Shown here one piece after another: positions 1-64,000 of a stretch of DNA of 64,000 bases (its first letter is position 1; each line of letters begins with the position of its first letter). The stretch is from Agrobacterium vitis (lineage in GTDB: Bacteria > Pseudomonadota > Alphaproteobacteria > Rhizobiales > Rhizobiaceae), in NCBI RefSeq assembly GCF_013337045.2, contig NZ_CP118259.1, forward strand, positions 1,302,001 to 1,366,000. Reading direction: 5' to 3'. A program made the position numbers and the translations under genes. Below the pieces are notes generated by a model. The model made no database searches and was not told where the DNA came from. It saw only the letters and a program-made list of their open reading frames with translations.

Positions 1-831
1 ATCGATACGGAAGTCGGATTGGCCGGGCTGGAAGCTATCCTGTCCCTCAAGCAAAGCCATGGTCATCTGGTCGATATTCAGACGGTGGCGTTTCCGCAGT
101 CCGGCGTCTTGGCCGATCCCGGCACTGCCGATCTGCTGGAGCAGGCGGTCAAGGCAGGGGCGGACCTGATCGGCGGTCTCGACCCGGCTGGAATAGACGA
201 TGACATTACCGGCCACCTCAACGCAATTTTTGCCATCGCCGGTCGTTACGGCGTCGGGGTGGATCTGCATCTTCACGATCCGGGTCCGCTCGGGGCTTTC
301 GAAATCCGCCAGATCGCCAAACGGGCTTTGGCGCATGGTCTTCATGGCAAATGCGCCGTCAGCCATGCCTATTGCCTGGGCGCGCTGGATGATATGGATT
401 TCGGGCGCACGGCGGAAGCGCTGGCGCGCGCCGATGTGGCGATCATGACCACCGGTCCTGGCGATACCAGCATGCCGCCGATCAAGCGGCTGAAGGCTGC
501 GGGCGTGCGGGTGTTTTCCGGAAATGACAATATCCGCGATGCCTGGTCGCCGCTCGGCAATGGCGATCTCCTGGAGCGGGCCAGCATTCTCTGCGACCGG
601 CAGAATTTTCGCGCCGATGCCGATCTTGAACATGCCTTCGCGCTGGTCAGTACCCTCCCGGCTGAGGTTTTGGGGCGCAGCAGTGCGGCCCTCGGCAAAG
701 GGAGCCCAGCCGATTTTATCATCCTGCCAGTCGCCTCGATTGCCGAAGCCGTGGCGGCGCGCCCGATGGAGCGCATGGTGTTCAAGGCGGGTGTGCTGAT
801 TGCCAGCAACGGTAATCTCGTCGCCTTGTGA
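1..831 (+). CDS. Amidohydrolase, cytosine deaminase-like (5' end outside the window)
   Basis: The frame is open from base 1 to TGA at 829-831, so the N-terminal part, with the usual first metal-binding HxH, lies outside the window. What remains is the C-terminal part of a metal-dependent TIM-barrel amidohydrolase: HLHDPG, a later SHAYCLG carrying a probable metal-ligand His, and GNDNIRDAWSPLG, the motif that carries the metal-binding Asp of cytosine deaminase and AtzC-type enzymes (codon 176 counted from base 1). It is a paralogue of the gene at 933; both share HLVDI, GADLIGG and the HxH region. The substrate is probably a cyclic amide or aminopyrimidine-like compound, but I cannot name it. 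Confidence 0.8.
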   Translation: MDTEVGLAGLEAILSLKQSHGHLVDIQTVAFPQSGVLADPGTADLLEQAVKAGADLIGGLDPAGIDDDITGHLNAIFAIAGRYGVGVDLHLHDPGPLGAFEIRQIAKRALAHGLHGKCAVSHAYCLGALDDMDFGRTAEALARADVAIMTTGPGDTSMPPIKRLKAAGVRVFSGNDNIRDAWSPLGNGDLLERASILCDRQNFRADADLEHAFALVSTLPAEVLGRSSAALGKGSPADFIILPVASIAEAVAARPMERMVFKAGVLIASNGNLVAL

Positions 832-932
832 CGGTCGCTCATCCATGGGATATCGTTTGCGGATAGAAAGAGATTTCATGCGGCAGAGACGGTGGCTGGA
901 TGATTGTCAGCCAAAGAGGGGAATGAAAACGC

Positions 933-2153
933 ATGGCGATTGATTTCGTGTTGCGCCGCGCCAGGCTGCCGATGTCGGCGCAGCCGCTGGACATCGCCTT
1001 CGAGGCGGGGCGGATTGTTGCGCTGGAGGCGGAATTCCGTTGCGATGCGCCGCAGGAGGATGCGGCAGGCCGGTTGGTCTGTGCCGGGTTGATCGAAACC
1101 CACCTGCATCTCGACAAGGCAGGGATCATCGGGCGCTGTCGGGTGTGTAGCGGAACACTGGCGGAAGCAGTATCAGAGACCTCGAAAGCCAAGCAGGCCT
1201 TTACCGAGGAAGATGTCTATGCCCGCGCCGCCGATGTCGTGGAACGAGCCATCGTACATGGCACGACCCGGATCAGGACCTTCGTGGAGATCGATCCGCG
1301 CGCCGGTTTCCGGTCGTTTTCGGCGATCCGCAAACTGAAGGTCGATTACGCCCATCTGGTCGATATTGAAATCTGCGCCTTTGCCCAGGAAGGGTTGACC
1401 AATGAGCCGGAAACGGAGCGGATGCTGGAAATCGCCTTGTCGCAAGGGGCGGATCTGATTGGTGGCTGCCCTTACACGGACCCTCGGCCAGCCGAGCATA
1501 TTTCCAGGATCTTCACGCTGGCCCAGCGCTTCGATGTGCCTGTTGATTTCCATCTCGATTTCGATCTCGATCCTTCAGGGTCCAACCTGCCGACGGTCAT
1601 TGCCCAGACGCTGGCGCGGGGTTACCAAGGCAAGGTGTCCGTCGGCCATGTCACCAAGCTTTCCGCAATTTCTCCCGACGAAGTGGAGCGGGTGGCAAAG
1701 CAATTGGCCGAAGCGGGTATTACGGTGACGGTTCTGCCCGCTACCGATCTGTTTCTGACCGGCCGGGATATCGATCATCTTTGCCCAAGGGGAGTTGCTC
1801 CGGCACATCTTCTGGCCCGCCAGGGGGTGAATGTCACCATCTCGACCAATAATGTCCTCAACCCGTTTACGCCGTTTGGCGATGTTTCGCTGATGCGCAT
1901 GGCCAACCTCTACGCCAATGTTGCCCAACTGGCGACGCCTGCGGATCTGAACCAGGTCTTCGAGATGATCACCCGTTTCCCGGCCCGGCTGATGGGGCTG
2001 GATGAACAGCTGAAGGTCGGGGCTGCGGCTGATCTCGTCCTGTTTGATGCCGTCTCCGGTGCCGAGGCCGTGGCAACGATTGCGCCTGCGATGGCGGGCT
2101 GGAAAAGCGGCATCAAGACCTTCGAACGCAAGCCGCCGCAGCTTTATCGGTAA
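933..2153 (+). CDS. Amidohydrolase, cytosine deaminase-like paralogue
   Basis: 406 residues, ATG preceded by GAGGGG 11 bases upstream. The N-terminal metal site THLHLDKA (His57 and His59), a central VDFHLDFD segment and GHVTK fit a cytosine-deaminase-type amidohydrolase. It is a tandem homologue of the preceding gene and lies about 100 bp after it on the same strand, so the two are probably co-transcribed and act on related compounds. One feature is odd: where the upstream paralogue has GNDN, with the metal-binding Asp, this protein reads STNN (Asn306), so the usual Asp ligand appears to be Asn. Substrate unknown. Confidence 0.85.
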   Translation: MAIDFVLRRARLPMSAQPLDIAFEAGRIVALEAEFRCDAPQEDAAGRLVCAGLIETHLHLDKAGIIGRCRVCSGTLAEAVSETSKAKQAFTEEDVYARAADVVERAIVHGTTRIRTFVEIDPRAGFRSFSAIRKLKVDYAHLVDIEICAFAQEGLTNEPETERMLEIALSQGADLIGGCPYTDPRPAEHISRIFTLAQRFDVPVDFHLDFDLDPSGSNLPTVIAQTLARGYQGKVSVGHVTKLSAISPDEVERVAKQLAEAGITVTVLPATDLFLTGRDIDHLCPRGVAPAHLLARQGVNVTISTNNVLNPFTPFGDVSLMRMANLYANVAQLATPADLNQVFEMITRFPARLMGLDEQLKVGAAADLVLFDAVSGAEAVATIAPAMAGWKSGIKTFERKPPQLYR

Positions 2154-2252
2154 CGTCAAAATATCAGCGCATGGTCATCTCTCCGTCATGTTTTCATGCT
2201 GATGTCCGCGCGACTTTTTATCGAGATTTTTCTTTCTATTTCAGGAGTTTGC

Positions 2253-2933
2253 ATGCGTTTGTTGTTCCTGCCAGCTGTGGTTGCCGCCATGACCGTTTCT
2301 TCCCTGAGCCTTGCCGCCGCGCCCGCCGCCTGGCCGGATACGCCCGTTTCGCGTTTGCAGGCGCTCGCCGTATTGCAAACGCTGAATGCCGACCTGTTGA
2401 GCCATGACAGTGCCACGCTGACGCTGGACCGCTGGTGCAGCATTCATAAGCTGGCGGATGGAGCAAAAATCACTGCCGAACGGGTAAAGGATATCGACAA
2501 GCCCGCCACGGTCGAAATTCGCGCCGCCCTCAAAGTCGCGGATGGTGACAAGGTCGGCTATCGCCGGGTGCGGCTGAAATGCGGTGACCGTATCCTGTCT
2601 GAAGCCGACAACTGGTATGTACCGGCCCGGCTGACGGATGACATGAACAAAGTGCTCGACACGACGGACGGTGCGTTTGGCCGTGTGGTGCAGCCTTTGC
2701 ATTTCCAACGGCACACGATATCCGCCGAGCTGTTGTGGAAGCCGCTGCCGGACGGATGGGAGATGGGCAGTGCGGTGCCACCGGCCAGCGGCAACCCCTT
2801 GTCGGTGCCCGAATATGTTCTTCAGCACAAGGCATTGCTGAGTGTGCCGGATGGAACGCCGATCAGCATGGTGGTGGAAACCTATCGCCGCGACCTGCTT
2901 GATTTTACGCCACCGAAGCTCGATACCAACTAA
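2253..2933 (+). CDS. Exported protein, chorismate lyase (UbiC)-like fold suspected
   Basis: 226 residues from the ATG at 2253, which has AGGAG 5 bases upstream; the open frame extends back to 2196 but has no comparable ribosome site. The N-terminus (MRLLFLPAVVAAM followed by a Ser/Ala-rich stretch ending AAA) is a typical Sec signal peptide, so the product should be periplasmic. Downstream order resembles UbiC-type chorismate pyruvate-lyases: LDRWCSIHKL, then VGYRRVRLKCG, then EADNWYVPARL followed by FGRVV. That assignment is inference from pattern only. UbiC itself is cytosolic, so an exported relative would have another role. No partner gene is obvious; the flanking amidohydrolase and glyoxalase genes are on the same strand. 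Confidence 0.7.
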   Translation: MRLLFLPAVVAAMTVSSLSLAAAPAAWPDTPVSRLQALAVLQTLNADLLSHDSATLTLDRWCSIHKLADGAKITAERVKDIDKPATVEIRAALKVADGDKVGYRRVRLKCGDRILSEADNWYVPARLTDDMNKVLDTTDGAFGRVVQPLHFQRHTISAELLWKPLPDGWEMGSAVPPASGNPLSVPEYVLQHKALLSVPDGTPISMVVETYRRDLLDFTPPKLDTN

Positions 2934-2962
2934 CATAACCGCTCCACAGTGAGTTTTTTAAA

Positions 2963-3814
2963 ATGCCCAACACAAATGCCCGTCTCGTCGATCATCTGGT
3001 GCTTCCGGTGGAAACGCTGGAGGCGGCGCGAAGCCGCCTGACTGCTCTTGGTTTTACGGTCGCGCCGGATGGGCGCCATCCGTTCGGCACGGTCAATGCC
3101 TGTGTATTCCTGGCCGATGGGATCTATCTGGAGCCGCTGGCAACCGGCGACCATGAGGCTGTGGACGCCGCCATTGCCAAGGGCAATGTCTTTGTCGGGC
3201 GTGATCGTGCCTTCAGGCAGGTGTACAGCCAAGGTCTGTCGGCAATTGTCACCGCATCGCAGGACGCCACGGCGGATCATGCGGCCTTTGTCGCGGCCGG
3301 TATGACAGGTGGCGACATGCTGGAATTCTCAAGGCCCATGCGGCTGCCGGATGGGAGCGAGACTGTTGCGCGCTTTCACCTTGCCTTTTCAGCGCGGGAG
3401 GTTGAGCCTTTCTTTCTGTTTGCCTGCGAGCGGGTTAATCCGCTGCCCGCTGACAGGCAAGCGCTCGAAATCCATGCCAATGGCGTCATCGGTTTGACGC
3501 GAGTGTTTTTCTATGCACCGAAGCCAGTGCTTTATGCCAGTTGGTTACAAACCATATTGGGCGTAGCAGCCAGAGAAACCACCAATGGATTGGCCTTCGA
3601 CGCCGCCAATCTGTCGATGGAAATCATTTCCGGCGAGACGAAGAACAAGGCCCTGGTGGCGGAGGCCCTGGTGTTTACGGTTGCCGATCTTGAGGTGACA
3701 GCGGCGGTTCTGGCTGCTAATGGCGTTGCCCATGAGAGACTAGCGGGCGGCATTACCGTCCCGGCCGCGCCCGGACAGGGCGTTGCCTTTCTGTTTGAGG
3801 AGAATACGCCATGA
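2963..3814 (+). CDS. VOC / glyoxalase-like domain protein
   Basis: 283 residues. The N-terminus reads [15 protein letters not shown], followed by LGFTV and a paired repeat in the C-terminal half, as expected for a vicinal-oxygen-chelate protein of the glyoxalase-like_3 type. Its metal ligand would be the early His in DHLVLP, and [11 protein letters not shown] matches the family. Such proteins are metal-dependent lyases or dioxygenases of unknown substrate. It ends with ATGA, overlapping the kdsA start by 4 bp, so it is translationally coupled to kdsA even though no functional link is known. Confidence 0.8.
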
Positions 3815-4665
3815 CCGCTTCTGCCCTGCCGAATGCAACCGTCACCATTGGCGAAGGCGCCAAGACGGTCTCCTTCTCCAACAGTGCGAAAATTTCGCTG
3901 ATCTGTGGTCCCTGCCAGATGGAAAGCCGCGAGCACGCTTTCATGATGGCGGGCGGGATCAAGGAAATCTGCGACAAACTCGGCATTGGCCTCGTCTATA
4001 AATCCTCTTTTGACAAGGCCAACCGCACCTCGCTGAAGGCCGGGCGCGGTATTGGCATCGAGCAGGGACTGGCGATCTTCTCCGACCTAAAAAAGGAATT
4101 CGGTTTTCCTGTCCTGACCGACATTCACAGCGAAGACCAGTGCGCCGAGGTGGCTGAAGTGGTTGATGTGTTGCAGATCCCGGCCTTCCTGTGCCGCCAG
4201 ACCGATCTTCTGGTGGCCGCTGCAAAAACGGGCCGGGCGATCAATGTCAAGAAGGGCCAGTTTCTAGCGCCTTGGGACATGAAGAACGTGATGGAAAAGA
4301 TCACGCTGTCCGGCAACCCCAATGTCATGCTTTGCGAGCGTGGCGCTTCCTTCGGCTATAACACGCTGGTCTCCGACATGCGCTCGCTGCCGATCATGGC
4401 AGGCATGGGTGCGCCGGTGATCTTCGATGCCACGCACTCGGTACAGCAGCCGGGCGGGCAGGGCGGCTCGACCGGTGGCCAGCGCGAATTCGTGGAAACA
4501 CTGGCACGCGCCGCCGTGGCGGTTGGGGTCGCGGGTCTCTTCATCGAGTCGCATCAGGACCCTGACAATGCGCCGTCTGACGGTCCCAATATGGTCTACC
4601 TGAAGGACCTTGAGCGCTTGCTGGAAAAGCTACTTGCGTTCGACGCCGTCACCAAGGCGGCCTAA
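3811..4665 (+). CDS. kdsA: 3-deoxy-8-phosphooctulonate synthase (KDO-8-P synthase)
   Basis: 284 residues, the normal length. It condenses phosphoenolpyruvate with arabinose 5-phosphate to KDO 8-phosphate for lipopolysaccharide core synthesis in the cytosol. Recognisable blocks: ICGPCQMES near the N-terminus, [43 protein letters not shown] and [16 protein letters not shown]. The start overlaps the upstream glyoxalase-like gene by 4 bp. Enolase, which supplies phosphoenolpyruvate, follows 89 bp downstream, an arrangement common in alphaproteobacteria. Confidence 0.97.
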
Positions 4666-4688
4666 AGGCCGAGACCATGTCATTGTAA

Positions 4689-6029
<1,341 letters not shown>

Positions 6030-6072
6030 TCCGGCGAGCGGAGCTGGTTGTTCCGCAACGATTTTTCTCTCA

Positions 6073-6104
6073 AGCCCGCGCCGTGCAAACGGTGCGGGCT
6101 TTTT
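6073..6104 (+). terminator. Rho-independent terminator after eno
   Basis: AGCCCGCGCCG (6073-6083), loop TGCAAA, CGGTGCGGGCT (6090-6100): an 11-bp stem with one G-U pair, followed by TTTT. It lies 44 bp after the enolase stop and should end the kdsA-eno transcript. Confidence 0.85.
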
Positions 6105-6210
6105 GCATTGAGCAGAGGCTGAACTTTTTCGCAACAAGGTCAATACTCGGTTAAGCAAATGGCTCTAATGTCGATGCAAAGATGTTGTGCGTTGCAAGGC
6201 CAAATCGAGA

Positions 6211-6522
6211 ATGTGGACACGTCACCATAAGAACCGTAAATTTGGACGCCTGGTCCTTCCCGCCGTTACCATCGCCTTTATCGGCTATTTCGGCTATCAC
6301 AGCATTCATGGCGATTACGGGTTGAAGGCCGGCGAGCATTTCGATGTCGTCCGGGCTGAGCGGAGCAAGGAACTGGCCGCGCTCATTCACGACCGCAAGA
6401 AGCTGGAAACTCAGGTAAAACTGCTCAGCGACGGCTCGCTTGAGCGCGATATGATCGATGAAAAAGCTCGCTATCAGCTGAACATGTCCCGTCCTGATGA
6501 GATCGTCATTTTCAATCGCTAG
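6211..6522 (+). CDS. ftsB: Septum formation initiator family protein (FtsB/DivIC-like)
   Basis: 103 residues from the ATG at 6211 (MWTRHHKNRKFG), the usual N-terminus of rhizobial homologues; the open frame begins at a GTG at 6187. Basic N-terminus, one membrane segment (about residues 11-29, LVLPAVTIAFIGYFGYHS), then a heptad-like coiled coil (about 45-75, RSKELAALIHDRKKLETQV). This is the bitopic architecture of FtsB/DivIC, which bridges FtsQ and FtsL in the divisome. Location between eno and the pdh operon is the standard alphaproteobacterial context. Confidence 0.85.
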   Translation: MWTRHHKNRKFGRLVLPAVTIAFIGYFGYHSIHGDYGLKAGEHFDVVRAERSKELAALIHDRKKLETQVKLLSDGSLERDMIDEKARYQLNMSRPDEIVIFNR

Positions 6523-6571
6523 TGTGAATCATTCCATTCGCGACAATGCCCGTCATATTTAGGGGATTGTT

Positions 6572-6594
6572 GATTAACTGAAATCCAGTTAATC
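6572..6594. promoter_or_regulatory. Perfect inverted repeat upstream of the pdh operon, possible operator
   Basis: GATTAACTG (6572-6580), spacer AAATC, CAGTTAATC (6586-6594): a perfect 9-bp palindrome with a 5-base spacer in the 201-bp gap between the FtsB-like gene and pdhA. AT-rich, with no U-tract directly after the stem, so it looks more like a dimeric protein site than a terminator. No binding protein can be named. Confidence 0.5.
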
Positions 6595-6723
6595 GCAAAA
6601 AAATATTAAATATCTGGTGTTTATACGGAATGGAAGGCATGCATTTAATGCATTGCGGCCTGTCCCATTCTTGCATATGGTGTGTGCCAATCAAAAACCC
6701 TTACACAACTCAGGGAGGGATGA

Positions 6724-7770
6724 ATGGCACCGCGCAAAAACGCGACTGCTTCAGGCCGCAAACCGGCAGCAAAGCCTGCAAAAGGCGATTTCGCTGTGGG
6801 GACGATTGAAGAATTCGACCGCGAAAAGGAGCTGAAAGCCTATCGCGAAATGCTTCTGATCCGCCGCTTCGAGGAAAAGGCCGGTCAGCTTTACGGCATG
6901 GGCTTCATCGGCGGTTTCTGTCACCTCTACATCGGCCAGGAAGCTGTCGTTGTCGGCATGCAGATGGCGCTGAAGCTCGGCGACCAGGTCATTACCGGCT
7001 ATCGTGACCACGGCCATATGCTGGCTTGCGGCATGAGCGCACGCGGTGTGATGGCCGAATTGACCGGACGTCGCGGCGGCTTGTCCAAGGGCAAGGGCGG
7101 CTCCATGCACATGTTCTCCAAGGAGAAGCATTTCTACGGTGGTCACGGCATCGTCGGCGCCCAGGTGTCGCTCGGCACGGGTCTGGCCTTCGCCAACAAG
7201 TATCGTGGCAATGACAATGTCTCTCTCGCCTATTTCGGCGATGGCGCGGCCAACCAGGGCCAGGTCTATGAGAGCTTCAACATGGCGCGCCTGTGGAACC
7301 TGCCGGTGATCTATGTGATCGAGAACAATCGGTATGCCATGGGAACGTCCGTTGCCCGCGCCTCGGCTCAGACGGATTTCTCCCAGCGCGGCGTGTCCTT
7401 CAACATCCCCGGTTTCAAGGTGGATGGCATGGATGTGCGCGCCGTCAAGGCGGCTGCCGTGCAGGCTGTCGAGCATTGCCGCGCCGGCAAGGGCCCGGTC
7501 ATCCTGGAAATGGAAACCTATCGCTACCGCGGTCACTCCATGTCCGACCCGGCCAAATACCGCTCCAAGGACGAAGTGCAGAAAATGCGCTCCGAGCATG
7601 ACCCGATCGAACAGGTCCGGCTGCGTCTCCTGGAAAAGGGTTGGGCCAACGAAGAAGATCTCAAGCTGATCGACAAGGACGTACGCGACATCGTCGCCGA
7701 CAGCGCCGATTTCGCCCAAGCCGATCCGGAGCCGGATGCATCCGAGCTCTACACCGACATCCTGTTGTAA
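6724..7770 (+). CDS. pdhA: Pyruvate dehydrogenase E1 component, alpha subunit
   Basis: 348 residues, start supported by CAGGGAGGG just upstream. With E1 beta it decarboxylates pyruvate using thiamine diphosphate and reductively acetylates the lipoyl groups of E2. The ThDP/Mg motif is visible as GDG (172-174) ... ENN (Asn201, Asn202). Also present: SKGKGGSMHMF, GGHGIVGAQ and the phosphorylation-loop-like region YRYRGHSMSDPAKYRS. The N-terminus is Lys/Ala-rich and probably disordered (about residues 1-25). First gene of pdhABC, 20 bp before pdhB. Confidence 0.97.
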   Translation: MAPRKNATASGRKPAAKPAKGDFAVGTIEEFDREKELKAYREMLLIRRFEEKAGQLYGMGFIGGFCHLYIGQEAVVVGMQMALKLGDQVITGYRDHGHMLACGMSARGVMAELTGRRGGLSKGKGGSMHMFSKEKHFYGGHGIVGAQVSLGTGLAFANKYRGNDNVSLAYFGDGAANQGQVYESFNMARLWNLPVIYVIENNRYAMGTSVARASAQTDFSQRGVSFNIPGFKVDGMDVRAVKAAAVQAVEHCRAGKGPVILEMETYRYRGHSMSDPAKYRSKDEVQKMRSEHDPIEQVRLRLLEKGWANEEDLKLIDKDVRDIVADSADFAQADPEPDASELYTDILL

Positions 7771-7790
7771 GCGAGAGGGAGGGTTAGCCC

Positions 7791-9185
<1,395 letters not shown>

Positions 9186-9200
9186 GGGGAGGCGAGGCAT

Positions 9201-10535
9201 ATGCCGATCAATATCACCATGCCGGCCCTCTCTCCCACGATGGAAGAGGGCAATCTGGCCAAGTGGCTGGTCAAGGAAGGCGATACCGTCAAGTCCGGCG
9301 ACGTGATCGCCGAGATTGAAACCGACAAGGCAACCATGGAAGTGGAAGCGGTCGATGAGGGCGTCGTTGCCAAAATCGTCGTTGCCGCTGGCACCGAAGG
9401 CGTCAAGGTCAATGCGCTGATCGCCATTCTCGCCGCTGAAGGCGAGGATGTCTCGGCTGCTGCGGCTGGCGGCGGTGTAGCCGCTCCAGCAAAAGCTGAC
9501 GCACCCAAGGCCGAAGCTCCAAAGGCCGAAACTCCTGCTGCCAAGGCAGATGCTCCTGCGGCTGCCCCTCAGGCCGCTGCTCCGGCAGCCGCATCCGGTG
9601 ACCGCGTATTCTCGTCGCCGCTCGCCCGTCGTCTCGCCAAGGAAGCCGGTCTTGATCTCAAGGCCATTTCTGGCACCGGTCCGAAGGGCCGGGTGGTAAA
9701 AAGCGACGTCGAAAAGGCCGTCAGCACCGGTGGTGCCAAGCCTGCTGCCGCTCCGGCGGCGTCTGGCGCGGCACCTGCTCCGGCGCTGGCCAAGGGCATG
9801 TCTGACGATGCCGTGCTCAAGCTGTTTGCCGAAGGTTCCTACGAGCTTGTGCCGCATGACGGCATGCGCAAGACCATCGCCAAGCGTTTGCAGGAGAGCA
9901 AGCAGACCATTCCGCATTTCTACGTTTCCGTGGATTGCGAATTGGATGCATTGCTGGCCCTTCGCGCCCAGCTCAACACCGCCGCTCCCGAAAAGGATGG
10001 CAAGCCGGTCTACAAGCTCTCGGTCAACGATATGGTCATCAAGGCCATGGCGCTGGCGTTGCGTGACGTGCCGGATGCCAATGTTTCGTGGACCGACACC
10101 AACATGGTCAAGCACAAGCATGCCGATGTCGGCGTGGCTGTGTCGATCCCCGGCGGCCTGATCACCCCGATCATCCGCCAGGCCGAGTTGAAGAGCCTGT
10201 CCGCCATTTCCAACGAAATGAAGGATCTGGGCGCACGCGCCAAGAGCCGCAAGCTGAAGCCTGAGGAATATCAGGGCGGCACAACAGCGGTCTCCAACAT
10301 GGGCATGATGGGCGTCAAGAACTTTGCCGCCGTGGTCAACCCGCCGCATGCCACCATTCTGGCAGTCGGCGCTGGTGAAGAGCGTGTTGTCGTGAAAAAG
10401 GGCGAAATGAAGATCGCCAATGTCATGACCGTCACGCTGTCCACCGACCACCGCGCGGTCGATGGCGCGCTCGGAGCCGAACTGCTTGGAGCCTTCAAGC
10501 GCTACATCGAAAACCCGATGGGCATGCTGGTCTGA
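9201..10535 (+). CDS. pdhC: Pyruvate dehydrogenase E2, dihydrolipoamide acetyltransferase
   Basis: 444 residues: one lipoyl domain (1-80, lipoyl Lys43 in [11 protein letters not shown]), a long Ala/Pro/Lys linker (about 85-132), the E1/E3-binding domain (about 135-170, [15 protein letters not shown] ... GRVVKSDVE), a second linker, and the acyltransferase core (about 215-444) with the catalytic motif DHRAVDG (His417, Asp421). It passes the acetyl group to CoA and forms the structural core of the complex. Only one lipoyl domain, consistent with the extra one on E1 beta. Confidence 0.97.
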
Positions 10536-10542
10536 TGAAATT

Positions 10543-10572
10543 GGGGAAGGGTGGCTTTATTCACCTTTCCCC
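10543..10572 (+). terminator. Hairpin after pdhC (terminator or attenuator)
   Basis: GGGGAAGGGTG (10543-10553), loop GCTTTATT, CACCTTTCCCC (10562-10572): 11 bp with one G-U pair. Only a weak pyrimidine-rich tract follows (TCTCGTTT), so read-through into the esterase gene 27 bp later is likely. Confidence 0.5.
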
Positions 10573-10598
10573 TCTCGTTTCTGCAAGGTGGGCCACGA

Positions 10599-11237
10599 AT
10601 GAAAACCGTTCTCGCATACGGCGATAGTTTGACCTGGGGGTACGACCCGGTTGCCCTTGGTCGTCACGCCCATGAGGACCGCTGGACCAGCGTGTTGCAA
10701 AAGGCGCTTGGTCATGGCGTCAGGGTTATTGCCGAGGGTTTGAACGGGCGCACGACGGCCTATGACGATCATCTGGCGGATTGTGACCGCAATGGCGTGA
10801 GGCTGTTGCCAAGCATACTCGAAACCCACAAGCCGCTGGATCTGGTGATCCTGATGCTGGGCACCAATGATTTGAAACGCGGCATTCAGGGAACGGCGAT
10901 TGGGGCGACGTCGGGCATCAAGCGGTTGGTCAAGCTGGTCCATCAGCATGACTGGGGTTTCGATTTCGATGGCCCGGATGTGCTGATTGTTTCGCCGCCG
11001 CCGATCCGCGAAACCGCCAATGTGATGTTCGGGGCGATGTTCAATCATTCCATCGAGGAAGGTGGAATGCTGGCCAGCATGTACCGCGATGCGGCGGATG
11101 AACTGGGTTGTGGCTTTTTTGATGCCGGTTCGGTGGCCAAGACCACGACGATGGATGGCATTCATCTCGATGCTGACAATACCCGCGCCATAGGGCGCGG
11201 TCTGGAGCCTGTGGTGCGGATGATGCTGGGCCTGTGA
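10599..11237 (+). CDS. SGNH/GDSL-family esterase (arylesterase type)
   Basis: 212 residues from ATG 10599, with GCAAGGTGGG upstream. Block I YGDSLTWGYDP contains the nucleophile Ser10; block III is GTNDLK; the C-terminal DGIHLD supplies the Asp and His of the triad. No signal peptide, so it is probably cytosolic. Close in style to the arylesterase/acyltransferase subgroup of SGNH hydrolases. It sits between pdhC and lpdA on the same strand, and a link with the dehydrogenase complex is not evident. Substrate unknown. Confidence 0.88.
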   Translation: MKTVLAYGDSLTWGYDPVALGRHAHEDRWTSVLQKALGHGVRVIAEGLNGRTTAYDDHLADCDRNGVRLLPSILETHKPLDLVILMLGTNDLKRGIQGTAIGATSGIKRLVKLVHQHDWGFDFDGPDVLIVSPPPIRETANVMFGAMFNHSIEEGGMLASMYRDAADELGCGFFDAGSVAKTTTMDGIHLDADNTRAIGRGLEPVVRMMLGL

Positions 11238-11333
11238 AGGGAAAGCATGGACGGTAATACGGGTTGATTGGAATCAAGGAACGACCATGCGGCGGGTTTA
11301 AAATGATCTTGCAACCTTAAAGGGGGAAAGATC

Positions 11334-11600
11334 ATGTCCAACACTCCGCATGAACTGGCAGAGGAATTTCCGGAATTTGTGACTTTGATGCGGCATTTGA
11401 AGGAAACGGACGGCCATTTCGTCCGGTTGTTCGATGCCTATCACGAGATCAACCGGCAAGTTCATCGCGCTGAAACAAATATAGAGCCGCTCGACGACTT
11501 CCATATGGAAGACCTCAGGAAGAAGCGGATGCGGCTCAAGGACGAAATCTACGGGATGCTGGTTCGTCACGAACCGGAGGCCGAGACACCGGCATTATAA
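11334..11600 (+). CDS. DUF465 (YdcH-like) small protein
   Basis: 88 residues, preceded by AAGGGGGAAAG. Short, highly charged, helical protein with the DUF465 pattern: HLKETDGHFVRLFDAYHEIN, then a conserved acidic stretch, then LRKKRMRLKDEIYGML. These proteins form a helical hairpin; the function is unknown. It lies between the esterase and lpdA, a position often seen in rhizobia. Confidence 0.85.
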   Translation: MSNTPHELAEEFPEFVTLMRHLKETDGHFVRLFDAYHEINRQVHRAETNIEPLDDFHMEDLRKKRMRLKDEIYGMLVRHEPEAETPAL

Positions 11601-11678
11601 AGCCGGTTGCGCTTCCAGTCCCGTCACGGGTTGGGCCGAGAGGCACAACCCCAAGGAAACCGAGGAGTGGAAGCGCCC

Positions 11679-13124
11679 ATGTCGAATGCTTATGACGTCA
11701 TCATCATCGGGTCCGGCCCTGGCGGCTATGTGACTGCGATCCGTGCCGCCCAGCTTGGCCTGAAAATCGCGATTGTCGAGCGCGAGCATCTTGGCGGCAT
11801 CTGCCTCAACTGGGGCTGTATCCCCACCAAGGCGCTACTGCGGTCGGCGGAAATTCTCGATCATGCCAATCACGCCAAGAGCTACGGCCTGACGCTGAAC
11901 GGCACGATGACCGCCGATGTGAAAGACGTTGTTGCCCGCTCACGCGGCGTATCGGCCCGCCTTAACGGCGGCGTTGCCTATCTGATGAAGAAGAACAAGA
12001 TCGATGTGATCTGGGGTGAGGCCAAGCTCACCAAGCCAAACGAGATCGTCGTCGGCGCATCGTCCAAGCCTGCCGTGCAGCCGCAAAATCCGGTTCCGAA
12101 GGGCGTGTTGGGTGAGGGCACCTATACTGCCAAGCATATCATCGTCGCCACCGGCGCGCGTCCCCGCGCTCTGCCGGGTATTGAGCCAGATGGCAAGCTG
12201 ATCTGGACGTATTTCGAAGCGATGAAGCCGGATTTCATGCCGAAATCCATCGTCGTTATGGGCTCAGGCGCCATCGGCATCGAGTTTGCGTCCTTCTATC
12301 GCTCGATGGGTGTCGATGTCACTGTGGTCGAGCTGATGGCCAATATTATGCCGGTCGAGGACGTGGAAATCTCCACCATCGCCCGCAAGGCGCTGGAAAA
12401 GCGCGGTCTGAAGATCATCACCGAGGCCAAGGTTTCCAAGGTCGAAAAGGGTGCCAATTCCATCACCGCTCATGTCGAGACCAAGGATGGCAAGGTACAG
12501 CAGATCACGGCTGACCGGCTGATCTCGGCTGTCGGCGTGCAGGGCAATATCGAAAATCTCGGTCTGGAGGCTTTGGGCGTCAAGACGGATCGAGGCTGCA
12601 TCGTCATCGACGGCTATGGCAAGACCAATGTGCCGGGCCTCTATGCCATCGGCGATGTCGCCGGTCCGCCAATGCTGGCTCATAAGGCCGAGCATGAAGG
12701 CGTGGTCTGCATCGAGAAGATTGCCGGTCTGCCGCATGTCCATCCCATGAACAAGTCTCTGATCCCTGGCTGCACCTATTGCAATCCGCAGGTCGCCTCA
12801 GTCGGTCTCACCGAAGCCAAGGCAAAAGAACAGGGCCGCGAGATTCGTGTTGGTCGCTACAATTTCAACGCCAATGGCAAGGCCATCGCGCTGGGCGAAG
12901 ACAATGGCATGATCAAAACGATCTTCGACAAGAAGACCGGCGAATTGATCGGCGCGCATATGGTCGGCGCGGAAGTGACCGAGTTGATCCAGGGCTTCGT
13001 GGTCGCCATGAACCTGGAGACGACAGAAGAAGAGCTGATGCACACCATCTTCCCGCATCCGACACTGTCGGAAATGATGAAGGAAAGCGTGCTTGATGCC
13101 TATGGCAAGGTGCTGAACGCCTGA
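11679..13124 (+). CDS. lpdA: Dihydrolipoyl dehydrogenase (E3)
   Basis: 481 residues from ATG 11679, which has CGAGGAG 11 bases upstream; the frame is open back to 11607. Re-oxidises dihydrolipoyl groups of the dehydrogenase complexes with NAD and FAD. Visible: FAD site GSGPGGYV, redox disulfide GGICLNWGCIPTKAL (Cys42, Cys47), NAD site GSGAIGIEFASF, second FAD site YAIGDVAG and the C-terminal dimer-interface motif HPTLSE following HTIFP. Placed after pdhABC, so probably the E3 used by pyruvate dehydrogenase. Confidence 0.96.
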   Translation: MSNAYDVIIIGSGPGGYVTAIRAAQLGLKIAIVEREHLGGICLNWGCIPTKALLRSAEILDHANHAKSYGLTLNGTMTADVKDVVARSRGVSARLNGGVAYLMKKNKIDVIWGEAKLTKPNEIVVGASSKPAVQPQNPVPKGVLGEGTYTAKHIIVATGARPRALPGIEPDGKLIWTYFEAMKPDFMPKSIVVMGSGAIGIEFASFYRSMGVDVTVVELMANIMPVEDVEISTIARKALEKRGLKIITEAKVSKVEKGANSITAHVETKDGKVQQITADRLISAVGVQGNIENLGLEALGVKTDRGCIVIDGYGKTNVPGLYAIGDVAGPPMLAHKAEHEGVVCIEKIAGLPHVHPMNKSLIPGCTYCNPQVASVGLTEAKAKEQGREIRVGRYNFNANGKAIALGEDNGMIKTIFDKKTGELIGAHMVGAEVTELIQGFVVAMNLETTEEELMHTIFPHPTLSEMMKESVLDAYGKVLNA

Positions 13125-13194
13125 CGCGGCGGACAGTGACATTGCGAGACATTGCCCGGCTCGCTATATAGGGGCGGGCAACTGAGGATAGACG

Positions 13195-13443
13195 ATGGAA
13201 AATGTGGGCTGGTTGACGGCGATCTTCGTGGGTGGTCTGGCCGGATGGCTGGCAGGCAAGTTGATGGACATGCGCTTCGGCATTTTCATGAACATCGTCA
13301 TCGGCATTATCGGCTCTGTCATTGCCAATGCCATCTTCCGTCGCTTTGACATTTTCGTCGCCAGCGACTGGGTGGGCTATCTGATCACCAGCTTTATCGG
13401 CGCCTGCATTCTGCTGTTCGTCGCCAAGCTGGTGCGGAAATAG
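13195..13443 (+). CDS. GlsB/YeaQ/YmgE family small membrane protein
   Basis: 82 residues, three membrane segments: about 5-20 (LTAIFVGGLAGWLAGK), 28-45 (FMNIVIGIIGSVIANAIF) and 60-78. The GLAGWLAGK and GIIGSVIAN glycine-rich helices are typical of transglycosylase-associated / YeaQ proteins, which are stress-induced in enterobacteria but without proven function. GAGGAT precedes the ATG. Between lpdA and lipA on the same strand. Confidence 0.85.
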   Translation: MENVGWLTAIFVGGLAGWLAGKLMDMRFGIFMNIVIGIIGSVIANAIFRRFDIFVASDWVGYLITSFIGACILLFVAKLVRK

Positions 13444-13482
13444 AGACTTTTAAAACCGCTCATCGGCGGCAAAGGAAACACG

Positions 13483-14454
13483 ATGGTTACCATCCTCGAT
13501 AGAACCAAGCCGGACGACAAGCGCATCCGCCACCCGGAAAAGGCTCACAAGCCGGATACGGAAGTGTTGCGCAAGCCGGAATGGATCAGGGTGAAAGCTC
13601 CGACCTCCAAGGGCTATCAGGAAACCCGCGAACTGGTGCGTTCCCACAAGCTGGTCACCGTCTGTGAAGAAGCCGGCTGCCCGAATATCGGCGAGTGCTG
13701 GGAAAAGAAGCACGCCACCTTCATGATCATGGGTGAGATCTGTACCCGCGCCTGCGCCTTCTGCAATGTGGCGACCGGCAAGCCGAATGCGCTTGACCGT
13801 GAAGAACCTGCCAATGTGGCCAAGGCCGTGCGCCAAATGGGCCTGTCGCATGTGGTCATCACGTCCGTGGACCGAGATGACCTGGCTGATGGTGGTGCCG
13901 AGCATTTCGAACAGGTGAGCTGGGCCATCCGCGAGGCTTCGCCCGCCACGACCATCGAAATCCTGACGCCGGACTTTTTGAAAAAGCCCGGTGCGCTGGA
14001 GCGTGTCGTTGCCGCCAAGCCCGACGTGTTCAACCACAATATGGAAACCGTTCCGGGCAATTACCTCACCGTGCGTCCGGGTGCCCGTTATTTCCACTCT
14101 GTCCGGTTGTTGCAGCGGGTCAAGGAACTCGATCCGACAATGTTCACCAAGTCAGGCATCATGGTCGGGCTTGGCGAAGAGCGTAATGAAGTGCTGCAAT
14201 TGATGGATGACCTGCGCACTGCGGATGTGGATTTTCTGACCATCGGCCAATATCTCCAGCCGACCCGTAAGCACCACAAGGTGGAACGCTTCGTGACGCC
14301 GGAAGAATTCAAGTCCTATGAGGATATTGCCTATACCAAGGGCTTCCTGATGGTCGCCTCCAGCCCGCTCACCCGCTCCTCTCACCATGCCGGCGACGAT
14401 TTTGCCCGGTTGAAGGCCAACCGCGAAAAGAAGCTGCTGGCGGCAGCGGAGTAG
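13483..14454 (+). CDS. lipA: Lipoyl synthase
   Basis: 323 residues. Radical SAM enzyme that inserts sulfur into octanoyl groups on the lipoyl domains of PdhB, PdhC and other acceptors. The auxiliary cluster motif is [12 protein letters not shown], the radical SAM motif is CTRACAFC, and the C-terminal [15 protein letters not shown] contains the RSSHHA block with the auxiliary-cluster Ser ligand. Forms a functional neighbourhood with pdhABC and lpdA. Confidence 0.98.
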
Positions 14455-14485
14455 ATTTCCGCTACATGATGCTTGCCGAGATTGG

Positions 14486-14513
14486 AGCCCGTCGCCTATA
14501 AGCGTCGGGCTTT
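14486..14513 (+). terminator. Terminator after lipA
   Basis: AGCCCGTCGC (14486-14495), loop CTATAA, GCGTCGGGCT (14502-14511): 10-bp stem with one mismatch, followed by TTTAAAG. It separates lipA from the kinase pair. Confidence 0.65.
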
Positions 14514-14531
14514 AAAGTTTGCAGGTGATGC

Positions 14532-15107
14532 ATGGCACTATATATCGACAAGCTTGACGATGCGGCAGCACTGTTGAACTCGGCCAAGCGCATCTGCGTG
14601 GTCGGCTGCTCCGGCAGCGGCAAGAGTACACTATCGCAAATTCTGTGCGAGCGGCTGGGCCTCGACTACATCTCCATGGATCGCGACGTCTTCTGGCTAC
14701 CCGGCTGGAAGCTGAGGCCAAGGCCGGAAGCGCTTGAGTTGATGCATCAGTTCGTGGCCGGTGAGCGGTGGATTATCGACGGCAACAGCCCCGGCAGCCT
14801 GCCAGCCAGGCTGGCGCGCGCCGACATGGTGATCTGGATGCGTCCGCCGCGCCACCTATCGATCTACGGTGTTCTGTCGCGTTGGCTGAAACATCGCGGA
14901 ACGGTCAGGCCAGAGATGGCGCCGGGATGTCCTGAAAAGATCGATTGGCCATTTCTTCAATATGTCTGGAATTTCGAGGCGCACGAAGTGCCGCAGTTTC
15001 AGGCGCAGTTTGAAAATGCGCGGGCCGATCTTCCGGTCGTCGTCCTTAGGTCGCACCGGCAGACCAATGAGTTTTTAGCGGCTTTAGGCGGGTGCCAGCG
15101 GAGGTAG
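14532..15107 (+). CDS. P-loop kinase-like ATPase, first of a tandem pair
   Basis: 191 residues. P-loop GCSGSGKST at residues 25-33, then SMDRDVFWLPGWKLR, a GERWIIDGN strand and an R-rich lid region; this is the layout of adenylate-kinase-like / topology-modulation (FlaR-like) proteins. The substrate cannot be assigned. It shares the whole architecture with the next gene (DRDV.WLPGW, RWI.DG.SP, YVWNFE), so the two arose by duplication. Stop is 2 bp before the ATG of the second copy. Confidence 0.75.
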   Translation: MALYIDKLDDAAALLNSAKRICVVGCSGSGKSTLSQILCERLGLDYISMDRDVFWLPGWKLRPRPEALELMHQFVAGERWIIDGNSPGSLPARLARADMVIWMRPPRHLSIYGVLSRWLKHRGTVRPEMAPGCPEKIDWPFLQYVWNFEAHEVPQFQAQFENARADLPVVVLRSHRQTNEFLAALGGCQRR

Positions 15108-15109
15108 AC

Positions 15110-15679
15110 ATGGTGCGTTACGTGGAGATGTCCGCCGCCGCCGGTCTTCTTGGCCGCAGTAACAGGATCATGGTTGTTGGTTGTTCGGGAGGTGGTAAGA
15201 CCACCTTGTCGCAGAAACTCGCGTCTCGCTTTGGGCTCGACTATCAGTCGATCGATCGGGATGTCCGTTGGCTTCCCGGCTGGCAGCAAAGAGATAAGCA
15301 CGCTCAGCGAGACATTATTGCTGAACTGGTCTCACATGAACGTTGGGTAATGGACGGAAGTAGTCCCTCGACGTTCGATTTGCGATTACCTCGAACAGAC
15401 CTGGTGATCTGGGTAAAAATGTCTCGGCTGGCCTGCCTAAGAGGCATCGCTGGGCGGGTGTTACGCAATTATGGAAAAGTGCGCGTTGCCATGGCCGAAG
15501 GCTGCAAGGAGCCGTTGCCTGATCGGGAATTCCTTTCTTACATCTGGAATTTCGAGCGCAAGCACGCACCGATCTTCATCCGCAATTTCGACCTTCATGG
15601 CCCCGACGTTCCGGTTCTGGTGCTGAAATCCCGCCGAGAGGTCGCGCGTTTTCTCGACCTCGTCGGCGTTTCGGGGTAG
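15110..15679 (+). CDS. P-loop kinase-like ATPase, second of a tandem pair
   Basis: 189 residues from ATG 15110, with GGAGGT 5 bases upstream overlapping the end of the first copy; an in-frame GTG at 15092 is the alternative. P-loop GCSGGGKTT begins at Gly24. SIDRDVRWLPGW, ERWVMDGSSPSTF and SYIWNFERKHAP match the upstream paralogue. Codon choice looks somewhat less GC-biased than in the neighbours. Likely co-translated with the first copy; function unknown. Confidence 0.75.
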   Translation: MVRYVEMSAAAGLLGRSNRIMVVGCSGGGKTTLSQKLASRFGLDYQSIDRDVRWLPGWQQRDKHAQRDIIAELVSHERWVMDGSSPSTFDLRLPRTDLVIWVKMSRLACLRGIAGRVLRNYGKVRVAMAEGCKEPLPDREFLSYIWNFERKHAPIFIRNFDLHGPDVPVLVLKSRREVARFLDLVGVSG

Positions 15680-15694
15680 GGCGCTTCCTCCGCT

Positions 15695-17020
15695 TTACGC
15701 GGCAAAAGCCGCCGCCGGTTGCCTGCGGCTGGAAAGCACCAGCAGCGTCACGGCGGAAACGGCGGAGGCTCCCATGATATACCATGCCACGGAAGCGGCG
15801 CTGCCAGACGTGGCCACCAGCCAGGCGGTAATGATCGGGGTCATCGCGCTGCCCAGCACGCCAGCCAGCATGTAGCAGATCGACAGGCCGGTATAGCGTA
15901 CGCCGGTCTCGAACAGTTCTGACAGAAAGGTGGCAATCGGTCCGAAGTTGGCGGCAAAGGCACTCATCATCAGCAGGAATCCGAGAAGCACGCCCGGCAA
16001 TCCGCCGTGGTCCATCAGCCAGAACATTGGGAAAGCAAACAGGATTTCAGCAAAAATCCCGGCCAGAATAACGTTTCGGCGACCGATCCGGTCCGAAAGT
16101 GCACCAAATACCGGCAGAAGCACAACGCAGACCGCGCAGGCGATCAGGATCATCGCCAAGATCTGCTGTTTGGGAAAATGCAGCGTCTGCGTGCCATAGG
16201 ACAGGCCGAATACCGCAATGAGATTGAAAGACGAGCCGATGGACAGGGTGGCAAAGCCGCCAAGCAGAACCTTTGCCCAATGCCGCCGCATGAGATCGGC
16301 GAGTGGCATTCGTTGCGTCTCTGCCCTTTGCCTGTGGCGGGCGAATGCTGGTGTTTCGCTCACCGACATGCGCACATAGAAGCCGATGGCGACGAGCACG
16401 ATGCTGATTAGAAACGCCACCCGCCAACCCCAGAGCAGGAAGCTCTGATCCGAGAGGACCGAGGATAACACCAGGAAGGCGGAATTGGCCAGAAACGTAC
16501 CAGCGGGAACACCGATCTGTACCCAAGACCCGTAAAGCCCGCGCTTGTTTTGCGGAGCATGTTCCACCGCCAGAAGCACGGCCCCGCCCCATTCGCCGCC
16601 CAGCGCCAGCCCCTGCAAAAGCCGCAGCACGACGAGGAGGATAGGCGCCCATACTCCGAGTGTTTCATAGCCGGGCAGCAGGCCGATGGCGAATGTGGCA
16701 AGACCCATCAGGCTCAGCGACAACATCAATGTCGATTTTCGTCCCATCCTGTCGCCGAAATGGCCGAAAAGGGCTGCGCCCACCATACGCGACAGATAGG
16801 CGGAGGCGAAGGTGCTGAACGCCAGCAGCGTACCCACCAGCGGATCGACGCTGGGAAAGAAAACCTTGTTGAACACCAGAGCCGAAGCGGTGGCGAAAAT
16901 GAACAGATCATACCACTCGATTGTGGTGCCGATCACGCTGGCCAGCATGACCCTGCGTAGTTCTTTGCCCTGGAGAGGTTTAGGGGTGGCTATATTGTCG
17001 TTGGTCGAGGGAGCGGCCAT
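15695..17020 (-). CDS. MFS transporter, metabolite:H+ symporter (MHS) family
   Basis: 441 residues with about 12 membrane segments. N-terminal ASVIGTTIEWYDLFIFATAS is the MHS signature, followed by GHFGDRMGRK between helices 2 and 3 and LRLLQGLALGGEWGGA. The ProP / ShiA / KgtP branch imports organic acids, betaines or aromatic acids with protons; the substrate here is unknown. AAGGAA lies 8 bases upstream of the start. Convergent with the kinase pair and divergent from ratA, so probably its own transcript. Confidence 0.9.
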   Translation of the reverse strand: MAAPSTNDNIATPKPLQGKELRRVMLASVIGTTIEWYDLFIFATASALVFNKVFFPSVDPLVGTLLAFSTFASAYLSRMVGAALFGHFGDRMGRKSTLMLSLSLMGLATFAIGLLPGYETLGVWAPILLVVLRLLQGLALGGEWGGAVLLAVEHAPQNKRGLYGSWVQIGVPAGTFLANSAFLVLSSVLSDQSFLLWGWRVAFLISIVLVAIGFYVRMSVSETPAFARHRQRAETQRMPLADLMRRHWAKVLLGGFATLSIGSSFNLIAVFGLSYGTQTLHFPKQQILAMILIACAVCVVLLPVFGALSDRIGRRNVILAGIFAEILFAFPMFWLMDHGGLPGVLLGFLLMMSAFAANFGPIATFLSELFETGVRYTGLSICYMLAGVLGSAMTPIITAWLVATSGSAASVAWYIMGASAVSAVTLLVLSSRRQPAAAFAA

Positions 17021-17182
17021 AGGCGGTTCCTTGCTAAAATAATTCGATTCTAAAACAGCTTAGTGACATCGTGACTTTCAATAACGGAAGGCTAGCACCT
17101 CCGGAGAGACCTTGCCACCAACCGGAAATTTCGGCCTCAATTCGTCGTGAGTTTTTATCAGGATGGCAGATCCCACTGCGGT

Positions 17183-17212
17183 TTTGAGGAATTTCCTTGT
17201 AAATTTCTCAAA
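17183..17212. promoter_or_regulatory. Imperfect palindrome between the MHS transporter and ratA
   Basis: TTTGAGGAATTT (17183-17194), CCTTGT, AAATTTCTCAAA (17201-17212): 12-bp arms with one G-U, in the 243-bp divergent gap. It lies about 50 bp upstream of ratA. Could be an operator or an mRNA hairpin; no ligand can be named. Confidence 0.4.
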
Positions 17213-17263
17213 CCACAGGAGCGACTTCTTGATCTTGCCGTTGCGCAGGATTAAGTGCGGCTT

Positions 17264-17716
17264 ATGCCGAAGTTTGAAACCCGCCGTATTGTCCAGCACT
17301 CAGCCGATCGCATGTATGAGCTCGTCGCCGATGTCGAGCGCTATCCCGAATTCGTGCCGCTTTGTGAGGAGCTTGCCGTGCAATCGCGCAAGGAGCGCGA
17401 TGGCAAGACTTTGCTGATCGCCAATATGACCGTGGGCTACAAGACGATCCGCGAGACCTTCGTTTCGCAAGTCCTGCTGAAGCCGGACGAGCGGGCCATT
17501 GATGTCAAATATCTGGAAGGCCCGTTCAAATATCTCGACAATCGCTGGCGTTTTGAAGACCTCGGCGACGGCACTTGCGCGGTGAATTTCTACATCGATT
17601 ACGAGTTCAAAAGCATGATTCTCGGCGCCCTGATGGGCTCGATGTTCGACCGGGCGTTTCGGATGTTTTCCGAGGCGTTCGAGACCAGGGCCAATAAGGT
17701 TTATGGGACCGCCTGA
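17264..17716 (+). CDS. ratA: RatA / Coq10 family START-like protein
   Basis: 150 residues from ATG 17264 (MPKFETRR). A GTG at 17255 lies closer to GCAGGA and is the alternative start. Aromatic-rich START/polyketide-cyclase domain: ADVERYPEFVPLCEE, TVGYKTIRETF, LEGPFKYLDNRWRFED, and GALMGSMFDRAFRMFSEAFE at the C-terminus. Family members bind quinone-like lipids (Coq10) or were reported to affect ribosome association in E. coli (RatA). In alphaproteobacteria the gene usually follows lipA, so the genes at 14532-17020 look like an insertion. Confidence 0.88.
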   Translation: MPKFETRRIVQHSADRMYELVADVERYPEFVPLCEELAVQSRKERDGKTLLIANMTVGYKTIRETFVSQVLLKPDERAIDVKYLEGPFKYLDNRWRFEDLGDGTCAVNFYIDYEFKSMILGALMGSMFDRAFRMFSEAFETRANKVYGTA

Positions 17717-18456
17717 GTGCCCGAACCTATCGGTCGTTTCTCGATGTAATGTCCGTAAAGCGTGGTGATGACGGATAGGCTAATCATCATCAGGAAAGCG
17801 CTGGACATCGTTTCCCATAATATACTGAGGACGATGGGGCCGTCGCGGAGCAGATATGTTGTCAACAGAACAGGAACGGCGATGACATACAGCATCACAG
17901 CGACACCGAGGCAGGCGAGATTTTCCGCCCGGGTGGCATCCCAAGCCTCTCTTATTGTCATCGATGTGCCAAGTGCCGCGCTGGGCAGAAGCGTCGAGAG
18001 ACGCATTGCCATGGTGATAAGCCCGAAAGTCGCGACAAATGACAGAAAAATGAAAGCAACGTCCAGGAATCTGATGTCGCTTGCAATAAGATTGAACAGG
18101 ACGATGGGGATGGCGACCATTATCACTAACAGGCCAATCAACAGGCCTTTCAAGAAGTAGGATGCGATGCGGGCACCATGAAATCGCGGCATAAGCCGTG
18201 GATATTCATCAATCAGGATAAAGCGATGCCAGGCGACCGCGATCCAAAGATAACTTACGAAGCCGAACAACTCAGAAACGACAAGCATAGCCCGCAAAAT
18301 TACGTCGTTCTCAGAGGCTACGAAGCCCGTATAAAAAATAGTCAGGGCCTTAAGCGATAAGGCTATTGCAATAAATGGTGCCGTAATCCTTACCGCGGCG
18401 AACCAATTGTTAAATGTAAGCTTTAATGCGTGTTTGAAAATTTTCCAAAACTTCAT
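17701..18456 (-). CDS. Polytopic membrane protein of unknown function
   Basis: 251 residues, about six hydrophobic segments: near 20-45, 55-80, 105-130, 132-155, 180-205 and 210-235. It begins MKFWKIFKHALKLTFNNW and contains AVAWHRFILIDE, a pattern seen in a group of uncharacterised alphaproteobacterial membrane proteins. AGGTGA lies 6 bases upstream of the ATG. Its 3' end overlaps the ratA 3' end by 16 bp, convergently. The region is more AT-rich than its neighbours. No function can be assigned. Confidence 0.7.
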   Translation of the reverse strand: MKFWKIFKHALKLTFNNWFAAVRITAPFIAIALSLKALTIFYTGFVASENDVILRAMLVVSELFGFVSYLWIAVAWHRFILIDEYPRLMPRFHGARIASYFLKGLLIGLLVIMVAIPIVLFNLIASDIRFLDVAFIFLSFVATFGLITMAMRLSTLLPSAALGTSMTIREAWDATRAENLACLGVAVMLYVIAVPVLLTTYLLRDGPIVLSILWETMSSAFLMMISLSVITTLYGHYIEKRPIGSGTQAVP

Positions 18457-18585
18457 CCAAATTCACCTGTTAAATCGGGTGACGCAAATAAAAACGTTAA
18501 TTCAATGGGAACATACCATACGGCAGCACCGTACCTGTTTTACTCTTCACCGCTGGAGATAGAGTAGCGCGATGCGCAATCAAGT

Positions 18586-19086
18586 CTAATGCTGCTGGAT
18601 ATCCTGGAGTAAGGCGAGCGCGGTTCTTATGGTCGCCAGGCGGATCGCTTCGCGCCCATGGTTTTCATAGTGCATTTCCCGATGGCAGGCTGCGCCTGTT
18701 CGCGACAGTGCTGCGATATGCACCAGCCCCACCGGCTTTTCGTCACTCCCACCGCCCGGCCCGGCGATACCGGTCACCGCAACCGAAATGGAGGCGCTGG
18801 AGCGGTAGAGGGCACCGTGGGCCATGGCCAGCGCCGTTTCGCGCGACACGGCACCATAGGTTTCCAGCGTCAGCGATGGCACGCCCAGCATGTCCATCTT
18901 CGCCTGGTTGGAATAGGTGACGTAGCCGCGATCCACCACGGCGGATGATCCGGCAATTTCGGTTAGCAGGCCAGCGATCAGCCCGCCGGTGCAGGATTCG
19001 GCGGTGGCGATGGTCAGGCCGCGTCTGGTGAAGTCTTCAATGATGGTCCGGGCGGCCTTTTCCAGATCGTCGGGAAATAGGCTCAT
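18586..19086 (-). CDS. CinA-type amidohydrolase (PncC, nicotinamide-nucleotide amidase family)
   Basis: 166 residues, corresponding to the C-terminal domain of CinA alone. Motifs: [51 protein letters not shown]. PncC-type enzymes convert NMN to nicotinic acid mononucleotide and ammonia in NAD recycling. The start overlaps the ispDF stop by 4 bp, so the two genes are translationally coupled in this order. Confidence 0.9.
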
Positions 19087-20306
19087 TGCGGCTTTCCCTG
19101 AAAAACCACAGTTGCAGTGGCAATGGCCGCAATGCCTTCGCCCCGGCCGACAAAGCCGATTTTCTCGTTGGTCGTGGCTTTGACCGAGCAGCGGTCCAGC
19201 GCAATGCCGAGAATCTCCGAGAGTTTTTCGCGCATGATCTGGCGATGTGGGCCGATTTTCGGTGCTTCAGCGATCAGCGAAATATCCGCGTTCATGATTG
19301 TGCCGCCCGCTTTGCGCACGATGTTTGCGGCATGCTCCAGGAAGATCCGGGAAGCGGCACCGCGCCATTGTGGGTCTGACGGCGGGAAGTGGTCGCCGAT
19401 ATCGCCAGCCCCGCAGGTGGCCAGCAGCGCATCGGTTAGCGCATGCAGGGCGACGTCGGCATCGGAATGGCCGCTCAAGGCCTGGTCATGGGCAATGAAA
19501 ATGCCGCAGAGCGTCACACCGTCACCCGGCACCAATTGGTGGACGTCATAGCCATTGCCGGTGCGCACATCGGGCAAAGCGTTATGGGAGAGGCGGGCGT
19601 CAGCCATTTCAAGATCCCGTTTCACGGTCAGTTTCATGTTGTCAGGCGAGCCTTCCACCAGATGGACAGTCAGTCCCGCCCATTCGGCGATGGCGGCGTC
19701 ATCGGTAAAATCGTCACGCCCGGCGCTTGCGGCGTCTTCATGGGCAGTCGTTATCTTCGCATAGACGAAGCTCTGCGGTGTCTGGGCTGCAAAAAGCCCG
19801 CCGCGCGCCACGGTATCGACGACTCGGGCATTCTCATCGCCACGCTTGAGCGTATCGGCCACCGGCATCGCGGGCAAGACGGCATCGGCACCATCGTCAA
19901 GCCGGGCGATAATCCGTTGCAGCATCGGCTGATCGAAAAACGGGCGGACCGCGTCATGGATCAGCACATAATCCGGCTTCTGATTCTGTAAGGCTTTCAA
20001 CCCAGCCAGAACCGACTGCTGCCGGGTTTTGCCGCCGTGGGTGATGATCAGCGAGGCAGCGAGCTGCGGATAGGGGGCGAGAGCCTTGGCCAGCAAAGCC
20101 TCGTCATCGGGATGAATGACGACGATCAGGCGCGCTTGCGGGAGAAGATCTGCGAAGCCATGCAGGCTATGGATGATAACAGGCTTGCCACCAATCGTCC
20201 GATATTGCTTCGGCCCCTCGCTGGAGGCGCCAGCGCGCTCTCCCCGGCCTGCCGCGACCAATATCACCGCTGTTGACCTTGCCCCGTCCGCTTGAATATG
20301 CACCAT
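19083..20306 (-). CDS. ispDF: Bifunctional IspD/IspF, MEP isoprenoid pathway
   Basis: 407 residues. N-terminal cytidylyltransferase IspD (about 10-235: [22 protein letters not shown]), joined to C-terminal MECDP synthase IspF (about 248-407: [55 protein letters not shown]). It catalyses the third and fifth steps of the methylerythritol phosphate pathway. Fusion is usual in Rhizobiales. Divergent from dusB across a 165-bp gap holding repeated complementary octamers. Confidence 0.97.
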
Positions 20307-20368
20307 GTCATTCCAGTGTTTGAAACAGATTTCCGCCTGTCTATCGGTGCGGTTAAAAGTTTTCCAGC

Positions 20369-20460
20369 ATTTGCCCGAAAAATTGTCGGTATCGCTTGGA
20401 AAGAGCTTGGCAATGATCTTTTTTATGTCTAAAAATCGGGCAAATTAGTATCTTGCCCGA
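20369..20460 (+). promoter_or_regulatory. dusB-ntrBC leader with mutually exclusive hairpins
   Basis: Three complementary segments: ATTTGCCCGA (20369-20378), TCGGGCAAAT (20436-20445) and TTGCCCGA (20453-20460). The middle one can pair perfectly with the first (10 bp) or with the third (8 bp, 9-base loop), but not both at once. The third segment runs into the likely Shine-Dalgarno GAAAGA of dusB. This could be an attenuator-like leader or a set of operator half-sites. Confidence 0.45.
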
Positions 20461-20471
20461 AAGATAGACAT

Positions 20472-21470
20472 TTGCAGCAGCCGGATCTCCAGACAGGGTT
20501 TAGCATTGCCTCGGTTGCCATTCGCAACCGCGTCGTGCTTGCGCCGATGTCCGGCGTCACTGACCTGCCGTTTCGGCAATTGGCGTTTCGCTATGGGGCA
20601 GGATTGGTGGTGACGGAAATGGTTGCCAGCCGCGAACTTGTGTTCAACGCGGCGGAAAGCTGGTCGCGGCTGAAGGGGGCAGGCCTCACGCCACACATGG
20701 TGCAATTGGCCGGGCGCGATCCGCATTGGATGGCGGAAGCTGCGAAAATTGCCGAGGCCAATGGCGCCGATATTATCGATATCAATATGGGCTGTCCCGC
20801 CAAGAAAGTCATCGGTGGCTACGCCGGATCGGCGCTGATGCGCGAGCCGGAGATTGCGCTGGCGATGATCGAGGCGACGGTCAAGGCCGTTTCCGTCCCC
20901 GTCACCGTGAAGATGCGGCTCGGCTGGGATTCCGATTCGATCAACGCGCCGGACCTGTCGCGCCGCGCGCAGGATGCCGGTGTGCAGGCGATCACGGTGC
21001 ATGGCCGCACCCGCATGCAGTTTTACGAAGGCCGGGCCGATTGGGATGCGATTGCCGCCGTGCGTGAGGCGATTTCCATTCCGCTGATTGCCAATGGCGA
21101 TATCGATACCCTCGGGGACGCGCAGGAGATCCTGCGCCGGTCTGGCGCCGATGCGCTGATGCTGGGGCGCGCCTGCCAGGGCCGTCCCTGGCATGCGGGC
21201 GTGCTGGCTGGCCATGCGCCGCCAAGCGCGGATGAAATTCCGGCGATTGCCGTCGCCCATTACCGCGCCATGCTGGATCATTACGGCGCGCATGTCGGCG
21301 TTCGCCATGCGCGCAAACATGTAGGCTGGTATCTGGAGCGGCATGGTGTGCAGCTTGATCCTGCCGAAAAGACTGCGCTGATGACATCGAAAGATCCCGA
21401 CCATGTCGCCGACCGCCTGTTTGCGGCGCTGGCTGGCGCGGCACCAAGACCGCTTGAGGAGGCCGCATGA
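20472..21470 (+). CDS. dusB: tRNA-dihydrouridine synthase (NifR3 / DusB family)
   Basis: 332 residues from a TTG at 20472 (GAAAGA about 7 bases upstream); no in-frame ATG gives a full N-terminus. FMN-dependent reductase of specific tRNA uridines. Visible: [26 protein letters not shown] with catalytic Cys108, [30 protein letters not shown] and GRACQGRPW. Known as nifR3 in rhizobia, where it leads the ntrBC operon; here its stop overlaps ntrB by 4 bp. Confidence 0.94.
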
Positions 21471-22636
21471 GCAGTGATACGAAACCCGGCGATGGCTCGG
21501 GAGCTGGCCCAGCCGCTGGAAATGTATTGGCGATGGCCGTGCTCAACGCCATCCAGAACCCGGTGGTCATGGTCAATGGCGAGGGACATATCGTTTTTGC
21601 CAATTGGGAGGCCGAGGCGTTTTTCGGCGCCAGCGCCAGCCATCTCGCCCGTCACAAGATTTCCACCTTCATTCCGTTCGGCAGCCCGCTGCTGGAATTG
21701 ATCGATCAGGTGCGGGAGCGGCGGGCACCGGTCAATGAATACCGTGTCGATCTCAGTTCCCCACGGCTTGGCCAGGACAAGCTGGTCGATCTCTATGTCG
21801 CACCGGTCACTGTAGAGCCGGGTGCTGTTGTCGTGGTGTTTCAGGAACGCTCGATGGCCGATAAGATTGATCGCCAGCTCACCCACCGCGCCGCCGCCCG
21901 CTCCGTTACCGGTCTTGCCTCGATGCTTGCCCATGAAATCAAGAACCCGCTATCAGGCATTCGTGGTGCGGCGCAATTGCTGGAAAGCTCCGTGCCTCCA
22001 GAGGACCGCAGCCTGACCCGGCTGATCTGCGATGAGACCGACCGGATCGTCTCGCTGGTCGACCGTATGGAAATCTTTTCCGACGAGCGTCCCGTGGACC
22101 GCACCTCGATCAATATCCATTCGGTGCTGGACCATGTGAAGGCCATCGCCCAGGCGGGCTTTGCCCGGCACTTGAAGATCACCGAGAGCTACGATCCATC
22201 GCTGCCGCCGGTGTTTGCCAACCGGGATCAATTGGTGCAGGTGTTTTTGAACCTGATCAAGAATGCTGCCGAGGCGGTCGGCGACCGGGCCGATGGCGAA
22301 ATTCAGCTGACCACGGCCTATCGCCCTGGCATAAGGCTGTCGGTTGCCGGATCGCGGGAAAAGATCTCGCTGCCGCTGGAATTCTGCGTCGCCGATAACG
22401 GCCCGGGCGTGCCTTCCGACCTTCTGCCGCATCTGTTTGATCCCTTCATTACCACCAAGACCAACGGGTCCGGCCTGGGCCTTGCGCTGGTGGCCAAGAT
22501 CATTGGCGGCCATGGCGGCATTGTTGAATGCGACAGTCAGGGCAACCGGACACTATTCCGCGTGTTGATGCCGGTTTCCAAGGAAACGGTTGATGAAGAC
22601 ACTCCCTTTGCGAAATCCGTGGGAAGATCAAGATGA
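21467..22636 (+). CDS. ntrB: Nitrogen regulation sensor histidine kinase NtrB
   Basis: 389 residues, soluble. N-terminal PAS domain (about 25-135), then the H-box [19 protein letters not shown] with phospho-accepting His156, N-box [14 protein letters not shown]1 VADNGPGVP and G2 [14 protein letters not shown]. It phosphorylates or dephosphorylates NtrC depending on PII status. ATGA overlaps on both sides couple dusB-ntrB-ntrC translation. Confidence 0.96.
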
Positions 22637-24084
22637 CAGCCACTATCCTTGTTGCCGATGACGATGCTGCGATCCGCACCGTTTTGAACCAGGCGCTGAG
22701 CCGCGCCGGTTACGATGTCCGCATCACGTCAAATGCCGCGACCCTGTGGCGCTGGATTTCAGCCGGCGAGGGCGATCTGGTCGTTACCGACGTGGTTATG
22801 CCCGACGAAAACGCCTTCGACCTTCTGCCGCGCATCAAGAAGGCCCGGCCCGACCTGCCGGTTTTGGTGATGAGTGCCCAAAACACCTTCATGACCGCCA
22901 TCCGCGCTTCGGAAAAGGGCGCTTACGATTACCTGCCCAAGCCCTTCGACCTGACCGAACTGATCGCCATTATCGGCCGGGCGCTGGCCGAGCCAAAGAA
23001 AAAGCCGGCACGGCTGGGCGATGACATGCAGGACGGCATGCCGCTGGTTGGCCGTTCCGCCGCCATGCAGGAAATCTACCGGGTTCTGGCCCGGTTGATG
23101 CAGACCGATCTGACGCTGATGATTACGGGCGAATCCGGCACGGGCAAGGAATTGGTCGCCAAGGCGCTGCATGACTACGGCAAGCGCCGCAACGGTCCCT
23201 TCGTGGCGATCAATATGGCGGCCATTCCGCGTGATTTGATCGAATCGGAACTGTTCGGCCATGAAAAGGGTGCGTTTACTGGCGCACAGAACCGCTCCAC
23301 CGGACGTTTCGAGCAGGCCGAGGGCGGCACTTTGTTTCTGGATGAGATCGGCGACATGCCGATGGATGCCCAGACGAGGCTCCTGCGTGTTCTACAGCAG
23401 GGTGAATATACCACGGTCGGCGGGCGCACGCCGATCCGCACCGATGTGCGCATCGTCGCCGCCACCAACAAGGACTTGAAGCAGTCGATCAATCAGGGTC
23501 TGTTTCGCGAAGACCTCTACTATCGCCTGAACGTCGTGCCGCTGCGCCTGCCGCCATTGCGTGACCGGGCCGAGGATATTGCCGATCTGGTGCGCCATTT
23601 CATCCAGCAGGGCGAGAAGGAAGGTCTGGACGCCAAGCGATTCGAGCAGGAAGCGCTCGAAGTGATGAAATCCTATGCCTGGCCCGGCAATGTTCGTGAG
23701 CTGGAGAACCTGGTGCGCCGGTTGATGGCGCTTTATCCACAGGATGTTATCACCCGCGAAATCATTGAGCAGGAACTGCGTTCCGACATTACCGACAGCC
23801 CGCTGACCAAGGGTGGATCGGGCGGCGGTCATATGACCATTGCCCAGGCGGTCGAAGAAAATATGCGCAGCTACTTTGCTTCCTTTGGCGACAACCTGCC
23901 GCCGCCCGGCCTTTACGACCGGGTTTTGACCGAAATGGAATATCCGCTGATCCTGGCGGCCTTGACCGCCACCCGTGGAAACCAGATCAAGGCCGCCGAC
24001 CTTTTGGGTTTGAACCGAAATACGCTACGCAAGAAAATCCGCGAATTGGGTGTTTCGGTTTACAGAAGCTCGCGTAGTGCTTGA
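22633..24084 (+). CDS. ntrC: Nitrogen regulation response regulator NtrC
   Basis: 483 residues. Receiver domain 1-120 with phospho-acceptor Asp53 ([10 protein letters not shown]) and switch Lys in YLPKPFDL; sigma-54 AAA+ domain about 145-385 with GESGTGKE, the sigma-54-contacting loop [11 protein letters not shown], and [12 protein letters not shown]-terminal Fis-type helix-turn-helix (about 440-480, [16 protein letters not shown]). Activates sigma-54 promoters of nitrogen-scavenging genes. All key motifs are intact, in contrast to NtrX below. Confidence 0.97.
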
Positions 24085-24120
24085 CATTCGCCTGACAAGC
24101 GTTGCAATTTCGCCACAATG

Positions 24121-24138
24121 CGTTGCTCAATAGCAACG
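24121..24138. promoter_or_regulatory. Inverted repeat upstream of ntrY
   Basis: CGTTGCT, CAAT, AGCAACG (24121-24138): a perfect 7-bp palindrome 37 bp after ntrC in the 206-bp ntrC-ntrY gap. No U-tract follows, so it could be a short hairpin or a regulator site. Confidence 0.35.
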
Positions 24139-24290
24139 GTGGAGAGCTTTAACGGTAAGGCTTCGTTTCGTGATCCTGCGTCTTCGGTCGTGGGACACGG
24201 TTCTTTTTGCATCCGGTATCGTCAGGGTGCAGCAGAGACTTAGTTCGCCGACAAGGCATCTCATCTTTCCGTTTGCGGAGACGAGACTGG

Positions 24291-26570
24291 ATGAAAACGC
24301 GGCGGCCTGCGGGGCAGACCGAAGAGGAAGCAGCATTGACGCTGCTACAGGAGCGCAAGTCCTCCTTTGCCTTGCCGGGCCTTATTCTGGCCGGGGGCGC
24401 GTTGGCCTGCGCCATGTTCACCCTGCCGGTCCTGCTTGGCCTCACCCCGATTGCGCCGACCTCGAATGTGCTGATCGGCTCTGTCGTCATCAATACGCTT
24501 TTCGTTCTTGGCCTGCTGTTTCTGATCGGTCGGGAAGTCAGCCGTCTCGTCAAGGCGCGGCGCCGGGGGCGGGCGGCGGCCAGGCTGCATGTGCGCATCG
24601 TCGTGCTGTTTTCGATCGTGGCGATTACACCGGCGATCCTGGTGGCGATTTTCGCCAGTATTACCCTCAATGTCGGGTTGGATCGATGGTTTTCGATCCG
24701 GACCCAAGCCATCATCAATTCATCGATGAATGTGGCCCAGGCTTATATGCTGGAAAATGCCAGCTATTTGCAGGGCCAGACGATTTCCATGGCGACGGAT
24801 CTGGAGCGAAATCGGCCACTGTTCTTCCTCGACCGCACCGGATTTATCGAGTTGATGACCCGCCAGGCCAAGGGGCGCGGACTGCTGGGTGCCTTTCTGG
24901 TTCGCAAGGACGGCACGCCCATCCTTCAGGCGGATATTTCGACTGAAAAGCCGCTGCCAGCCATTCCGCAGGATGCGTTGGACAAGGCCGCGGCTGGCCA
25001 GCCGACGCTGATCCCACCAGGTGTCACCAATCTGGTCGGCGGGATCATCAAGATGGATTCGCTGAGCGGCGCCTATCTCTACACGATCCGTGCCGTTGAT
25101 CCGAAGGTCATGCGGGCAATGCGTGAGATGGAGGACAATACCGCCGAATATAAATCGATGGAGGCGGGACGCACCACGTTGCAAATCGCCTTTGCCGTTC
25201 TCTATCTCGGCTTCGCATTGATCGTGCTTCTGGCTGCTATCTGGACCGCGATTGCCGTTGCTGACCGCATCGTTCGGCCGATCCGGCTGCTGATTGGCGC
25301 TGCGGATAATGTCGCGTCAGGCAATATGAATGTCGTGGTGCCGGTCAGGGTGGCCGATGGCGATGTGGGCAGCCTGTCGCGTACCTTCAACAAGATGATT
25401 TCCCAGATCCGCACCCAGCGCGATGAAATTCTGGAAGCCAAGGATGAGGTCGATGACCGTCGCCGCTTCATCGAAGCGGTGCTGTCGGGCGTGACAGCGG
25501 CGGTGATTGGCGTCGAGGACGATGGCCGGATCACCATCGTCAATCCTTCGGCAGAACTGTTTCTGGCGCGCGACGCCGAAGAATTGCTGGGCGAGAAGCT
25601 GGAAACAGTCGCGCCGGAGATCAACACGGTGTTTGCCGAAGCCGGGCTTCGCCATCGTGGTGATTTCCGCAAGCAGATCAATCTGGTGCGCAGTGGCAAG
25701 GAGCGCACCTTGTCTGTACAGGTCACACGCGAGGAAACCCGCAACGCCACCGAATCCTACGTGATCACGCTGGATGACATCACGGATCTGGTGATTGCCC
25801 AGCGCTCGACCGCCTGGGCCGATGTGGCGCGCCGTATCGCCCATGAGATCAAGAACCCGCTGACCCCGATTCAGCTCTCGGCAGAGCGATTGAAGCGCCG
25901 TTTCGGCAAGCAGATCGCTAGCGAGGACCGTCAGGTCTTTGACCAGTGCACCGATACGATCGTGCGTCAGGTCGAGGATATCGGCCGGATGGTGGATGAG
26001 TTCTCGTCCTTTGCCCGGATGCCGAAGCCGACCAAGCAACCGGCCGATCTGCGCGACGTTTTGAAGGACGCAATCTTCCTGCGGGAAATGGGTCATAGCG
26101 ATTGTGAATTCATCCGCGACGTTGGCGAGCTTCCGCTTGAAGGTTCGTTCGATGCCCGGATGTTGGCCCAGGCCTTCGGCAATCTGATCAAGAATGCGGT
26201 GGAAGCAATCGAGGCTGTGCCCTCTGATGCTGAAAAACTGCCGGGCCGGGTGTGGATCAGGGCGGCGACGGACGAGGGACGTGACGGTTTCGTGGTGGAT
26301 ATCATCGACAATGGCAAGGGACTGCCTATCGATAATCGCCATCGCATTCTGGAACCCTATATGACGATGCGGGAGAAGGGCACGGGCCTCGGCCTCGCCA
26401 TTGTCAAGAAAATCATTGAAGAGCATGGCGGTCAGCTTGAATTGCATGATGCACCGGCAGAATTCGACGGTGGGCGTGGCGCGATGATCCGCGTCGTGTT
26501 GCCGCGACAAGCCGGGGCAGCCTCTGCCGCCACTGAAGAACATGATAAGGAAGCAGCTTATGGCCTCTGA
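24291..26570 (+). CDS. ntrY: Membrane sensor histidine kinase NtrY
   Basis: 759 residues from ATG 24291 (MKTRRPAGQTEEEA; GGAGACGAGA upstream); the frame is open further back to 24207. Hydrophobic segments near 30-110 and about 300-325, with an extracytoplasmic sensor region between; HAMP (about 325-380), PAS (about 395-500), H-box [20 protein letters not shown] with His518, then ATPase motifs GNLIKNAVEAIE, DNGKGLP and GTGLGLAIVKKI. Partner of NtrX in nitrogen, envelope or redox control in alphaproteobacteria. Confidence 0.95.
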   Translation: MKTRRPAGQTEEEAALTLLQERKSSFALPGLILAGGALACAMFTLPVLLGLTPIAPTSNVLIGSVVINTLFVLGLLFLIGREVSRLVKARRRGRAAARLHVRIVVLFSIVAITPAILVAIFASITLNVGLDRWFSIRTQAIINSSMNVAQAYMLENASYLQGQTISMATDLERNRPLFFLDRTGFIELMTRQAKGRGLLGAFLVRKDGTPILQADISTEKPLPAIPQDALDKAAAGQPTLIPPGVTNLVGGIIKMDSLSGAYLYTIRAVDPKVMRAMREMEDNTAEYKSMEAGRTTLQIAFAVLYLGFALIVLLAAIWTAIAVADRIVRPIRLLIGAADNVASGNMNVVVPVRVADGDVGSLSRTFNKMISQIRTQRDEILEAKDEVDDRRRFIEAVLSGVTAAVIGVEDDGRITIVNPSAELFLARDAEELLGEKLETVAPEINTVFAEAGLRHRGDFRKQINLVRSGKERTLSVQVTREETRNATESYVITLDDITDLVIAQRSTAWADVARRIAHEIKNPLTPIQLSAERLKRRFGKQIASEDRQVFDQCTDTIVRQVEDIGRMVDEFSSFARMPKPTKQPADLRDVLKDAIFLREMGHSDCEFIRDVGELPLEGSFDARMLAQAFGNLIKNAVEAIEAVPSDAEKLPGRVWIRAATDEGRDGFVVDIIDNGKGLPIDNRHRILEPYMTMREKGTGLGLAIVKKIIEEHGGQLELHDAPAEFDGGRGAMIRVVLPRQAGAASAATEEHDKEAAYGL

Positions 26571-27924
26571 CATCCTGGTGGTTGACGACGAGGAAGACAT
26601 TCGCGAGATCGTCTCCGGCATCTTGAGCGACGAAGGGCACGAAACCCGCACGGCGCATGATGCCGACAGCGCGCTTGCGGCGATTTCCGACCGGGCGCCT
26701 CGACTGATCTTTCTCGATATCTGGATGCATGGCAGCCGGTTGGACGGGCTGGCATTGCTGGACGAAATCAAGGCCCGGCATCCCGACCTGCCGGTTGTGA
26801 TGATTTCGGGGCATGGCAATGTCGAAACGGCGGTGTCGGCCATCAAGCGCGGCGCTTTTGACTTTATCGAAAAGCCGTTCAAGGCCGACCGTTTGATCCT
26901 GATTGCCGAGCGGGCGCTGGAAAATTCCAAGCTGAAACGCGAAGTAACCGAACTGAAACGGCGCACCGGCGATGCCAACGAGTTGATCGGCAGTTCGGTG
27001 GCGGTATCGCAACTGCGCCAGACCATCGAGAAGGTCGCACCGACCAATAGCCGGATCATGATCGTCGGCCCGTCCGGCAGCGGCAAGGAACTGGTGGCGC
27101 GGATGATCCACAAGCGCTCGGCCCGTGCCGCCGGACCGTTCGTGACATTGAATGCCGCAGCCATCACCCCCGACCGCATGGAAGTGGCGCTGTTCGGGAC
27201 CGAAGGTGGCCCCGGCCAGTCTCGCCGGATTGGCGCGCTGGAAGAGGCGCATCGCGGGATACTCTATCTGGATGAAGTCGGCGAAATGCCGCGCGAGACC
27301 CAGAACAAGATCCTGCGGGTGCTGGTCGATCAGCAATTCGAGCGCGTCGGCGGTTCCAAGCGGGTCAAGGTCGATGTGCGGATCATTTCCTCCAGCGCCT
27401 ATAATCTCGAAAGCCTGATTGCTGAGGGCCGGTTCCGTGAGGATCTGTTTCATCGCCTGGCGGTGGTGCCAGTGCGGGTGCCGCCGCTGGCGGAGCGGCG
27501 CGAAGATATTCCCTTCCTCGTTGATATGCTGATGCGCCATATCGCCGAACAGGCCGGTATTCGCCAGCGCAAGATCGGTGAGGACGCGATGGCGGTGTTG
27601 CAGGCCCATGACTGGCCGGGCAATATCCGCCAATTGCGCAATAATATCGAGCGGCTGTTGATCCTGACCCAGAACGATGGGGCGGATGTGCCAATCAACG
27701 CGGAAATGCTGCCGACGGATCTTGGCGAAATGCTGCCGAAAGTCTCCGGTCGCAGCGATTACCAGATCATGACCTTGCCGCTGCGCGAAGCCCGCGAAAT
27801 GTTCGAACGCGATTATCTGATCGCCCAGATCAACCGCTTTGGCGGCAATATCTCACGAACGGCGGAATTTGTTGGCATGGAGCGATCGGCGCTGCACCGG
27901 AAGTTGAAGTCGCTGGGCGTCTGA
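26560..27924 (+). CDS. ntrX: Response regulator NtrX
   Basis: 454 residues from ATG 26560 (AAGGAAGC upstream, inside the end of ntrY; 11-bp overlap). Receiver with Asp53 (IFLDIWMHGS) and a KPFKADR switch segment; AAA+ domain with GPSGSGKELVAR and ILYLDEVGEMP; Fis-type C-terminus (GGNISRTAEFVGMERSALHRKL). The sigma-54-contacting GAFTGA loop is absent: after ALFGTE the sequence reads GGPGQSRRIGALEEA. This suggests it does not activate sigma-54 promoters in the NtrC manner. Confidence 0.95.
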   Translation: MASDILVVDDEEDIREIVSGILSDEGHETRTAHDADSALAAISDRAPRLIFLDIWMHGSRLDGLALLDEIKARHPDLPVVMISGHGNVETAVSAIKRGAFDFIEKPFKADRLILIAERALENSKLKREVTELKRRTGDANELIGSSVAVSQLRQTIEKVAPTNSRIMIVGPSGSGKELVARMIHKRSARAAGPFVTLNAAAITPDRMEVALFGTEGGPGQSRRIGALEEAHRGILYLDEVGEMPRETQNKILRVLVDQQFERVGGSKRVKVDVRIISSSAYNLESLIAEGRFREDLFHRLAVVPVRVPPLAERREDIPFLVDMLMRHIAEQAGIRQRKIGEDAMAVLQAHDWPGNIRQLRNNIERLLILTQNDGADVPINAEMLPTDLGEMLPKVSGRSDYQIMTLPLREAREMFERDYLIAQINRFGGNISRTAEFVGMERSALHRKLKSLGV

Positions 27925-28116
27925 GCTGGTTTGGGCGTTGGCTGGCAAGAGAATCCATTGCAATTCGACAATGAATTTGCTTGGGGTTTCCCGATTGCGG
28001 AACCACTTCCGATTTGATACCAAACAAGACTGACGGGCATTTGGGGAAGCCTGTCCAAAAAAATTAGAAAATTGCAACCGGCACCCCCGACCGGCAAGAT
28101 AGAAAGAAGCGGCGCC

Positions 28117-28359
28117 ATGGCGGAACGTTCTCAGAATTTGCAGGACCTATTTCTCAATACGGTTCGCAAGCAGAAGATTTCCCTCACTATTTTCCTGATC
28201 AACGGTGTGAAGCTGACCGGCGTCGTCACCTCGTTTGATAATTTCTGCGTGCTGCTGCGTCGCGATGGGCATTCCCAGCTCGTCTACAAGCACGCCATTT
28301 CGACCATCATGCCGGGTCAGCCCATGCAGATGTTCGAAAGCGAAGAAGCTGCTTCTTAA
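28117..28359 (+). CDS. hfq: RNA chaperone Hfq
   Basis: 80 residues, the standard rhizobial length, from ATG 28117 (AGAAAGAAG upstream). Sm1 motif [20 protein letters not shown] and Sm2 motif [11 protein letters not shown] are intact, including QNLQDLFLN for the proximal RNA-binding face. Hexameric chaperone for small RNA-mRNA pairing. Located between ntrX and hflX as in most Rhizobiales, with a 192-bp upstream gap in which I recognise no specific site. Confidence 0.98.
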
Positions 28360-28377
28360 ATTTCGCCATTGCGTTTC

Positions 28378-28416
28378 ATAGCATCGTGTCGGCTCGAATT
28401 TTCGGCACGGTGCTAT
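28378..28416 (+). repeat. Long hairpin between hfq and hflX
   Basis: ATAGCATCGTGTCG (28378-28391), 11-base loop, CGGCACGGTGCTAT (28403-28416): 14 bp, fully paired if two G-U pairs are allowed. It starts 18 bp after the hfq stop. No U-tract follows, so it may stabilise the hfq 3' end or be a palindromic repeat rather than a terminator. Confidence 0.5.
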
Positions 28417-28433
28417 AGTGGGAACAGAATGGG

Positions 28434-29894
28434 TTGCGCTCCGTTGACGAGGCGGAGACAATCCATTTTTCTGCGTTTAACAACAGGACAACGGCTATAG
28501 CCAATCGAGACACCACATCCGATAGCATCATTCCCGAACAGGAAATGCACCGCGACGACATGCGCGCCGTGGTTCTTGTTCCTGTGTTGAAGCAGGCCCG
28601 TTCCAGTGAAAAGGCCTCGACTGAGCTTGGTCCGACCACGACCCGCAGCCACGAGAGCCGGTTGGAAGAGGCCATGGGGCTTGCGCGCGCCATCGACCTG
28701 ACAATCGTGCAAGGCCTGATCGTTGCCGTCAACCAGCCGCGTCCGGCGACCCTGATCGGCAGCGGCAAGATCGAGGAAATCAAGGCGCTGCTCGATAGCC
28801 ATGATGCCGGTCTTGTCATTGTCGATCATCCGCTGACGCCGGTGCAGCAGCGCAATCTGGAAAAACAGTGGAACGCCAAGGTCATCGACCGCACGGGTCT
28901 GATCCTGGAAATCTTCGGCCGCCGCGCCTCCACCAAGGAAGGCACGTTGCAGGTCGATCTCGCCCATCTGAATTACCAGAAGGGCCGTCTGGTGCGCAGC
29001 TGGACCCACTTGGAGCGTCAGCGCGGCGGTGCAGGTTTCATGGGCGGCCCCGGTGAAACCCAGATCGAGGCCGACCGGCGGATGTTGCAGGACCGCATCG
29101 TGCGGCTGGAACGCGAACTGGAACAGGTGGTTCGCACCCGCCAATTGCACCGCGCCAAGCGTCGCAAGGTGCCGCATCCGATTGTCGCGCTTGTTGGCTA
29201 TACCAATGCCGGAAAATCGACACTGTTTAATCGGATCACCGGGGCAGGCGTGCTCGCCGAGGATATGCTGTTTGCCACGCTGGACCCGACGCTGCGCCGC
29301 ATGAAGCTGCCGCAGGGCCGCACCGTAATTCTCTCGGATACGGTTGGCTTTATCTCGGATCTGCCGACCCATCTGGTCGCAGCCTTTCGCGCTACGCTTG
29401 AAGAAGTGCTGGAAGCGGACTTGATCCTGCATGTGCGTGACATGGCCGACCCGGATAACGGTGCGCAGGCAGGCGACGTTTTGCGGATTCTCTCCGACCT
29501 TGGCATCGATGAAAAAGAGCGTGACGAACGCATCATCGAAGTCTGGAACAAGATCGATCGGCTGGAGCCGGAAGCGCATCAGGCTATCGCGGAAAAGGCA
29601 ACTGGCCGGAAAAACGTGATGGCTGTTTCCGCCGTCACGGGCGAAGGGGTCGATGCCCTGATGGCCGAAATCGCAGAGCGGCTTTCCGGCGTGGTGACGG
29701 AAACCACGGTGATTTTGCCGCCCGACAAGCTCTCCCTGATCTCCTGGGTCTATGAGAACACCATGGTGGACAGCCGCGAGGACCGGGACGATGGTTCTGT
29801 TTCCCTCGATTTACGCCTGTCAGAGCAACAGGCCAGTGCGTTGGAGCGCAAGCTTGGCCTGATCCAGCCGGTTCGCAGCGAGGATTGGGACTGA
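28434..29894 (+). CDS. hflX: GTPase HflX
   Basis: Up to 486 residues. N-terminal HflX domain (ATLIGSGKIEEIKALL, VIVDHPLTPVQQRNLEKQW, DRTGLILEIFGRRASTKEG, GGPGETQIEADRR), then a GTPase domain with G1 GYTNAGKST at 255-263, G3 DTVGF and G4 NKID. A ribosome-splitting GTPase in E. coli. The start is uncertain: TTG 28434 gives the longest frame, while ATG 28545 or ATG 28560 (MRAVVLVPVL) would give about 444-449 residues and fit the conserved part. Follows hfq as in enterobacteria. Confidence 0.93.
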   Translation: MRSVDEAETIHFSAFNNRTTAIANRDTTSDSIIPEQEMHRDDMRAVVLVPVLKQARSSEKASTELGPTTTRSHESRLEEAMGLARAIDLTIVQGLIVAVNQPRPATLIGSGKIEEIKALLDSHDAGLVIVDHPLTPVQQRNLEKQWNAKVIDRTGLILEIFGRRASTKEGTLQVDLAHLNYQKGRLVRSWTHLERQRGGAGFMGGPGETQIEADRRMLQDRIVRLERELEQVVRTRQLHRAKRRKVPHPIVALVGYTNAGKSTLFNRITGAGVLAEDMLFATLDPTLRRMKLPQGRTVILSDTVGFISDLPTHLVAAFRATLEEVLEADLILHVRDMADPDNGAQAGDVLRILSDLGIDEKERDERIIEVWNKIDRLEPEAHQAIAEKATGRKNVMAVSAVTGEGVDALMAEIAERLSGVVTETTVILPPDKLSLISWVYENTMVDSREDRDDGSVSLDLRLSEQQASALERKLGLIQPVRSEDWD

Positions 29895-29916
29895 ATAGCC
29901 CAGCTTAACTCTGGAC

Positions 29917-30987
29917 CTATTCTCCAATCAGGCTTTTCAGATCAGCGTCCCCCGCATAGCGATCAAAGATCGTCATGGCGCGGTCGCGGATGGGTGCGGG
30001 TATGATTTTTGCCCGATACGGGAGACTTTTGTCGGCCATTATGGTGTTGGTAGCTTTCTCATCGGTCAGTGCCTGGGCAATGGCCGTCGCGTCAGCCTGA
30101 TGACTGCCAATGAAATCGGCAATTTTCTCGGCCAGAGGGTACGCCTCTCCGAGGATATCCTTTTCATAGGAAATCCAGAGCGGCTTCACCTGTCCACTCG
30201 CTTCGCATTTCTGCCAACTGGCGACAAATTGCGCGTACCAGACGGCTTGCGCGTCTACCAGCAGATCCAGGCGTTTCTCAAAGGGTAGATCCTGGTAGCA
30301 GGCCGGCAGTCCATCCTCAAAGAAGTGTTGACCCATGCTGTTCTGCAAGCCTCTTGCTTGCATCAGCGCGTCATCCGTGCAGATCAGGGAAACGAAGAAG
30401 TTGCTGATGGTAACGATGGGCCTGATGCCATAGAGCGCCATTTGTCGGGCAGCATAGGGCGTACAAAGCACCGGATGCTCTGCCACATATCCGACACCGT
30501 CCAGCCCGTTGCGCTGCAAGGCCAGTTCTTCCAACTCTTTTGAGCTGAGATTGGCTCCAAACAGGGAGGCTGAATAATCCGAATAGGCCATGGTGACGAG
30601 ATTGGCTGAGCGCAACCCGAGCGTCTTGCGCAGAGCATGTCCGACAATGTCTGCCGATCCTGGTGTGCCAGCCACAAGCAGGTTGAGATTTTTCGCCCGA
30701 TGAGCGGTCAATCGCGCCTCAAGTACTGTCTCGGCAAACCGACCAAGGCAAAGTTTGAGGTTTTCTGCCGCGTCGTTATCGATATCGGGCAAGAAGAACG
30801 GGTGAACATGCGACAACGCCACCGTTGCCTCCTGGAGATCCTGTGGCGCGAGTTGAGCAAGGAATTCCGTTCCCATCCAGCATGCCGTCTGCGCATCCGG
30901 GATACAGGAAAGAATCTGCATGAAATGGGCAATGTCTGCGGGCTGCGGTGCCTGTCCGGGTGGCTTGGTCTTGACATGTACGTTCAT
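29917..30987 (-). CDS. Sulfotransferase-like protein (orphan)
   Basis: 356 residues from ATG 30987 (GGAG upstream); the frame is open to 31026. LLVAGTPGSADIVGHAL (about 104-120) resembles the 5'-phosphosulfate-binding loop of sulfotransferases (GTPRSGST type), but the usual Arg and Ser-Thr are lacking. HPVLCTPYAARQMALYGIRPIVTISNFFVSLICTD resembles the 3'-phosphate region, and LWISYEKDILGEAYPLAEKIADFIG the family C-terminal part. This is therefore a divergent member whose activity is doubtful. It has an AT-rich upstream region and sits between hflX and mazG, which are normally adjacent, suggesting insertion. Confidence 0.65.
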   Translation of the reverse strand: MNVHVKTKPPGQAPQPADIAHFMQILSCIPDAQTACWMGTEFLAQLAPQDLQEATVALSHVHPFFLPDIDNDAAENLKLCLGRFAETVLEARLTAHRAKNLNLLVAGTPGSADIVGHALRKTLGLRSANLVTMAYSDYSASLFGANLSSKELEELALQRNGLDGVGYVAEHPVLCTPYAARQMALYGIRPIVTISNFFVSLICTDDALMQARGLQNSMGQHFFEDGLPACYQDLPFEKRLDLLVDAQAVWYAQFVASWQKCEASGQVKPLWISYEKDILGEAYPLAEKIADFIGSHQADATAIAQALTDEKATNTIMADKSLPYRAKIIPAPIRDRAMTIFDRYAGDADLKSLIGE

Positions 30988-31197
30988 GATGCGAGCTCCA
31001 CAAGCGACTGGCCAGCTCCGAGGCAAGCGTTGTCGATATAATATTTATTGAAAATAATTATAAATGATAACTTGTGCGAGAATGGAGTGCTGCGATCACG
31101 TGCGCAATCGCATCCACCGATACGATTGCGCTTTTGAGAAAATCCCAAAAGTATTTAAAATCAGAATCGTCGCGTGTGGTCCGCGATTGGAATTTGG

Positions 31198-32040
31198 CTA
31201 GCCATCAGTTTTGCCGCTGCGTTCCAACTGCTTTGCCGCCTGCCAGAGCTGCTCCATCCGCTCAAGGCTGGCGTCTTCCAGCGTTGATTTTTCGGTGGCC
31301 AATGATTTTTCGATATAGCCGAAGCGCCGTCTGAATTTCACATTCGTTCCCCGCAGGGCTTGCTCGGGATCGCTGCCGGTGTGTCGACCGATATTGACCA
31401 GAGCGAAGATCAAATCCCCCAACTCGTCCTTTATCTTTTCTGGCTGCCCGGCTTGGAGTGCTTCGCGCAGTTCAGCGATCTCCTCCTCGATCTTGTCGAG
31501 AATGGGTTCTGCCTCAGCCCAATCGAACCCAACCTTTGCAGCCTGTTCCTGAAGTTTGACGGCTTCCGTCAGGGCCGGAAACGTTCTCTGCACTGAGCCG
31601 AGATGACCGTCTTTAAACACCTCGGCTACACCGCGCGCTGCACGGCGTTCGGCTCTTTCCTGCTTTTCCTGTTTTTTAATCGCTTCCCATTGCAGCTTGA
31701 CGGCGTCAGGCGTGTCGGCCTCTGAGCGGGCAAACACATGCGGATGACGGCGGATCATTTTGGAGGTTACCGCCTCAACCACGTCGCCAAAGGAAAACAG
31801 TCCGGCCTCCTCAGCAATTCGCGCATGAAACACCACTTGCAGCAGAAGATCGCCCAGTTCTTCACAGAGATCGTCCGGATCGTTGCGCTCGATGGCGTCG
31901 GCCACTTCATAGGCTTCTTCCAGCGTATAAGGCTTGATCGTCTCGAATGTCTGGACAATGTCCCAAGGGCAGCCGGTTTGCGGATCGCGAAGCGCCGCCA
32001 TGATTTCGATCAGCCGGGCGATATCCTGTGAAGGCTGCAT
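31198..32040 (-). CDS. mazG: Nucleoside triphosphate pyrophosphohydrolase MazG
   Basis: 280 residues, two MazG domains. The first has CPWDIVQTFETIKPYTLEEAYEVADAI and the metal-binding ELGDLLLQVVFHARIAEE; the second has EEEIAELREAL and KDELGDLIFALVNIGRHTG. It hydrolyses canonical and damaged NTPs to NMPs and pyrophosphate. The 210-bp gap between mazG and the next gene on this strand is very AT-rich around 31035-31075 and probably holds the promoter of the sulfotransferase-like gene. Confidence 0.96.
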   Translation of the reverse strand: MQPSQDIARLIEIMAALRDPQTGCPWDIVQTFETIKPYTLEEAYEVADAIERNDPDDLCEELGDLLLQVVFHARIAEEAGLFSFGDVVEAVTSKMIRRHPHVFARSEADTPDAVKLQWEAIKKQEKQERAERRAARGVAEVFKDGHLGSVQRTFPALTEAVKLQEQAAKVGFDWAEAEPILDKIEEEIAELREALQAGQPEKIKDELGDLIFALVNIGRHTGSDPEQALRGTNVKFRRRFGYIEKSLATEKSTLEDASLERMEQLWQAAKQLERSGKTDG

Positions 32041-32062
32041 AGTTTTTCCTTATTCAAGAAGA

Positions 32063-32650
32063 TCAGTTTAGCGGAATGTCGTTGCCGCTCTTGGCTGATT
32101 GGTATTGGCCGGATAGATTGCCATAGAGGCCACGGATCTTCTGGGCCTGGGTCAGCAATTCACCCCTGATTGCGTCGTCTTCTACTTCAATCATGTCGTT
32201 GATGGCAAAACTGTGCCAGAAGGCGTTCTGCTTGCGATAGCCGCCGGGCTCCAGTCCGAACACTTCCTTCAGAATTTTCAGGTCGTGGGGAATAGCGAAG
32301 GCATCGCGGCTATCTTCATGGCTGAAGAAATAGTAGAAATTGTCGAAACCGGCCCAGGTGATTGCCGACATGCACATGGTGCAGGGTTCATGGGTGGAGA
32401 GAAAAATCAGCTCTGATGTCGGTGGGCGCTCGCCCAGTTCGTAAAAGCGCTTTAACGTATGGACTTCGCCATGCCAGAGCGGATTTTCCAGCTCGTTATT
32501 GGTTTCCGCCAGCACCAGCGACAGGTCCGATTTGCGCAGGATTGCCGCGCCGAAAATCTTGTTGCCGTCGGCCACGCCTTTTTCCGTCAGCGGGATGATG
32601 TTCTGCTCGATCACGTCAAGCAATCTGGCGGTAAGATTTTGATCGGTCAT
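32063..32650 (-). CDS. Nucleoside deaminase, CMP/dCMP-type zinc domain
   Basis: 195 residues from ATG 32650 (AAGGAG upstream); the frame is open to 32719. Zinc site: WHGEVH (His60, Glu62) and STHEPCTMCMSAI (Cys90, Cys93). The general H-x-E...PC-x-x-C pattern is that of guanine, cytosine and tRNA-adenosine deaminases, but with HGE rather than HAE and a long C-terminal extension (about residues 110-195, FGLEPGGYRKQNAFWHSF). Substrate not assignable. It lies 22 bp upstream of mazG on the same strand, consistent with nucleotide housekeeping. Confidence 0.8.
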   Translation of the reverse strand: MTDQNLTARLLDVIEQNIIPLTEKGVADGNKIFGAAILRKSDLSLVLAETNNELENPLWHGEVHTLKRFYELGERPPTSELIFLSTHEPCTMCMSAITWAGFDNFYYFFSHEDSRDAFAIPHDLKILKEVFGLEPGGYRKQNAFWHSFAINDMIEVEDDAIRGELLTQAQKIRGLYGNLSGQYQSAKSGNDIPLN

Positions 32651-32924
32651 GATGGGCAGCGCTCCTTGAAACTCGTCTTTGTCGTTTCGGCAAAACCGGT
32701 GGACACTTTTGCCGGACAAACTCGCAGCGCATTTAGCGGCAAGCGACGGCCAAGGGAAAGCCTTACTCTGCGTATTGATTGAAAATTGCCGGGGTGGGTT
32801 GGTTTTGCTCTTATCTTCAAATGCGTTAGGATAGAAATATCGATGCTGTCGGGAAGGCAGATTCGTGTTTCTTCATAACAGCGTTGTTTTCCCGGATAAT
32901 GGCGAGATAACAAGGAATGGGTCT

Positions 32925-34382
32925 TTGAGCATCGAGTCTGACAAGCTGGCGGTTTTTCCGGCGTTTTTTCGCGTTTCCGGCGCGAAATTGGCTGTGTTTG
33001 GCGATGGCGACGAGGCCTTTGCCAAGGCTCGGCTGATTGCCAATACATCAGCGACGATCGTTGCCTTTACCCAGGAGCCGGAGCCTGCTTATGTAGCCTT
33101 TCTGAAGCGTAAATCCATTGAGATCAATCCGGCACCGTTTTCTCCTGATCTGCTGGTGGGGATGAAATTGGTTTTTGCCGCGACCGGTGATGGCGCGGCG
33201 GATCGGATGATTGTTGATGCGGCTCGGCTGCAAAAAATTCCCGCCAATGCCGTCGATCAGCCGGATTATTGTGATTTTTACACGCCAGCTCTTGTCAATC
33301 GCGCCCCGATTGCGGTGGCGATTGGTACAGAAGGCGTCGGGCCAGTGCTGGCCCAGATGATCCGCGCCGGAATCGACCGGCAATTGCCGAGGTCGCTGGG
33401 CAAGCTGGGGCGGTTGGCCAATAGCTATCGTCATGCCGTTGACAGGCTGGTGCCGCGCGGTGTGGCGCGCCGTTTGTTCTGGCGTTCTTTCTTTCAAGGC
33501 GATGTGGCCGATGCCATGGAAGGTGGCGATGTGAAGGTCGCACGCCGTCGGGCGACAAAGCTGCTGAAGACGGCGGCCAACACCGTGCCGGAAGGTCGGA
33601 TCTTTCTGGTTGGGGCCGGGCCGGGGGCGGAAGACCTGCTGACATTGCGCGCCCATCGGCTGATGATGGAAGCCGATGCGATTGTTTACGATGCGCTGGT
33701 GCCGCAGGCCGTGGTCGATATGGGCCGGCGCGATGCGGACCGGATTCCGGTTGGTAAGCGCAAGGGCTGTCATTCCAAGTCGCAGAGCGAGATCAATGAT
33801 CTCCTCGTGTCGCTCGGTCAGGCTGGAAAACGCGTCGTGCGGCTGAAATCCGGCGATCCCTTGATCTTCGGTCGGGCCGGTGAAGAAATGGCGGCGTTGC
33901 GCGATGCCGGTATCGCCTATGAGATCGTGCCCGGCGTCACCTCGGCGTTGGCGGCAGCAGCGGATTTCGAATTGCCCTTGACCTTGCGTGGCGTCTCGTC
34001 CTCGCTGGTCTTTACCACCGGTCATGACCTGACCGGCGATGTTCTGCCCGATTGGGCGCGGCTGGCGCTATCAGGCGCAACCGTTGCCGTCTATATGGGG
34101 CGCACGGTTGCTGCCTCCGTGGCTGAACGGCTGATTGCCGGTGGTCTGGCGCAGGACACCACGGTTGCCGTGGTGGAAAATGCCGGGCGCGGTGACCGCA
34201 GGCTGCTGCATGGCACGCTGAGGGAATTGCCGGGTCTGGAAGGCATGACGGAATTGACCGGACCGGTGATGGTGATTATCGGCGATGCGGTGGCGGGTGC
34301 GAATTTCGAGCGGTCGATGCCATTGGCGCAGGCGCGTCTTGCCCTGGCTAAGGCCGATCAACAGCAGATGACGAGGGTTTGA
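32925..34382 (+). CDS. cysG: Siroheme synthase CysG (precorrin-2 dehydrogenase / uroporphyrinogen methylase)
   Basis: 485 residues from TTG 32925 (AAGGA 8 bases upstream). A GTG at 32865, also with a fair ribosome site, would add 20 residues. N-terminal NAD-binding part (about 1-200: VFPAFFRVSGAKLAVFGDGDEAFAK, VFAATGD) and C-terminal S-adenosylmethionine methyltransferase (about 225-470: LVGAGPGAEDLLTLRAH, DALV, RLKSGDPLIFGRAGEE, VPGVTSALAAAA). Makes siroheme for the sulfite reductase encoded two genes downstream. Stop is 2 bp before the DUF2849 gene. Confidence 0.96.
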   Translation: MSIESDKLAVFPAFFRVSGAKLAVFGDGDEAFAKARLIANTSATIVAFTQEPEPAYVAFLKRKSIEINPAPFSPDLLVGMKLVFAATGDGAADRMIVDAARLQKIPANAVDQPDYCDFYTPALVNRAPIAVAIGTEGVGPVLAQMIRAGIDRQLPRSLGKLGRLANSYRHAVDRLVPRGVARRLFWRSFFQGDVADAMEGGDVKVARRRATKLLKTAANTVPEGRIFLVGAGPGAEDLLTLRAHRLMMEADAIVYDALVPQAVVDMGRRDADRIPVGKRKGCHSKSQSEINDLLVSLGQAGKRVVRLKSGDPLIFGRAGEEMAALRDAGIAYEIVPGVTSALAAAADFELPLTLRGVSSSLVFTTGHDLTGDVLPDWARLALSGATVAVYMGRTVAASVAERLIAGGLAQDTTVAVVENAGRGDRRLLHGTLRELPGLEGMTELTGPVMVIIGDAVAGANFERSMPLAQARLALAKADQQQMTRV

Positions 34383-34384
34383 CA

Positions 34385-34699
34385 ATGGCAGAGAAAGTCT
34401 TGACCGCCAACCGCTTGAGCGACGGCATCGCCGTCTGGCTCGATGCCTCCGGCCAGTGGGTGGAAGACCTGCAATCGTCGCTGGTTGCTCGTCATGCCGA
34501 GGCTGTTGCGGCGCTGGAAGCCAGCGGCAAACGTGACTTTACCAATAATCTCGTTGTTGACGTCGCCGTGGTCGATGTTGAAGAGCGGGATGGAAAGCTC
34601 TGGCCGCTGCGCCTGCGTGAGCGTATTCGCGCCGCAGGCCCGACCATTCCCTATGCGGATGGGCATGGGCATGCAGATCCTGATTTTGTTGCCGTCTAA
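34385..34699 (+). CDS. DUF2849 protein, sulfite-reductase associated
   Basis: 104 residues from ATG 34385. Small soluble protein (VLTANRLSDGIAVWLDASGQWVEDL...) recognised as DUF2849, which in alphaproteobacteria sits between cysG and the sulfite/nitrite reductase. Contains no Cys and no obvious cofactor site. By position it may serve as a partner or assembly factor for the reductase; that is inference. 14 bp before cysI. Confidence 0.85.
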   Translation: MAEKVLTANRLSDGIAVWLDASGQWVEDLQSSLVARHAEAVAALEASGKRDFTNNLVVDVAVVDVEERDGKLWPLRLRERIRAAGPTIPYADGHGHADPDFVAV

Positions 34700-34713
34700 G
34701 GCTGAGGAAAGAT

Positions 34714-36387
34714 ATGTATCGTTACGATGAATTCGACCACGCCTTTGTTGCAGCCCGCGTGGACCAGTTTCGCGATCAGGTAGGTCGCCGCTTGTCCGGC
34801 GAACTGGCGGAAGATGCGTTCAAGCCGCTTCGGCTGATGAACGGCGTTTATCTTCAATTGCACGCCTATATGCTGCGCGTCGCCATTCCCTATGGCACGT
34901 TGAACGCCAAGCAGATGCGCATGCTGGCCCATGTGGCGCGCAAATATGACCGTGGCTATGGTCATTTCACCACGCGGCAGAATATCCAGTATAATTGGCC
35001 AAAACTGTCGGATACGCCCGATATTCTGCAAGAACTGGCCAGTGTTGAGATGCACGCCATCCAGACCTCAGGCAACTGTATCCGCAATGTTACCGCCGAC
35101 CATTTTGCCGGTGCGGCCCAGGACGAAGTCGCCGATCCGCGCCCTTATGCTGAAATCCTGCGGCAATGGTCTTCGGTCCACCCGGAATTTTCCTTCCTGC
35201 CGCGCAAGTTCAAGATTGCCGTGACTGGGGCCGAGCGCGACCGCGCTGCCATTCAGGTGCATGATATCGGCTTGCATGTGAAGAAAGACGCGAGTGGAAA
35301 TCTTGGCTTTGCCGTCTATGTCGGTGGCGGTCAGGGCAGAACGCCGATGATTGCCAAGAAGATCAAGGATTTCCTGCCTGAAGAAGACATGCTGTCCTAT
35401 ATCACCGCCATTGTCCGGGTTTATAACCTGCATGGTCGCCGCGACAACAAATACAAGGCGCGGATCAAGATCCTCGTGCATGAAACAGGCACGGAAGAAT
35501 TGACCCGCCAGATCGATGCGGAATTCGCAAACCTGAAGGACAGTGTGCTGAAGCTGCCCGATGCCGATATTCGCGCCATCGAGAGCTATTTTGCCCTGCC
35601 TGATCTGGTTGAGCGCCCGGAAGGCTGGGAAGTTCTGGCAAAGGCCAAAAAGGCGGATGACGGTTTTGCCACCTGGCTTGCGCAGAATGTACAGCCGCAT
35701 AAGCATCCCGATTACGGCATGGTGACAATTTCGCTGAAGCCGATTGGTGGCATTCCCGGTGATGCCAGCGATGCCCAGATGGATCTGGTGGCGGATCTTG
35801 CCGAGCGCTACGGCTTTGACGAAATCCGCGTCAGCCATGAGCAGAACCTGATCCTGCCGCATGTGGCGATGGCCGATCTGCCAGCGCTGTATCAGGCGCT
35901 ATCAGGCGCTAATCTTGCCACCGCCAATGCGGGCCTGATCACTGACATTATTGCCTGTCCCGGGCTGGACTATTGCGCGCTGGCCAATGCGCGCGCCATT
36001 CCTGTCGCCCAGGCGATTTCCACTCGCTTTGGCTCCCAGGCGCGCCAGGCTGAGATTGGTGAGCTGAAAATCAAGATTTCCGGCTGCATCAATGCCTGCG
36101 GCCATCATCATGTCGGCCATATCGGTCTCTTGGGTGTGGAAAAGAAGGGTGCGGAGCTTTACCAGATCACGCTTGGCGGATCGGGGGATGAAAATTCGTC
36201 CATCGGTGAAATCATCGGTCGCGGCTTTGAGCCGGAAAAGGTGACGGATGCGGTGGAGACCGTGGTCGATACCTATCTGGCGCTGCGGCTCGATCCGAAG
36301 GAAACCTTCCTTGAGGCTTATCGCCGCGTCGGGCCAAAGCCCTTCAAGGAAGCCCTGTATGGCGGCGCATCCGCCGAAGCCGCCTGA
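34714..36387 (+). CDS. cysI: Sulfite reductase (siroheme / 4Fe-4S haemoprotein)
   Basis: 557 residues. Two ferredoxin-like half-domains and the metal site: ACPGLDYC (Cys415, Cys421) and KISGCINACGHHH (Cys458, Cys462), the ligands of the 4Fe-4S cluster bridged to siroheme. GHFTTRQNIQ and GNCIRNVTAD mark the first repeat. Ferredoxin-type or one-component family; a nitrite reductase cannot be excluded by motif, but cysG, DUF2849 and DUF934 neighbours favour assimilatory sulfite reduction. A 10-bp tandem duplication lies in the coding region at 35891-35910. Confidence 0.93.
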   Translation: MYRYDEFDHAFVAARVDQFRDQVGRRLSGELAEDAFKPLRLMNGVYLQLHAYMLRVAIPYGTLNAKQMRMLAHVARKYDRGYGHFTTRQNIQYNWPKLSDTPDILQELASVEMHAIQTSGNCIRNVTADHFAGAAQDEVADPRPYAEILRQWSSVHPEFSFLPRKFKIAVTGAERDRAAIQVHDIGLHVKKDASGNLGFAVYVGGGQGRTPMIAKKIKDFLPEEDMLSYITAIVRVYNLHGRRDNKYKARIKILVHETGTEELTRQIDAEFANLKDSVLKLPDADIRAIESYFALPDLVERPEGWEVLAKAKKADDGFATWLAQNVQPHKHPDYGMVTISLKPIGGIPGDASDAQMDLVADLAERYGFDEIRVSHEQNLILPHVAMADLPALYQALSGANLATANAGLITDIIACPGLDYCALANARAIPVAQAISTRFGSQARQAEIGELKIKISGCINACGHHHVGHIGLLGVEKKGAELYQITLGGSGDENSSIGEIIGRGFEPEKVTDAVETVVDTYLALRLDPKETFLEAYRRVGPKPFKEALYGGASAEAA

Positions 36388-36398
36388 GGAGCGCGATC

Positions 36399-36905
36399 AT
36401 GACCCGTATCTGGACCGAAACCGGTTTCGCCGCACAGGACATCTGGCTGGAGGAGACCGAAGAGGTGAAAGCGGCTGAGGGCCAGAAGGCGCTTCTGCCG
36501 CTGGATGCCTTTATCGCTGCGGCCGAAGACAGCAATGCCGTCGATCTCGGCGTGGTCATCGCGCCAGCCGATGACGTGACGAAGTTGAAACCCTATCTCG
36601 ACCGCATCGCCATCATTGCCGTGAAGTTTCCGGCCTATAACGATGGCCGTGGCTTCAGCCATGCTTCGCTGCTGCGCGACAGACTTGGTTATCAGGGCGA
36701 ATTGCGGGCGGTGGGCGACGTGCTGATCGATCAGGTGCCGTTGATGCTGCGCACCGGCTTCGATAGCTTTGCTGTGACCAATGCGGTGGCGCTGAAACGG
36801 CTGGAAGAGGGGCGTCTGCCGGGGATTGCCAATCACTATCAGCCAACTGCCCAGCCAGCCGCTGAGGTTGGTGGTTATAGCTGGCGCCGCCGGTCTGCGT
36901 CTTGA
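36399..36905 (+). CDS. DUF934 protein, sulfur-assimilation operon
   Basis: 168 residues. Pattern DLGVVIAPADDVTKLKPYLDRIAIIAVKFPAYNDGRGFSHASLLRDRLGYQGELRAVGDVLIDQVPLMLRTGFDSF identifies DUF934, usually coded beside sulfite or PAPS reductase genes. The GRGFS and LRxGFD blocks are the conserved core. No catalytic assignment is known to me. Last full-length gene of the cysG operon; no cysH is present in the window. Confidence 0.88.
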   Translation: MTRIWTETGFAAQDIWLEETEEVKAAEGQKALLPLDAFIAAAEDSNAVDLGVVIAPADDVTKLKPYLDRIAIIAVKFPAYNDGRGFSHASLLRDRLGYQGELRAVGDVLIDQVPLMLRTGFDSFAVTNAVALKRLEEGRLPGIANHYQPTAQPAAEVGGYSWRRRSAS

Positions 36906-36935
36906 GGAGCTGAGTACTCATAAGGAACGATAATA

Positions 36936-37016
36936 ATGGCCTTGCTGCGCGTCTCGCCTCACTGTCGGTTGCACGCTTTCCGCCTCCCGGAAAGCGTGCG
37001 CTGCTGCGGTTTATGA
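36936..37016 (+). CDS. Putative 26-residue cysteine-containing leader peptide
   Basis: ATG 36936, preceded by AAGGAACGA (36922-36930, 5-base spacing), then 26 codons to TGA 37014-37016. The peptide begins MALLRVSPHCRLHAF and ends VRCCGL, with Cys at 10, 23 and 24; the last two are adjacent TGC codons close to the stop. A 12-bp perfect hairpin (36971-36999) lies inside the coding sequence just before the two Cys codons. It starts 31 bp after the DUF934 stop and ends 131 bp before ferredoxin-NADP reductase. The layout resembles amino-acid attenuation leaders, with cysteine as the sensed residue. Confidence 0.55.
   Translation: MALLRVSPHCRLHAFRLPESVRCCGL
36971..36999 (+). promoter_or_regulatory. 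Hairpin inside the leader peptide frame
   Basis: GCACGCTTTCCG (36971-36982), loop CCTCC, CGGAAAGCGTGC (36988-36999): a perfect 12-bp stem. A ribosome waiting at the Cys-Cys codons (37002-37007) would cover its 3' arm. It may also act as the 3' end of the cysG-cysI transcript, though no U-tract follows. Confidence 0.65.
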
Positions 37017-37036
37017 TCGCATCTACGTGTGGCCTC

Positions 37037-37093
37037 TGGTCATGCGTGGGATTTTACAGTAATTGGCCCGCCAAGGCGGATAATGCATGACCG
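37037..37093 (+). promoter_or_regulatory. Second structured element upstream of fpr
   Basis: GGTCATGC (37038-37045) pairs perfectly with GCATGACC (37085-37092); with G-U pairs the stem extends to 11 bp (37037-37047 with 37083-37093). Inside it lies CCGCC-AA-GGCGG (37068-37079). Placed between the leader peptide and fpr, it could be an anti-terminator or ribosome-site control structure. Confidence 0.45.
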
Positions 37094-37147
37094 AACACGC
37101 CCTGATCCGCGGCAGTTCGACGTGAGATTTGAAGGACCCGAACGCTG

Positions 37148-37960
37148 ATGAATGCTCCTGCAAAGACCGACAATGCCGAACTAATCGTCCCGGAAGGCGT
37201 CTATGCCGAAACGGTGCTGAGCGTGACGCATTATACCGACCACCTGTTCCGCTTCCGGATGACCCGGCCTGCCGGTTTTCGCTTCCGTTCGGGCGAGTTC
37301 GCGATGATCGGCCTGATGGTGGAGGGTAAGCCGCTCTACCGCGCCTATTCCATCGCCAGCCCGTCCTGGGACGAGGAACTGGAATTTTTCTCCATCAAGG
37401 TGCCGAACGGCCCGCTCACCCAGCATTTGCAGCGGATTCAGCCGGGCGACCGGGTGTTGATGCGCAAGAAGCCGACCGGTACCCTGGTGCTGGACGCGCT
37501 GACGCCCGGCAAGCGGCTTTATATGTTCTCGACCGGCACCGGCATTGCGCCGTTCGCCAGCCTGATCCGTGACCCGGAAACCTATGAGAAATTCGAGGAA
37601 GTCATCCTCACGCATACCTGCCGCGATGTCGCCGAGCTGAAATATGGGTTCGACCTGATTTCCGAAATCAAGGCCGATGAAATGCTGAGCGAAATCGTCG
37701 GCGACAAGCTGAAACATTACGCCACCGCCACCCGCGAAGACTATCCCTTCATGGGCCGGATCACCGACCTGATCGAAAACGGCAAGCTGTTTACCGACCT
37801 CGGCGTCCCGGCGCTGGACCCAGCCATTGACCGTGGAATGATCTGCGGCTCGACGGCGATGTTGAAGGACACCAAGGCGCTGCTGGAAAAGGCGGGGCTG
37901 ACAGAAGGTGCGAACAACAAGCCAGCCGAATTCGTCATCGAGCGGGCATTCGTCGGCTGA
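37148..37960 (+). CDS. fpr: Ferredoxin-NADP(+) reductase
   Basis: 270 residues. FAD-binding RAYSIASPSWDEELEFFSIKV, NADP-binding FSTGTGIAPFASLIRDPETYE, then THTCRDVAELKYG and CGSTAMLKD; it ends VIERAFVG, the C-terminal form of the bacterial subclass I Fpr. Transfers electrons between NADPH and ferredoxin or flavodoxin, so it can drive the upstream ferredoxin-type sulfite reductase. The 5' region holds the cysteine-containing leader. Confidence 0.95.
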   Translation: MNAPAKTDNAELIVPEGVYAETVLSVTHYTDHLFRFRMTRPAGFRFRSGEFAMIGLMVEGKPLYRAYSIASPSWDEELEFFSIKVPNGPLTQHLQRIQPGDRVLMRKKPTGTLVLDALTPGKRLYMFSTGTGIAPFASLIRDPETYEKFEEVILTHTCRDVAELKYGFDLISEIKADEMLSEIVGDKLKHYATATREDYPFMGRITDLIENGKLFTDLGVPALDPAIDRGMICGSTAMLKDTKALLEKAGLTEGANNKPAEFVIERAFVG

Positions 37961-38077
37961 TTTTCGGCGCTGTATTGTCGATACCAAGTTTCGTGCGACA
38001 GTGTTTCTGCCGCACGAACGGATTACGGTGGGCAGCGCTGTTGCATAATTTTCCGGTTCGCCCTTGGGAGAGATATC

Positions 38078-38782
38078 ATGTCCGCAGAGAAAGTTGCTGT
38101 TGTTACGGCTGGTGGAAGCGGCATGGGAGCAGAATGCGCCAGACGTCTTGCTGCCGATGGCTACAAGGTCGCCATCCTGTCATCTTCCGGCAAGGGCGAG
38201 GCACTGGCAGGGGAACTTGGTGGTATTGGCGTAACCGGGTCCAATCAATCCAGTGACGACCTGGTGCGTCTGATCGATACCACCATGGACACCTGGGGTC
38301 GGATCGATGTGCTGGTCAACAGCGCCGGTCACGGCCCGCGCGCCCAGATCATTGAGATCACCGACGAGCAATGGCATATGGGCATGGACGTTTATCTGAT
38401 GAACGTCGTTCGTCCTGTCCGTCTCGTTACATCGATCATGCAGACGCAAAAATCGGGCGCCATCATCAATATTTCTACCGCCTGGGCGTTTGAACCCTCG
38501 TCGATGTTTCCGACCTCGGCGGTATTTCGCGCCGGTCTTGCCGCCTATACGAAGATTTTTGCGGATACCTATGCCGCTGACAATATTCGCATGAACAATG
38601 TTCTGCCGGGCTGGATTGACAGCCTGCCCGCGACCGAAGAGCGCCAGGATGCTGTTCCGATGAAGCGATATGGCACAAGTGCTGAGATTGCCGCGACCGT
38701 CGCCTTCCTGGCATCCGAAGGTGCGGGCTATATCACCGGCCAAAATCTCAAAGTGGATGGTGGACTGACCCGGTCGGTATAA
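38078..38782 (+). CDS. Atypical short-chain dehydrogenase/reductase
   Basis: 234 residues, GGGAGAG upstream of the ATG. Rossmann glycine motif TAGGSGMGAE, NSAGHG, IINIST (Ser133) and C-terminal GYITGQNLKVDGG place it in the classical SDR family. The YxxxK catalytic motif is replaced: the equivalent stretch reads SAVFR (Ser147 to Arg151) before AGLAAYTKIFA. It may therefore use other residues or be a binding protein. Monocistronic by spacing (117 bp after fpr). Confidence 0.85.
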   Translation: MSAEKVAVVTAGGSGMGAECARRLAADGYKVAILSSSGKGEALAGELGGIGVTGSNQSSDDLVRLIDTTMDTWGRIDVLVNSAGHGPRAQIIEITDEQWHMGMDVYLMNVVRPVRLVTSIMQTQKSGAIINISTAWAFEPSSMFPTSAVFRAGLAAYTKIFADTYAADNIRMNNVLPGWIDSLPATEERQDAVPMKRYGTSAEIAATVAFLASEGAGYITGQNLKVDGGLTRSV

Positions 38783-38846
38783 CCGCGGGAGGCGCAAGAC
38801 GTGCTCCCTGATGATGGGTAGGGTTGTCGATTTGAAGGCTTGCGAT

Positions 38847-38863
38847 TAACTCTTCATTAACCA
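38847..38863. promoter_or_regulatory. CtrA-type binding site upstream of rlpA
   Basis: TTAA (38847-38850), seven bases, TTAACC (38858-38863): an exact match to the TTAA-N7-TTAA(C) consensus of the cell-cycle regulator CtrA. A further TTAACC half-site lies at 38890-38895. The 242-bp gap between the SDR gene and rlpA is otherwise AT-rich. Confidence 0.6.
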
Positions 38864-39024
38864 TAACGCGAACTATTCCCCCTAACGCCTTAACCATAAT
38901 CGCATTTTCGCCATTTTATCCCCATTTCTATTGTGGCACAGTCCTGTGTCACTTCGGGGGACTAAAATTTGACATTTATTCTTTGCAATGGCCGTCTTGC
39001 GGTCCTGATTGGTGTGTCGGTGCG

Positions 39025-40185
39025 ATGACGGTAAAAATGGTTTTGCAGCGGCGTTCAGTTTCCGGATGTTTGCGGATGGCATGGGTTGTTCTGGCGGGCG
39101 TGGCGGTGACGTCCTGTGGCGCCAACCATGATGTCAGCAAGGTCAGCACGACCAAGAAACGCAGCAAGGAATATTTTGCCGAATCCGCCTATGGCGTGAA
39201 GGCCAGCCCGCGTGTGGTGGAAAACGGCCCTGTGCCAAAAGGCGGCGGTCGCCGTCTGGTCGGAAACCCTTACGTGGTCGCTGGCAAGGTTTATAAGCCG
39301 CGCGAAAACCCCAATTACGAAGCCTCCGGGCTTGCTTCCTGGTATGGCTCGGCTTTCCATGGTCGCTACACCGCCAATGGCGAAGTCTATGACCAATACG
39401 GCATTTCCGCCGCCCACCCGACCATGCCGCTGCCCAGCTATGCTCGCGTTACCAATCTCGATACCGGCAGTTCGGTCATTGTCCGCGTCAACGACCGTGG
39501 CCCGTTTCACGCCAATCGCCTGATCGACCTTTCCGACAAGGCAGCAGAACTTCTTGACGTCAAGGGTCATGGCACGGCCCATGTGAAGGTCAAATATGTC
39601 GGCCCAGCCGATATGACCGGCCATGACATGCCCTATCTGATGGCGTCTTATGTCCGCAAGGGCCAGCGCGTTCCCGGCGTCGATCCCTTCGGTGGAGGCC
39701 AGATCGCCAGTGGTGTGATGGTGGCGTCGAATGCGCCGCAGCAGAATTTCTTCGGCCGTTTCGCAGGCCCGGCCAGCGCTTCTGCACCGCAGCCCAAAAC
39801 TGCAAAACCGGTTATTGCGCCGGCGTCTGCCACGGCTTACGGCAGCAACTCCTATCCGTCTTCCGCCAGTGCCAATGCACCGCGCCCGGTCCAGCATCAG
39901 CCGGTCGCCGTATCGCGGCCAGAACCGACCCGCATTGAGCCGACCCGTGAATGGCAGGCTCCGGCCATTGCCTCCGCTGAGCCGATGCCGCAGCCGCGCA
40001 ATGCTGCCAGCACCGGCGTTGCTCGCCGGGAGATGGCGCCTGTGGCCGCACCGCAGCCGGTTCGAGCCACTGCGACCCGTCAAAAGCCCGTGGCTGCACC
40101 GTCCAATGGCGGCCTGCCGCCCGGCTGGCATGTTGGCCCGGCTCCGGTAACAGCCAATGCCTATTCCAATCCCAATGAAGGTTGA
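39025..40185 (+). CDS. rlpA: RlpA-like septal lytic transglycosylase lipoprotein
   Basis: 386 residues from ATG 39025. N-terminal signal with lipobox (hydrophobic 18-28, then VTSC with Cys31), so an outer-membrane-targeted lipoprotein. Double-psi beta-barrel domain (about 105-200) with SWYGSAFHGRYTANGE, AAHPTMPLPSYARVTN and VRVNDRGPF...LIDLS, the RlpA active-site segments. Long Pro/Ala-rich C-terminal tail, with no SPOR domain visible. RlpA cleaves denuded peptidoglycan glycans at septa; the CtrA site upstream fits a cell-division role. Confidence 0.93.
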   Translation: MTVKMVLQRRSVSGCLRMAWVVLAGVAVTSCGANHDVSKVSTTKKRSKEYFAESAYGVKASPRVVENGPVPKGGGRRLVGNPYVVAGKVYKPRENPNYEASGLASWYGSAFHGRYTANGEVYDQYGISAAHPTMPLPSYARVTNLDTGSSVIVRVNDRGPFHANRLIDLSDKAAELLDVKGHGTAHVKVKYVGPADMTGHDMPYLMASYVRKGQRVPGVDPFGGGQIASGVMVASNAPQQNFFGRFAGPASASAPQPKTAKPVIAPASATAYGSNSYPSSASANAPRPVQHQPVAVSRPEPTRIEPTREWQAPAIASAEPMPQPRNAASTGVARREMAPVAAPQPVRATATRQKPVAAPSNGGLPPGWHVGPAPVTANAYSNPNEG

Positions 40186-40328
40186 TCCCAACTGGCGCTG
40201 GTGAGGCTTGTTCGAGCCTTGCTCTAGCCGCTTTCAAGGGTAGACGCCTTCCTCCATAAAACCTATCCATTATAGATGCCGGTCGCGATTCTCGCCGTCC
40301 AGCATATTATTGTTGGTGAAGGATGGCG

Positions 40329-41564
40329 ATGCATATCGGCTTGCCGGTCACAAAGCGCTTCTGGGCGTATGGTGGATCATACTATAGAAAGATGCTTGTG
40401 CTGCTTGCAGCACTTTTCTACGGCGTAAGTTTTCAGACCAGCACGTTTGCGCAAGGAGCGGCAGCCGACACGGCAACGCCCGCCGTCTACGCCACCGAGG
40501 CCAAGCAGGTCCTGCTGATCGAGGCCGAAACCGGCAGTGTGCTGTTTGAAAAGAACAGCGATCAGCCCTTCACCTCGGCCTCTCTCTCCAAGATGATGGT
40601 TGCGGAAGTGGTGCTCGATGCGCTGAAATCCGGTCGCCTGACGCTGTCCCAGGAGTTTCCCGTTTCCGAATTTGCCTGGCGCACCGGTGGCGCGCCGTCA
40701 CGCACGGCGACGATGTTTGCTGCCGTGCGCTCGCGCGTGCCGGTGGAGGCGTTGCTGAAGGGCGTCATGGTGCAGATGGCCAATGATGCCTGCTTGATCC
40801 TTGCCGAAGGCATGGCCGGATCGGAGCAGGGTTTCGTCAAGCTGATGAATGAACGGGCGGCAGCGCTTGGCCTGAAGGACAGCCATTTTGCCAATGCAAC
40901 CGGCCTTCCCGATCCCGGTAATAAAGTCAGCCTGCGCGACATGATCACGCTGGCGCAGGCGCTCAAGTCCAATTACCCGGATTTCTATGCGCTCTACGCC
41001 CAGCCGGATTTCGAGTGGAACAAGATTTTCCAGCGCAATCGCAATCCGCTTCTTGGCCAGTCACCCGGTGTGGATGGCCTGGCGGCAGGCTTTGCCGAAG
41101 GGGAAGGCTATTCCATCGTCGCCTCCGCGCAGCAGAATGGCGTGCGGCTCTATCTCGGCCTGGCGGGCAGCGAAAGTGACAAGTCTCGGCAGGAGGATGC
41201 GGCAAAGGCGCTGGCCTGGGGCTTTTCCGCCTTTGAGAAGCGCCGCCTGTTTGAGGCGGGGCAAGTGATCGGCGAGGCCAGCGTTTATGGTGGGGAACCG
41301 GCACAGGTACCGCTGGTCTCGCCGCAGCCGGTTGATGTCTATCTGCCGGTTGGCGCAAGCGATAAGCTGGAAGCCAAGGTGATCTATCCCTGGCCATTGC
41401 GCCCCGGCGTTGCCCAGGGCCAGCAGGTCGGGCATTTGAAGGTCATGCTCGGCGATAAGCTGCTGCGTGACATGCCGCTTCAGGCCGCATCGCCGTCAAC
41501 GCTGGGATCACTGGTCAAACGCACCCGTGACGCACTGGTGGAACTGCTGTTTTCCTGGGTTTGA
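40329..41564 (+). CDS. D-alanyl-D-alanine carboxypeptidase homologue, active site degenerate
   Basis: 411 residues from ATG 40329, 6 bases after GGTGAAGG; ATG 40323 touches that site directly. Signal sequence ends near STFAQG. Penicillin-binding fold with SLSK (Ser85-Lys88) intact. The second motif SxN reads MAN (Met150-Asn152), in [14 protein letters not shown], and the third, KTG, reads AAG (252-254), in [15 protein letters not shown]. The C-terminal beta domain of PBP5-type enzymes is present. Export and fold are retained but classical catalysis is doubtful. Upstream of rlpA-type division genes. Confidence 0.88.
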
Positions 41565-41608
41565 GCCGACAGAGGTTTCCCAGGGCGCAAGCTTGCGTTA
41601 CACAGCGG

Positions 41609-41718
41609 TTCTAGAGCAACGGACCGAAACGTGGGAACCGGTTTTCCGTCCGGAAATGCGTAAAAACAAAAGTTTAGAGCGTTTCGGTGTTTCCATGAAA
41701 CACCGAAACGCTCTAAAC
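41609..41718. repeat. RIME-like intergenic palindromic repeat, copy 1
   Basis: Begins TCTAGAGCA and contains GGTTTTCCGTCCGGAAATGCG followed by AAAACAAAAG, then a perfect 22-bp palindrome with a 3-base loop (41672-41693 and 41697-41718). The same elements in the same order recur at 59388-59493. It fits the RIME family of Rhizobium intergenic mosaic elements. Fills the dacA-homologue to tmk gap. Confidence 0.8.
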
Positions 41719-41736
41719 AGGAAAGAAAGCGGATCA

Positions 41737-42402
41737 GTGTCGGTTGGCAGCGGATTATTCGTAACATTCGAAGGCGGCGAGGGCGCGGGCAAGTCCACCC
41801 AGATCAGGCTTCTGGCAAACGCGCTGGAGGCACTCGGCTTTGCCGTCGTCATCAGCCGAGAACCGGGTGGCTCACCCTGCGCCGAGGCCTTGCGACATGT
41901 GCTGCTGTCGGGTGCCGCCGAGCCGTTCGGGGTGGAAATGGAAGCCATCCTGTTTGCCGCCGCCCGCAATGACCATGTCGAAGCCCGGCTGCGCCCCGCG
42001 CTGCTGCGGGGCGATGTGGTGCTTTGCGACCGCTTCATGGATTCCTCGCGGGTCTATCAGGGCGCGACCGGCAATCTCTCTTCTGCCTTCATCGAGCGGC
42101 TGCAAGCCATTGCCGTGGACGGCGTGGTGCCGGACCTGACGATCATCCTCGATCTGCCGGCAAATATCGGATTGGCGCGGGCGAAAAACCGGGCTGGGGC
42201 CTTGGGAGAAGATGCGCCTGATCGTTTCGAGAAAGAGGAAATCGCCATTCACGAACGCCGCCGCGAGGCTTTTCAAGCTATTGCGCGGGCCGAGCCTGCG
42301 CGTTGCAGAGTGGTGGATGCGCGAGCCGGGATCGAGCAGATCGCGGAGGAGATTTTTGCTGCCGTGAAGCCGATTCTGCCTCCAAACCACGGAAGGCACT
42401 AG
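41737..42402 (+). CDS. tmk: Thymidylate kinase
   Basis: 221 residues from GTG 41737 (AGGAAAG upstream), giving the usual short N-terminus before [17 protein letters not shown], the P-loop. The DR(F/Y/H) motif is CDRFMDSS, followed by YQGATG. Phosphorylates dTMP to dTDP. The frame is open further upstream through the RIME repeat; ATG 41695, in the loop of the palindrome, is in frame but unlikely. holB follows after 1 bp, a common pairing. Confidence 0.95.
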
Positions 42403-42403
42403 G

Positions 42404-43426
42404 ATGGAAAAGCCCGGTCTTCTCGATGGCGCCATTGCGCCTTTTGCCAATGACAGGCTGTTTGGCCATGGCGCGGCGGAACAGTTTCTGGCCAGTTCCT
42501 ACCAATCCGGCAAGCTGCATCATGCGATCCTGATCGAAGGGCCGGAAGGGATCGGCAAGGCAACGCTGGCCTTCCGCTTTGCCCATCATGTCCTGTCGCA
42601 TCCCGACCCCGCCAGCGCGCCCTTTGTCCTCGCAGACCCGGACCCCAACTCGCTGGTCGGACGCCAAATTGCGTCCGGTGCCTCGCATAACCTCCTGCAT
42701 ATCGCCCGACCGGTGGATGAGAAGACCGGTAGGGTAAAAGCCTCGATTACGGTGGAGGAAATCCGCAAGGCCGGGCATTTCTTTTCCCAGACCTCAGGCG
42801 GTGGCAATTGGCGCATCGTTATTCTCGATCCCGCCGACGACATGAACCGCAATGCGGCTAATGCGATTTTGAAAGTGCTGGAGGAGCCACCGAAACGGTC
42901 GCTATTCCTGGTTCTGTCGCATGCGCCGGGCAAGCTTTTGCCCACCATCCGCTCACGCTGCATGCCGCTGAAATTACAAACGCTTGGCGTGGACGATCTG
43001 GCCAGCGCGCTGGCGCATCTGGATGTTTCGCCTCCTGTGGAGCAGATGGCGGCGCTTTCCGATCTCTCCAAGGGCAGCGTGTCGCAGGCGTTGAAACTGA
43101 TTAATTACGGCGGCATGGAAATCATCGCTGCCTTTAATGCGACCCTGGCGAGCGAGGGCCCGGCGGCAAGACGGCAGATGCATAAGCTGGCCGATGCGCT
43201 GTCAGCCAAAGACAGCGATGTGATCTATCATTTCTTCACCGAGCACCTGTCCGAATTCCTGATGGACAATGCGCGTGAAGTCGCCATGGCCGGTGATCTT
43301 GCCCGGGCCGAACGGCTATCGCGGCTTTCCAGTGCCATCGTCGAAAAGCTTGGCGTGGCCGGGGCCTATAACCTCGACCGGAAGCAGACGCTGTTGGAAA
43401 TTCTTGGTGAGGTCGCGGCTGTATAA
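42404..43426 (+). CDS. holB: DNA polymerase III delta prime subunit
   Basis: 340 residues. Clamp-loader AAA+ protein: KLHHAILIEGPEGIGKATLAFRFAHHVL (Walker A), RIVILDPADDMNRNAANAILKVLEEPPKRSLFLVLSH with sensor-1 region, and LPTIRSRCMPLKL. No zinc-finger Cys cluster is visible. Directly follows tmk by 1 bp. Confidence 0.95.
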   Translation: MEKPGLLDGAIAPFANDRLFGHGAAEQFLASSYQSGKLHHAILIEGPEGIGKATLAFRFAHHVLSHPDPASAPFVLADPDPNSLVGRQIASGASHNLLHIARPVDEKTGRVKASITVEEIRKAGHFFSQTSGGGNWRIVILDPADDMNRNAANAILKVLEEPPKRSLFLVLSHAPGKLLPTIRSRCMPLKLQTLGVDDLASALAHLDVSPPVEQMAALSDLSKGSVSQALKLINYGGMEIIAAFNATLASEGPAARRQMHKLADALSAKDSDVIYHFFTEHLSEFLMDNAREVAMAGDLARAERLSRLSSAIVEKLGVAGAYNLDRKQTLLEILGEVAAV

Positions 43427-43457
43427 GCTTGATCGGGTTCTATAGCGCGATCAGCTT
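43425..43457. terminator. Bidirectional hairpin spanning two convergent stop codons
   Basis: AAGCTTGATCG (43425-43435) and CGATCAGCTT (43448-43457) pair with one bulge. The hairpin includes part of the holB stop (43424-43426) and the stop of the convergent permease (43440-43442), so it may end both transcripts. Confidence 0.45.
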
Positions 43458-44213
43458 TGCCGCGACGATCACCAGAATAAGCGCCAAGATCATTCTCACC
43501 GCTTTTTCCGGCAGGCGTGGTGCCGCATAACTTCCCATGACGATTCCGGGAATGGATCCGATCAGCAGCGAGCCCAGCAGCACCCAGTTGACATCGCCGA
43601 TTACCCAATAGCCGATACCCCCGATCAGCGTCAGCGGAATGGCGTGAGCAATATCAGAGCCAACGATATCGTTGATGGCGGCACGTGGGTAGAGAAACAG
43701 CAGCACGGTGACGCCGATGGCCCCAGCGCCAACCGAAGTCAGCGTAACGACTGCACCCAACACCAGACCAAGAACGACAGTGCCGATTGCAATGGCGCGC
43801 GGGCTCGGGCTGCGATGGGCTTGAAGCCAGTTGATTTCATAGCGCATCAGCAGATCGCGAAACAGCAGGATGAGTGCAGTGATCATCAGCATGATGCCGA
43901 GGCTGGTGGTCAGGAGGTCGGTGGAATGGGCGCTTTTCCTGTCAACACCGCTCATCAGCCAGAGCGTCACCGACGTGGCCGGAATGCTGCCCAGCGCCAG
44001 CAGGCCGACCAGCCGCCAGCGGATATGTCCGTGGCGATGATGCACGGCCGCACCCGCCATCTTGGTGATTGCCGCATAGAGAAGGTCGGTTCCCACGGCG
44101 GTTGCCGGATGAATGCCAAACAGCAGCACCATCAACGGCGTCATCAGCGATGCGCCGCCGACGCCGGTAATACCAACCAGAGCTCCCACGAAAAAGCCTG
44201 AAAGCGAAACCAT
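43440..44213 (-). CDS. TauE/SafE (TSUP) family permease
   Basis: 257 residues from ATG 44213, about eight membrane segments. GALVGITGVGGASLMTPLMVL and the paired VVTLTSVGAGAIGVTVLLFLY are the TSUP repeat signatures; members export sulfite or sulfonates, or import organic acids. The ATG lies 32 bases from the only Shine-Dalgarno (AGGAGG, complement of 44246-44251). A CTG at 44237-44235, in frame and 8 bases from that site, is the more plausible start and adds 8 residues (TGFSFDP preceding MVSL). Confidence 0.88.
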   Translation of the reverse strand: MVSLSGFFVGALVGITGVGGASLMTPLMVLLFGIHPATAVGTDLLYAAITKMAGAAVHHRHGHIRWRLVGLLALGSIPATSVTLWLMSGVDRKSAHSTDLLTTSLGIMLMITALILLFRDLLMRYEINWLQAHRSPSPRAIAIGTVVLGLVLGAVVTLTSVGAGAIGVTVLLFLYPRAAINDIVGSDIAHAIPLTLIGGIGYWVIGDVNWVLLGSLLIGSIPGIVMGSYAAPRLPEKAVRMILALILVIVAAKLIAL

Positions 44214-44424
44214 TGGATCGAATGAAAAACCGGTCAGAACGTCGCCTCCTCGGATTCGGACAGGGCCGATGAAAGCGATCTAGCGAAAGGAATGCACGCC
44301 GGTCAAGGCGAAGACCTCATGCGCAAAGCGCTTGGCCGAGAAACTTGTTGTTTCGCAACGCGGCGACATGCGCTAAGAGCGGCGGACATTCCTGATCGAT
44401 AAAGCGGACTGCAAGGGCCGACCC

Positions 44425-46002
44425 ATGAAAGATACGTTCTACATCACCACCGCCATTTCCTATCCGAACGGCAAACCGCATATCGGCCATGCCTATGAAC
44501 TGATCGCCACGGATGCGATGGCGCGCTTCCAGCGGCTGGATGGTAAGGACGTGTTCTTCCTGACCGGCACCGACGAGCATGGCCAGAAAATGCAGCAGAC
44601 CGCCCGCAACGAAGGCATTGCGCCAGAGGAGCTGGCAAAGCGCAATTCTGACGAATTCCGCGCCATGGGCAAGCTGCTCAATGCCTCCAACGACGATTTC
44701 ATCCGCACCACGGAAGCCCGCCACCACGCCGCCAGCCAGGAAATCTGGAAGCGGATGGAGAAAAACGGCGACATCTACAAGGACAGCTATGCGGGCTGGT
44801 ACTCGGTGCGCGACGAGGCCTATTACGCCGAAGACGAAACCGAAGTGCGCGCCGATGGCGTTCGCTATGGGCCACAGGGAACGCCGGTGGAATGGGTGGA
44901 GGAGGAGAGCTATTTCTTCCGTCTTTCAGCCTATGAAGACAAGCTGCTGAAGCTCTATGAGGATCAACCGGATTTCATTGGCCCCAACGAGCGCCGCAAT
45001 GAGGTGCTGTCCTTCGTCAAGTCCGGTCTCAAGGACCTGTCGATGTCGCGCACCACCTTTGACTGGGGTATCAAGGTACCCGGCGATGACAAGCATGTCA
45101 TGTATGTCTGGGTTGATGCGCTGACCAATTACATTACAGCCACCGGCTATCTGACGGATGAAAGCGGTCCGCGCGCCAAATACTGGCCGGCAGATGCCCA
45201 TATTATCGGTAAGGATATCATTCGATTCCACGCCGTCTACTGGCCGGCTTTCCTGCTGTCGGCGGGTGTTGCGTTGCCGAAGCGAATTTTCGCCCACGGA
45301 TTCGTCCTGAACAAGGGCGAGAAGATGTCAAAATCGCTTGGGAATGTGGTTGACCCCTTTGACCTGTTGCAGCAGTTCGGTCTTGATAATGTCCGTTATT
45401 TCCTGTGCCGCGAAATCTCTTTTGGGCAGGATGGCAATTGTAATGCTGAGCTTATTGCTCCGCGCATCAATGCCGATCTCGCCAACGGCATCGGCAATCT
45501 TGCCAGCCGTTCGCTGTCGATGATCGCCAAGAACCTCGACGGCAAGGTGCCGCAGCCCGGCCCGCTGACCGAGGCCGACGAGGCTATTCTCGCCACGGCG
45601 GATGAAGCGATTGCCATCTGCCGTGAGGAAATGTCCCGCCAGCAGATCCATAAGGCCGTGGGCGCGATCATGAACATCGTCAACGAAGCCGACCGCTATT
45701 TCGCTGCCCAGGCACCTTGGGTGCTGCGCAAGACGGATGTGCCGCGCATGGAAACGGTGCTGTATGTGACGGCGGAAGTGGTGCGGCAGATCGCCATCCT
45801 GTTCCAGCCGATCATGCCCGATAGTGCTGCGAAGCTGCTTGATCTCGTGGCCATTGCACCGGATGATCGGGTGTTCGCCAAACTGGGCAAGGCCGGTCGC
45901 TTGACGCCCGGAACGGAGCTTCCTGCCGTCTCACCGGTCTTCCCGCGCTACGTTGCCCCTGACGCAGACAAGGTTGCAGACAAAGCAGCAGACAGGGCCT
46001 GA
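44425..46002 (+). CDS. metG: Methionyl-tRNA synthetase
   Basis: 525 residues. Class I catalytic motifs HIGHAYE near the N-terminus (from PNGKPHIGH) and [19 protein letters not shown] and [13 protein letters not shown] are typical. Short MetG without the C-terminal tRNA-binding extension; ends in an Ala/Asp/Lys-rich tail (VADKAADRA). Head of a run metG-tatD-MBL hydrolase with 3-7 bp gaps. Confidence 0.98.
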
Positions 46003-46005
46003 GTG

Positions 46006-46788
46006 ATGTTGATCGATACCCATTGCCATCTGGATTTCGCCGATTTCGAGGAAGAGCGAGACGCGCTGGTGAAGCGCGCCCATGACGCAGGCGTCAAGCA
46101 GATGGTGACGATCTCCACCCGCGTCGCCAAGCTTCCGGCGCTTTTGGCGCTGACCGAGCGCTACCCTTCGGTATTCTGCTCGGTCGGCACCCATCCAAAC
46201 AATGCCAATGAAGAGCTGGATATTGGCGCCGACGATCTGGTGCGACTGGCCGAGACGCATGAAAAAGTCGTTGCCATCGGCGAATGCGGCCTGGATTACT
46301 TCTACGATACCCAGACGCCTGAAGACCAGAAAACCGGCTTCCTGCGTCATATCGAGGCGTCGCGCCGCACGCAATTGCCGCTGGTGATCCATAGCCGCAG
46401 CGCCGATGACGACATGGCGCAGATCCTGCGCGAGGAGACGGCCAAGGGTGCGTTTCCCTTCATTCTGCATTGCTTTTCGGCTGGCGAGGCTTTGGCGAAA
46501 ACCGGTGTCGAGCTGGGTGGCTATATTTCCTTTTCCGGCATCCTGACCTTTCCAAAGTCACAGGAATTGCGCGATATCGCCAAGGATCTGCCGATGGACC
46601 GGCTGCTGGTGGAGACCGACGCGCCTTACCTTGCGCCAAAGCGCTGGCGTGGAAAACGCAACGAACCATCCTATGTCGTCAATACGGCGGAGGTGCTGGC
46701 CGAGGTCAAGGGTGTCAGCTACGCGGACATCGCCGCGATCACCACGGATAATGCATTGCGACTGTTTTCAAAAATGCCAAGGCTTTGA
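46006..46788 (+). CDS. tatD: TatD family metal-dependent hydrolase / DNase
   Basis: 260 residues from ATG 46006. Metal ligands visible in IDTHCHLDF, GECGLDYF (Glu), VIHSR, ILHCFS and the final TDAPYLAP. TatD proteins are 3'-5' exonucleases or deacylases. Position after metG is widely conserved. Confidence 0.95.
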   Translation: MLIDTHCHLDFADFEEERDALVKRAHDAGVKQMVTISTRVAKLPALLALTERYPSVFCSVGTHPNNANEELDIGADDLVRLAETHEKVVAIGECGLDYFYDTQTPEDQKTGFLRHIEASRRTQLPLVIHSRSADDDMAQILREETAKGAFPFILHCFSAGEALAKTGVELGGYISFSGILTFPKSQELRDIAKDLPMDRLLVETDAPYLAPKRWRGKRNEPSYVVNTAEVLAEVKGVSYADIAAITTDNALRLFSKMPRL

Positions 46789-46795
46789 GTGACCG

Positions 46796-47614
46796 ATGAC
46801 CTATCTCCGCCGCTTCACCATTCTGGGATGCTCATCGTCGCCGGGCGTGCCGCGGATCAATGGTGACTGGGGAGATTGCGATCCGTCTAACCCGAAAAAC
46901 CGGCGCACACGCGCGTCTTTCCTGATCGAGCAGATCGGCCCGGATGGCGGCAAGACCGTGGTTCTCGTCGATACCGGCCCGGATTTTCGTGAACAGATGA
47001 TCCGTGCGGGTGTTCAATCGCTGGACGCCGTCGTCTACAGCCACGCCCATGCCGACCATCTGCATGGCATCGATGACCTGCGCGGCTATTCCTTGATGCA
47101 GCGCGGACGCATTCCGATCTATGCCGAGCCGGAAACCATGCGCCGGATAGAGGCAGGGTTCGGCTATTGCCTGAAGACGCCTGATGGTAGCAATTATCCA
47201 CCCATCGTGCGCCCGCATCTCATCGATGACATGGACCGTCCAGTCGAGATTGATGGCGCAGGCGGGCGCATCGCGCTCCTGCCGCTGGAACAACAGCATG
47301 GCGACATTATTTCACTCGGCTTTCGCATCGGCGATGTCGCCTATTGCAGCGATGTCAGCGATTTTCCGGAAAAAACCGTGCCACGCCTGGCCGGGCTGGA
47401 TGTGCTTGTTATCGATGCCTTGCAATATAGAGAGCATCCAAGCCATCTGTCGCTGTCGCAATCGCTGGCGTGGATCGACCGGCTTGCCCCGAAGCGGGCG
47501 ATATTGACCCATATGCATATTCCGCTCGATTACGACACCGTCCTGCGCGAAACGCCTGACCATGTCGAGCCGGCCTATGACCAGATGCAATTCGAGGTCA
47601 CGCTTTCAGCCTGA
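46796..47614 (+). CDS. MBL-fold metallo-hydrolase, PhnP-like
   Basis: 272 residues. ILGCSSSPGVPRINGDWGDC at the N-terminus, metal motif SHAHADHLHGIDDLR, then a CSDVSDF segment and LTHMHIPLDYD with a terminal His. Resembles the PhnP phosphodiesterase / tRNase Z-like branch. No phn genes nearby, so a phosphonate role is unlikely; probably a phosphodiesterase. Follows tatD by 7 bp. Confidence 0.88.
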   Translation: MTYLRRFTILGCSSSPGVPRINGDWGDCDPSNPKNRRTRASFLIEQIGPDGGKTVVLVDTGPDFREQMIRAGVQSLDAVVYSHAHADHLHGIDDLRGYSLMQRGRIPIYAEPETMRRIEAGFGYCLKTPDGSNYPPIVRPHLIDDMDRPVEIDGAGGRIALLPLEQQHGDIISLGFRIGDVAYCSDVSDFPEKTVPRLAGLDVLVIDALQYREHPSHLSLSQSLAWIDRLAPKRAILTHMHIPLDYDTVLRETPDHVEPAYDQMQFEVTLSA

Positions 47615-47648
47615 TTTCTCGAAAACATGGCGCGGGCCAGGATAGACG

Positions 47649-49433
47649 ATGTTGAACAAGCCCTTTCAATCTCCCAGCACAGCCAGCTTTCTCAACAATC
47701 TGAAAGCATCCCGACTTCAGGCACTGCTACGGCGGGGCGAACTGGGGCTTGTGGTGCTGGCCGCCATTATCGGCATACTCGCTGGTCTGCTGGTGTCGCT
47801 GGTCAGTTTCTTAAGCGCCAGTCTGCATTTTCTGATCTTTGGCGTGGAAGGCACGTTGAGCGGCAGCGGCATTACCGGACCTATTGTGCTGGGCGGCCCT
47901 ATAATCGGCGGTGTCATCCTCGGTATTATTGTCTTCATCCTGTCCAAAACCCGTAAAAAGCCGATGGTCGACCCCATCGAGGCCAATGCGCTGCATGGCG
48001 GACGGTTGTCGCTGACTGACAGCATCATCGTTTGCGTGCAGAATATCATTTCCAACGGTTTCGGGGCCTCAGTGGGGCTCGAGGCCGGTTACACCCAGAT
48101 CGCCTCCGGCTTTGCCTCCAAGCTTGGTGTCAAGCTGAAGCTGCGGCGCGGTGACTTGCGGCTGCTGGTCGGCTGCGGGGCGGCTGGCGCCATTGCTGCG
48201 GCCTTCGATGCGCCGTTGACCGGCGCTTTCTACGCGGTCGAACTGATCATCGGCTCCTATACGGTCGTGACGCTCGCCCCGGTGATCGTCTCGGCGCTGG
48301 TGGCAAAAATCGTTACCAGCCAGATCGGCGGGCAGGGCCTGTCCATCGATATCGGTGCGGTTGGTAACATCACCCCAATCGATTACCTGCCCGCCGTCAT
48401 GCTCGGCATCGTCTGCGCAGGCGTTGGCATCGTCCTCATGCAGGCGGTATCCTTCATCGAAGAAACCGCGCGCAAGAGCTTCATCTCCCAGCCCTTCAGG
48501 CCAATGATCGGCGGGATCATCATCGGCCTTCTGGCGCTGGTCTCCCCGCAGGTTCTGGCCGGTGGCCACGGTGCGCTGCATATCAACCTCAATACCCAGA
48601 GCAGCCTTTATGCGCTGGTGCTGCTGTTCGTCCTGAAATCCATTGCCAGCGCCGTCTCCATCGGCTCCGGCTTTCGTGGCGGCCTGTTTTTCGCCTCGCT
48701 GTTCATGGGTGCGCTGCTCGGCAAGATCTTTGCCTTTGGTGCCATGCTGTTTCCAGTTCTGACGCTGACGCCGGTGATTTATGCCGTGGTCGGCATGAGC
48801 GCCTTTGCCGCCGCCGTCATTGGTGGACCGCTGACCATGACCTTTCTGGCCTTGGAACTGACCGGCGACTTTCCAATCACCGCGCTGGTGCTTGCTTCAG
48901 TCATCACCACCTCGCTGGTGGTGCGGGTGTCCTTCGGCTATTCCTTCGCCACCTGGCGTTTTCACTTGCGCGGCGAAACCATTCGCAGCGCCCAGGATGT
49001 CGGCTGGATACGTGACCTGACGGTGGCCAAGATGATGCGCGCCGATGTCCGCACCGCCAAGCTCTCCATGGGGCTTGAGGAATTCTGCAAGCAATTTCCA
49101 TTGGGCTCGACCCAGCGAGTGATCATGGTCAATGACGACGGCCGCTATGCCGGTATCGTGCTTCTGCCGGAAATCTATGCCGATCCAATGGACCGCGAGG
49201 ATGAGAGCCGCAGCCTGGAAACCTATCTGCGCTATACCAAGGATGTGCTTTTGCCGACCATGAACGTCAAGCAGGCTGCCGCCATCTTTGATTCCACCCA
49301 GAGCGAAGCGCTGGCCGTGATGAACGACCGCGTCCAGAACCGTCCAATCGGCTTGCTGACCGAAAGCCACACGCTTCGCCGCTATAGTGAAGAACTGGAC
49401 CTGCGACGCCGGGAGGTTGCAGGCGAGTTTTAA
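47649..49433 (+). CDS. ClC-family chloride channel / transporter with CBS region
   Basis: 594 residues. About ten membrane helices (roughly 30-425), then a cytoplasmic CBS-type region (about 450-590, MMRADVRTAKL, VIMVNDDGRYAGIVLL). The gating Glu is present in SVGLEAGYTQ (Glu145) where the classical motif is GREGP, but the early GSGIP chloride motif is not found (DPIEANALHGG instead), and the later GGxFxP reads GGLFFAS. So ion selectivity may differ from EcClcA. Separate from the metG run by 34 bp. Confidence 0.9.
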   Translation: MLNKPFQSPSTASFLNNLKASRLQALLRRGELGLVVLAAIIGILAGLLVSLVSFLSASLHFLIFGVEGTLSGSGITGPIVLGGPIIGGVILGIIVFILSKTRKKPMVDPIEANALHGGRLSLTDSIIVCVQNIISNGFGASVGLEAGYTQIASGFASKLGVKLKLRRGDLRLLVGCGAAGAIAAAFDAPLTGAFYAVELIIGSYTVVTLAPVIVSALVAKIVTSQIGGQGLSIDIGAVGNITPIDYLPAVMLGIVCAGVGIVLMQAVSFIEETARKSFISQPFRPMIGGIIIGLLALVSPQVLAGGHGALHINLNTQSSLYALVLLFVLKSIASAVSIGSGFRGGLFFASLFMGALLGKIFAFGAMLFPVLTLTPVIYAVVGMSAFAAAVIGGPLTMTFLALELTGDFPITALVLASVITTSLVVRVSFGYSFATWRFHLRGETIRSAQDVGWIRDLTVAKMMRADVRTAKLSMGLEEFCKQFPLGSTQRVIMVNDDGRYAGIVLLPEIYADPMDREDESRSLETYLRYTKDVLLPTMNVKQAAAIFDSTQSEALAVMNDRVQNRPIGLLTESHTLRRYSEELDLRRREVAGEF

Positions 49434-49476
49434 CCCCTTCGGGGGCCAAGATGATGTGATGTATCTTCTAGGAAAG

Positions 49477-49552
49477 TGGTGAGCGCGCAGGGATTCGAAC
49501 CCTGGACCTACTGATTAAAAGTCAGTTGCTCTACCGGCTGAGCTACGCGCTC
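49477..49552 (-). tRNA. tRNA-Lys (anticodon TTT)
   Basis: On the minus strand the 5' acceptor GAGCGCG (complement of 49546-49552) pairs with CGCGCTC (complement of 49481-49487), followed by discriminator A and an encoded CCA (complement of 49477-49479). The anticodon arm reads CTGACTTTTAATCAG, anticodon TTT, and the T arm CAGGGTTCGAATCCCTG. The D arm is AGCTCAGCCGGTAGAGC. All four stems close. Confidence 0.97.
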
Positions 49553-49744
49553 CCGAAGCGGAGCAACTGCCCCTCTGGAAGTGCGCGGACCATATGCAGG
49601 GCGGTGTTTTCGGTCAACCCAAAAAAACAGCTTTTTTCACATTTTCACCAGAGGTTTTTTGGCTTTGGCAAAAAGGTGATTGGCACGTCATTGCCATCGG
49701 GGCTACCACACCGATTAAAATAGATACCGGGCGGTGAGGACATC

Positions 49745-50491
49745 GTGACGATTGCTGAAATTCCATTTCTGACGGCGCTTGTGGCCGGGACCCTGTCCTT
49801 TCTCTCGCCCTGTGTTTTGCCGCTGGTGCCGCCTTACCTCTGCTATATGGCGGGGGTCAGCGTCGAGCAGTTTCGCGGCGAGGCAGTGGCGGTCGACCGG
49901 CGGGCGCGCTCGGCGGTGATTTTTTCGGCCCTATGTTTCACCCTGGGCTTTGCCACAGTCTTTGTGGCGCTCGGGGCAGGTGCTTCCTCCATCGGTATGA
50001 TGTTGCGTCAGCATCTCGATCTGCTGTCGAAGATCGGCGGCTTGATCATCATCATCATGGGGCTGAATTTTTTGGGGTTGTTTCGCATCGGCCTGCTGGC
50101 CCGCGAAATGCGCTTTTCAGGTGGCGGCAAGCCCGCGACCCTGACAGGGGCCTATGTGATGGGGCTGGCCTTTGCCTTCGGTTGGACGCCCTGCATCGGC
50201 CCTGTATTGGGTGCTATTCTCGCGGTCGCCGCAGCCCGTGACACAGTTGGGCAGGGGGCTGTGCTACTGGCGGTCTATTCGCTGGGGCTTGCCATTCCGT
50301 TCTGGATCGCCGCTGGCTTTTCAGGGGCTTTCATGCGGTTTCTTACCCGGTTTCGCCGCCATCTCGGCCTGGTGGAAAAGCTCATGGGCCTGCTTCTGGT
50401 CGCAACCGGGCTTGCCTTCATCTTTGGTTTTGTGTCCGATCTGGCGATCTGGTTTCAGCAGAGCTTTCCGATCCTGTCACGGATCGGATAA
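49745..50491 (+). CDS. ccdA: CcdA/DsbD-type cytochrome c biogenesis membrane protein
   Basis: 248 residues, GTG start with GTGAGGAC upstream. Six membrane helices; the reductant-relay cysteines are visible in FLSPCVLPLVPPYL (Cys23) and FGWTPCIGPVLGAIL. Carries electrons from thioredoxin across the membrane for cytochrome c maturation or periplasmic disulfide reduction. The 192 bp upstream, beyond the divergent tRNA, contain A- and T-runs near 49620-49640 and no clear gene. Confidence 0.9.
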   Translation: MTIAEIPFLTALVAGTLSFLSPCVLPLVPPYLCYMAGVSVEQFRGEAVAVDRRARSAVIFSALCFTLGFATVFVALGAGASSIGMMLRQHLDLLSKIGGLIIIIMGLNFLGLFRIGLLAREMRFSGGGKPATLTGAYVMGLAFAFGWTPCIGPVLGAILAVAAARDTVGQGAVLLAVYSLGLAIPFWIAAGFSGAFMRFLTRFRRHLGLVEKLMGLLLVATGLAFIFGFVSDLAIWFQQSFPILSRIG

Positions 50492-50514
50492 ACGGGAATT
50501 GGCCAAATCACGGT

Positions 50515-51723
50515 TCAGAATCGCGACTTGATCTTGTCTCGGATCATTTGCGGAAATGCGCCGAAACCACGGCCCGGTGCAACGCCCTCCCGCATGGCAA
50601 AATGGCGCAGCGGCGACAGGTTTGAAAGAAGGTGAATACCGGCGGCGCGCACCATTTGCACCGGCAGGAAGGACGACAGCAGCGAGCGGTTCAGAAGATC
50701 GACGCTGGCCGTGCGGCTCCAGACATCTACCTTGCGGCGGCGGTCGAATCGGTCGCCAAGCGTTGCGCCGAGTGGCTTTTGCGGCTCATGCCCGACAAGA
50801 TCTTCAAGGGCCATGATGTCGCGCAGGCTGAGATTGAGGCCTTGCGCGCCGATGGGCGGGAAGGCATGCGCCGCCTCACCGATGAAAACGGCGCGGCCTT
50901 TGCCGTAGCGGTTGGCGCTCATGCCCGAAAGCGGCCAGGCCTGGGCCGGTGCTTCGACCGTGACTTGCCCCAGTAGGGACTGCATGCGTGCTTCGACCAG
51001 AGCGCTGAGATCGTTGAGCGGCAAGGATGTCAGCCGCTCCGCTTCCGCAGGCTCGACCACCCAGACCAGGCTGGAACGATTGCCTTTGAGCGGCACCTGA
51101 GTGAAGGGCCCGGTTTCCGTATGAAATTCGGTCGAGACATTGTTGTGGGGCAGGGTGTGGGTAAAATTCAGCACCACAGCGGTCTGCGGATAGGACCAGG
51201 TCCGCACCGCCACATCCGCCGCGCCGCGCGTCATAGAGTGCCGGCCATCGGCACCGACCACCAGATCGCATTCGATAACGGTGTTATCGGCAAGGGTTAC
51301 GCGAGCAGTGTCGGTCGTAAAATCAATCGAGGCGGCTTGTTGATACAAAATGGTAAGATTGGGTTCTCGCGCCAGGGCAGCGTCGAACACATCGAGAAGA
51401 TCGCTGTTTGCAAAATTATAGCCGAAGGCGGCCAGCCCGATTTCAGAACTGCGAAAGGCAACAGGCGGCGCGCGCAGCAGCCGGTGGGTGCCATCGATGA
51501 TCTGCATGGTCGAAAGCGCTTCGCCTTGGGATTTGAGGTCTTCCCAAAGGCCGAGACGATCAAGAAAGCGGATCGATTGATCCATCAGTGCCGTGGTGCG
51601 GCGATCTTTCGGGCGGATATCCCCGGCAACCAACGTTACCTTGCGCCCGCGCCGTGCCAGCGTCAGCGCCGCGACCGACCCAGCCAGACCCGCGCCAATT
51701 ACCGTGACATCGACCGTTTCCAT
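50515..51723 (-). CDS. UbiH/UbiF/COQ6-family FAD monooxygenase
   Basis: 402 residues from ATG 51723 (AAGGAG 7 bases upstream); the frame is open to 51894. FAD motif VIGAGLAGSVAALTLARRG, GADGRHS (DG motif), and GEAAHAFPPIGAQGLNLSLRD (GD-type motif). Aromatic ring hydroxylation, most likely in ubiquinone synthesis. Convergent with ccdA, divergent from pcs across 196 bp. Confidence 0.9.
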   Translation of the reverse strand: METVDVTVIGAGLAGSVAALTLARRGRKVTLVAGDIRPKDRRTTALMDQSIRFLDRLGLWEDLKSQGEALSTMQIIDGTHRLLRAPPVAFRSSEIGLAAFGYNFANSDLLDVFDAALAREPNLTILYQQAASIDFTTDTARVTLADNTVIECDLVVGADGRHSMTRGAADVAVRTWSYPQTAVVLNFTHTLPHNNVSTEFHTETGPFTQVPLKGNRSSLVWVVEPAEAERLTSLPLNDLSALVEARMQSLLGQVTVEAPAQAWPLSGMSANRYGKGRAVFIGEAAHAFPPIGAQGLNLSLRDIMALEDLVGHEPQKPLGATLGDRFDRRRKVDVWSRTASVDLLNRSLLSSFLPVQMVRAAGIHLLSNLSPLRHFAMREGVAPGRGFGAFPQMIRDKIKSRF

Positions 51724-51919
51724 CGTCTGCTCCTTCATGCATTCATCTGCAAAATAGGGTGTCTGACGCTGAAAATCCATGGGCTTGTGTGTCGCAACCG
51801 AATGACGATATGTCGCGGCATAGCGCTGGAAAACGGGTAAAGCCTGGATGAAAGGTTGCATTTGGGGCAGATTCAGAGAATATCCCCCAACCAATCAAAG
51901 GGGTTTCTACCGGCGGATT

Positions 51920-52645
51920 ATGAAGATTTTCAACTATAAGCGCGTACCCTATGCAGAGATGCGCGCGTTTTCCGTGCATATTCTGACAGCCTCCGGCTCG
52001 TTCCTGGCCTTTCTGGGGGTCGTGGCCGCCGCAGAGCATCGTTTTGTCGATATGTTCTGGTGGCTTGGCCTGGCGCTGGCCGTGGACGGCATTGATGGGC
52101 CGATTGCCCGCAAGGTCAAGGTCAAGGAGGTCCTGCCCAATTGGTCTGGCGATACGCTCGATAACATTATCGATTATGTCACCTATGTCCTGCTTCCTGC
52201 GTTTGCGCTTTATCAGAGCGGTATGATCGGCCAGCCCTGGTCCTTCGTCGCTGCCGGAATGATCGTGGTGTCCAGCGCTATCTACTATGCCGATATGGGC
52301 ATGAAGACCGACGAATATTTCTTCTCCGGCTTTCCGGTGGTGTGGAATATGATCGTTTTCACCCTGTTCGTCATCGATGCATCGGCGACGACAGCGATGA
52401 TCGTGGTCGGCATTTCCGTGGCGCTCACCTTCCTGCCGATCAGCTTCCTGCATCCCGTCCGGGTCAAGCGGCTGAGACCGCTTAATCTGGCGGTGTTCTT
52501 CCTGTGGTGCGGGCTGGGGGGCGCGGCGTTGCTGATGCACTTCCAAACGCCGTCTTTCCTGGTCATCCCCTTCATTATCAGCGGCATTTACCTCTATGTG
52601 ATTGGTGGAATTCTCCAGGCTTTTCCGTCGCTTGGCCGTAGTTGA
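51920..52645 (+). CDS. pcs: Phosphatidylcholine synthase
   Basis: 241 residues from ATG 51920, the length of rhizobial Pcs. CDP-alcohol phosphotransferase motif DGIDGPIARKVKVKE...GDTLDNIIDYVTY with the metal-binding aspartates, six or seven membrane helices. Condenses CDP-diacylglycerol with choline directly to phosphatidylcholine and CMP, a pathway characteristic of host-associated alphaproteobacteria. Confidence 0.96.
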   Translation: MKIFNYKRVPYAEMRAFSVHILTASGSFLAFLGVVAAAEHRFVDMFWWLGLALAVDGIDGPIARKVKVKEVLPNWSGDTLDNIIDYVTYVLLPAFALYQSGMIGQPWSFVAAGMIVVSSAIYYADMGMKTDEYFFSGFPVVWNMIVFTLFVIDASATTAMIVVGISVALTFLPISFLHPVRVKRLRPLNLAVFFLWCGLGGAALLMHFQTPSFLVIPFIISGIYLYVIGGILQAFPSLGRS

Positions 52646-52746
52646 AAACAATGCCCTGCCTTAAAAACGGGCAAGACCCAAAAAATAACCTTTCCGGTAG
52701 TTGTAAGCGGCAATAAAACCGGTATCAATACATTCAGCAATCTGTT

Positions 52747-52771
52747 CTTCACGCTAGTCTATGGCGTGAAG
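52747..52771 (+). promoter_or_regulatory. Hairpin in the leader of the BMP transporter operon
   Basis: CTTCACGC (52747-52754), 9-base loop, GCGTGAAG (52764-52771), a perfect 8-bp stem in the 205-bp gap before the ABC ATPase. No riboswitch core is recognised. May be an operator. Confidence 0.4.
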
Positions 52772-52850
52772 GTGTTGAAATGGTTTAGGTATCCGTTTCG
52801 TCTCCTTGTTGTGGATGTTCGTCCCGACCGAGGCGGAGCAAGGGGGTCGA

Positions 52851-54413
52851 GTGTCGCATAGCAAAGAAGTAGCGCCATCTCCGCTGCTTTCGGTTCGCAG
52901 CCTGACGAAGCGATTCGGCACATTTGCCGCCTGCGATGGCATCGATCTCGACATTCTTCCCGGCGAAATCCATGCCCTGCTGGGTGAAAACGGTGCGGGC
53001 AAATCCACATTGGTCAAAATGCTGTTTGGTGTGTTGACGCCAAGCGCTGGCGAGATCCATTGGGATCACCAAGGTGCCGTCGAGGTCGCTTCTCCAGCGG
53101 AGGCCCGCCGCCTTGGCATCGGTATGGTCTTCCAGCATTTTTCGCTGTTTGAAGCGCTAACCGTGGCTGAGAACATCGCCTTGTCCCTGGATAGCTCGGT
53201 GTCGATTGGCGAAATCTCCGAACAGGCGCGGACGTTATCGTTGTCTTACGGTTTGCCGCTCGATCCTTCGGCCCATGTCGCGGATCTGTCGGTGGGCGAG
53301 CGTCAGCGGATCGAAATCGTCCGGGCATTGTTGCAAAATCCGAAACTGATCATTCTCGATGAGCCGACCTCGGTGCTGACCCCGCAGGAGGCCGATAAGC
53401 TGTTTGAAACGCTTGAAAAGCTGCGGGCCGAAGGGCGTTCGGTGCTCTATATCAGCCACCGGTTGGAAGAGGTGCAGCGCATTTGCGATCGTGCCACGGT
53501 TCTGCGCCACGGCAAGGTGACAGGCACCTGCGATCCACGCCAGGAAACCCCGTCCACGCTGGCACGAATGATGGTGGGCGCGGATGTCATTGGTGTGACG
53601 CCGGATATCGCGGCTCCTGTTGGTGCGGACCTGCTCACCATCAGCAATCTCAGCGTCGATGCACGCACGCCGTTTTCCATGGCGCTGAAGGATGTGTCGC
53701 TGAATGTGCGTGCCGGTGAAATCCTGGGATTGGCGGGCGTGGCTGGCAATGGCCAGAGCGAATTGTTCGATGTGCTGTCGGGCGAATATACTGTGCGTGA
53801 CCATCAGGCCATCCAGCTCTGCGGCCAGCCGGTCGGGCGCTTTGGTATCAACCGGCGTCGATTGATCGGCGCGGGTTTCGTGCCGGAAGAGCGCCATGGT
53901 CATGCGGCCGTTACCGGGCTTTCGCTGTCGGACAATCTGCTGTTGGCGCGGCATGGCTCGGATCGTGGTCGCTATGTTTTCGGCCTGTTCGGGTTGATCC
54001 GCCACAGTGCCATCAAGTCGTCCACCCGGCAGATTTGCGAGGCGATGGATGTGCGCAAGAGTGGCGAGGACCCTTCCGCCGGATCGCTTTCGGGCGGCAA
54101 CCTGCAAAAATTCATTGTCGGGCGTGAGCTGGACCGCAAACCGGCGGTGCTGGTCGTCAACCAGCCAACCTGGGGTGTGGATGCGGGTGCGGCCAGCCGT
54201 ATTCGCCAGGCTCTGATCGATCTTGCGGCGCAAGGCTCGGCTGTGGTGATCATCAGCCAGGATCTGGACGAGATTTTCGAAGTCTCGACGTCGATTGCGG
54301 CGATTTCGGAAGGCAGGCTGTCGAAAGTCTATCCAAGCGGCGTGATGAACCGCGAGAAGATCGGGTTGCTTATGGGCGGCTTGCATGGTCTGGAGAGCGC
54401 CGATGCGCATTGA
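52851..54413 (+). CDS. ABC transporter ATPase, BMP/nucleoside type (double nucleotide-binding domain)
   Basis: 520 residues from GTG 52851 (GGGGGT upstream); the frame is open to 52806. Two ATPase domains: first with GENGAGKST, LSVGERQRIEIVRAL and LIILDEPTS; second with degenerate Walker A GVAGNGQSE, LSGGNLQKFIVGREL and VLVVNQPTWGVDAGA, as in sugar- and nucleoside-type importers with fused ATPases. Energises the two permeases that follow. Overlaps the next gene by 11 bp. Confidence 0.94.
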   Translation: MSHSKEVAPSPLLSVRSLTKRFGTFAACDGIDLDILPGEIHALLGENGAGKSTLVKMLFGVLTPSAGEIHWDHQGAVEVASPAEARRLGIGMVFQHFSLFEALTVAENIALSLDSSVSIGEISEQARTLSLSYGLPLDPSAHVADLSVGERQRIEIVRALLQNPKLIILDEPTSVLTPQEADKLFETLEKLRAEGRSVLYISHRLEEVQRICDRATVLRHGKVTGTCDPRQETPSTLARMMVGADVIGVTPDIAAPVGADLLTISNLSVDARTPFSMALKDVSLNVRAGEILGLAGVAGNGQSELFDVLSGEYTVRDHQAIQLCGQPVGRFGINRRRLIGAGFVPEERHGHAAVTGLSLSDNLLLARHGSDRGRYVFGLFGLIRHSAIKSSTRQICEAMDVRKSGEDPSAGSLSGGNLQKFIVGRELDRKPAVLVVNQPTWGVDAGAASRIRQALIDLAAQGSAVVIISQDLDEIFEVSTSIAAISEGRLSKVYPSGVMNREKIGLLMGGLHGLESADAH

Positions 54414-55500
54414 ACTGGAAAAACGCACCCGCGCGTCCGGACTGTTTACGCTGATTTCGCCCCTTCTGGCGCTGGCTTTGACCCTGTTCTTTGGCGGGTT
54501 GATGTTTGCAGCGCTGGGCAAGGACCCGTTCTTTGCGCTTTACAGCTTCTTCATCGCGCCGCTCACCGAGGTCTGGTCGCTGCATGAACTGGCGATCAAG
54601 GCGGCGCCGCTGATCCTGATCGCCGTGGGCCTTTCGGTCTGTTATCGCTCCAACAACTGGAATATTGGCGCGGAAGGCCAGTTCACGGTTGGGGCGATTT
54701 GTGGATCGATCATTCCGGTGATCTTTTACGAATGGCAATCGCCGTTGCTTTTGCCGCTGATGATGGTAATGGGCATGGTTGGCGGTGCGCTTTACGCCGC
54801 CATCCCGGCACTGCTGAAAACCCGCTTCAACACCAATGAAATTCTCACCAGCCTGATGCTGGTCTATATCGCTCAGTTCATTCTGGATTATCTGGTGCGC
54901 GGCCCCTGGCGCGACCCGCAAGGCTTCAATTTTCCCCAGACCCGCGAATTCGTCACGGAAGGCATTCTGCCTGCCATCTGGGAAGAATCAGGACGCGCCC
55001 ATTGGGGCTTTGTCTTTGCCCTGGTTGCGGCTGTCGGCGTCTGGTTGATGATGCGTTACACGCTGAAGGGCTTTGAAATCGTCGTTCTTGGCCAATCGGA
55101 GCGGGCAGGGCGGTTTGCCGGGTTTTCCTCCAGGGGCATGGTGTGGTTTTCCATGCTGTTTTCCGGCGCGCTGGCCGGTCTTGCCGGGATTTCGGAGGTT
55201 TCTGGGTCGATCAATCACTTGCAGCCGTCGATTTCGCCGGGCTACGGTTTTACGGCGATCATTGTCGCCTTCTTGGGCAGGCTCAATCCGCTCGGTATCA
55301 TTATTGCCGGTTTGGTTCTGGCGCTGACCTATCTGGGCGGCGAGGGCGCGCAGCTGGCGATCGGCGTTTCGGACAAGGTGGCGCGGGTGTTTCAGGGGCT
55401 GTTGCTGTTTTTCGTGCTCTCCTGTGACCCGTTGATTTATTATAAAATCCGGCTGGTGTTCTCCAAAACCCGCTCGTCCGTGGCAGAGGGTGCGAAATGA
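54403..55500 (+). CDS. ABC transporter permease, BMP/nucleoside type (1)
   Basis: 365 residues from ATG 54403 (CTGGAG upstream, inside the ATPase gene). Around ten hydrophobic segments; the family core NWNIGAEGQFTVGA, RFNTNEILTSLMLVYIAQF and GYGFTAIIVAFLGRLNP is clear. YufP/NupB-like. Forms a heteromeric channel with the next permease, whose start overlaps its stop (ATGA). Confidence 0.93.
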   Translation: MRIELEKRTRASGLFTLISPLLALALTLFFGGLMFAALGKDPFFALYSFFIAPLTEVWSLHELAIKAAPLILIAVGLSVCYRSNNWNIGAEGQFTVGAICGSIIPVIFYEWQSPLLLPLMMVMGMVGGALYAAIPALLKTRFNTNEILTSLMLVYIAQFILDYLVRGPWRDPQGFNFPQTREFVTEGILPAIWEESGRAHWGFVFALVAAVGVWLMMRYTLKGFEIVVLGQSERAGRFAGFSSRGMVWFSMLFSGALAGLAGISEVSGSINHLQPSISPGYGFTAIIVAFLGRLNPLGIIIAGLVLALTYLGGEGAQLAIGVSDKVARVFQGLLLFFVLSCDPLIYYKIRLVFSKTRSSVAEGAK

Positions 55501-56414
55501 TCCTCGAAGCCATTCTCCTGACGGTTATCACTGCCTCGACGCCGCTGGTTATCGCCGCTCTTGGCGAGCTTGTCACCGAGCGCGCTGGTGTGCTCAATCT
55601 TGGCGTCGAAGGCATGATGGTCATGGGCGCGGTCGCCGCCTTCGCATGCGCCTATTCCACCGGGTCACCGCTTCTGGGCGTGGTGGCGGGCATTGTCGCC
55701 GGGGCAGTATTTTCGCTGCTATTTGGATTTCTGACGCTGACGCTGGTCACCAACCAGGTGGCGACTGGCCTCGCGCTGACCATACTGGGGCTTGGCGTGT
55801 CCGGTCAGTTGGGCGAGAGCTTCGTCGGCAAGCCCGGCGTCAAGCTTCAGGCCATCGAATTTCCGCTGCTGTCGGATATTCCCGTCATCGGCTCTCTGCT
55901 GTTTCGGCAGGATCTGATCTTCTATCTGGCGATTGTCCTCGTTATCGGCGTCCACTGGTTTCTGTTCAAAAGCCGGGCCGGGCTGATGCTGCGTGCGGTG
56001 GGCGATAGTCCCGCGTCTGCGCATACATTGGGGCTGAAAGTCATCCGCACCCGCTATCTTGCGGTGATGTTCGGCGGTGCCTGTTCCGGTCTGGCCGGGG
56101 CGCAATTGTCGCTGGTCTATACGCCGCAATGGGTGGAAAACATGTCGGCCGGGCGCGGCTGGATCGCGCTGGCGCTGGTGGTGTTTGCGTCCTGGCGGCC
56201 GGGGCGGGTGCTGGCGGGTGGCTATCTGTTCGGGGCCGTCACCATCGGCCAGCTGCATGCGCAGGCTTTCGGCATCGGATTGCCATCGCAATTTTTATCA
56301 GCACTTCCTTATGCTGCAACCATTGTCGTTTTGATCGCGATTTCGCATAATCGGCGCACAACGCTGATCAATACACCTGCTTCTCTGGGAAAGCCTTTCG
56401 TTCCGGATCGCTGA
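55497..56414 (+). CDS. ABC transporter permease, BMP/nucleoside type (2)
   Basis: 305 residues. Typical second permease: TPLVIAALGELVTERAGVLNLGVEGMM, VTNQVATGLALTILGLG, and GRGWIALALVVFASWRPGRVLAGGYLFG. YufQ/NupC-like. 4-bp overlap with the first permease; the binding protein follows after 36 bp. Confidence 0.93.
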   Translation: MILEAILLTVITASTPLVIAALGELVTERAGVLNLGVEGMMVMGAVAAFACAYSTGSPLLGVVAGIVAGAVFSLLFGFLTLTLVTNQVATGLALTILGLGVSGQLGESFVGKPGVKLQAIEFPLLSDIPVIGSLLFRQDLIFYLAIVLVIGVHWFLFKSRAGLMLRAVGDSPASAHTLGLKVIRTRYLAVMFGGACSGLAGAQLSLVYTPQWVENMSAGRGWIALALVVFASWRPGRVLAGGYLFGAVTIGQLHAQAFGIGLPSQFLSALPYAATIVVLIAISHNRRTTLINTPASLGKPFVPDR

Positions 56415-56450
56415 CCCATCATCTTCACTCTCATGCAATCAGGGGAAACT

Positions 56451-57524
56451 ATGAAAAAACTCGCACTCGCATTTGCGGCCTCCGTCGCCACGATGCTTTC
56501 CGTTGCCGGTAGCACCAGCGCCGCCGACAAGACCAAGATCTGCTTCGTTTACGTTGGCAGCAAGACCGATGGCGGTTGGACGCAGGCTCATGAGCTGGGC
56601 CGTCAGGAATTGCAGAAGCATTTTGGCGACAAGATCGACACGCCTTTCCTTGAAAACGTGCCGGAAGGCCCAGATGCCGAACGCGCTATCGAGCGTCTGG
56701 CCCGCGAAGACTGCAAACTGATCTTCACCACCTCCTTCGGTTTCATGGATGCCACCGTCAAGGTCGCCAAGAAATTCCCGAAGGTGAAATTCGAGCACGC
56801 AACCGGCTTCAAATCGGCTGAAAATGTTGCGACCTACAATTCGCGCTTTTACGAAGGCCGCTATATTTCCGGCGTGATTGCCGGCAAAATGTCGAAGAAG
56901 GGTGAGGCCGGTTACATCGCCTCCTTCCCGATCCCTGAAGTTGTCATGGGCATCAACGCCTTTGAGCAGGGTGCCAAATCCGTCAATCCGAATTTCAAGA
57001 TGAAGGTCATCTGGGTCAATACCTGGTTCGACCCCGGCAAGGAAGCCGATGCCGCCAAGGCGCTGCTGGACCAGGGCGTCGACATCCTGACCCAGCACAC
57101 CGACACCACCGCCCCGATGCAGATCGCTCAGGAGCGCGGCATCAAGGCGTTCGGCCAGGCCTCCGACATGATCGCTGCCGGCCCAACCTCCCAGCTCACC
57201 GCTATCAAGGACACCTGGGGCGCTTATTACATCAAGCGCACCCAGGCCCTGCTGGACGGCAAATGGACATCCGAACAGAGCTTTGACGGCCTGAAGGACG
57301 GCATCCTGACCATGGCGCCCTACACCAACATGCCTGACGATGTGAAGAAGCTGGCCGAAGACACCGAAGCCAAGATCAAGTCTGGCGAACTGCATCCCTT
57401 CACCGGTCCTGTGAACAAGCAGGACGGCACGGCTTGGCTGAAGGCTGGCGAAAAGGCTGATGACAAGACGCTGCTCGGCATGAACTTCTACGTCGAAGGC
57501 GTGGACGACAAGCTGCCGAAGTGA
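56451..57524 (+). CDS. BMP-family substrate-binding protein of ABC transporter
   Basis: 357 residues from ATG 56451 (AGGGGAAA upstream). Sec signal peptide (MKKLALAFAASVATMLSVAG...SAA). PnrA/BMP fold: CFVYVGSKTDGGWTQAHELG, FTTSFGFMDATVKVAKKFP, EGRYISGVIAGKMSKKG, NTWFDPGKEADAAKALLDQG. Members bind purine nucleosides or related compounds; together with the three genes upstream this makes a complete importer. A strong terminator follows. Confidence 0.94.
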   Translation: MKKLALAFAASVATMLSVAGSTSAADKTKICFVYVGSKTDGGWTQAHELGRQELQKHFGDKIDTPFLENVPEGPDAERAIERLAREDCKLIFTTSFGFMDATVKVAKKFPKVKFEHATGFKSAENVATYNSRFYEGRYISGVIAGKMSKKGEAGYIASFPIPEVVMGINAFEQGAKSVNPNFKMKVIWVNTWFDPGKEADAAKALLDQGVDILTQHTDTTAPMQIAQERGIKAFGQASDMIAAGPTSQLTAIKDTWGAYYIKRTQALLDGKWTSEQSFDGLKDGILTMAPYTNMPDDVKKLAEDTEAKIKSGELHPFTGPVNKQDGTAWLKAGEKADDKTLLGMNFYVEGVDDKLPK

Positions 57525-57557
57525 TCTTGGCCTGACGGTCCGATCCAGTTAAATTGA

Positions 57558-57587
57558 GCCGCTCGGTCAAGGCCGGGCGGCTTTTTT
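57558..57587 (+). terminator. Rho-independent terminator of the BMP transporter operon
   Basis: GCCGCTCGG (57558-57566), loop TCAAGG, CCGGGCGGC (57573-57581), TTTTTT: 9-bp GC-rich stem with one G-U pair, 34 bp after the stop. Confidence 0.88.
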
Positions 57588-57607
57588 GCGAACAAGGATA
57601 TCAAGAC

Positions 57608-57958
57608 ATGCAGCTTCATGGCGTGACGGAGCGGTTGGATGTGAAGGATTGCGATCTGTCTGGGTCGGAATTTCTGGATGCCAATCTATCGGGCTGCCAT
57701 TTTCAGCAGGTCAACGTCTCCGGTGCCCGCTTCGCCGACGGCGATTTGTCCGGCTGGCAGATCGATAAAGCCAATCTCTCGGGTCTGCGGGTCAATGATG
57801 TGAACCTGTCTGGCGCGCAAATTCAGAACGCCAATCTCTCCGGTCTGCAAATCGTCGGCTGCCGGATGATTGGAGCCACCATCGATGGGATCTCTATTGA
57901 AGAGCTGCTGGCGGCCTATCGTTCCATCCATCCGTCGACCGGTAGCGAAGACGGCTGA
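57608..57958 (+). CDS. Pentapeptide-repeat protein
   Basis: 116 residues from ATG 57608 (AAGGA upstream; the open frame begins at 57554, inside the terminator). Residues about 12-95 are tandem A(D/N)LxG-like pentapeptides: CDLSG, ANLSG, VNVSG, GDLSG, ANLSG, VNLSG, ANLSG, forming a right-handed beta-helix. The C-terminal ISIEELLAAYRSIHP is helical. Function unknown; some members mimic DNA and bind gyrase, but there is no quinolone context here. Confidence 0.85.
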   Translation: MQLHGVTERLDVKDCDLSGSEFLDANLSGCHFQQVNVSGARFADGDLSGWQIDKANLSGLRVNDVNLSGAQIQNANLSGLQIVGCRMIGATIDGISIEELLAAYRSIHPSTGSEDG

Positions 57959-58054
57959 TATTTCTCCATTTGTAGTTTTCATTCAAGCTGGTAAACAGCG
58001 TTCGCCGGTCGTCTTGCCGTGCATGCTGGACCCTATATTGGCTGGAGATACCTG

Positions 58055-59413
58055 ATGAGCCGCACCTGTCTTGCCGTCATTCTCGCCGCAGGCGATAGCA
58101 CGCGGATGAAATCCGGGATGTCCAAGGTGCTGCATCCGGTGGCGGGCCTGCCGATGATTGCTCATGTGATGCAGACGATTGCCGCCAGCGATATTACCGA
58201 TGTGGCGCTGGTCGTCGGGCGCGATGCCGATAAGGTGACAAAAGCCGCCAGCATCGAAGGCCTGTCCGTCACCCCCTTCGAGCAAACCGAGCGGCTTGGC
58301 ACCGGTCATGCCGTTTTGACAGCGCGCGAGGCGCTGGCCCAAGGCTATGATGATATTCTGGTGGCCTATGGCGATGCGCCGCTGATTACGCCAGGTCCGC
58401 TGCTGGCGGCGCGTGCGGCTTTGGCTGACGGCAATGACATCGCGGTGATCGGGTTTCATACCGAAAAGCCAACCGGCTATGGCCGTCTTCTGGTCGAGGA
58501 TGGTGAATTGGTTGCCATCCGCGAAGAAAAGGATGCCAGCGACGAAGAGCGCAAGGTGACCTGGTGCAATAGTGGCCTGATGGCCATCAATGGCGCGAAG
58601 GCGTTGGACCTTCTGGGGCGGATCGGCAATGCCAATGCCAAGGGTGAATATTACCTGACCGATCTGGTCGAAATCATCAGGTCTTTGGGCGGCAAGGCGG
58701 TTGCCGTCGATGCGCCGGAAGCCGAGCTTGCCGGCTGCAACAATCGCGCCGAACTGGCGGTGATTGAAAAGCTCTGGCAGGAGCGCCGGCGTCACGAGAT
58801 TATGCTATCTGGCGTCTCGATGATCGCCCCGGAAACCGTGTTTCTGGCCTATGATACGGTGTTGGGCCAGGATGTGCTGATCGAGCCGAATGTGGTGTTC
58901 GGGCCCGGCGTGACTGTGGAAAGCGGCGCTGTGATCCATGCCTTCTCGCATCTGGAAGGTGCGCATGTGGCGTCTGGTGCGACCGTCGGCCCGTTTGCGC
59001 GGCTGCGGCCCGGCGCCAATTTGGGCGAGGGCTCCAAGGTCGGCAATTTCTGTGAGGTGAAAAAGGCTGAGATTGGCGCTGGCGCCAAGATCAATCATCT
59101 CACCTATATCGGCGATGCCTTTATTGGCGCGGAAACCAACATCGGGGCAGGCACCATCACCTGCAATTACGATGGGGTGAACAAGCACGTGACCCGGATT
59201 GGCGCCCATGCCTTTATCGGCTCCAACAGCGCCCTGGTTGCCCCAGTGACGATTGGCGATGGCGCGCTGATCGCCTCAGGCAGCGTGATTACGGATGATG
59301 TACCCGCCGACGCGCTGGCGCTTGGCCGGGCGCGCCAGGAAATCAAACCGGAGCGGGCAAAAGTTATTCGGGAGCGGAATCTTGCCTTCAAAGCATTCTC
59401 AGGAAAAGTGTGA
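58055..59413 (+). CDS. glmU: Bifunctional GlmU (acetyltransferase / uridylyltransferase)
   Basis: 452 residues from ATG 58055 (TGGAG upstream). N-terminal uridylyltransferase ([40 protein letters not shown]), C-terminal left-handed beta-helix acetyltransferase ([51 protein letters not shown]). Makes UDP-GlcNAc for peptidoglycan and LPS. The last nine codons and stop (encoding FKAFSGKV) lie within the RIME-like repeat that begins at 59388. Confidence 0.97.
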
Positions 59414-59493
59414 AGCGGTTTTCCGCCCGGAAATGCGTAAAACAAAAGACATAGAGCGTTGTAGCGATTCAACGAAGCGCGGAAATGCTCTAA
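59388..59493. repeat. RIME-like intergenic palindromic repeat, copy 2
   Basis: Same element order as 41609-41718: AAGCATTCTC, AAGTGTGAAGCGG, TTTTCCGCCCGGAAATGCG, then AAAACAAAAG, ATAGAGCGTT ... AATGCTCTAA. The terminal palindrome is degenerate here. Its 5' end overlaps the last codons of glmU. Confidence 0.75.
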
Positions 59494-59628
59494 GGCCATG
59501 AAAAAATCCGGTTCCTGATCACGGATATTTTCGTAACGTCACGATATCCAAATTGACCATCCCTGGAATTGAGAAATCCTCCGGAATTGGTAGGACTGGC
59601 CTCGCGTGAGCGCGAGAAGGAGAATTGC

Positions 59629-61455
59629 ATGTGCGGTATTGTCGGAATTGTCGGTGACCGGCCAGTTTCGGAACGCTTGGTAGACGCCCTGAAGCGGCTG
59701 GAATATCGAGGGTATGATTCGGCAGGTGTCGCGACGCTCGATCATGGTGTGATGGATCGCCGCCGCGCCGAGGGCAAGCTGTTCAATCTGGAAACCAAAT
59801 TGGCGCAGCAGCCGCTTCCAGGCACGATCGGCATTGCCCATACCCGCTGGGCGACGCATGGCGTGCCAAATGAGGCCAATGCTCATCCGCATTTCGTCGA
59901 AGGTGTCGCGGTCGTTCACAACGGCATCATTGAAAATTTCTCTGAGCTGCGCGACGAGCTTGTTGCCGATGGTGCGAGTTTCACCAGCCAGACAGATACG
60001 GAAGTCGTCGCCCAGCTTCTTGCCCGTCTCCGCCGTCAGGGATTGGATCATAAGGCTGCGATGCTGGCGATGCTGAACCGGATTACCGGCGCCTATGCAC
60101 TGGTGGTGATGTTTGCCGATGATCCGACCCAGCTTTTCGCCGCTCGTTTCGGCCCGCCGCTGGCGATTGGCCATGGCAAAGGCGAAATGTTCCTGGGCTC
60201 CGACGCCATTGCCCTGTCGCCTTTCACCAACCAGATCACCTATCTGGTCGATGGGGATTTCGCTGTGATCGGCCATCGCACCGCCCAGATCATGGATTTC
60301 GCTGGCAAGCCGGTCAAGCGTATCAAGCAGACCTCCCAGGGCAGCGCCTATCTGGTCGATAAGGGCAATCATCGCCATTTCATGGAGAAGGAAATCTATG
60401 AACAGCCGGAGGTGATCTCTCACGCGCTGGCGCATTATGTCGATCTGGCCGGCCATACGGTGAAAAGCGACGTGATCGGCCTGGATTTTGCCCGGCTGCG
60501 GGGGCTGGCGATTTCGGCCTGCGGGACGGCCTATCTGGCAGGCCTGATCGGTAAATACTGGTTTGAGCGCTATGCGCGCCTGCCTGTTGAAATCGACGTC
60601 GCATCTGAATTTCGCTACCGGGAGATGCCGCTGTCGCCGGATCAGGCGGCGCTGTTCATTTCGCAATCGGGCGAAACCGCCGATACGCTGGCCTCGCTGC
60701 GCTATTGCAAGGAAGCGGGGCTGAAAATCGGCGCGGTCGTCAATGTGCAGGAATCGACCATTGCCCGCGAGGCCGATGCTGTCTTTCCAATTTTGGCCGG
60801 GCCGGAGATCGGCGTTGCCTCCACCAAGGCCTTCACCTGCCAGCTCGCCGTCATGGCGTCGCTGGCGATTGCCGCCGGTAAGGCGCGGGGCCTGATCGGC
60901 AACCAAGAAGAAAAAGAGATGGTGCGGCATCTATCCGAACTGCCGCGCATCATGAGCCGGGTGGTCAACCTGATCCAGCCGCAGATGGAAAGCCTGTCGC
61001 GGGACCTGTCGAAATTCAAGGACGTGCTCTATCTCGGTCGCGGCACCAGCTATCCTCTGGCCTTGGAAGGGGCGCTGAAGCTCAAGGAAATTTCCTATAT
61101 CCATGCCGAGGGCTATGCTGCCGGTGAACTGAAGCATGGTCCGATTGCGCTGATCGATGAAAACATGCCTGTTATCGTCATCGCTCCGCATGACCGGTTC
61201 TTTGAAAAGACCGTCTCGAACATGCAGGAGGTGGCGGCGCGCGGCGGCAGGATTATTTTCATCACTGATGAGAAGGGCGCTGCATCCTCCAGGCTGGAAA
61301 CCATGGCGACCATCGTTCTGCCCGATGTCGCGGAAATCATTGCGCCCATGGTGTTTTCATTGCCGATCCAGTTGCTCGCCTATCATACGGCGGTGTTTAT
61401 GGGGACGGATGTCGATCAGCCGCGCAATCTGGCGAAATCCGTCACGGTTGAGTGA
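59629..61455 (+). CDS. glmS: Glutamine-fructose-6-phosphate aminotransferase (isomerizing)
   Basis: 608 residues from ATG 59629 (GAAGGAG upstream); the frame is open to 59569. After Met removal Cys2 of CGIVGIVG is the glutaminase nucleophile; TRWATHG, HNGIIENF and QTDTEVV complete the glutaminase site. Two SIS sugar-isomerase domains: CGTAYLAG, SQSGETADTL, GRGTSYPLALEGALKLKEISYIHAEGYAAGELKHGP. First step of amino-sugar synthesis, next to glmU. The 215-bp gap before it holds the RIME-like repeat and the leader. Confidence 0.98.
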   Translation: MCGIVGIVGDRPVSERLVDALKRLEYRGYDSAGVATLDHGVMDRRRAEGKLFNLETKLAQQPLPGTIGIAHTRWATHGVPNEANAHPHFVEGVAVVHNGIIENFSELRDELVADGASFTSQTDTEVVAQLLARLRRQGLDHKAAMLAMLNRITGAYALVVMFADDPTQLFAARFGPPLAIGHGKGEMFLGSDAIALSPFTNQITYLVDGDFAVIGHRTAQIMDFAGKPVKRIKQTSQGSAYLVDKGNHRHFMEKEIYEQPEVISHALAHYVDLAGHTVKSDVIGLDFARLRGLAISACGTAYLAGLIGKYWFERYARLPVEIDVASEFRYREMPLSPDQAALFISQSGETADTLASLRYCKEAGLKIGAVVNVQESTIAREADAVFPILAGPEIGVASTKAFTCQLAVMASLAIAAGKARGLIGNQEEKEMVRHLSELPRIMSRVVNLIQPQMESLSRDLSKFKDVLYLGRGTSYPLALEGALKLKEISYIHAEGYAAGELKHGPIALIDENMPVIVIAPHDRFFEKTVSNMQEVAARGGRIIFITDEKGAASSRLETMATIVLPDVAEIIAPMVFSLPIQLLAYHTAVFMGTDVDQPRNLAKSVTVE

Positions 61456-61514
61456 TCGATTTTTTTGCGGTGCACCTTGTCTTGGCGGGCAAGGTGCCGC
61501 ACAGTTTGGCCATA

Positions 61515-61546
61515 CTGCTTCGCTGTGCGTCTATGCGGCGAAGCAG
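61515..61546 (+). promoter_or_regulatory. Hairpin between glmS and the DUF502 gene
   Basis: CTGCTTCGC (61515-61523) pairs with GCGAAGCAG (61538-61546), 14-base loop. No U-tract follows, so it is not a clear terminator; it lies 25 bp upstream of the next start. Confidence 0.35.
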
Positions 61547-61571
61547 GCCATTTCATGAAAAATCGGATCAT

Positions 61572-62279
61572 ATGTCGGATAAACCAGAACGAATTTCTTT
61601 TGCCAGCCGGCTAAGGACCAATTTCCTGACCGGCATGATTATCTGTGCGCCTTTGGCAATCACCGTCTGGCTGACCTTCACCTTCATCGATTGGGCCGAC
61701 AGCTGGGTGACGCCCTATATTCCGCAGCGCTACAATCCGGAATATTACTTCAATATCGCCATTCCCGGCACCGGCCTGGTGATTGCGGTGGTCGGCATCA
61801 CCATGATCGGCTTTCTGGGGCGCAATCTCGTCGGGCGCTCCATCGTCAATTTCGGGGAGTCGATCCTCAACCGAATGCCGCTGGTTCGCACCCTTTACAA
61901 AAGCCTGAAGCAGATTTTTGAAACGGTGCTGAAGGAACAATCCAGCTCCTTCAAAAAGGTCGGGCTGATCGAGTTCCCCGCTCCCGGCACCTGGGCCATG
62001 GTGTTTGTCGCCACCGAAGTGACCGGCGAAATCGCTGCCCGGCTGAATGAGGAGGGCGAGGAGATGATCGCTGTCTTCATGCCACCCACCCCGGTGCCAA
62101 CGGCAGGTTTTCTGATGTTTGTGCCGCGCAGCCGCCTGAAACTGCTGGACATGACGCCGGAAGAGGGCGCCAAGCTGCTGATTTCCGGTGGATTGGTCAT
62201 GCCGGAATGGAAACCGGCAACTGGCGCGATTGCCGTGGCACCGGTGGCGGATGTCGCAGGTGGAAAAGCGGGAGCGTAG
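61572..62279 (+). CDS. DUF502 family membrane protein
   Basis: 235 residues from ATG 61572; the frame is open from 61452 and the ribosome site is weak. Two membrane segments (about 17-40 TGMIICAPLAITVWLTF and 65-88 LVIAVVGITMIGFLGRNL), then a conserved cytoplasmic part: PLVRTLYKSLKQIFETVL, KVGLIEFPAPGTWAMVFVATE and the PTPVPTAGFLMFVPRSRL motif. Function unknown; related to the LIKE COV group of plants. Confidence 0.88.
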   Translation: MSDKPERISFASRLRTNFLTGMIICAPLAITVWLTFTFIDWADSWVTPYIPQRYNPEYYFNIAIPGTGLVIAVVGITMIGFLGRNLVGRSIVNFGESILNRMPLVRTLYKSLKQIFETVLKEQSSSFKKVGLIEFPAPGTWAMVFVATEVTGEIAARLNEEGEEMIAVFMPPTPVPTAGFLMFVPRSRLKLLDMTPEEGAKLLISGGLVMPEWKPATGAIAVAPVADVAGGKAGA

Positions 62280-62437
62280 GCCCTCGGCGAAATGCTCGTT
62301 TGCCCGCACATGCCTGTCACGATCCTGTCACGGGAAGCTTCTAATGGCCCTGATGGGGGAGCAGTGATGCGGCACACAAATGCCGCCTCACCATCAAAGG
62401 CTGAGGGCTGCCCCGATTGATGCAAAGGATCGGGACG

Positions 62438-63913
62438 ATGATATTTTCACGCAAGGCAATGCTTCTGGCCGCAACATTCGTGGTTTCTTCGGCGGGAATG
62501 ACTCTGGCGGAAGGAACGGTCAGCGCCAACGGGGTAACGATCGCCAACAAGGGTCTGGTCGCCATTGGCCGCATCCCAGCCAATGCGCGCGACAAGTTCA
62601 AGGAAACCTTCGGTTCCGGCTCCGGCATGGCAATGGATCTGACCCAGTGGAAAAAACAGGGCGAGAGCTATTCCGGTTCACTCTGGCTCCTGCCGGATCG
62701 TGGATACAATGTCGAAGGCACGACGGATTATAATACCCGGATCAACAGAATTGATTTCACCCTCGCGCCGACACCAGCTGGGACCACTGCGCCGGCTGAC
62801 CAGCAGCAGAAGGGTGTTGACGCAAAGCTTGCCGATACGATCCTGCTGACGGACGGCGAGGGCAAGAGCCTGACCGGTCTTGATCCTGAATCCGGCATTC
62901 GCGCCGCGACCAAGACATTGCCAGCCTTGCCGCAAGCGACCACGGGCAAGATCTCGCTCGATCCGGAAGCCGTCGTTCTGTTGAAGGACGGCTCGATGAT
63001 GATCAGCGACGAATATGGTCCCTATATCTATCACTTCTCGGCTGCGGGCAAATTGCTCTCAGCCACCCAGCCGCCAAAGGCTCTGCTGCCGATGCGCAAG
63101 GGTGAGCTGAACTTCTCGTCCAACAATGTTGGCGAAGGCGGCAAGAAGCCAGACCCGAAAGACCCAGATAGCGGTCGCCAGAACAACCAGGGCCTGGAAG
63201 GCATGTCGCTGACACCGGATGGTAAGTTCCTGATTGCGCTGCTGCAATCGGCAACCCGCCAGGATGGCGGTGATAGCAGCTCCACCCGCATGAATACCCG
63301 CGCTCTGGTTTATGATGCCGCCGATATGGATCATCTGAAGCTGGTGCATGAATATGTCGTGCCGCTGCCGACCTTCGATAACAAGGGCAAGGTTGCGGTT
63401 GCCGCCCAGAGCGAAATTCTGGCGCTGTCGGACAAGACGTTCCTGATGCTGGCGCGTGACAGCAATAATGGCCAGAGCATGAAGGGCGATACATCGGTTT
63501 ACCGCAAGATCGATCTGGTTGATCTGTCTGCTGCCACCGACATTGCCAATGGCGAGTTTGACGATGCAAAACCGGTTGCCCCGAAGGGCGTGGTGGATGC
63601 GTCCGTCAAGGTTGCGGCGGTCACGCCCTTTATCGACATGAACGACGACAAGGATCTCGCCCGTTTCGGCCTGCACAATGGCGCGCCGAACGACAAGAAT
63701 AATCTCTCTGAAAAGTGGGAAGCCATGTCGGTCGCCCCGGCGCTCGATCCGTCGGCCCCAGACGATTATTTCCTGTTCGTCGCCAATGACAACGACTTCC
63801 TGACCCAGGATGGCTATCAGGTCGGTGCTGCCTACAAGGCTGAAGGCGGCGCTGAGGTTGATACCATGTTCCAGGTGTTCCGCGTGACCTTGCCGGGCAT
63901 GACTGCCAAGTAA
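62438..63913 (+). CDS. Exported esterase-like phytase family protein
   Basis: 491 residues from ATG 62438 (AAAGGA 9 bases upstream; TTG 62417 is a poorer start). Sec signal peptide (MIFSRKAMLLAATFVVSSAG...LAEG). WLLPDRGYNVEGTTDYNTR, DPEAVVLLKDGSMMISDEYGPYIYHFSAAGKLL and NNQGLEGMSLTPDGKFLIALLQS define the esterase-like domain of the phytase / beta-propeller family. Likely a periplasmic phosphoesterase; substrate unknown. Single gene with its own terminator. Confidence 0.85.
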   Translation: MIFSRKAMLLAATFVVSSAGMTLAEGTVSANGVTIANKGLVAIGRIPANARDKFKETFGSGSGMAMDLTQWKKQGESYSGSLWLLPDRGYNVEGTTDYNTRINRIDFTLAPTPAGTTAPADQQQKGVDAKLADTILLTDGEGKSLTGLDPESGIRAATKTLPALPQATTGKISLDPEAVVLLKDGSMMISDEYGPYIYHFSAAGKLLSATQPPKALLPMRKGELNFSSNNVGEGGKKPDPKDPDSGRQNNQGLEGMSLTPDGKFLIALLQSATRQDGGDSSSTRMNTRALVYDAADMDHLKLVHEYVVPLPTFDNKGKVAVAAQSEILALSDKTFLMLARDSNNGQSMKGDTSVYRKIDLVDLSAATDIANGEFDDAKPVAPKGVVDASVKVAAVTPFIDMNDDKDLARFGLHNGAPNDKNNLSEKWEAMSVAPALDPSAPDDYFLFVANDNDFLTQDGYQVGAAYKAEGGAEVDTMFQVFRVTLPGMTAK

Positions 63914-63941
63914 TTATCGATCAAGGCTACTCGCTAATAAA

Positions 63942-63973
63942 CGCCGTGCATCCGAAGGGATGCACGGCGTTTC
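63942..63973 (+). terminator. Terminator hairpin near the window end
   Basis: CGCCGTGCATCC (63942-63953), loop GAAG, GGATGCACGGCG (63958-63969), then TTTC: a perfect 12-bp GC-rich stem 28 bp after the phytase-like gene. Could serve genes on either strand. Confidence 0.8.
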
Positions 63974-64000
63974 CGTTTATGCTTACGCCTGTCTGGCGTT

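What the first reader, a model, noticed from the sequence alone, without database searches (positions are those of the whole stretch)
36936..37147. Cysteine-containing leader peptide with nested hairpins between sulfite reductase genes and ferredoxin-NADP reductase
Seen: an AAGGAACGA ribosome site followed by a 26-codon frame with Cys at 10, 23 and 24, the last two being adjacent TGC codons three codons before the stop. A perfect 12-bp hairpin sits inside the frame directly before the Cys pair, and a second stem (37038-37045 with 37085-37092) lies between the frame and fpr. Known: amino-acid attenuation leaders (trp, his), and reported cysteine-rich upstream frames in mycobacteria, use this layout. 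Inference: when charged Cys-tRNA is scarce a ribosome stalls at Cys23-Cys24, changing the fold downstream and tuning fpr, the electron supplier of the adjacent sulfite reductase.
Basis: partly seen in the sequence, partly recalled or inferred. Interest (0 to 1): 0.75.

Follow-up and report, generated by a model that had tools for sequence, protein, structure and literature searches.

The report
Conserved folded RNA before fpr
The short cysteine-containing reading frame is really in the DNA, but related bacteria preserve a folded RNA lying across it rather than the peptide, so this looks like a clade-specific structured RNA beside a sulfite reductase operon, not a demonstrated cysteine sensor.

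Summary
The frame (36936-37016), its 12-bp hairpin and the second pair of complementary 8-mers exist as described. The cysteine-attenuation reading does not hold up: across nine related genomes (Allorhizobium vitis complex plus A. taibaishanense) the Cys-Cys pair is kept in 5 of 9, the peptide shows no clear amino-acid constraint, no terminator-like site is found, and the second stem is not above shuffles. What is conserved is a plus-strand RNA fold at 36961-37060: a closing stem (P1) around three hairpins (P2-P4). Each of the nine sequences folds this way (z -4.2 to -6.7); 342 of 360 pair cells are kept; P2, P4 and a further hairpin P5 carry pair-preserving changes. The element has no Rfam match and matches strongly once in each of 9 of 63 genomes of the genus, always here. 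A short frame entering the fold is open in 14 of 17 loci that carry the CTGTC motif, so an upstream ORF may be real. Most likely this is an orphan cis-acting structured RNA at the cys operon-fpr boundary; its mechanism is inferred, not shown.

The parts
34714..36387 (+). Sulfite/nitrite reductase gene (cysI-like)
   Evidence: Pfam NIR_SIR and NIR_SIR_ferr
36399..36905 (+). DUF934 gene, last gene before the intergenic region
   Evidence: Pfam DUF934
36936..37016 (+). Upstream frame of 26 codons with Cys at 10, 23, 24
   Evidence: open in 9 of 9 clade genomes; peptide sequence not visibly constrained
36961..37060 (+). Four-way junction RNA, P1 closing P2, P3 and P4
   Evidence: CM R1
36961..36965 (+). 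P1 5' strand, pairs with 37056-37060
   Evidence: 8 of 9 genomes keep all five pairs, no covariation
36966..37003 (+).
   Evidence: 91.7% of cells paired, mostly wobble changes
37005..37021 (+). P3, UGCGGUU-UAU-GAUCGCA, holds the frame's stop codon
   Evidence: identical in 9 of 9, so conserved but without covariation
37023..37049 (+).
   Evidence: 95.4% of cells paired, two pairs with two-sided change
37056..37060 (+). P1 3' strand
37073..37089 (+). Conserved box AAGGCGGATAATGCATG, possibly the -10 region of an fpr promoter (inference)
   Evidence: identical in 8 of 9, one change in G011; the consensus promoter scan found nothing
37086..37124 (+). P5 hairpin just before the fpr ribosome site
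   Evidence: 95.4% of 108 cells paired, three pairs with two-sided change, 5 of 500 shuffles
37148..37960 (+). fpr, ferredoxin-NADP reductase-like gene

Best explanation
A conserved plus-strand structured RNA (four-way junction P1-P4, then hairpin P5) lies between the sulfite reductase operon and fpr in the A. vitis/taibaishanense clade. Supported here by comparison: the fold, its strand, one strong match per carrier genome, and its restriction to this locus and clade among the genomes searched. Inferred: it is carried on transcripts leaving the cys operon and acts in cis as a structured boundary that sets the 3' end or stability of the cys message and how much transcription runs on into fpr, while fpr may also have its own promoter near 37073-37089. 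The cysteine frame runs across the 5' half of the fold; if it is translated the ribosome would open P1-P3, but it is not specifically a cysteine sensor.
For: All nine sequences have the junction as minimum-energy fold, z -4.2 to -6.7, 0 of 200 shuffles each; minus strand -1.2 to -3.6. 342 of 360 cells pair; covariation score and cells with two-sided change reached by 0 of 500 shuffles. At pairs that are Watson-Crick in the own genome, 32 cells changed: 20 still pair as + RNA, 7 as minus RNA, 4 as Watson-Crick DNA dyad. Own versus G011: element 84% identical although pS is 0.43 (fpr) and 0.60 (DUF934) and the 5' spacer is 29% identical. P5 supported. CM: nine matches at E <= 2.7e-31, all at this locus, next best 9.1e-4, in 63 genomes. 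The 5' spacer is poorly conserved (0.46), which argues against a conserved promoter just upstream of P1.
Against: The nine genomes are close relatives; the structure was taken from the own sequence; P1 and P3 do not covary; pairs with two-sided change are reached by 30 of 500 shuffles. Of 26 distinct changed pair states 16 pair as + RNA and 11 as minus RNA, a weaker contrast. The whole intergenic region folds only moderately well (z -0.6 to -2.9 for the nine). No terminator-like site, no consistent pairing of the fpr ribosome site, so no expression platform is visible. The element is not found in the next Allorhizobium species. No transcript data were seen.
Confidence: 0.5

Rival explanations
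1. A cis-regulatory leader of fpr (riboswitch-like or controlled by translation of the upstream ORF): ligand binding or a ribosome on the short frame rearranges P1-P4 and P5 and changes fpr expression.
For: The fold continues with P5 to just before the fpr ribosome site. An in-frame ATG opens into the CTGTC motif in 14 of the 17 loci (of 86) that have the motif within 80 nt of DUF934; the 14 are the Allorhizobium ones. P4 and the 37038-37045/37085-37092 stem are mutually exclusive.
Against: Ribosome-site pairing is inconsistent (mean unpaired 0.25-0.76), no terminator, the alternative stem is not conserved above shuffles, no Rfam family. The three other loci with the motif have no open ATG.
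Confidence: 0.28
2. Cysteine-responsive attenuator: stalling at Cys23-Cys24 when charged Cys-tRNA is scarce.
For: Cys codons 10 and 24 are kept in 9 of 9; frame open in 9 of 9; neighbouring genes make sulfide.
Against: Cys23 in 5 of 9; pN/pS about 1; no terminator; second stem unsupported and excluded by P4. The invariant Cys codons sit in invariant RNA.
Confidence: 0.05
3. DNA operator or plain intergenic dyads bound by a regulator of fpr.
For: The 20-nt P3 block is identical in 9 of 9; other rhizobia have palindromes in the same interval (by eye).
Against: Changes preserve RNA pairing rather than Watson-Crick symmetry (20 versus 4 of 32 cells). In the own genome the 20-mer has, besides itself, only two 3-mismatch places, and the reversed control has one.
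Confidence: 0.1
4. Independent small RNA, or a dispersed repeat, that happens to lie here.
For: Compact 100-nt shape with three hairpins.
Against: One match per carrier genome, always here, so not a repeat; no Rfam match; no conserved 5' spacer; no U-tail.
Confidence: 0.07

Closest known systems
Amino-acid attenuation leaders (trp, his; in rhizobia rnTrpL/peTrpL of Sinorhizobium meliloti, PMC10117765, passages seen)
   Same: Short frame with codons of a relevant amino acid, overlapping RNA hairpins, upstream of a metabolic gene
   Different: Adjacent Cys codons kept in 5 of 9, no terminator-like site, second stem not conserved
Cys-rich regulatory sORFs of mycobacteria (Canestrari et al. 2020; original not held; seen as described in passages of PMC9094748)
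   Same: Cys codons near the end of a short frame upstream of a gene related to sulfur metabolism
   Different: Those are reported as conserved leaderless short ORFs with polycysteine tracts (title in the reference list); here the peptide is not conserved
Orphan structured RNA motifs and intercistronic hairpins that set mRNA ends or stability (class recalled, not from a call)
   Same: Conserved plus-strand fold between two co-directional genes, trigger unknown
   Different: Four-way junction with an invariant central hairpin, seen so far in one clade at one locus; no Rfam match

Membership tests
Amino-acid attenuator (Cys) | Short frame open in relatives upstream of the regulated gene | tested here: met
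   9 of 9 clade genomes, 26-27 codons
Amino-acid attenuator (Cys) | Conserved run of regulatory codons | tested here: not met
   Cys-Cys in 5 of 9; none in five other Allorhizobium
Amino-acid attenuator (Cys) | Terminator and mutually exclusive antiterminator | tested here: not met
   No terminator-like site in 36850-37250; candidate alternative stem not above shuffles
Amino-acid attenuator (Cys) | Expression responds to cysteine supply | not testable with these tools
   needs reporter assays
Mycobacterial polycysteine sORF attenuators | Conserved Cys-rich short peptide | tested here: not met
   pN/pS about 1 and variable residues; no NCBIfam match
Mycobacterial polycysteine sORF attenuators | Leaderless start | tested here: inconclusive
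   An SD-like AAGGA is present in the own genome but no transcript start is known
Known Rfam family | Match at or above a family's gathering score | tested here: not met
   Only a tRNA in the window; nothing up to E 1 in 36500-37400
Structured RNA element | Fold stability and covariation on one strand in relatives | tested here: met
Riboswitch | Ligand-dependent change of expression | not testable with these tools
   no ligand known; no consistent expression platform seen
Intrinsic terminator | Stem followed by a T run | tested here: not met
   0 found; P4 is followed by GGGATTTTACAG
Dispersed palindromic repeat | Several copies per genome | tested here: not met
   one match in the own genome

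The most novel reading that the evidence does not exclude
A new kind of leader in which translation of a short upstream ORF, coupled to the end of the sulfite reductase operon, unfolds a four-way RNA junction and so ties the amount of sulfite reductase made to the amount of the ferredoxin-NADP reductase that may feed it electrons.
Probability: 0.12. Interest if true: 0.65.

Novelty: new member of a known kind. Interest (0 to 1): 0.4.

Why it matters
It is a well-conserved structured RNA with no Rfam match, in a crown-gall lineage, placed between sulfite reductase and a reductase that may feed it electrons. If it acts in cis it is a control point between the two. It also shows that a striking Cys-Cys frame can be a by-product of an RNA fold, so such frames need a codon-level test before being called attenuators.

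Tried and rejected
Cysteine attenuation: tested by codon conservation, pN/pS, terminator scan and covariation of the second stem. tRNA or tmRNA at the site: none. Known RNA family: none. Dispersed repeat: one copy. DNA operator: weakened. Extension of the RNA model to A. terrae, strain S00303, A. oryziradicis, A. undicola, A. sonneratiae and two further loci: best match 7.8 bits, E 1.6, chance level. Protein family of the peptide: no NCBIfam match. Folding whole intergenic regions of 83 loci: mean z -1.66 on +, -1.50 on -, not informative. Ribosome-site sequestration: inconsistent.

Literature: nine searches listed no paper whose title or shown abstract start describes this element; only listings were seen except for three papers. 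PMC10117765 and PMC9094748: passages.

Full report
Observation. The frame, its SD-like site, the three Cys codons, the perfect 12-bp hairpin and the second pair of complementary 8-mers are at the stated places. The combination is unusual in the window, and 36960-37060 folds far better than its shuffles (z -5.9; second of 1065 windows; the lowest, at 41641, is a dispersed repeat). Genes: cysG, DUF2849, sulfite/nitrite reductase, DUF934, then fpr, all on the + strand. The fpr protein is 100% identical to that of A. vitis CG78 and NCPPB 3554, which places the window in the A. vitis complex (inference).

Relatives. fpr has a match in 63 of 63 genomes of the genus (in two of them, G004 and G018, only weak ones) and 189 of 199 family genomes. 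The intergenic DNA matched in 4 of 40 genomes. Reading upstream of fpr gave nine genomes with the same region: own, G012, G015, G240, G241, G272, G274, G275 and G011. The exact 11-bp-arm hairpin pattern occurs in 1 of 63 genomes, the own one.

Peptide. In the nine genomes the frame is open for 26 codons (27 in G011), but residues vary, for example MALLRVSPHCRLHAFRLPESVRCCGL (own), MALMRASSHCRLHAFCYPESVRRCGL (G012), MAEPDRWPHCLLHVFPIAEGVRHCGL (G274), MATLPLAERNCRLHALPPRKSVRRCGL (G011). The Cys of the PHC position and the third-last residue are Cys in 9 of 9; codon 23 is Cys in 5 of 9. For the last 18 codons pN/pS is 1 or more in 26 of 35 pairs that differ; with the own genome it is below 1 in 6 of 8 pairs (0.35-0.86). 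fpr gives 0.00-0.05 and DUF934 0.05-0.10 in nine pairs. The peptide ratio rests on about 12 synonymous sites, and RNA constraint at synonymous sites inflates it, so it shows only that the peptide is not visibly selected.

Fold. P1 (5 bp) encloses P2, P3 and P4. This junction is the minimum-energy fold of each of the nine sequences, with small differences in P1, P2 or P4 in some; z -4.2 to -6.7, 0 of 200 shuffles; minus strand -1.2 to -3.6. On the alignment 342 of 360 cells pair; covariation score and cells with two-sided change were reached by 0 of 500 shuffles, further pair types by 3, pairs with two-sided change by 30. P3 never varies and P1 loses one pair in one genome, so the support by change comes from P2 and P4. 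At pairs that are Watson-Crick in the own genome, 32 cells changed: 20 still pair as + RNA, 7 as minus RNA, 4 as a DNA dyad; counting distinct states over all pairs the contrast is weaker, 16 versus 11 of 26. P5 (37086-37124) has 95.4% of 108 cells paired and three pairs with two-sided change (5 of 500 shuffles). The constraint is on nucleotides: own and G011 are 84% identical in the element while pS is 0.43 (fpr) and 0.60 (DUF934) and the 5' spacer is 29% identical. Against: whole intergenic regions of the nine have z of only -0.6 to -2.9, the genomes are close relatives, and the structure was taken from the own sequence.

Distribution. A covariance model of the nine sequences found nine strong matches in 63 genus genomes, all at this locus (E <= 2.7e-31; next 9.1e-4). 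In 297 family genomes, of which only a few are of the genus, two were strong (G000 and G011) and the next was 0.014, which over so many genomes is chance level. The same interval in the nearest other Allorhizobium did not match.

Upstream ORF. In A. terrae, S00303, A. oryziradicis, A. undicola and A. sonneratiae a short ATG frame follows DUF934 and reads a Cys codon in the same CTGTC motif. Of 86 loci examined, 17 have CTGTC within 80 nt of the DUF934 stop; an in-frame ATG is open into it in 14, which are the nine clade genomes and these five, and not in the other three (L108, L144, L153). Shuffle probabilities per sequence were 0.13-0.51 in nine tested; the lineages are related, so no combined probability is claimed. 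Frame length (7 to 27 codons) and Cys content vary. The frame may be translated, in some species from a start that overlaps the DUF934 stop, but nothing marks it as Cys-specific.

Mechanism. The consensus scans found no promoter or terminator in 36850-37250. The box AAGGCGGATAATGCATG (37073-37089), identical in 8 of 9, could hold the -10 of an fpr promoter; other rhizobia have TATA-like boxes about 40-95 nt before fpr (by eye). The fpr ribosome site is not consistently paired. I favour a structured boundary at the end of the cys message that also affects read-through into fpr; a leader controlled by a ligand or by translation of the frame is the main rival. None of this was measured.

Known systems. 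The layout resembles amino-acid attenuation and the mycobacterial Cys-rich sORFs (PMC9094748, passages; original paper not held) but fails on conserved regulatory codons and on a terminator. It is best filed as an orphan structured RNA with no match in Rfam release 15.

Noticed in passing
window 37087-37125: A second short frame (ATGACCGAACACGCC...) overlaps P5 just before the fpr ribosome site; relatives have similar frames, some longer with 3 Cys.
   Followed up: no
window 41672-41718: Perfect 22-bp inverted repeat with a 3-nt loop between the dacA-like and tmk-like genes; the surrounding 96 nt match five other places in the own genome (74-83% identity), so it is a dispersed repeat family.
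   Followed up: partly
window 63939-63972: Perfect inverted repeat, 15-bp arms and 4-nt loop, followed by TTTCCGTTTATG; looks terminator-like.
   Followed up: no
L022-L034-like loci and L090-L136, DUF934-fpr interval: Other rhizobia have their own palindromes there: TTGACCTCGGTCAA (FNR/FixK-like, name recalled) in the Peteryoungia/Rhizobium sp. group and Ciceribacter variants, GGAAATATG...CATATTTCC in Agrobacterium, GACTGAAATATGCATATTTCAGTC-like in the R. tropici-like group (by eye).
   Followed up: no
window 32843-32878: A short frame ATGCTGTCGGGAAGG... (MLSGRQIRVSS) precedes cysG and also contains CTGTCGG.
   Followed up: no
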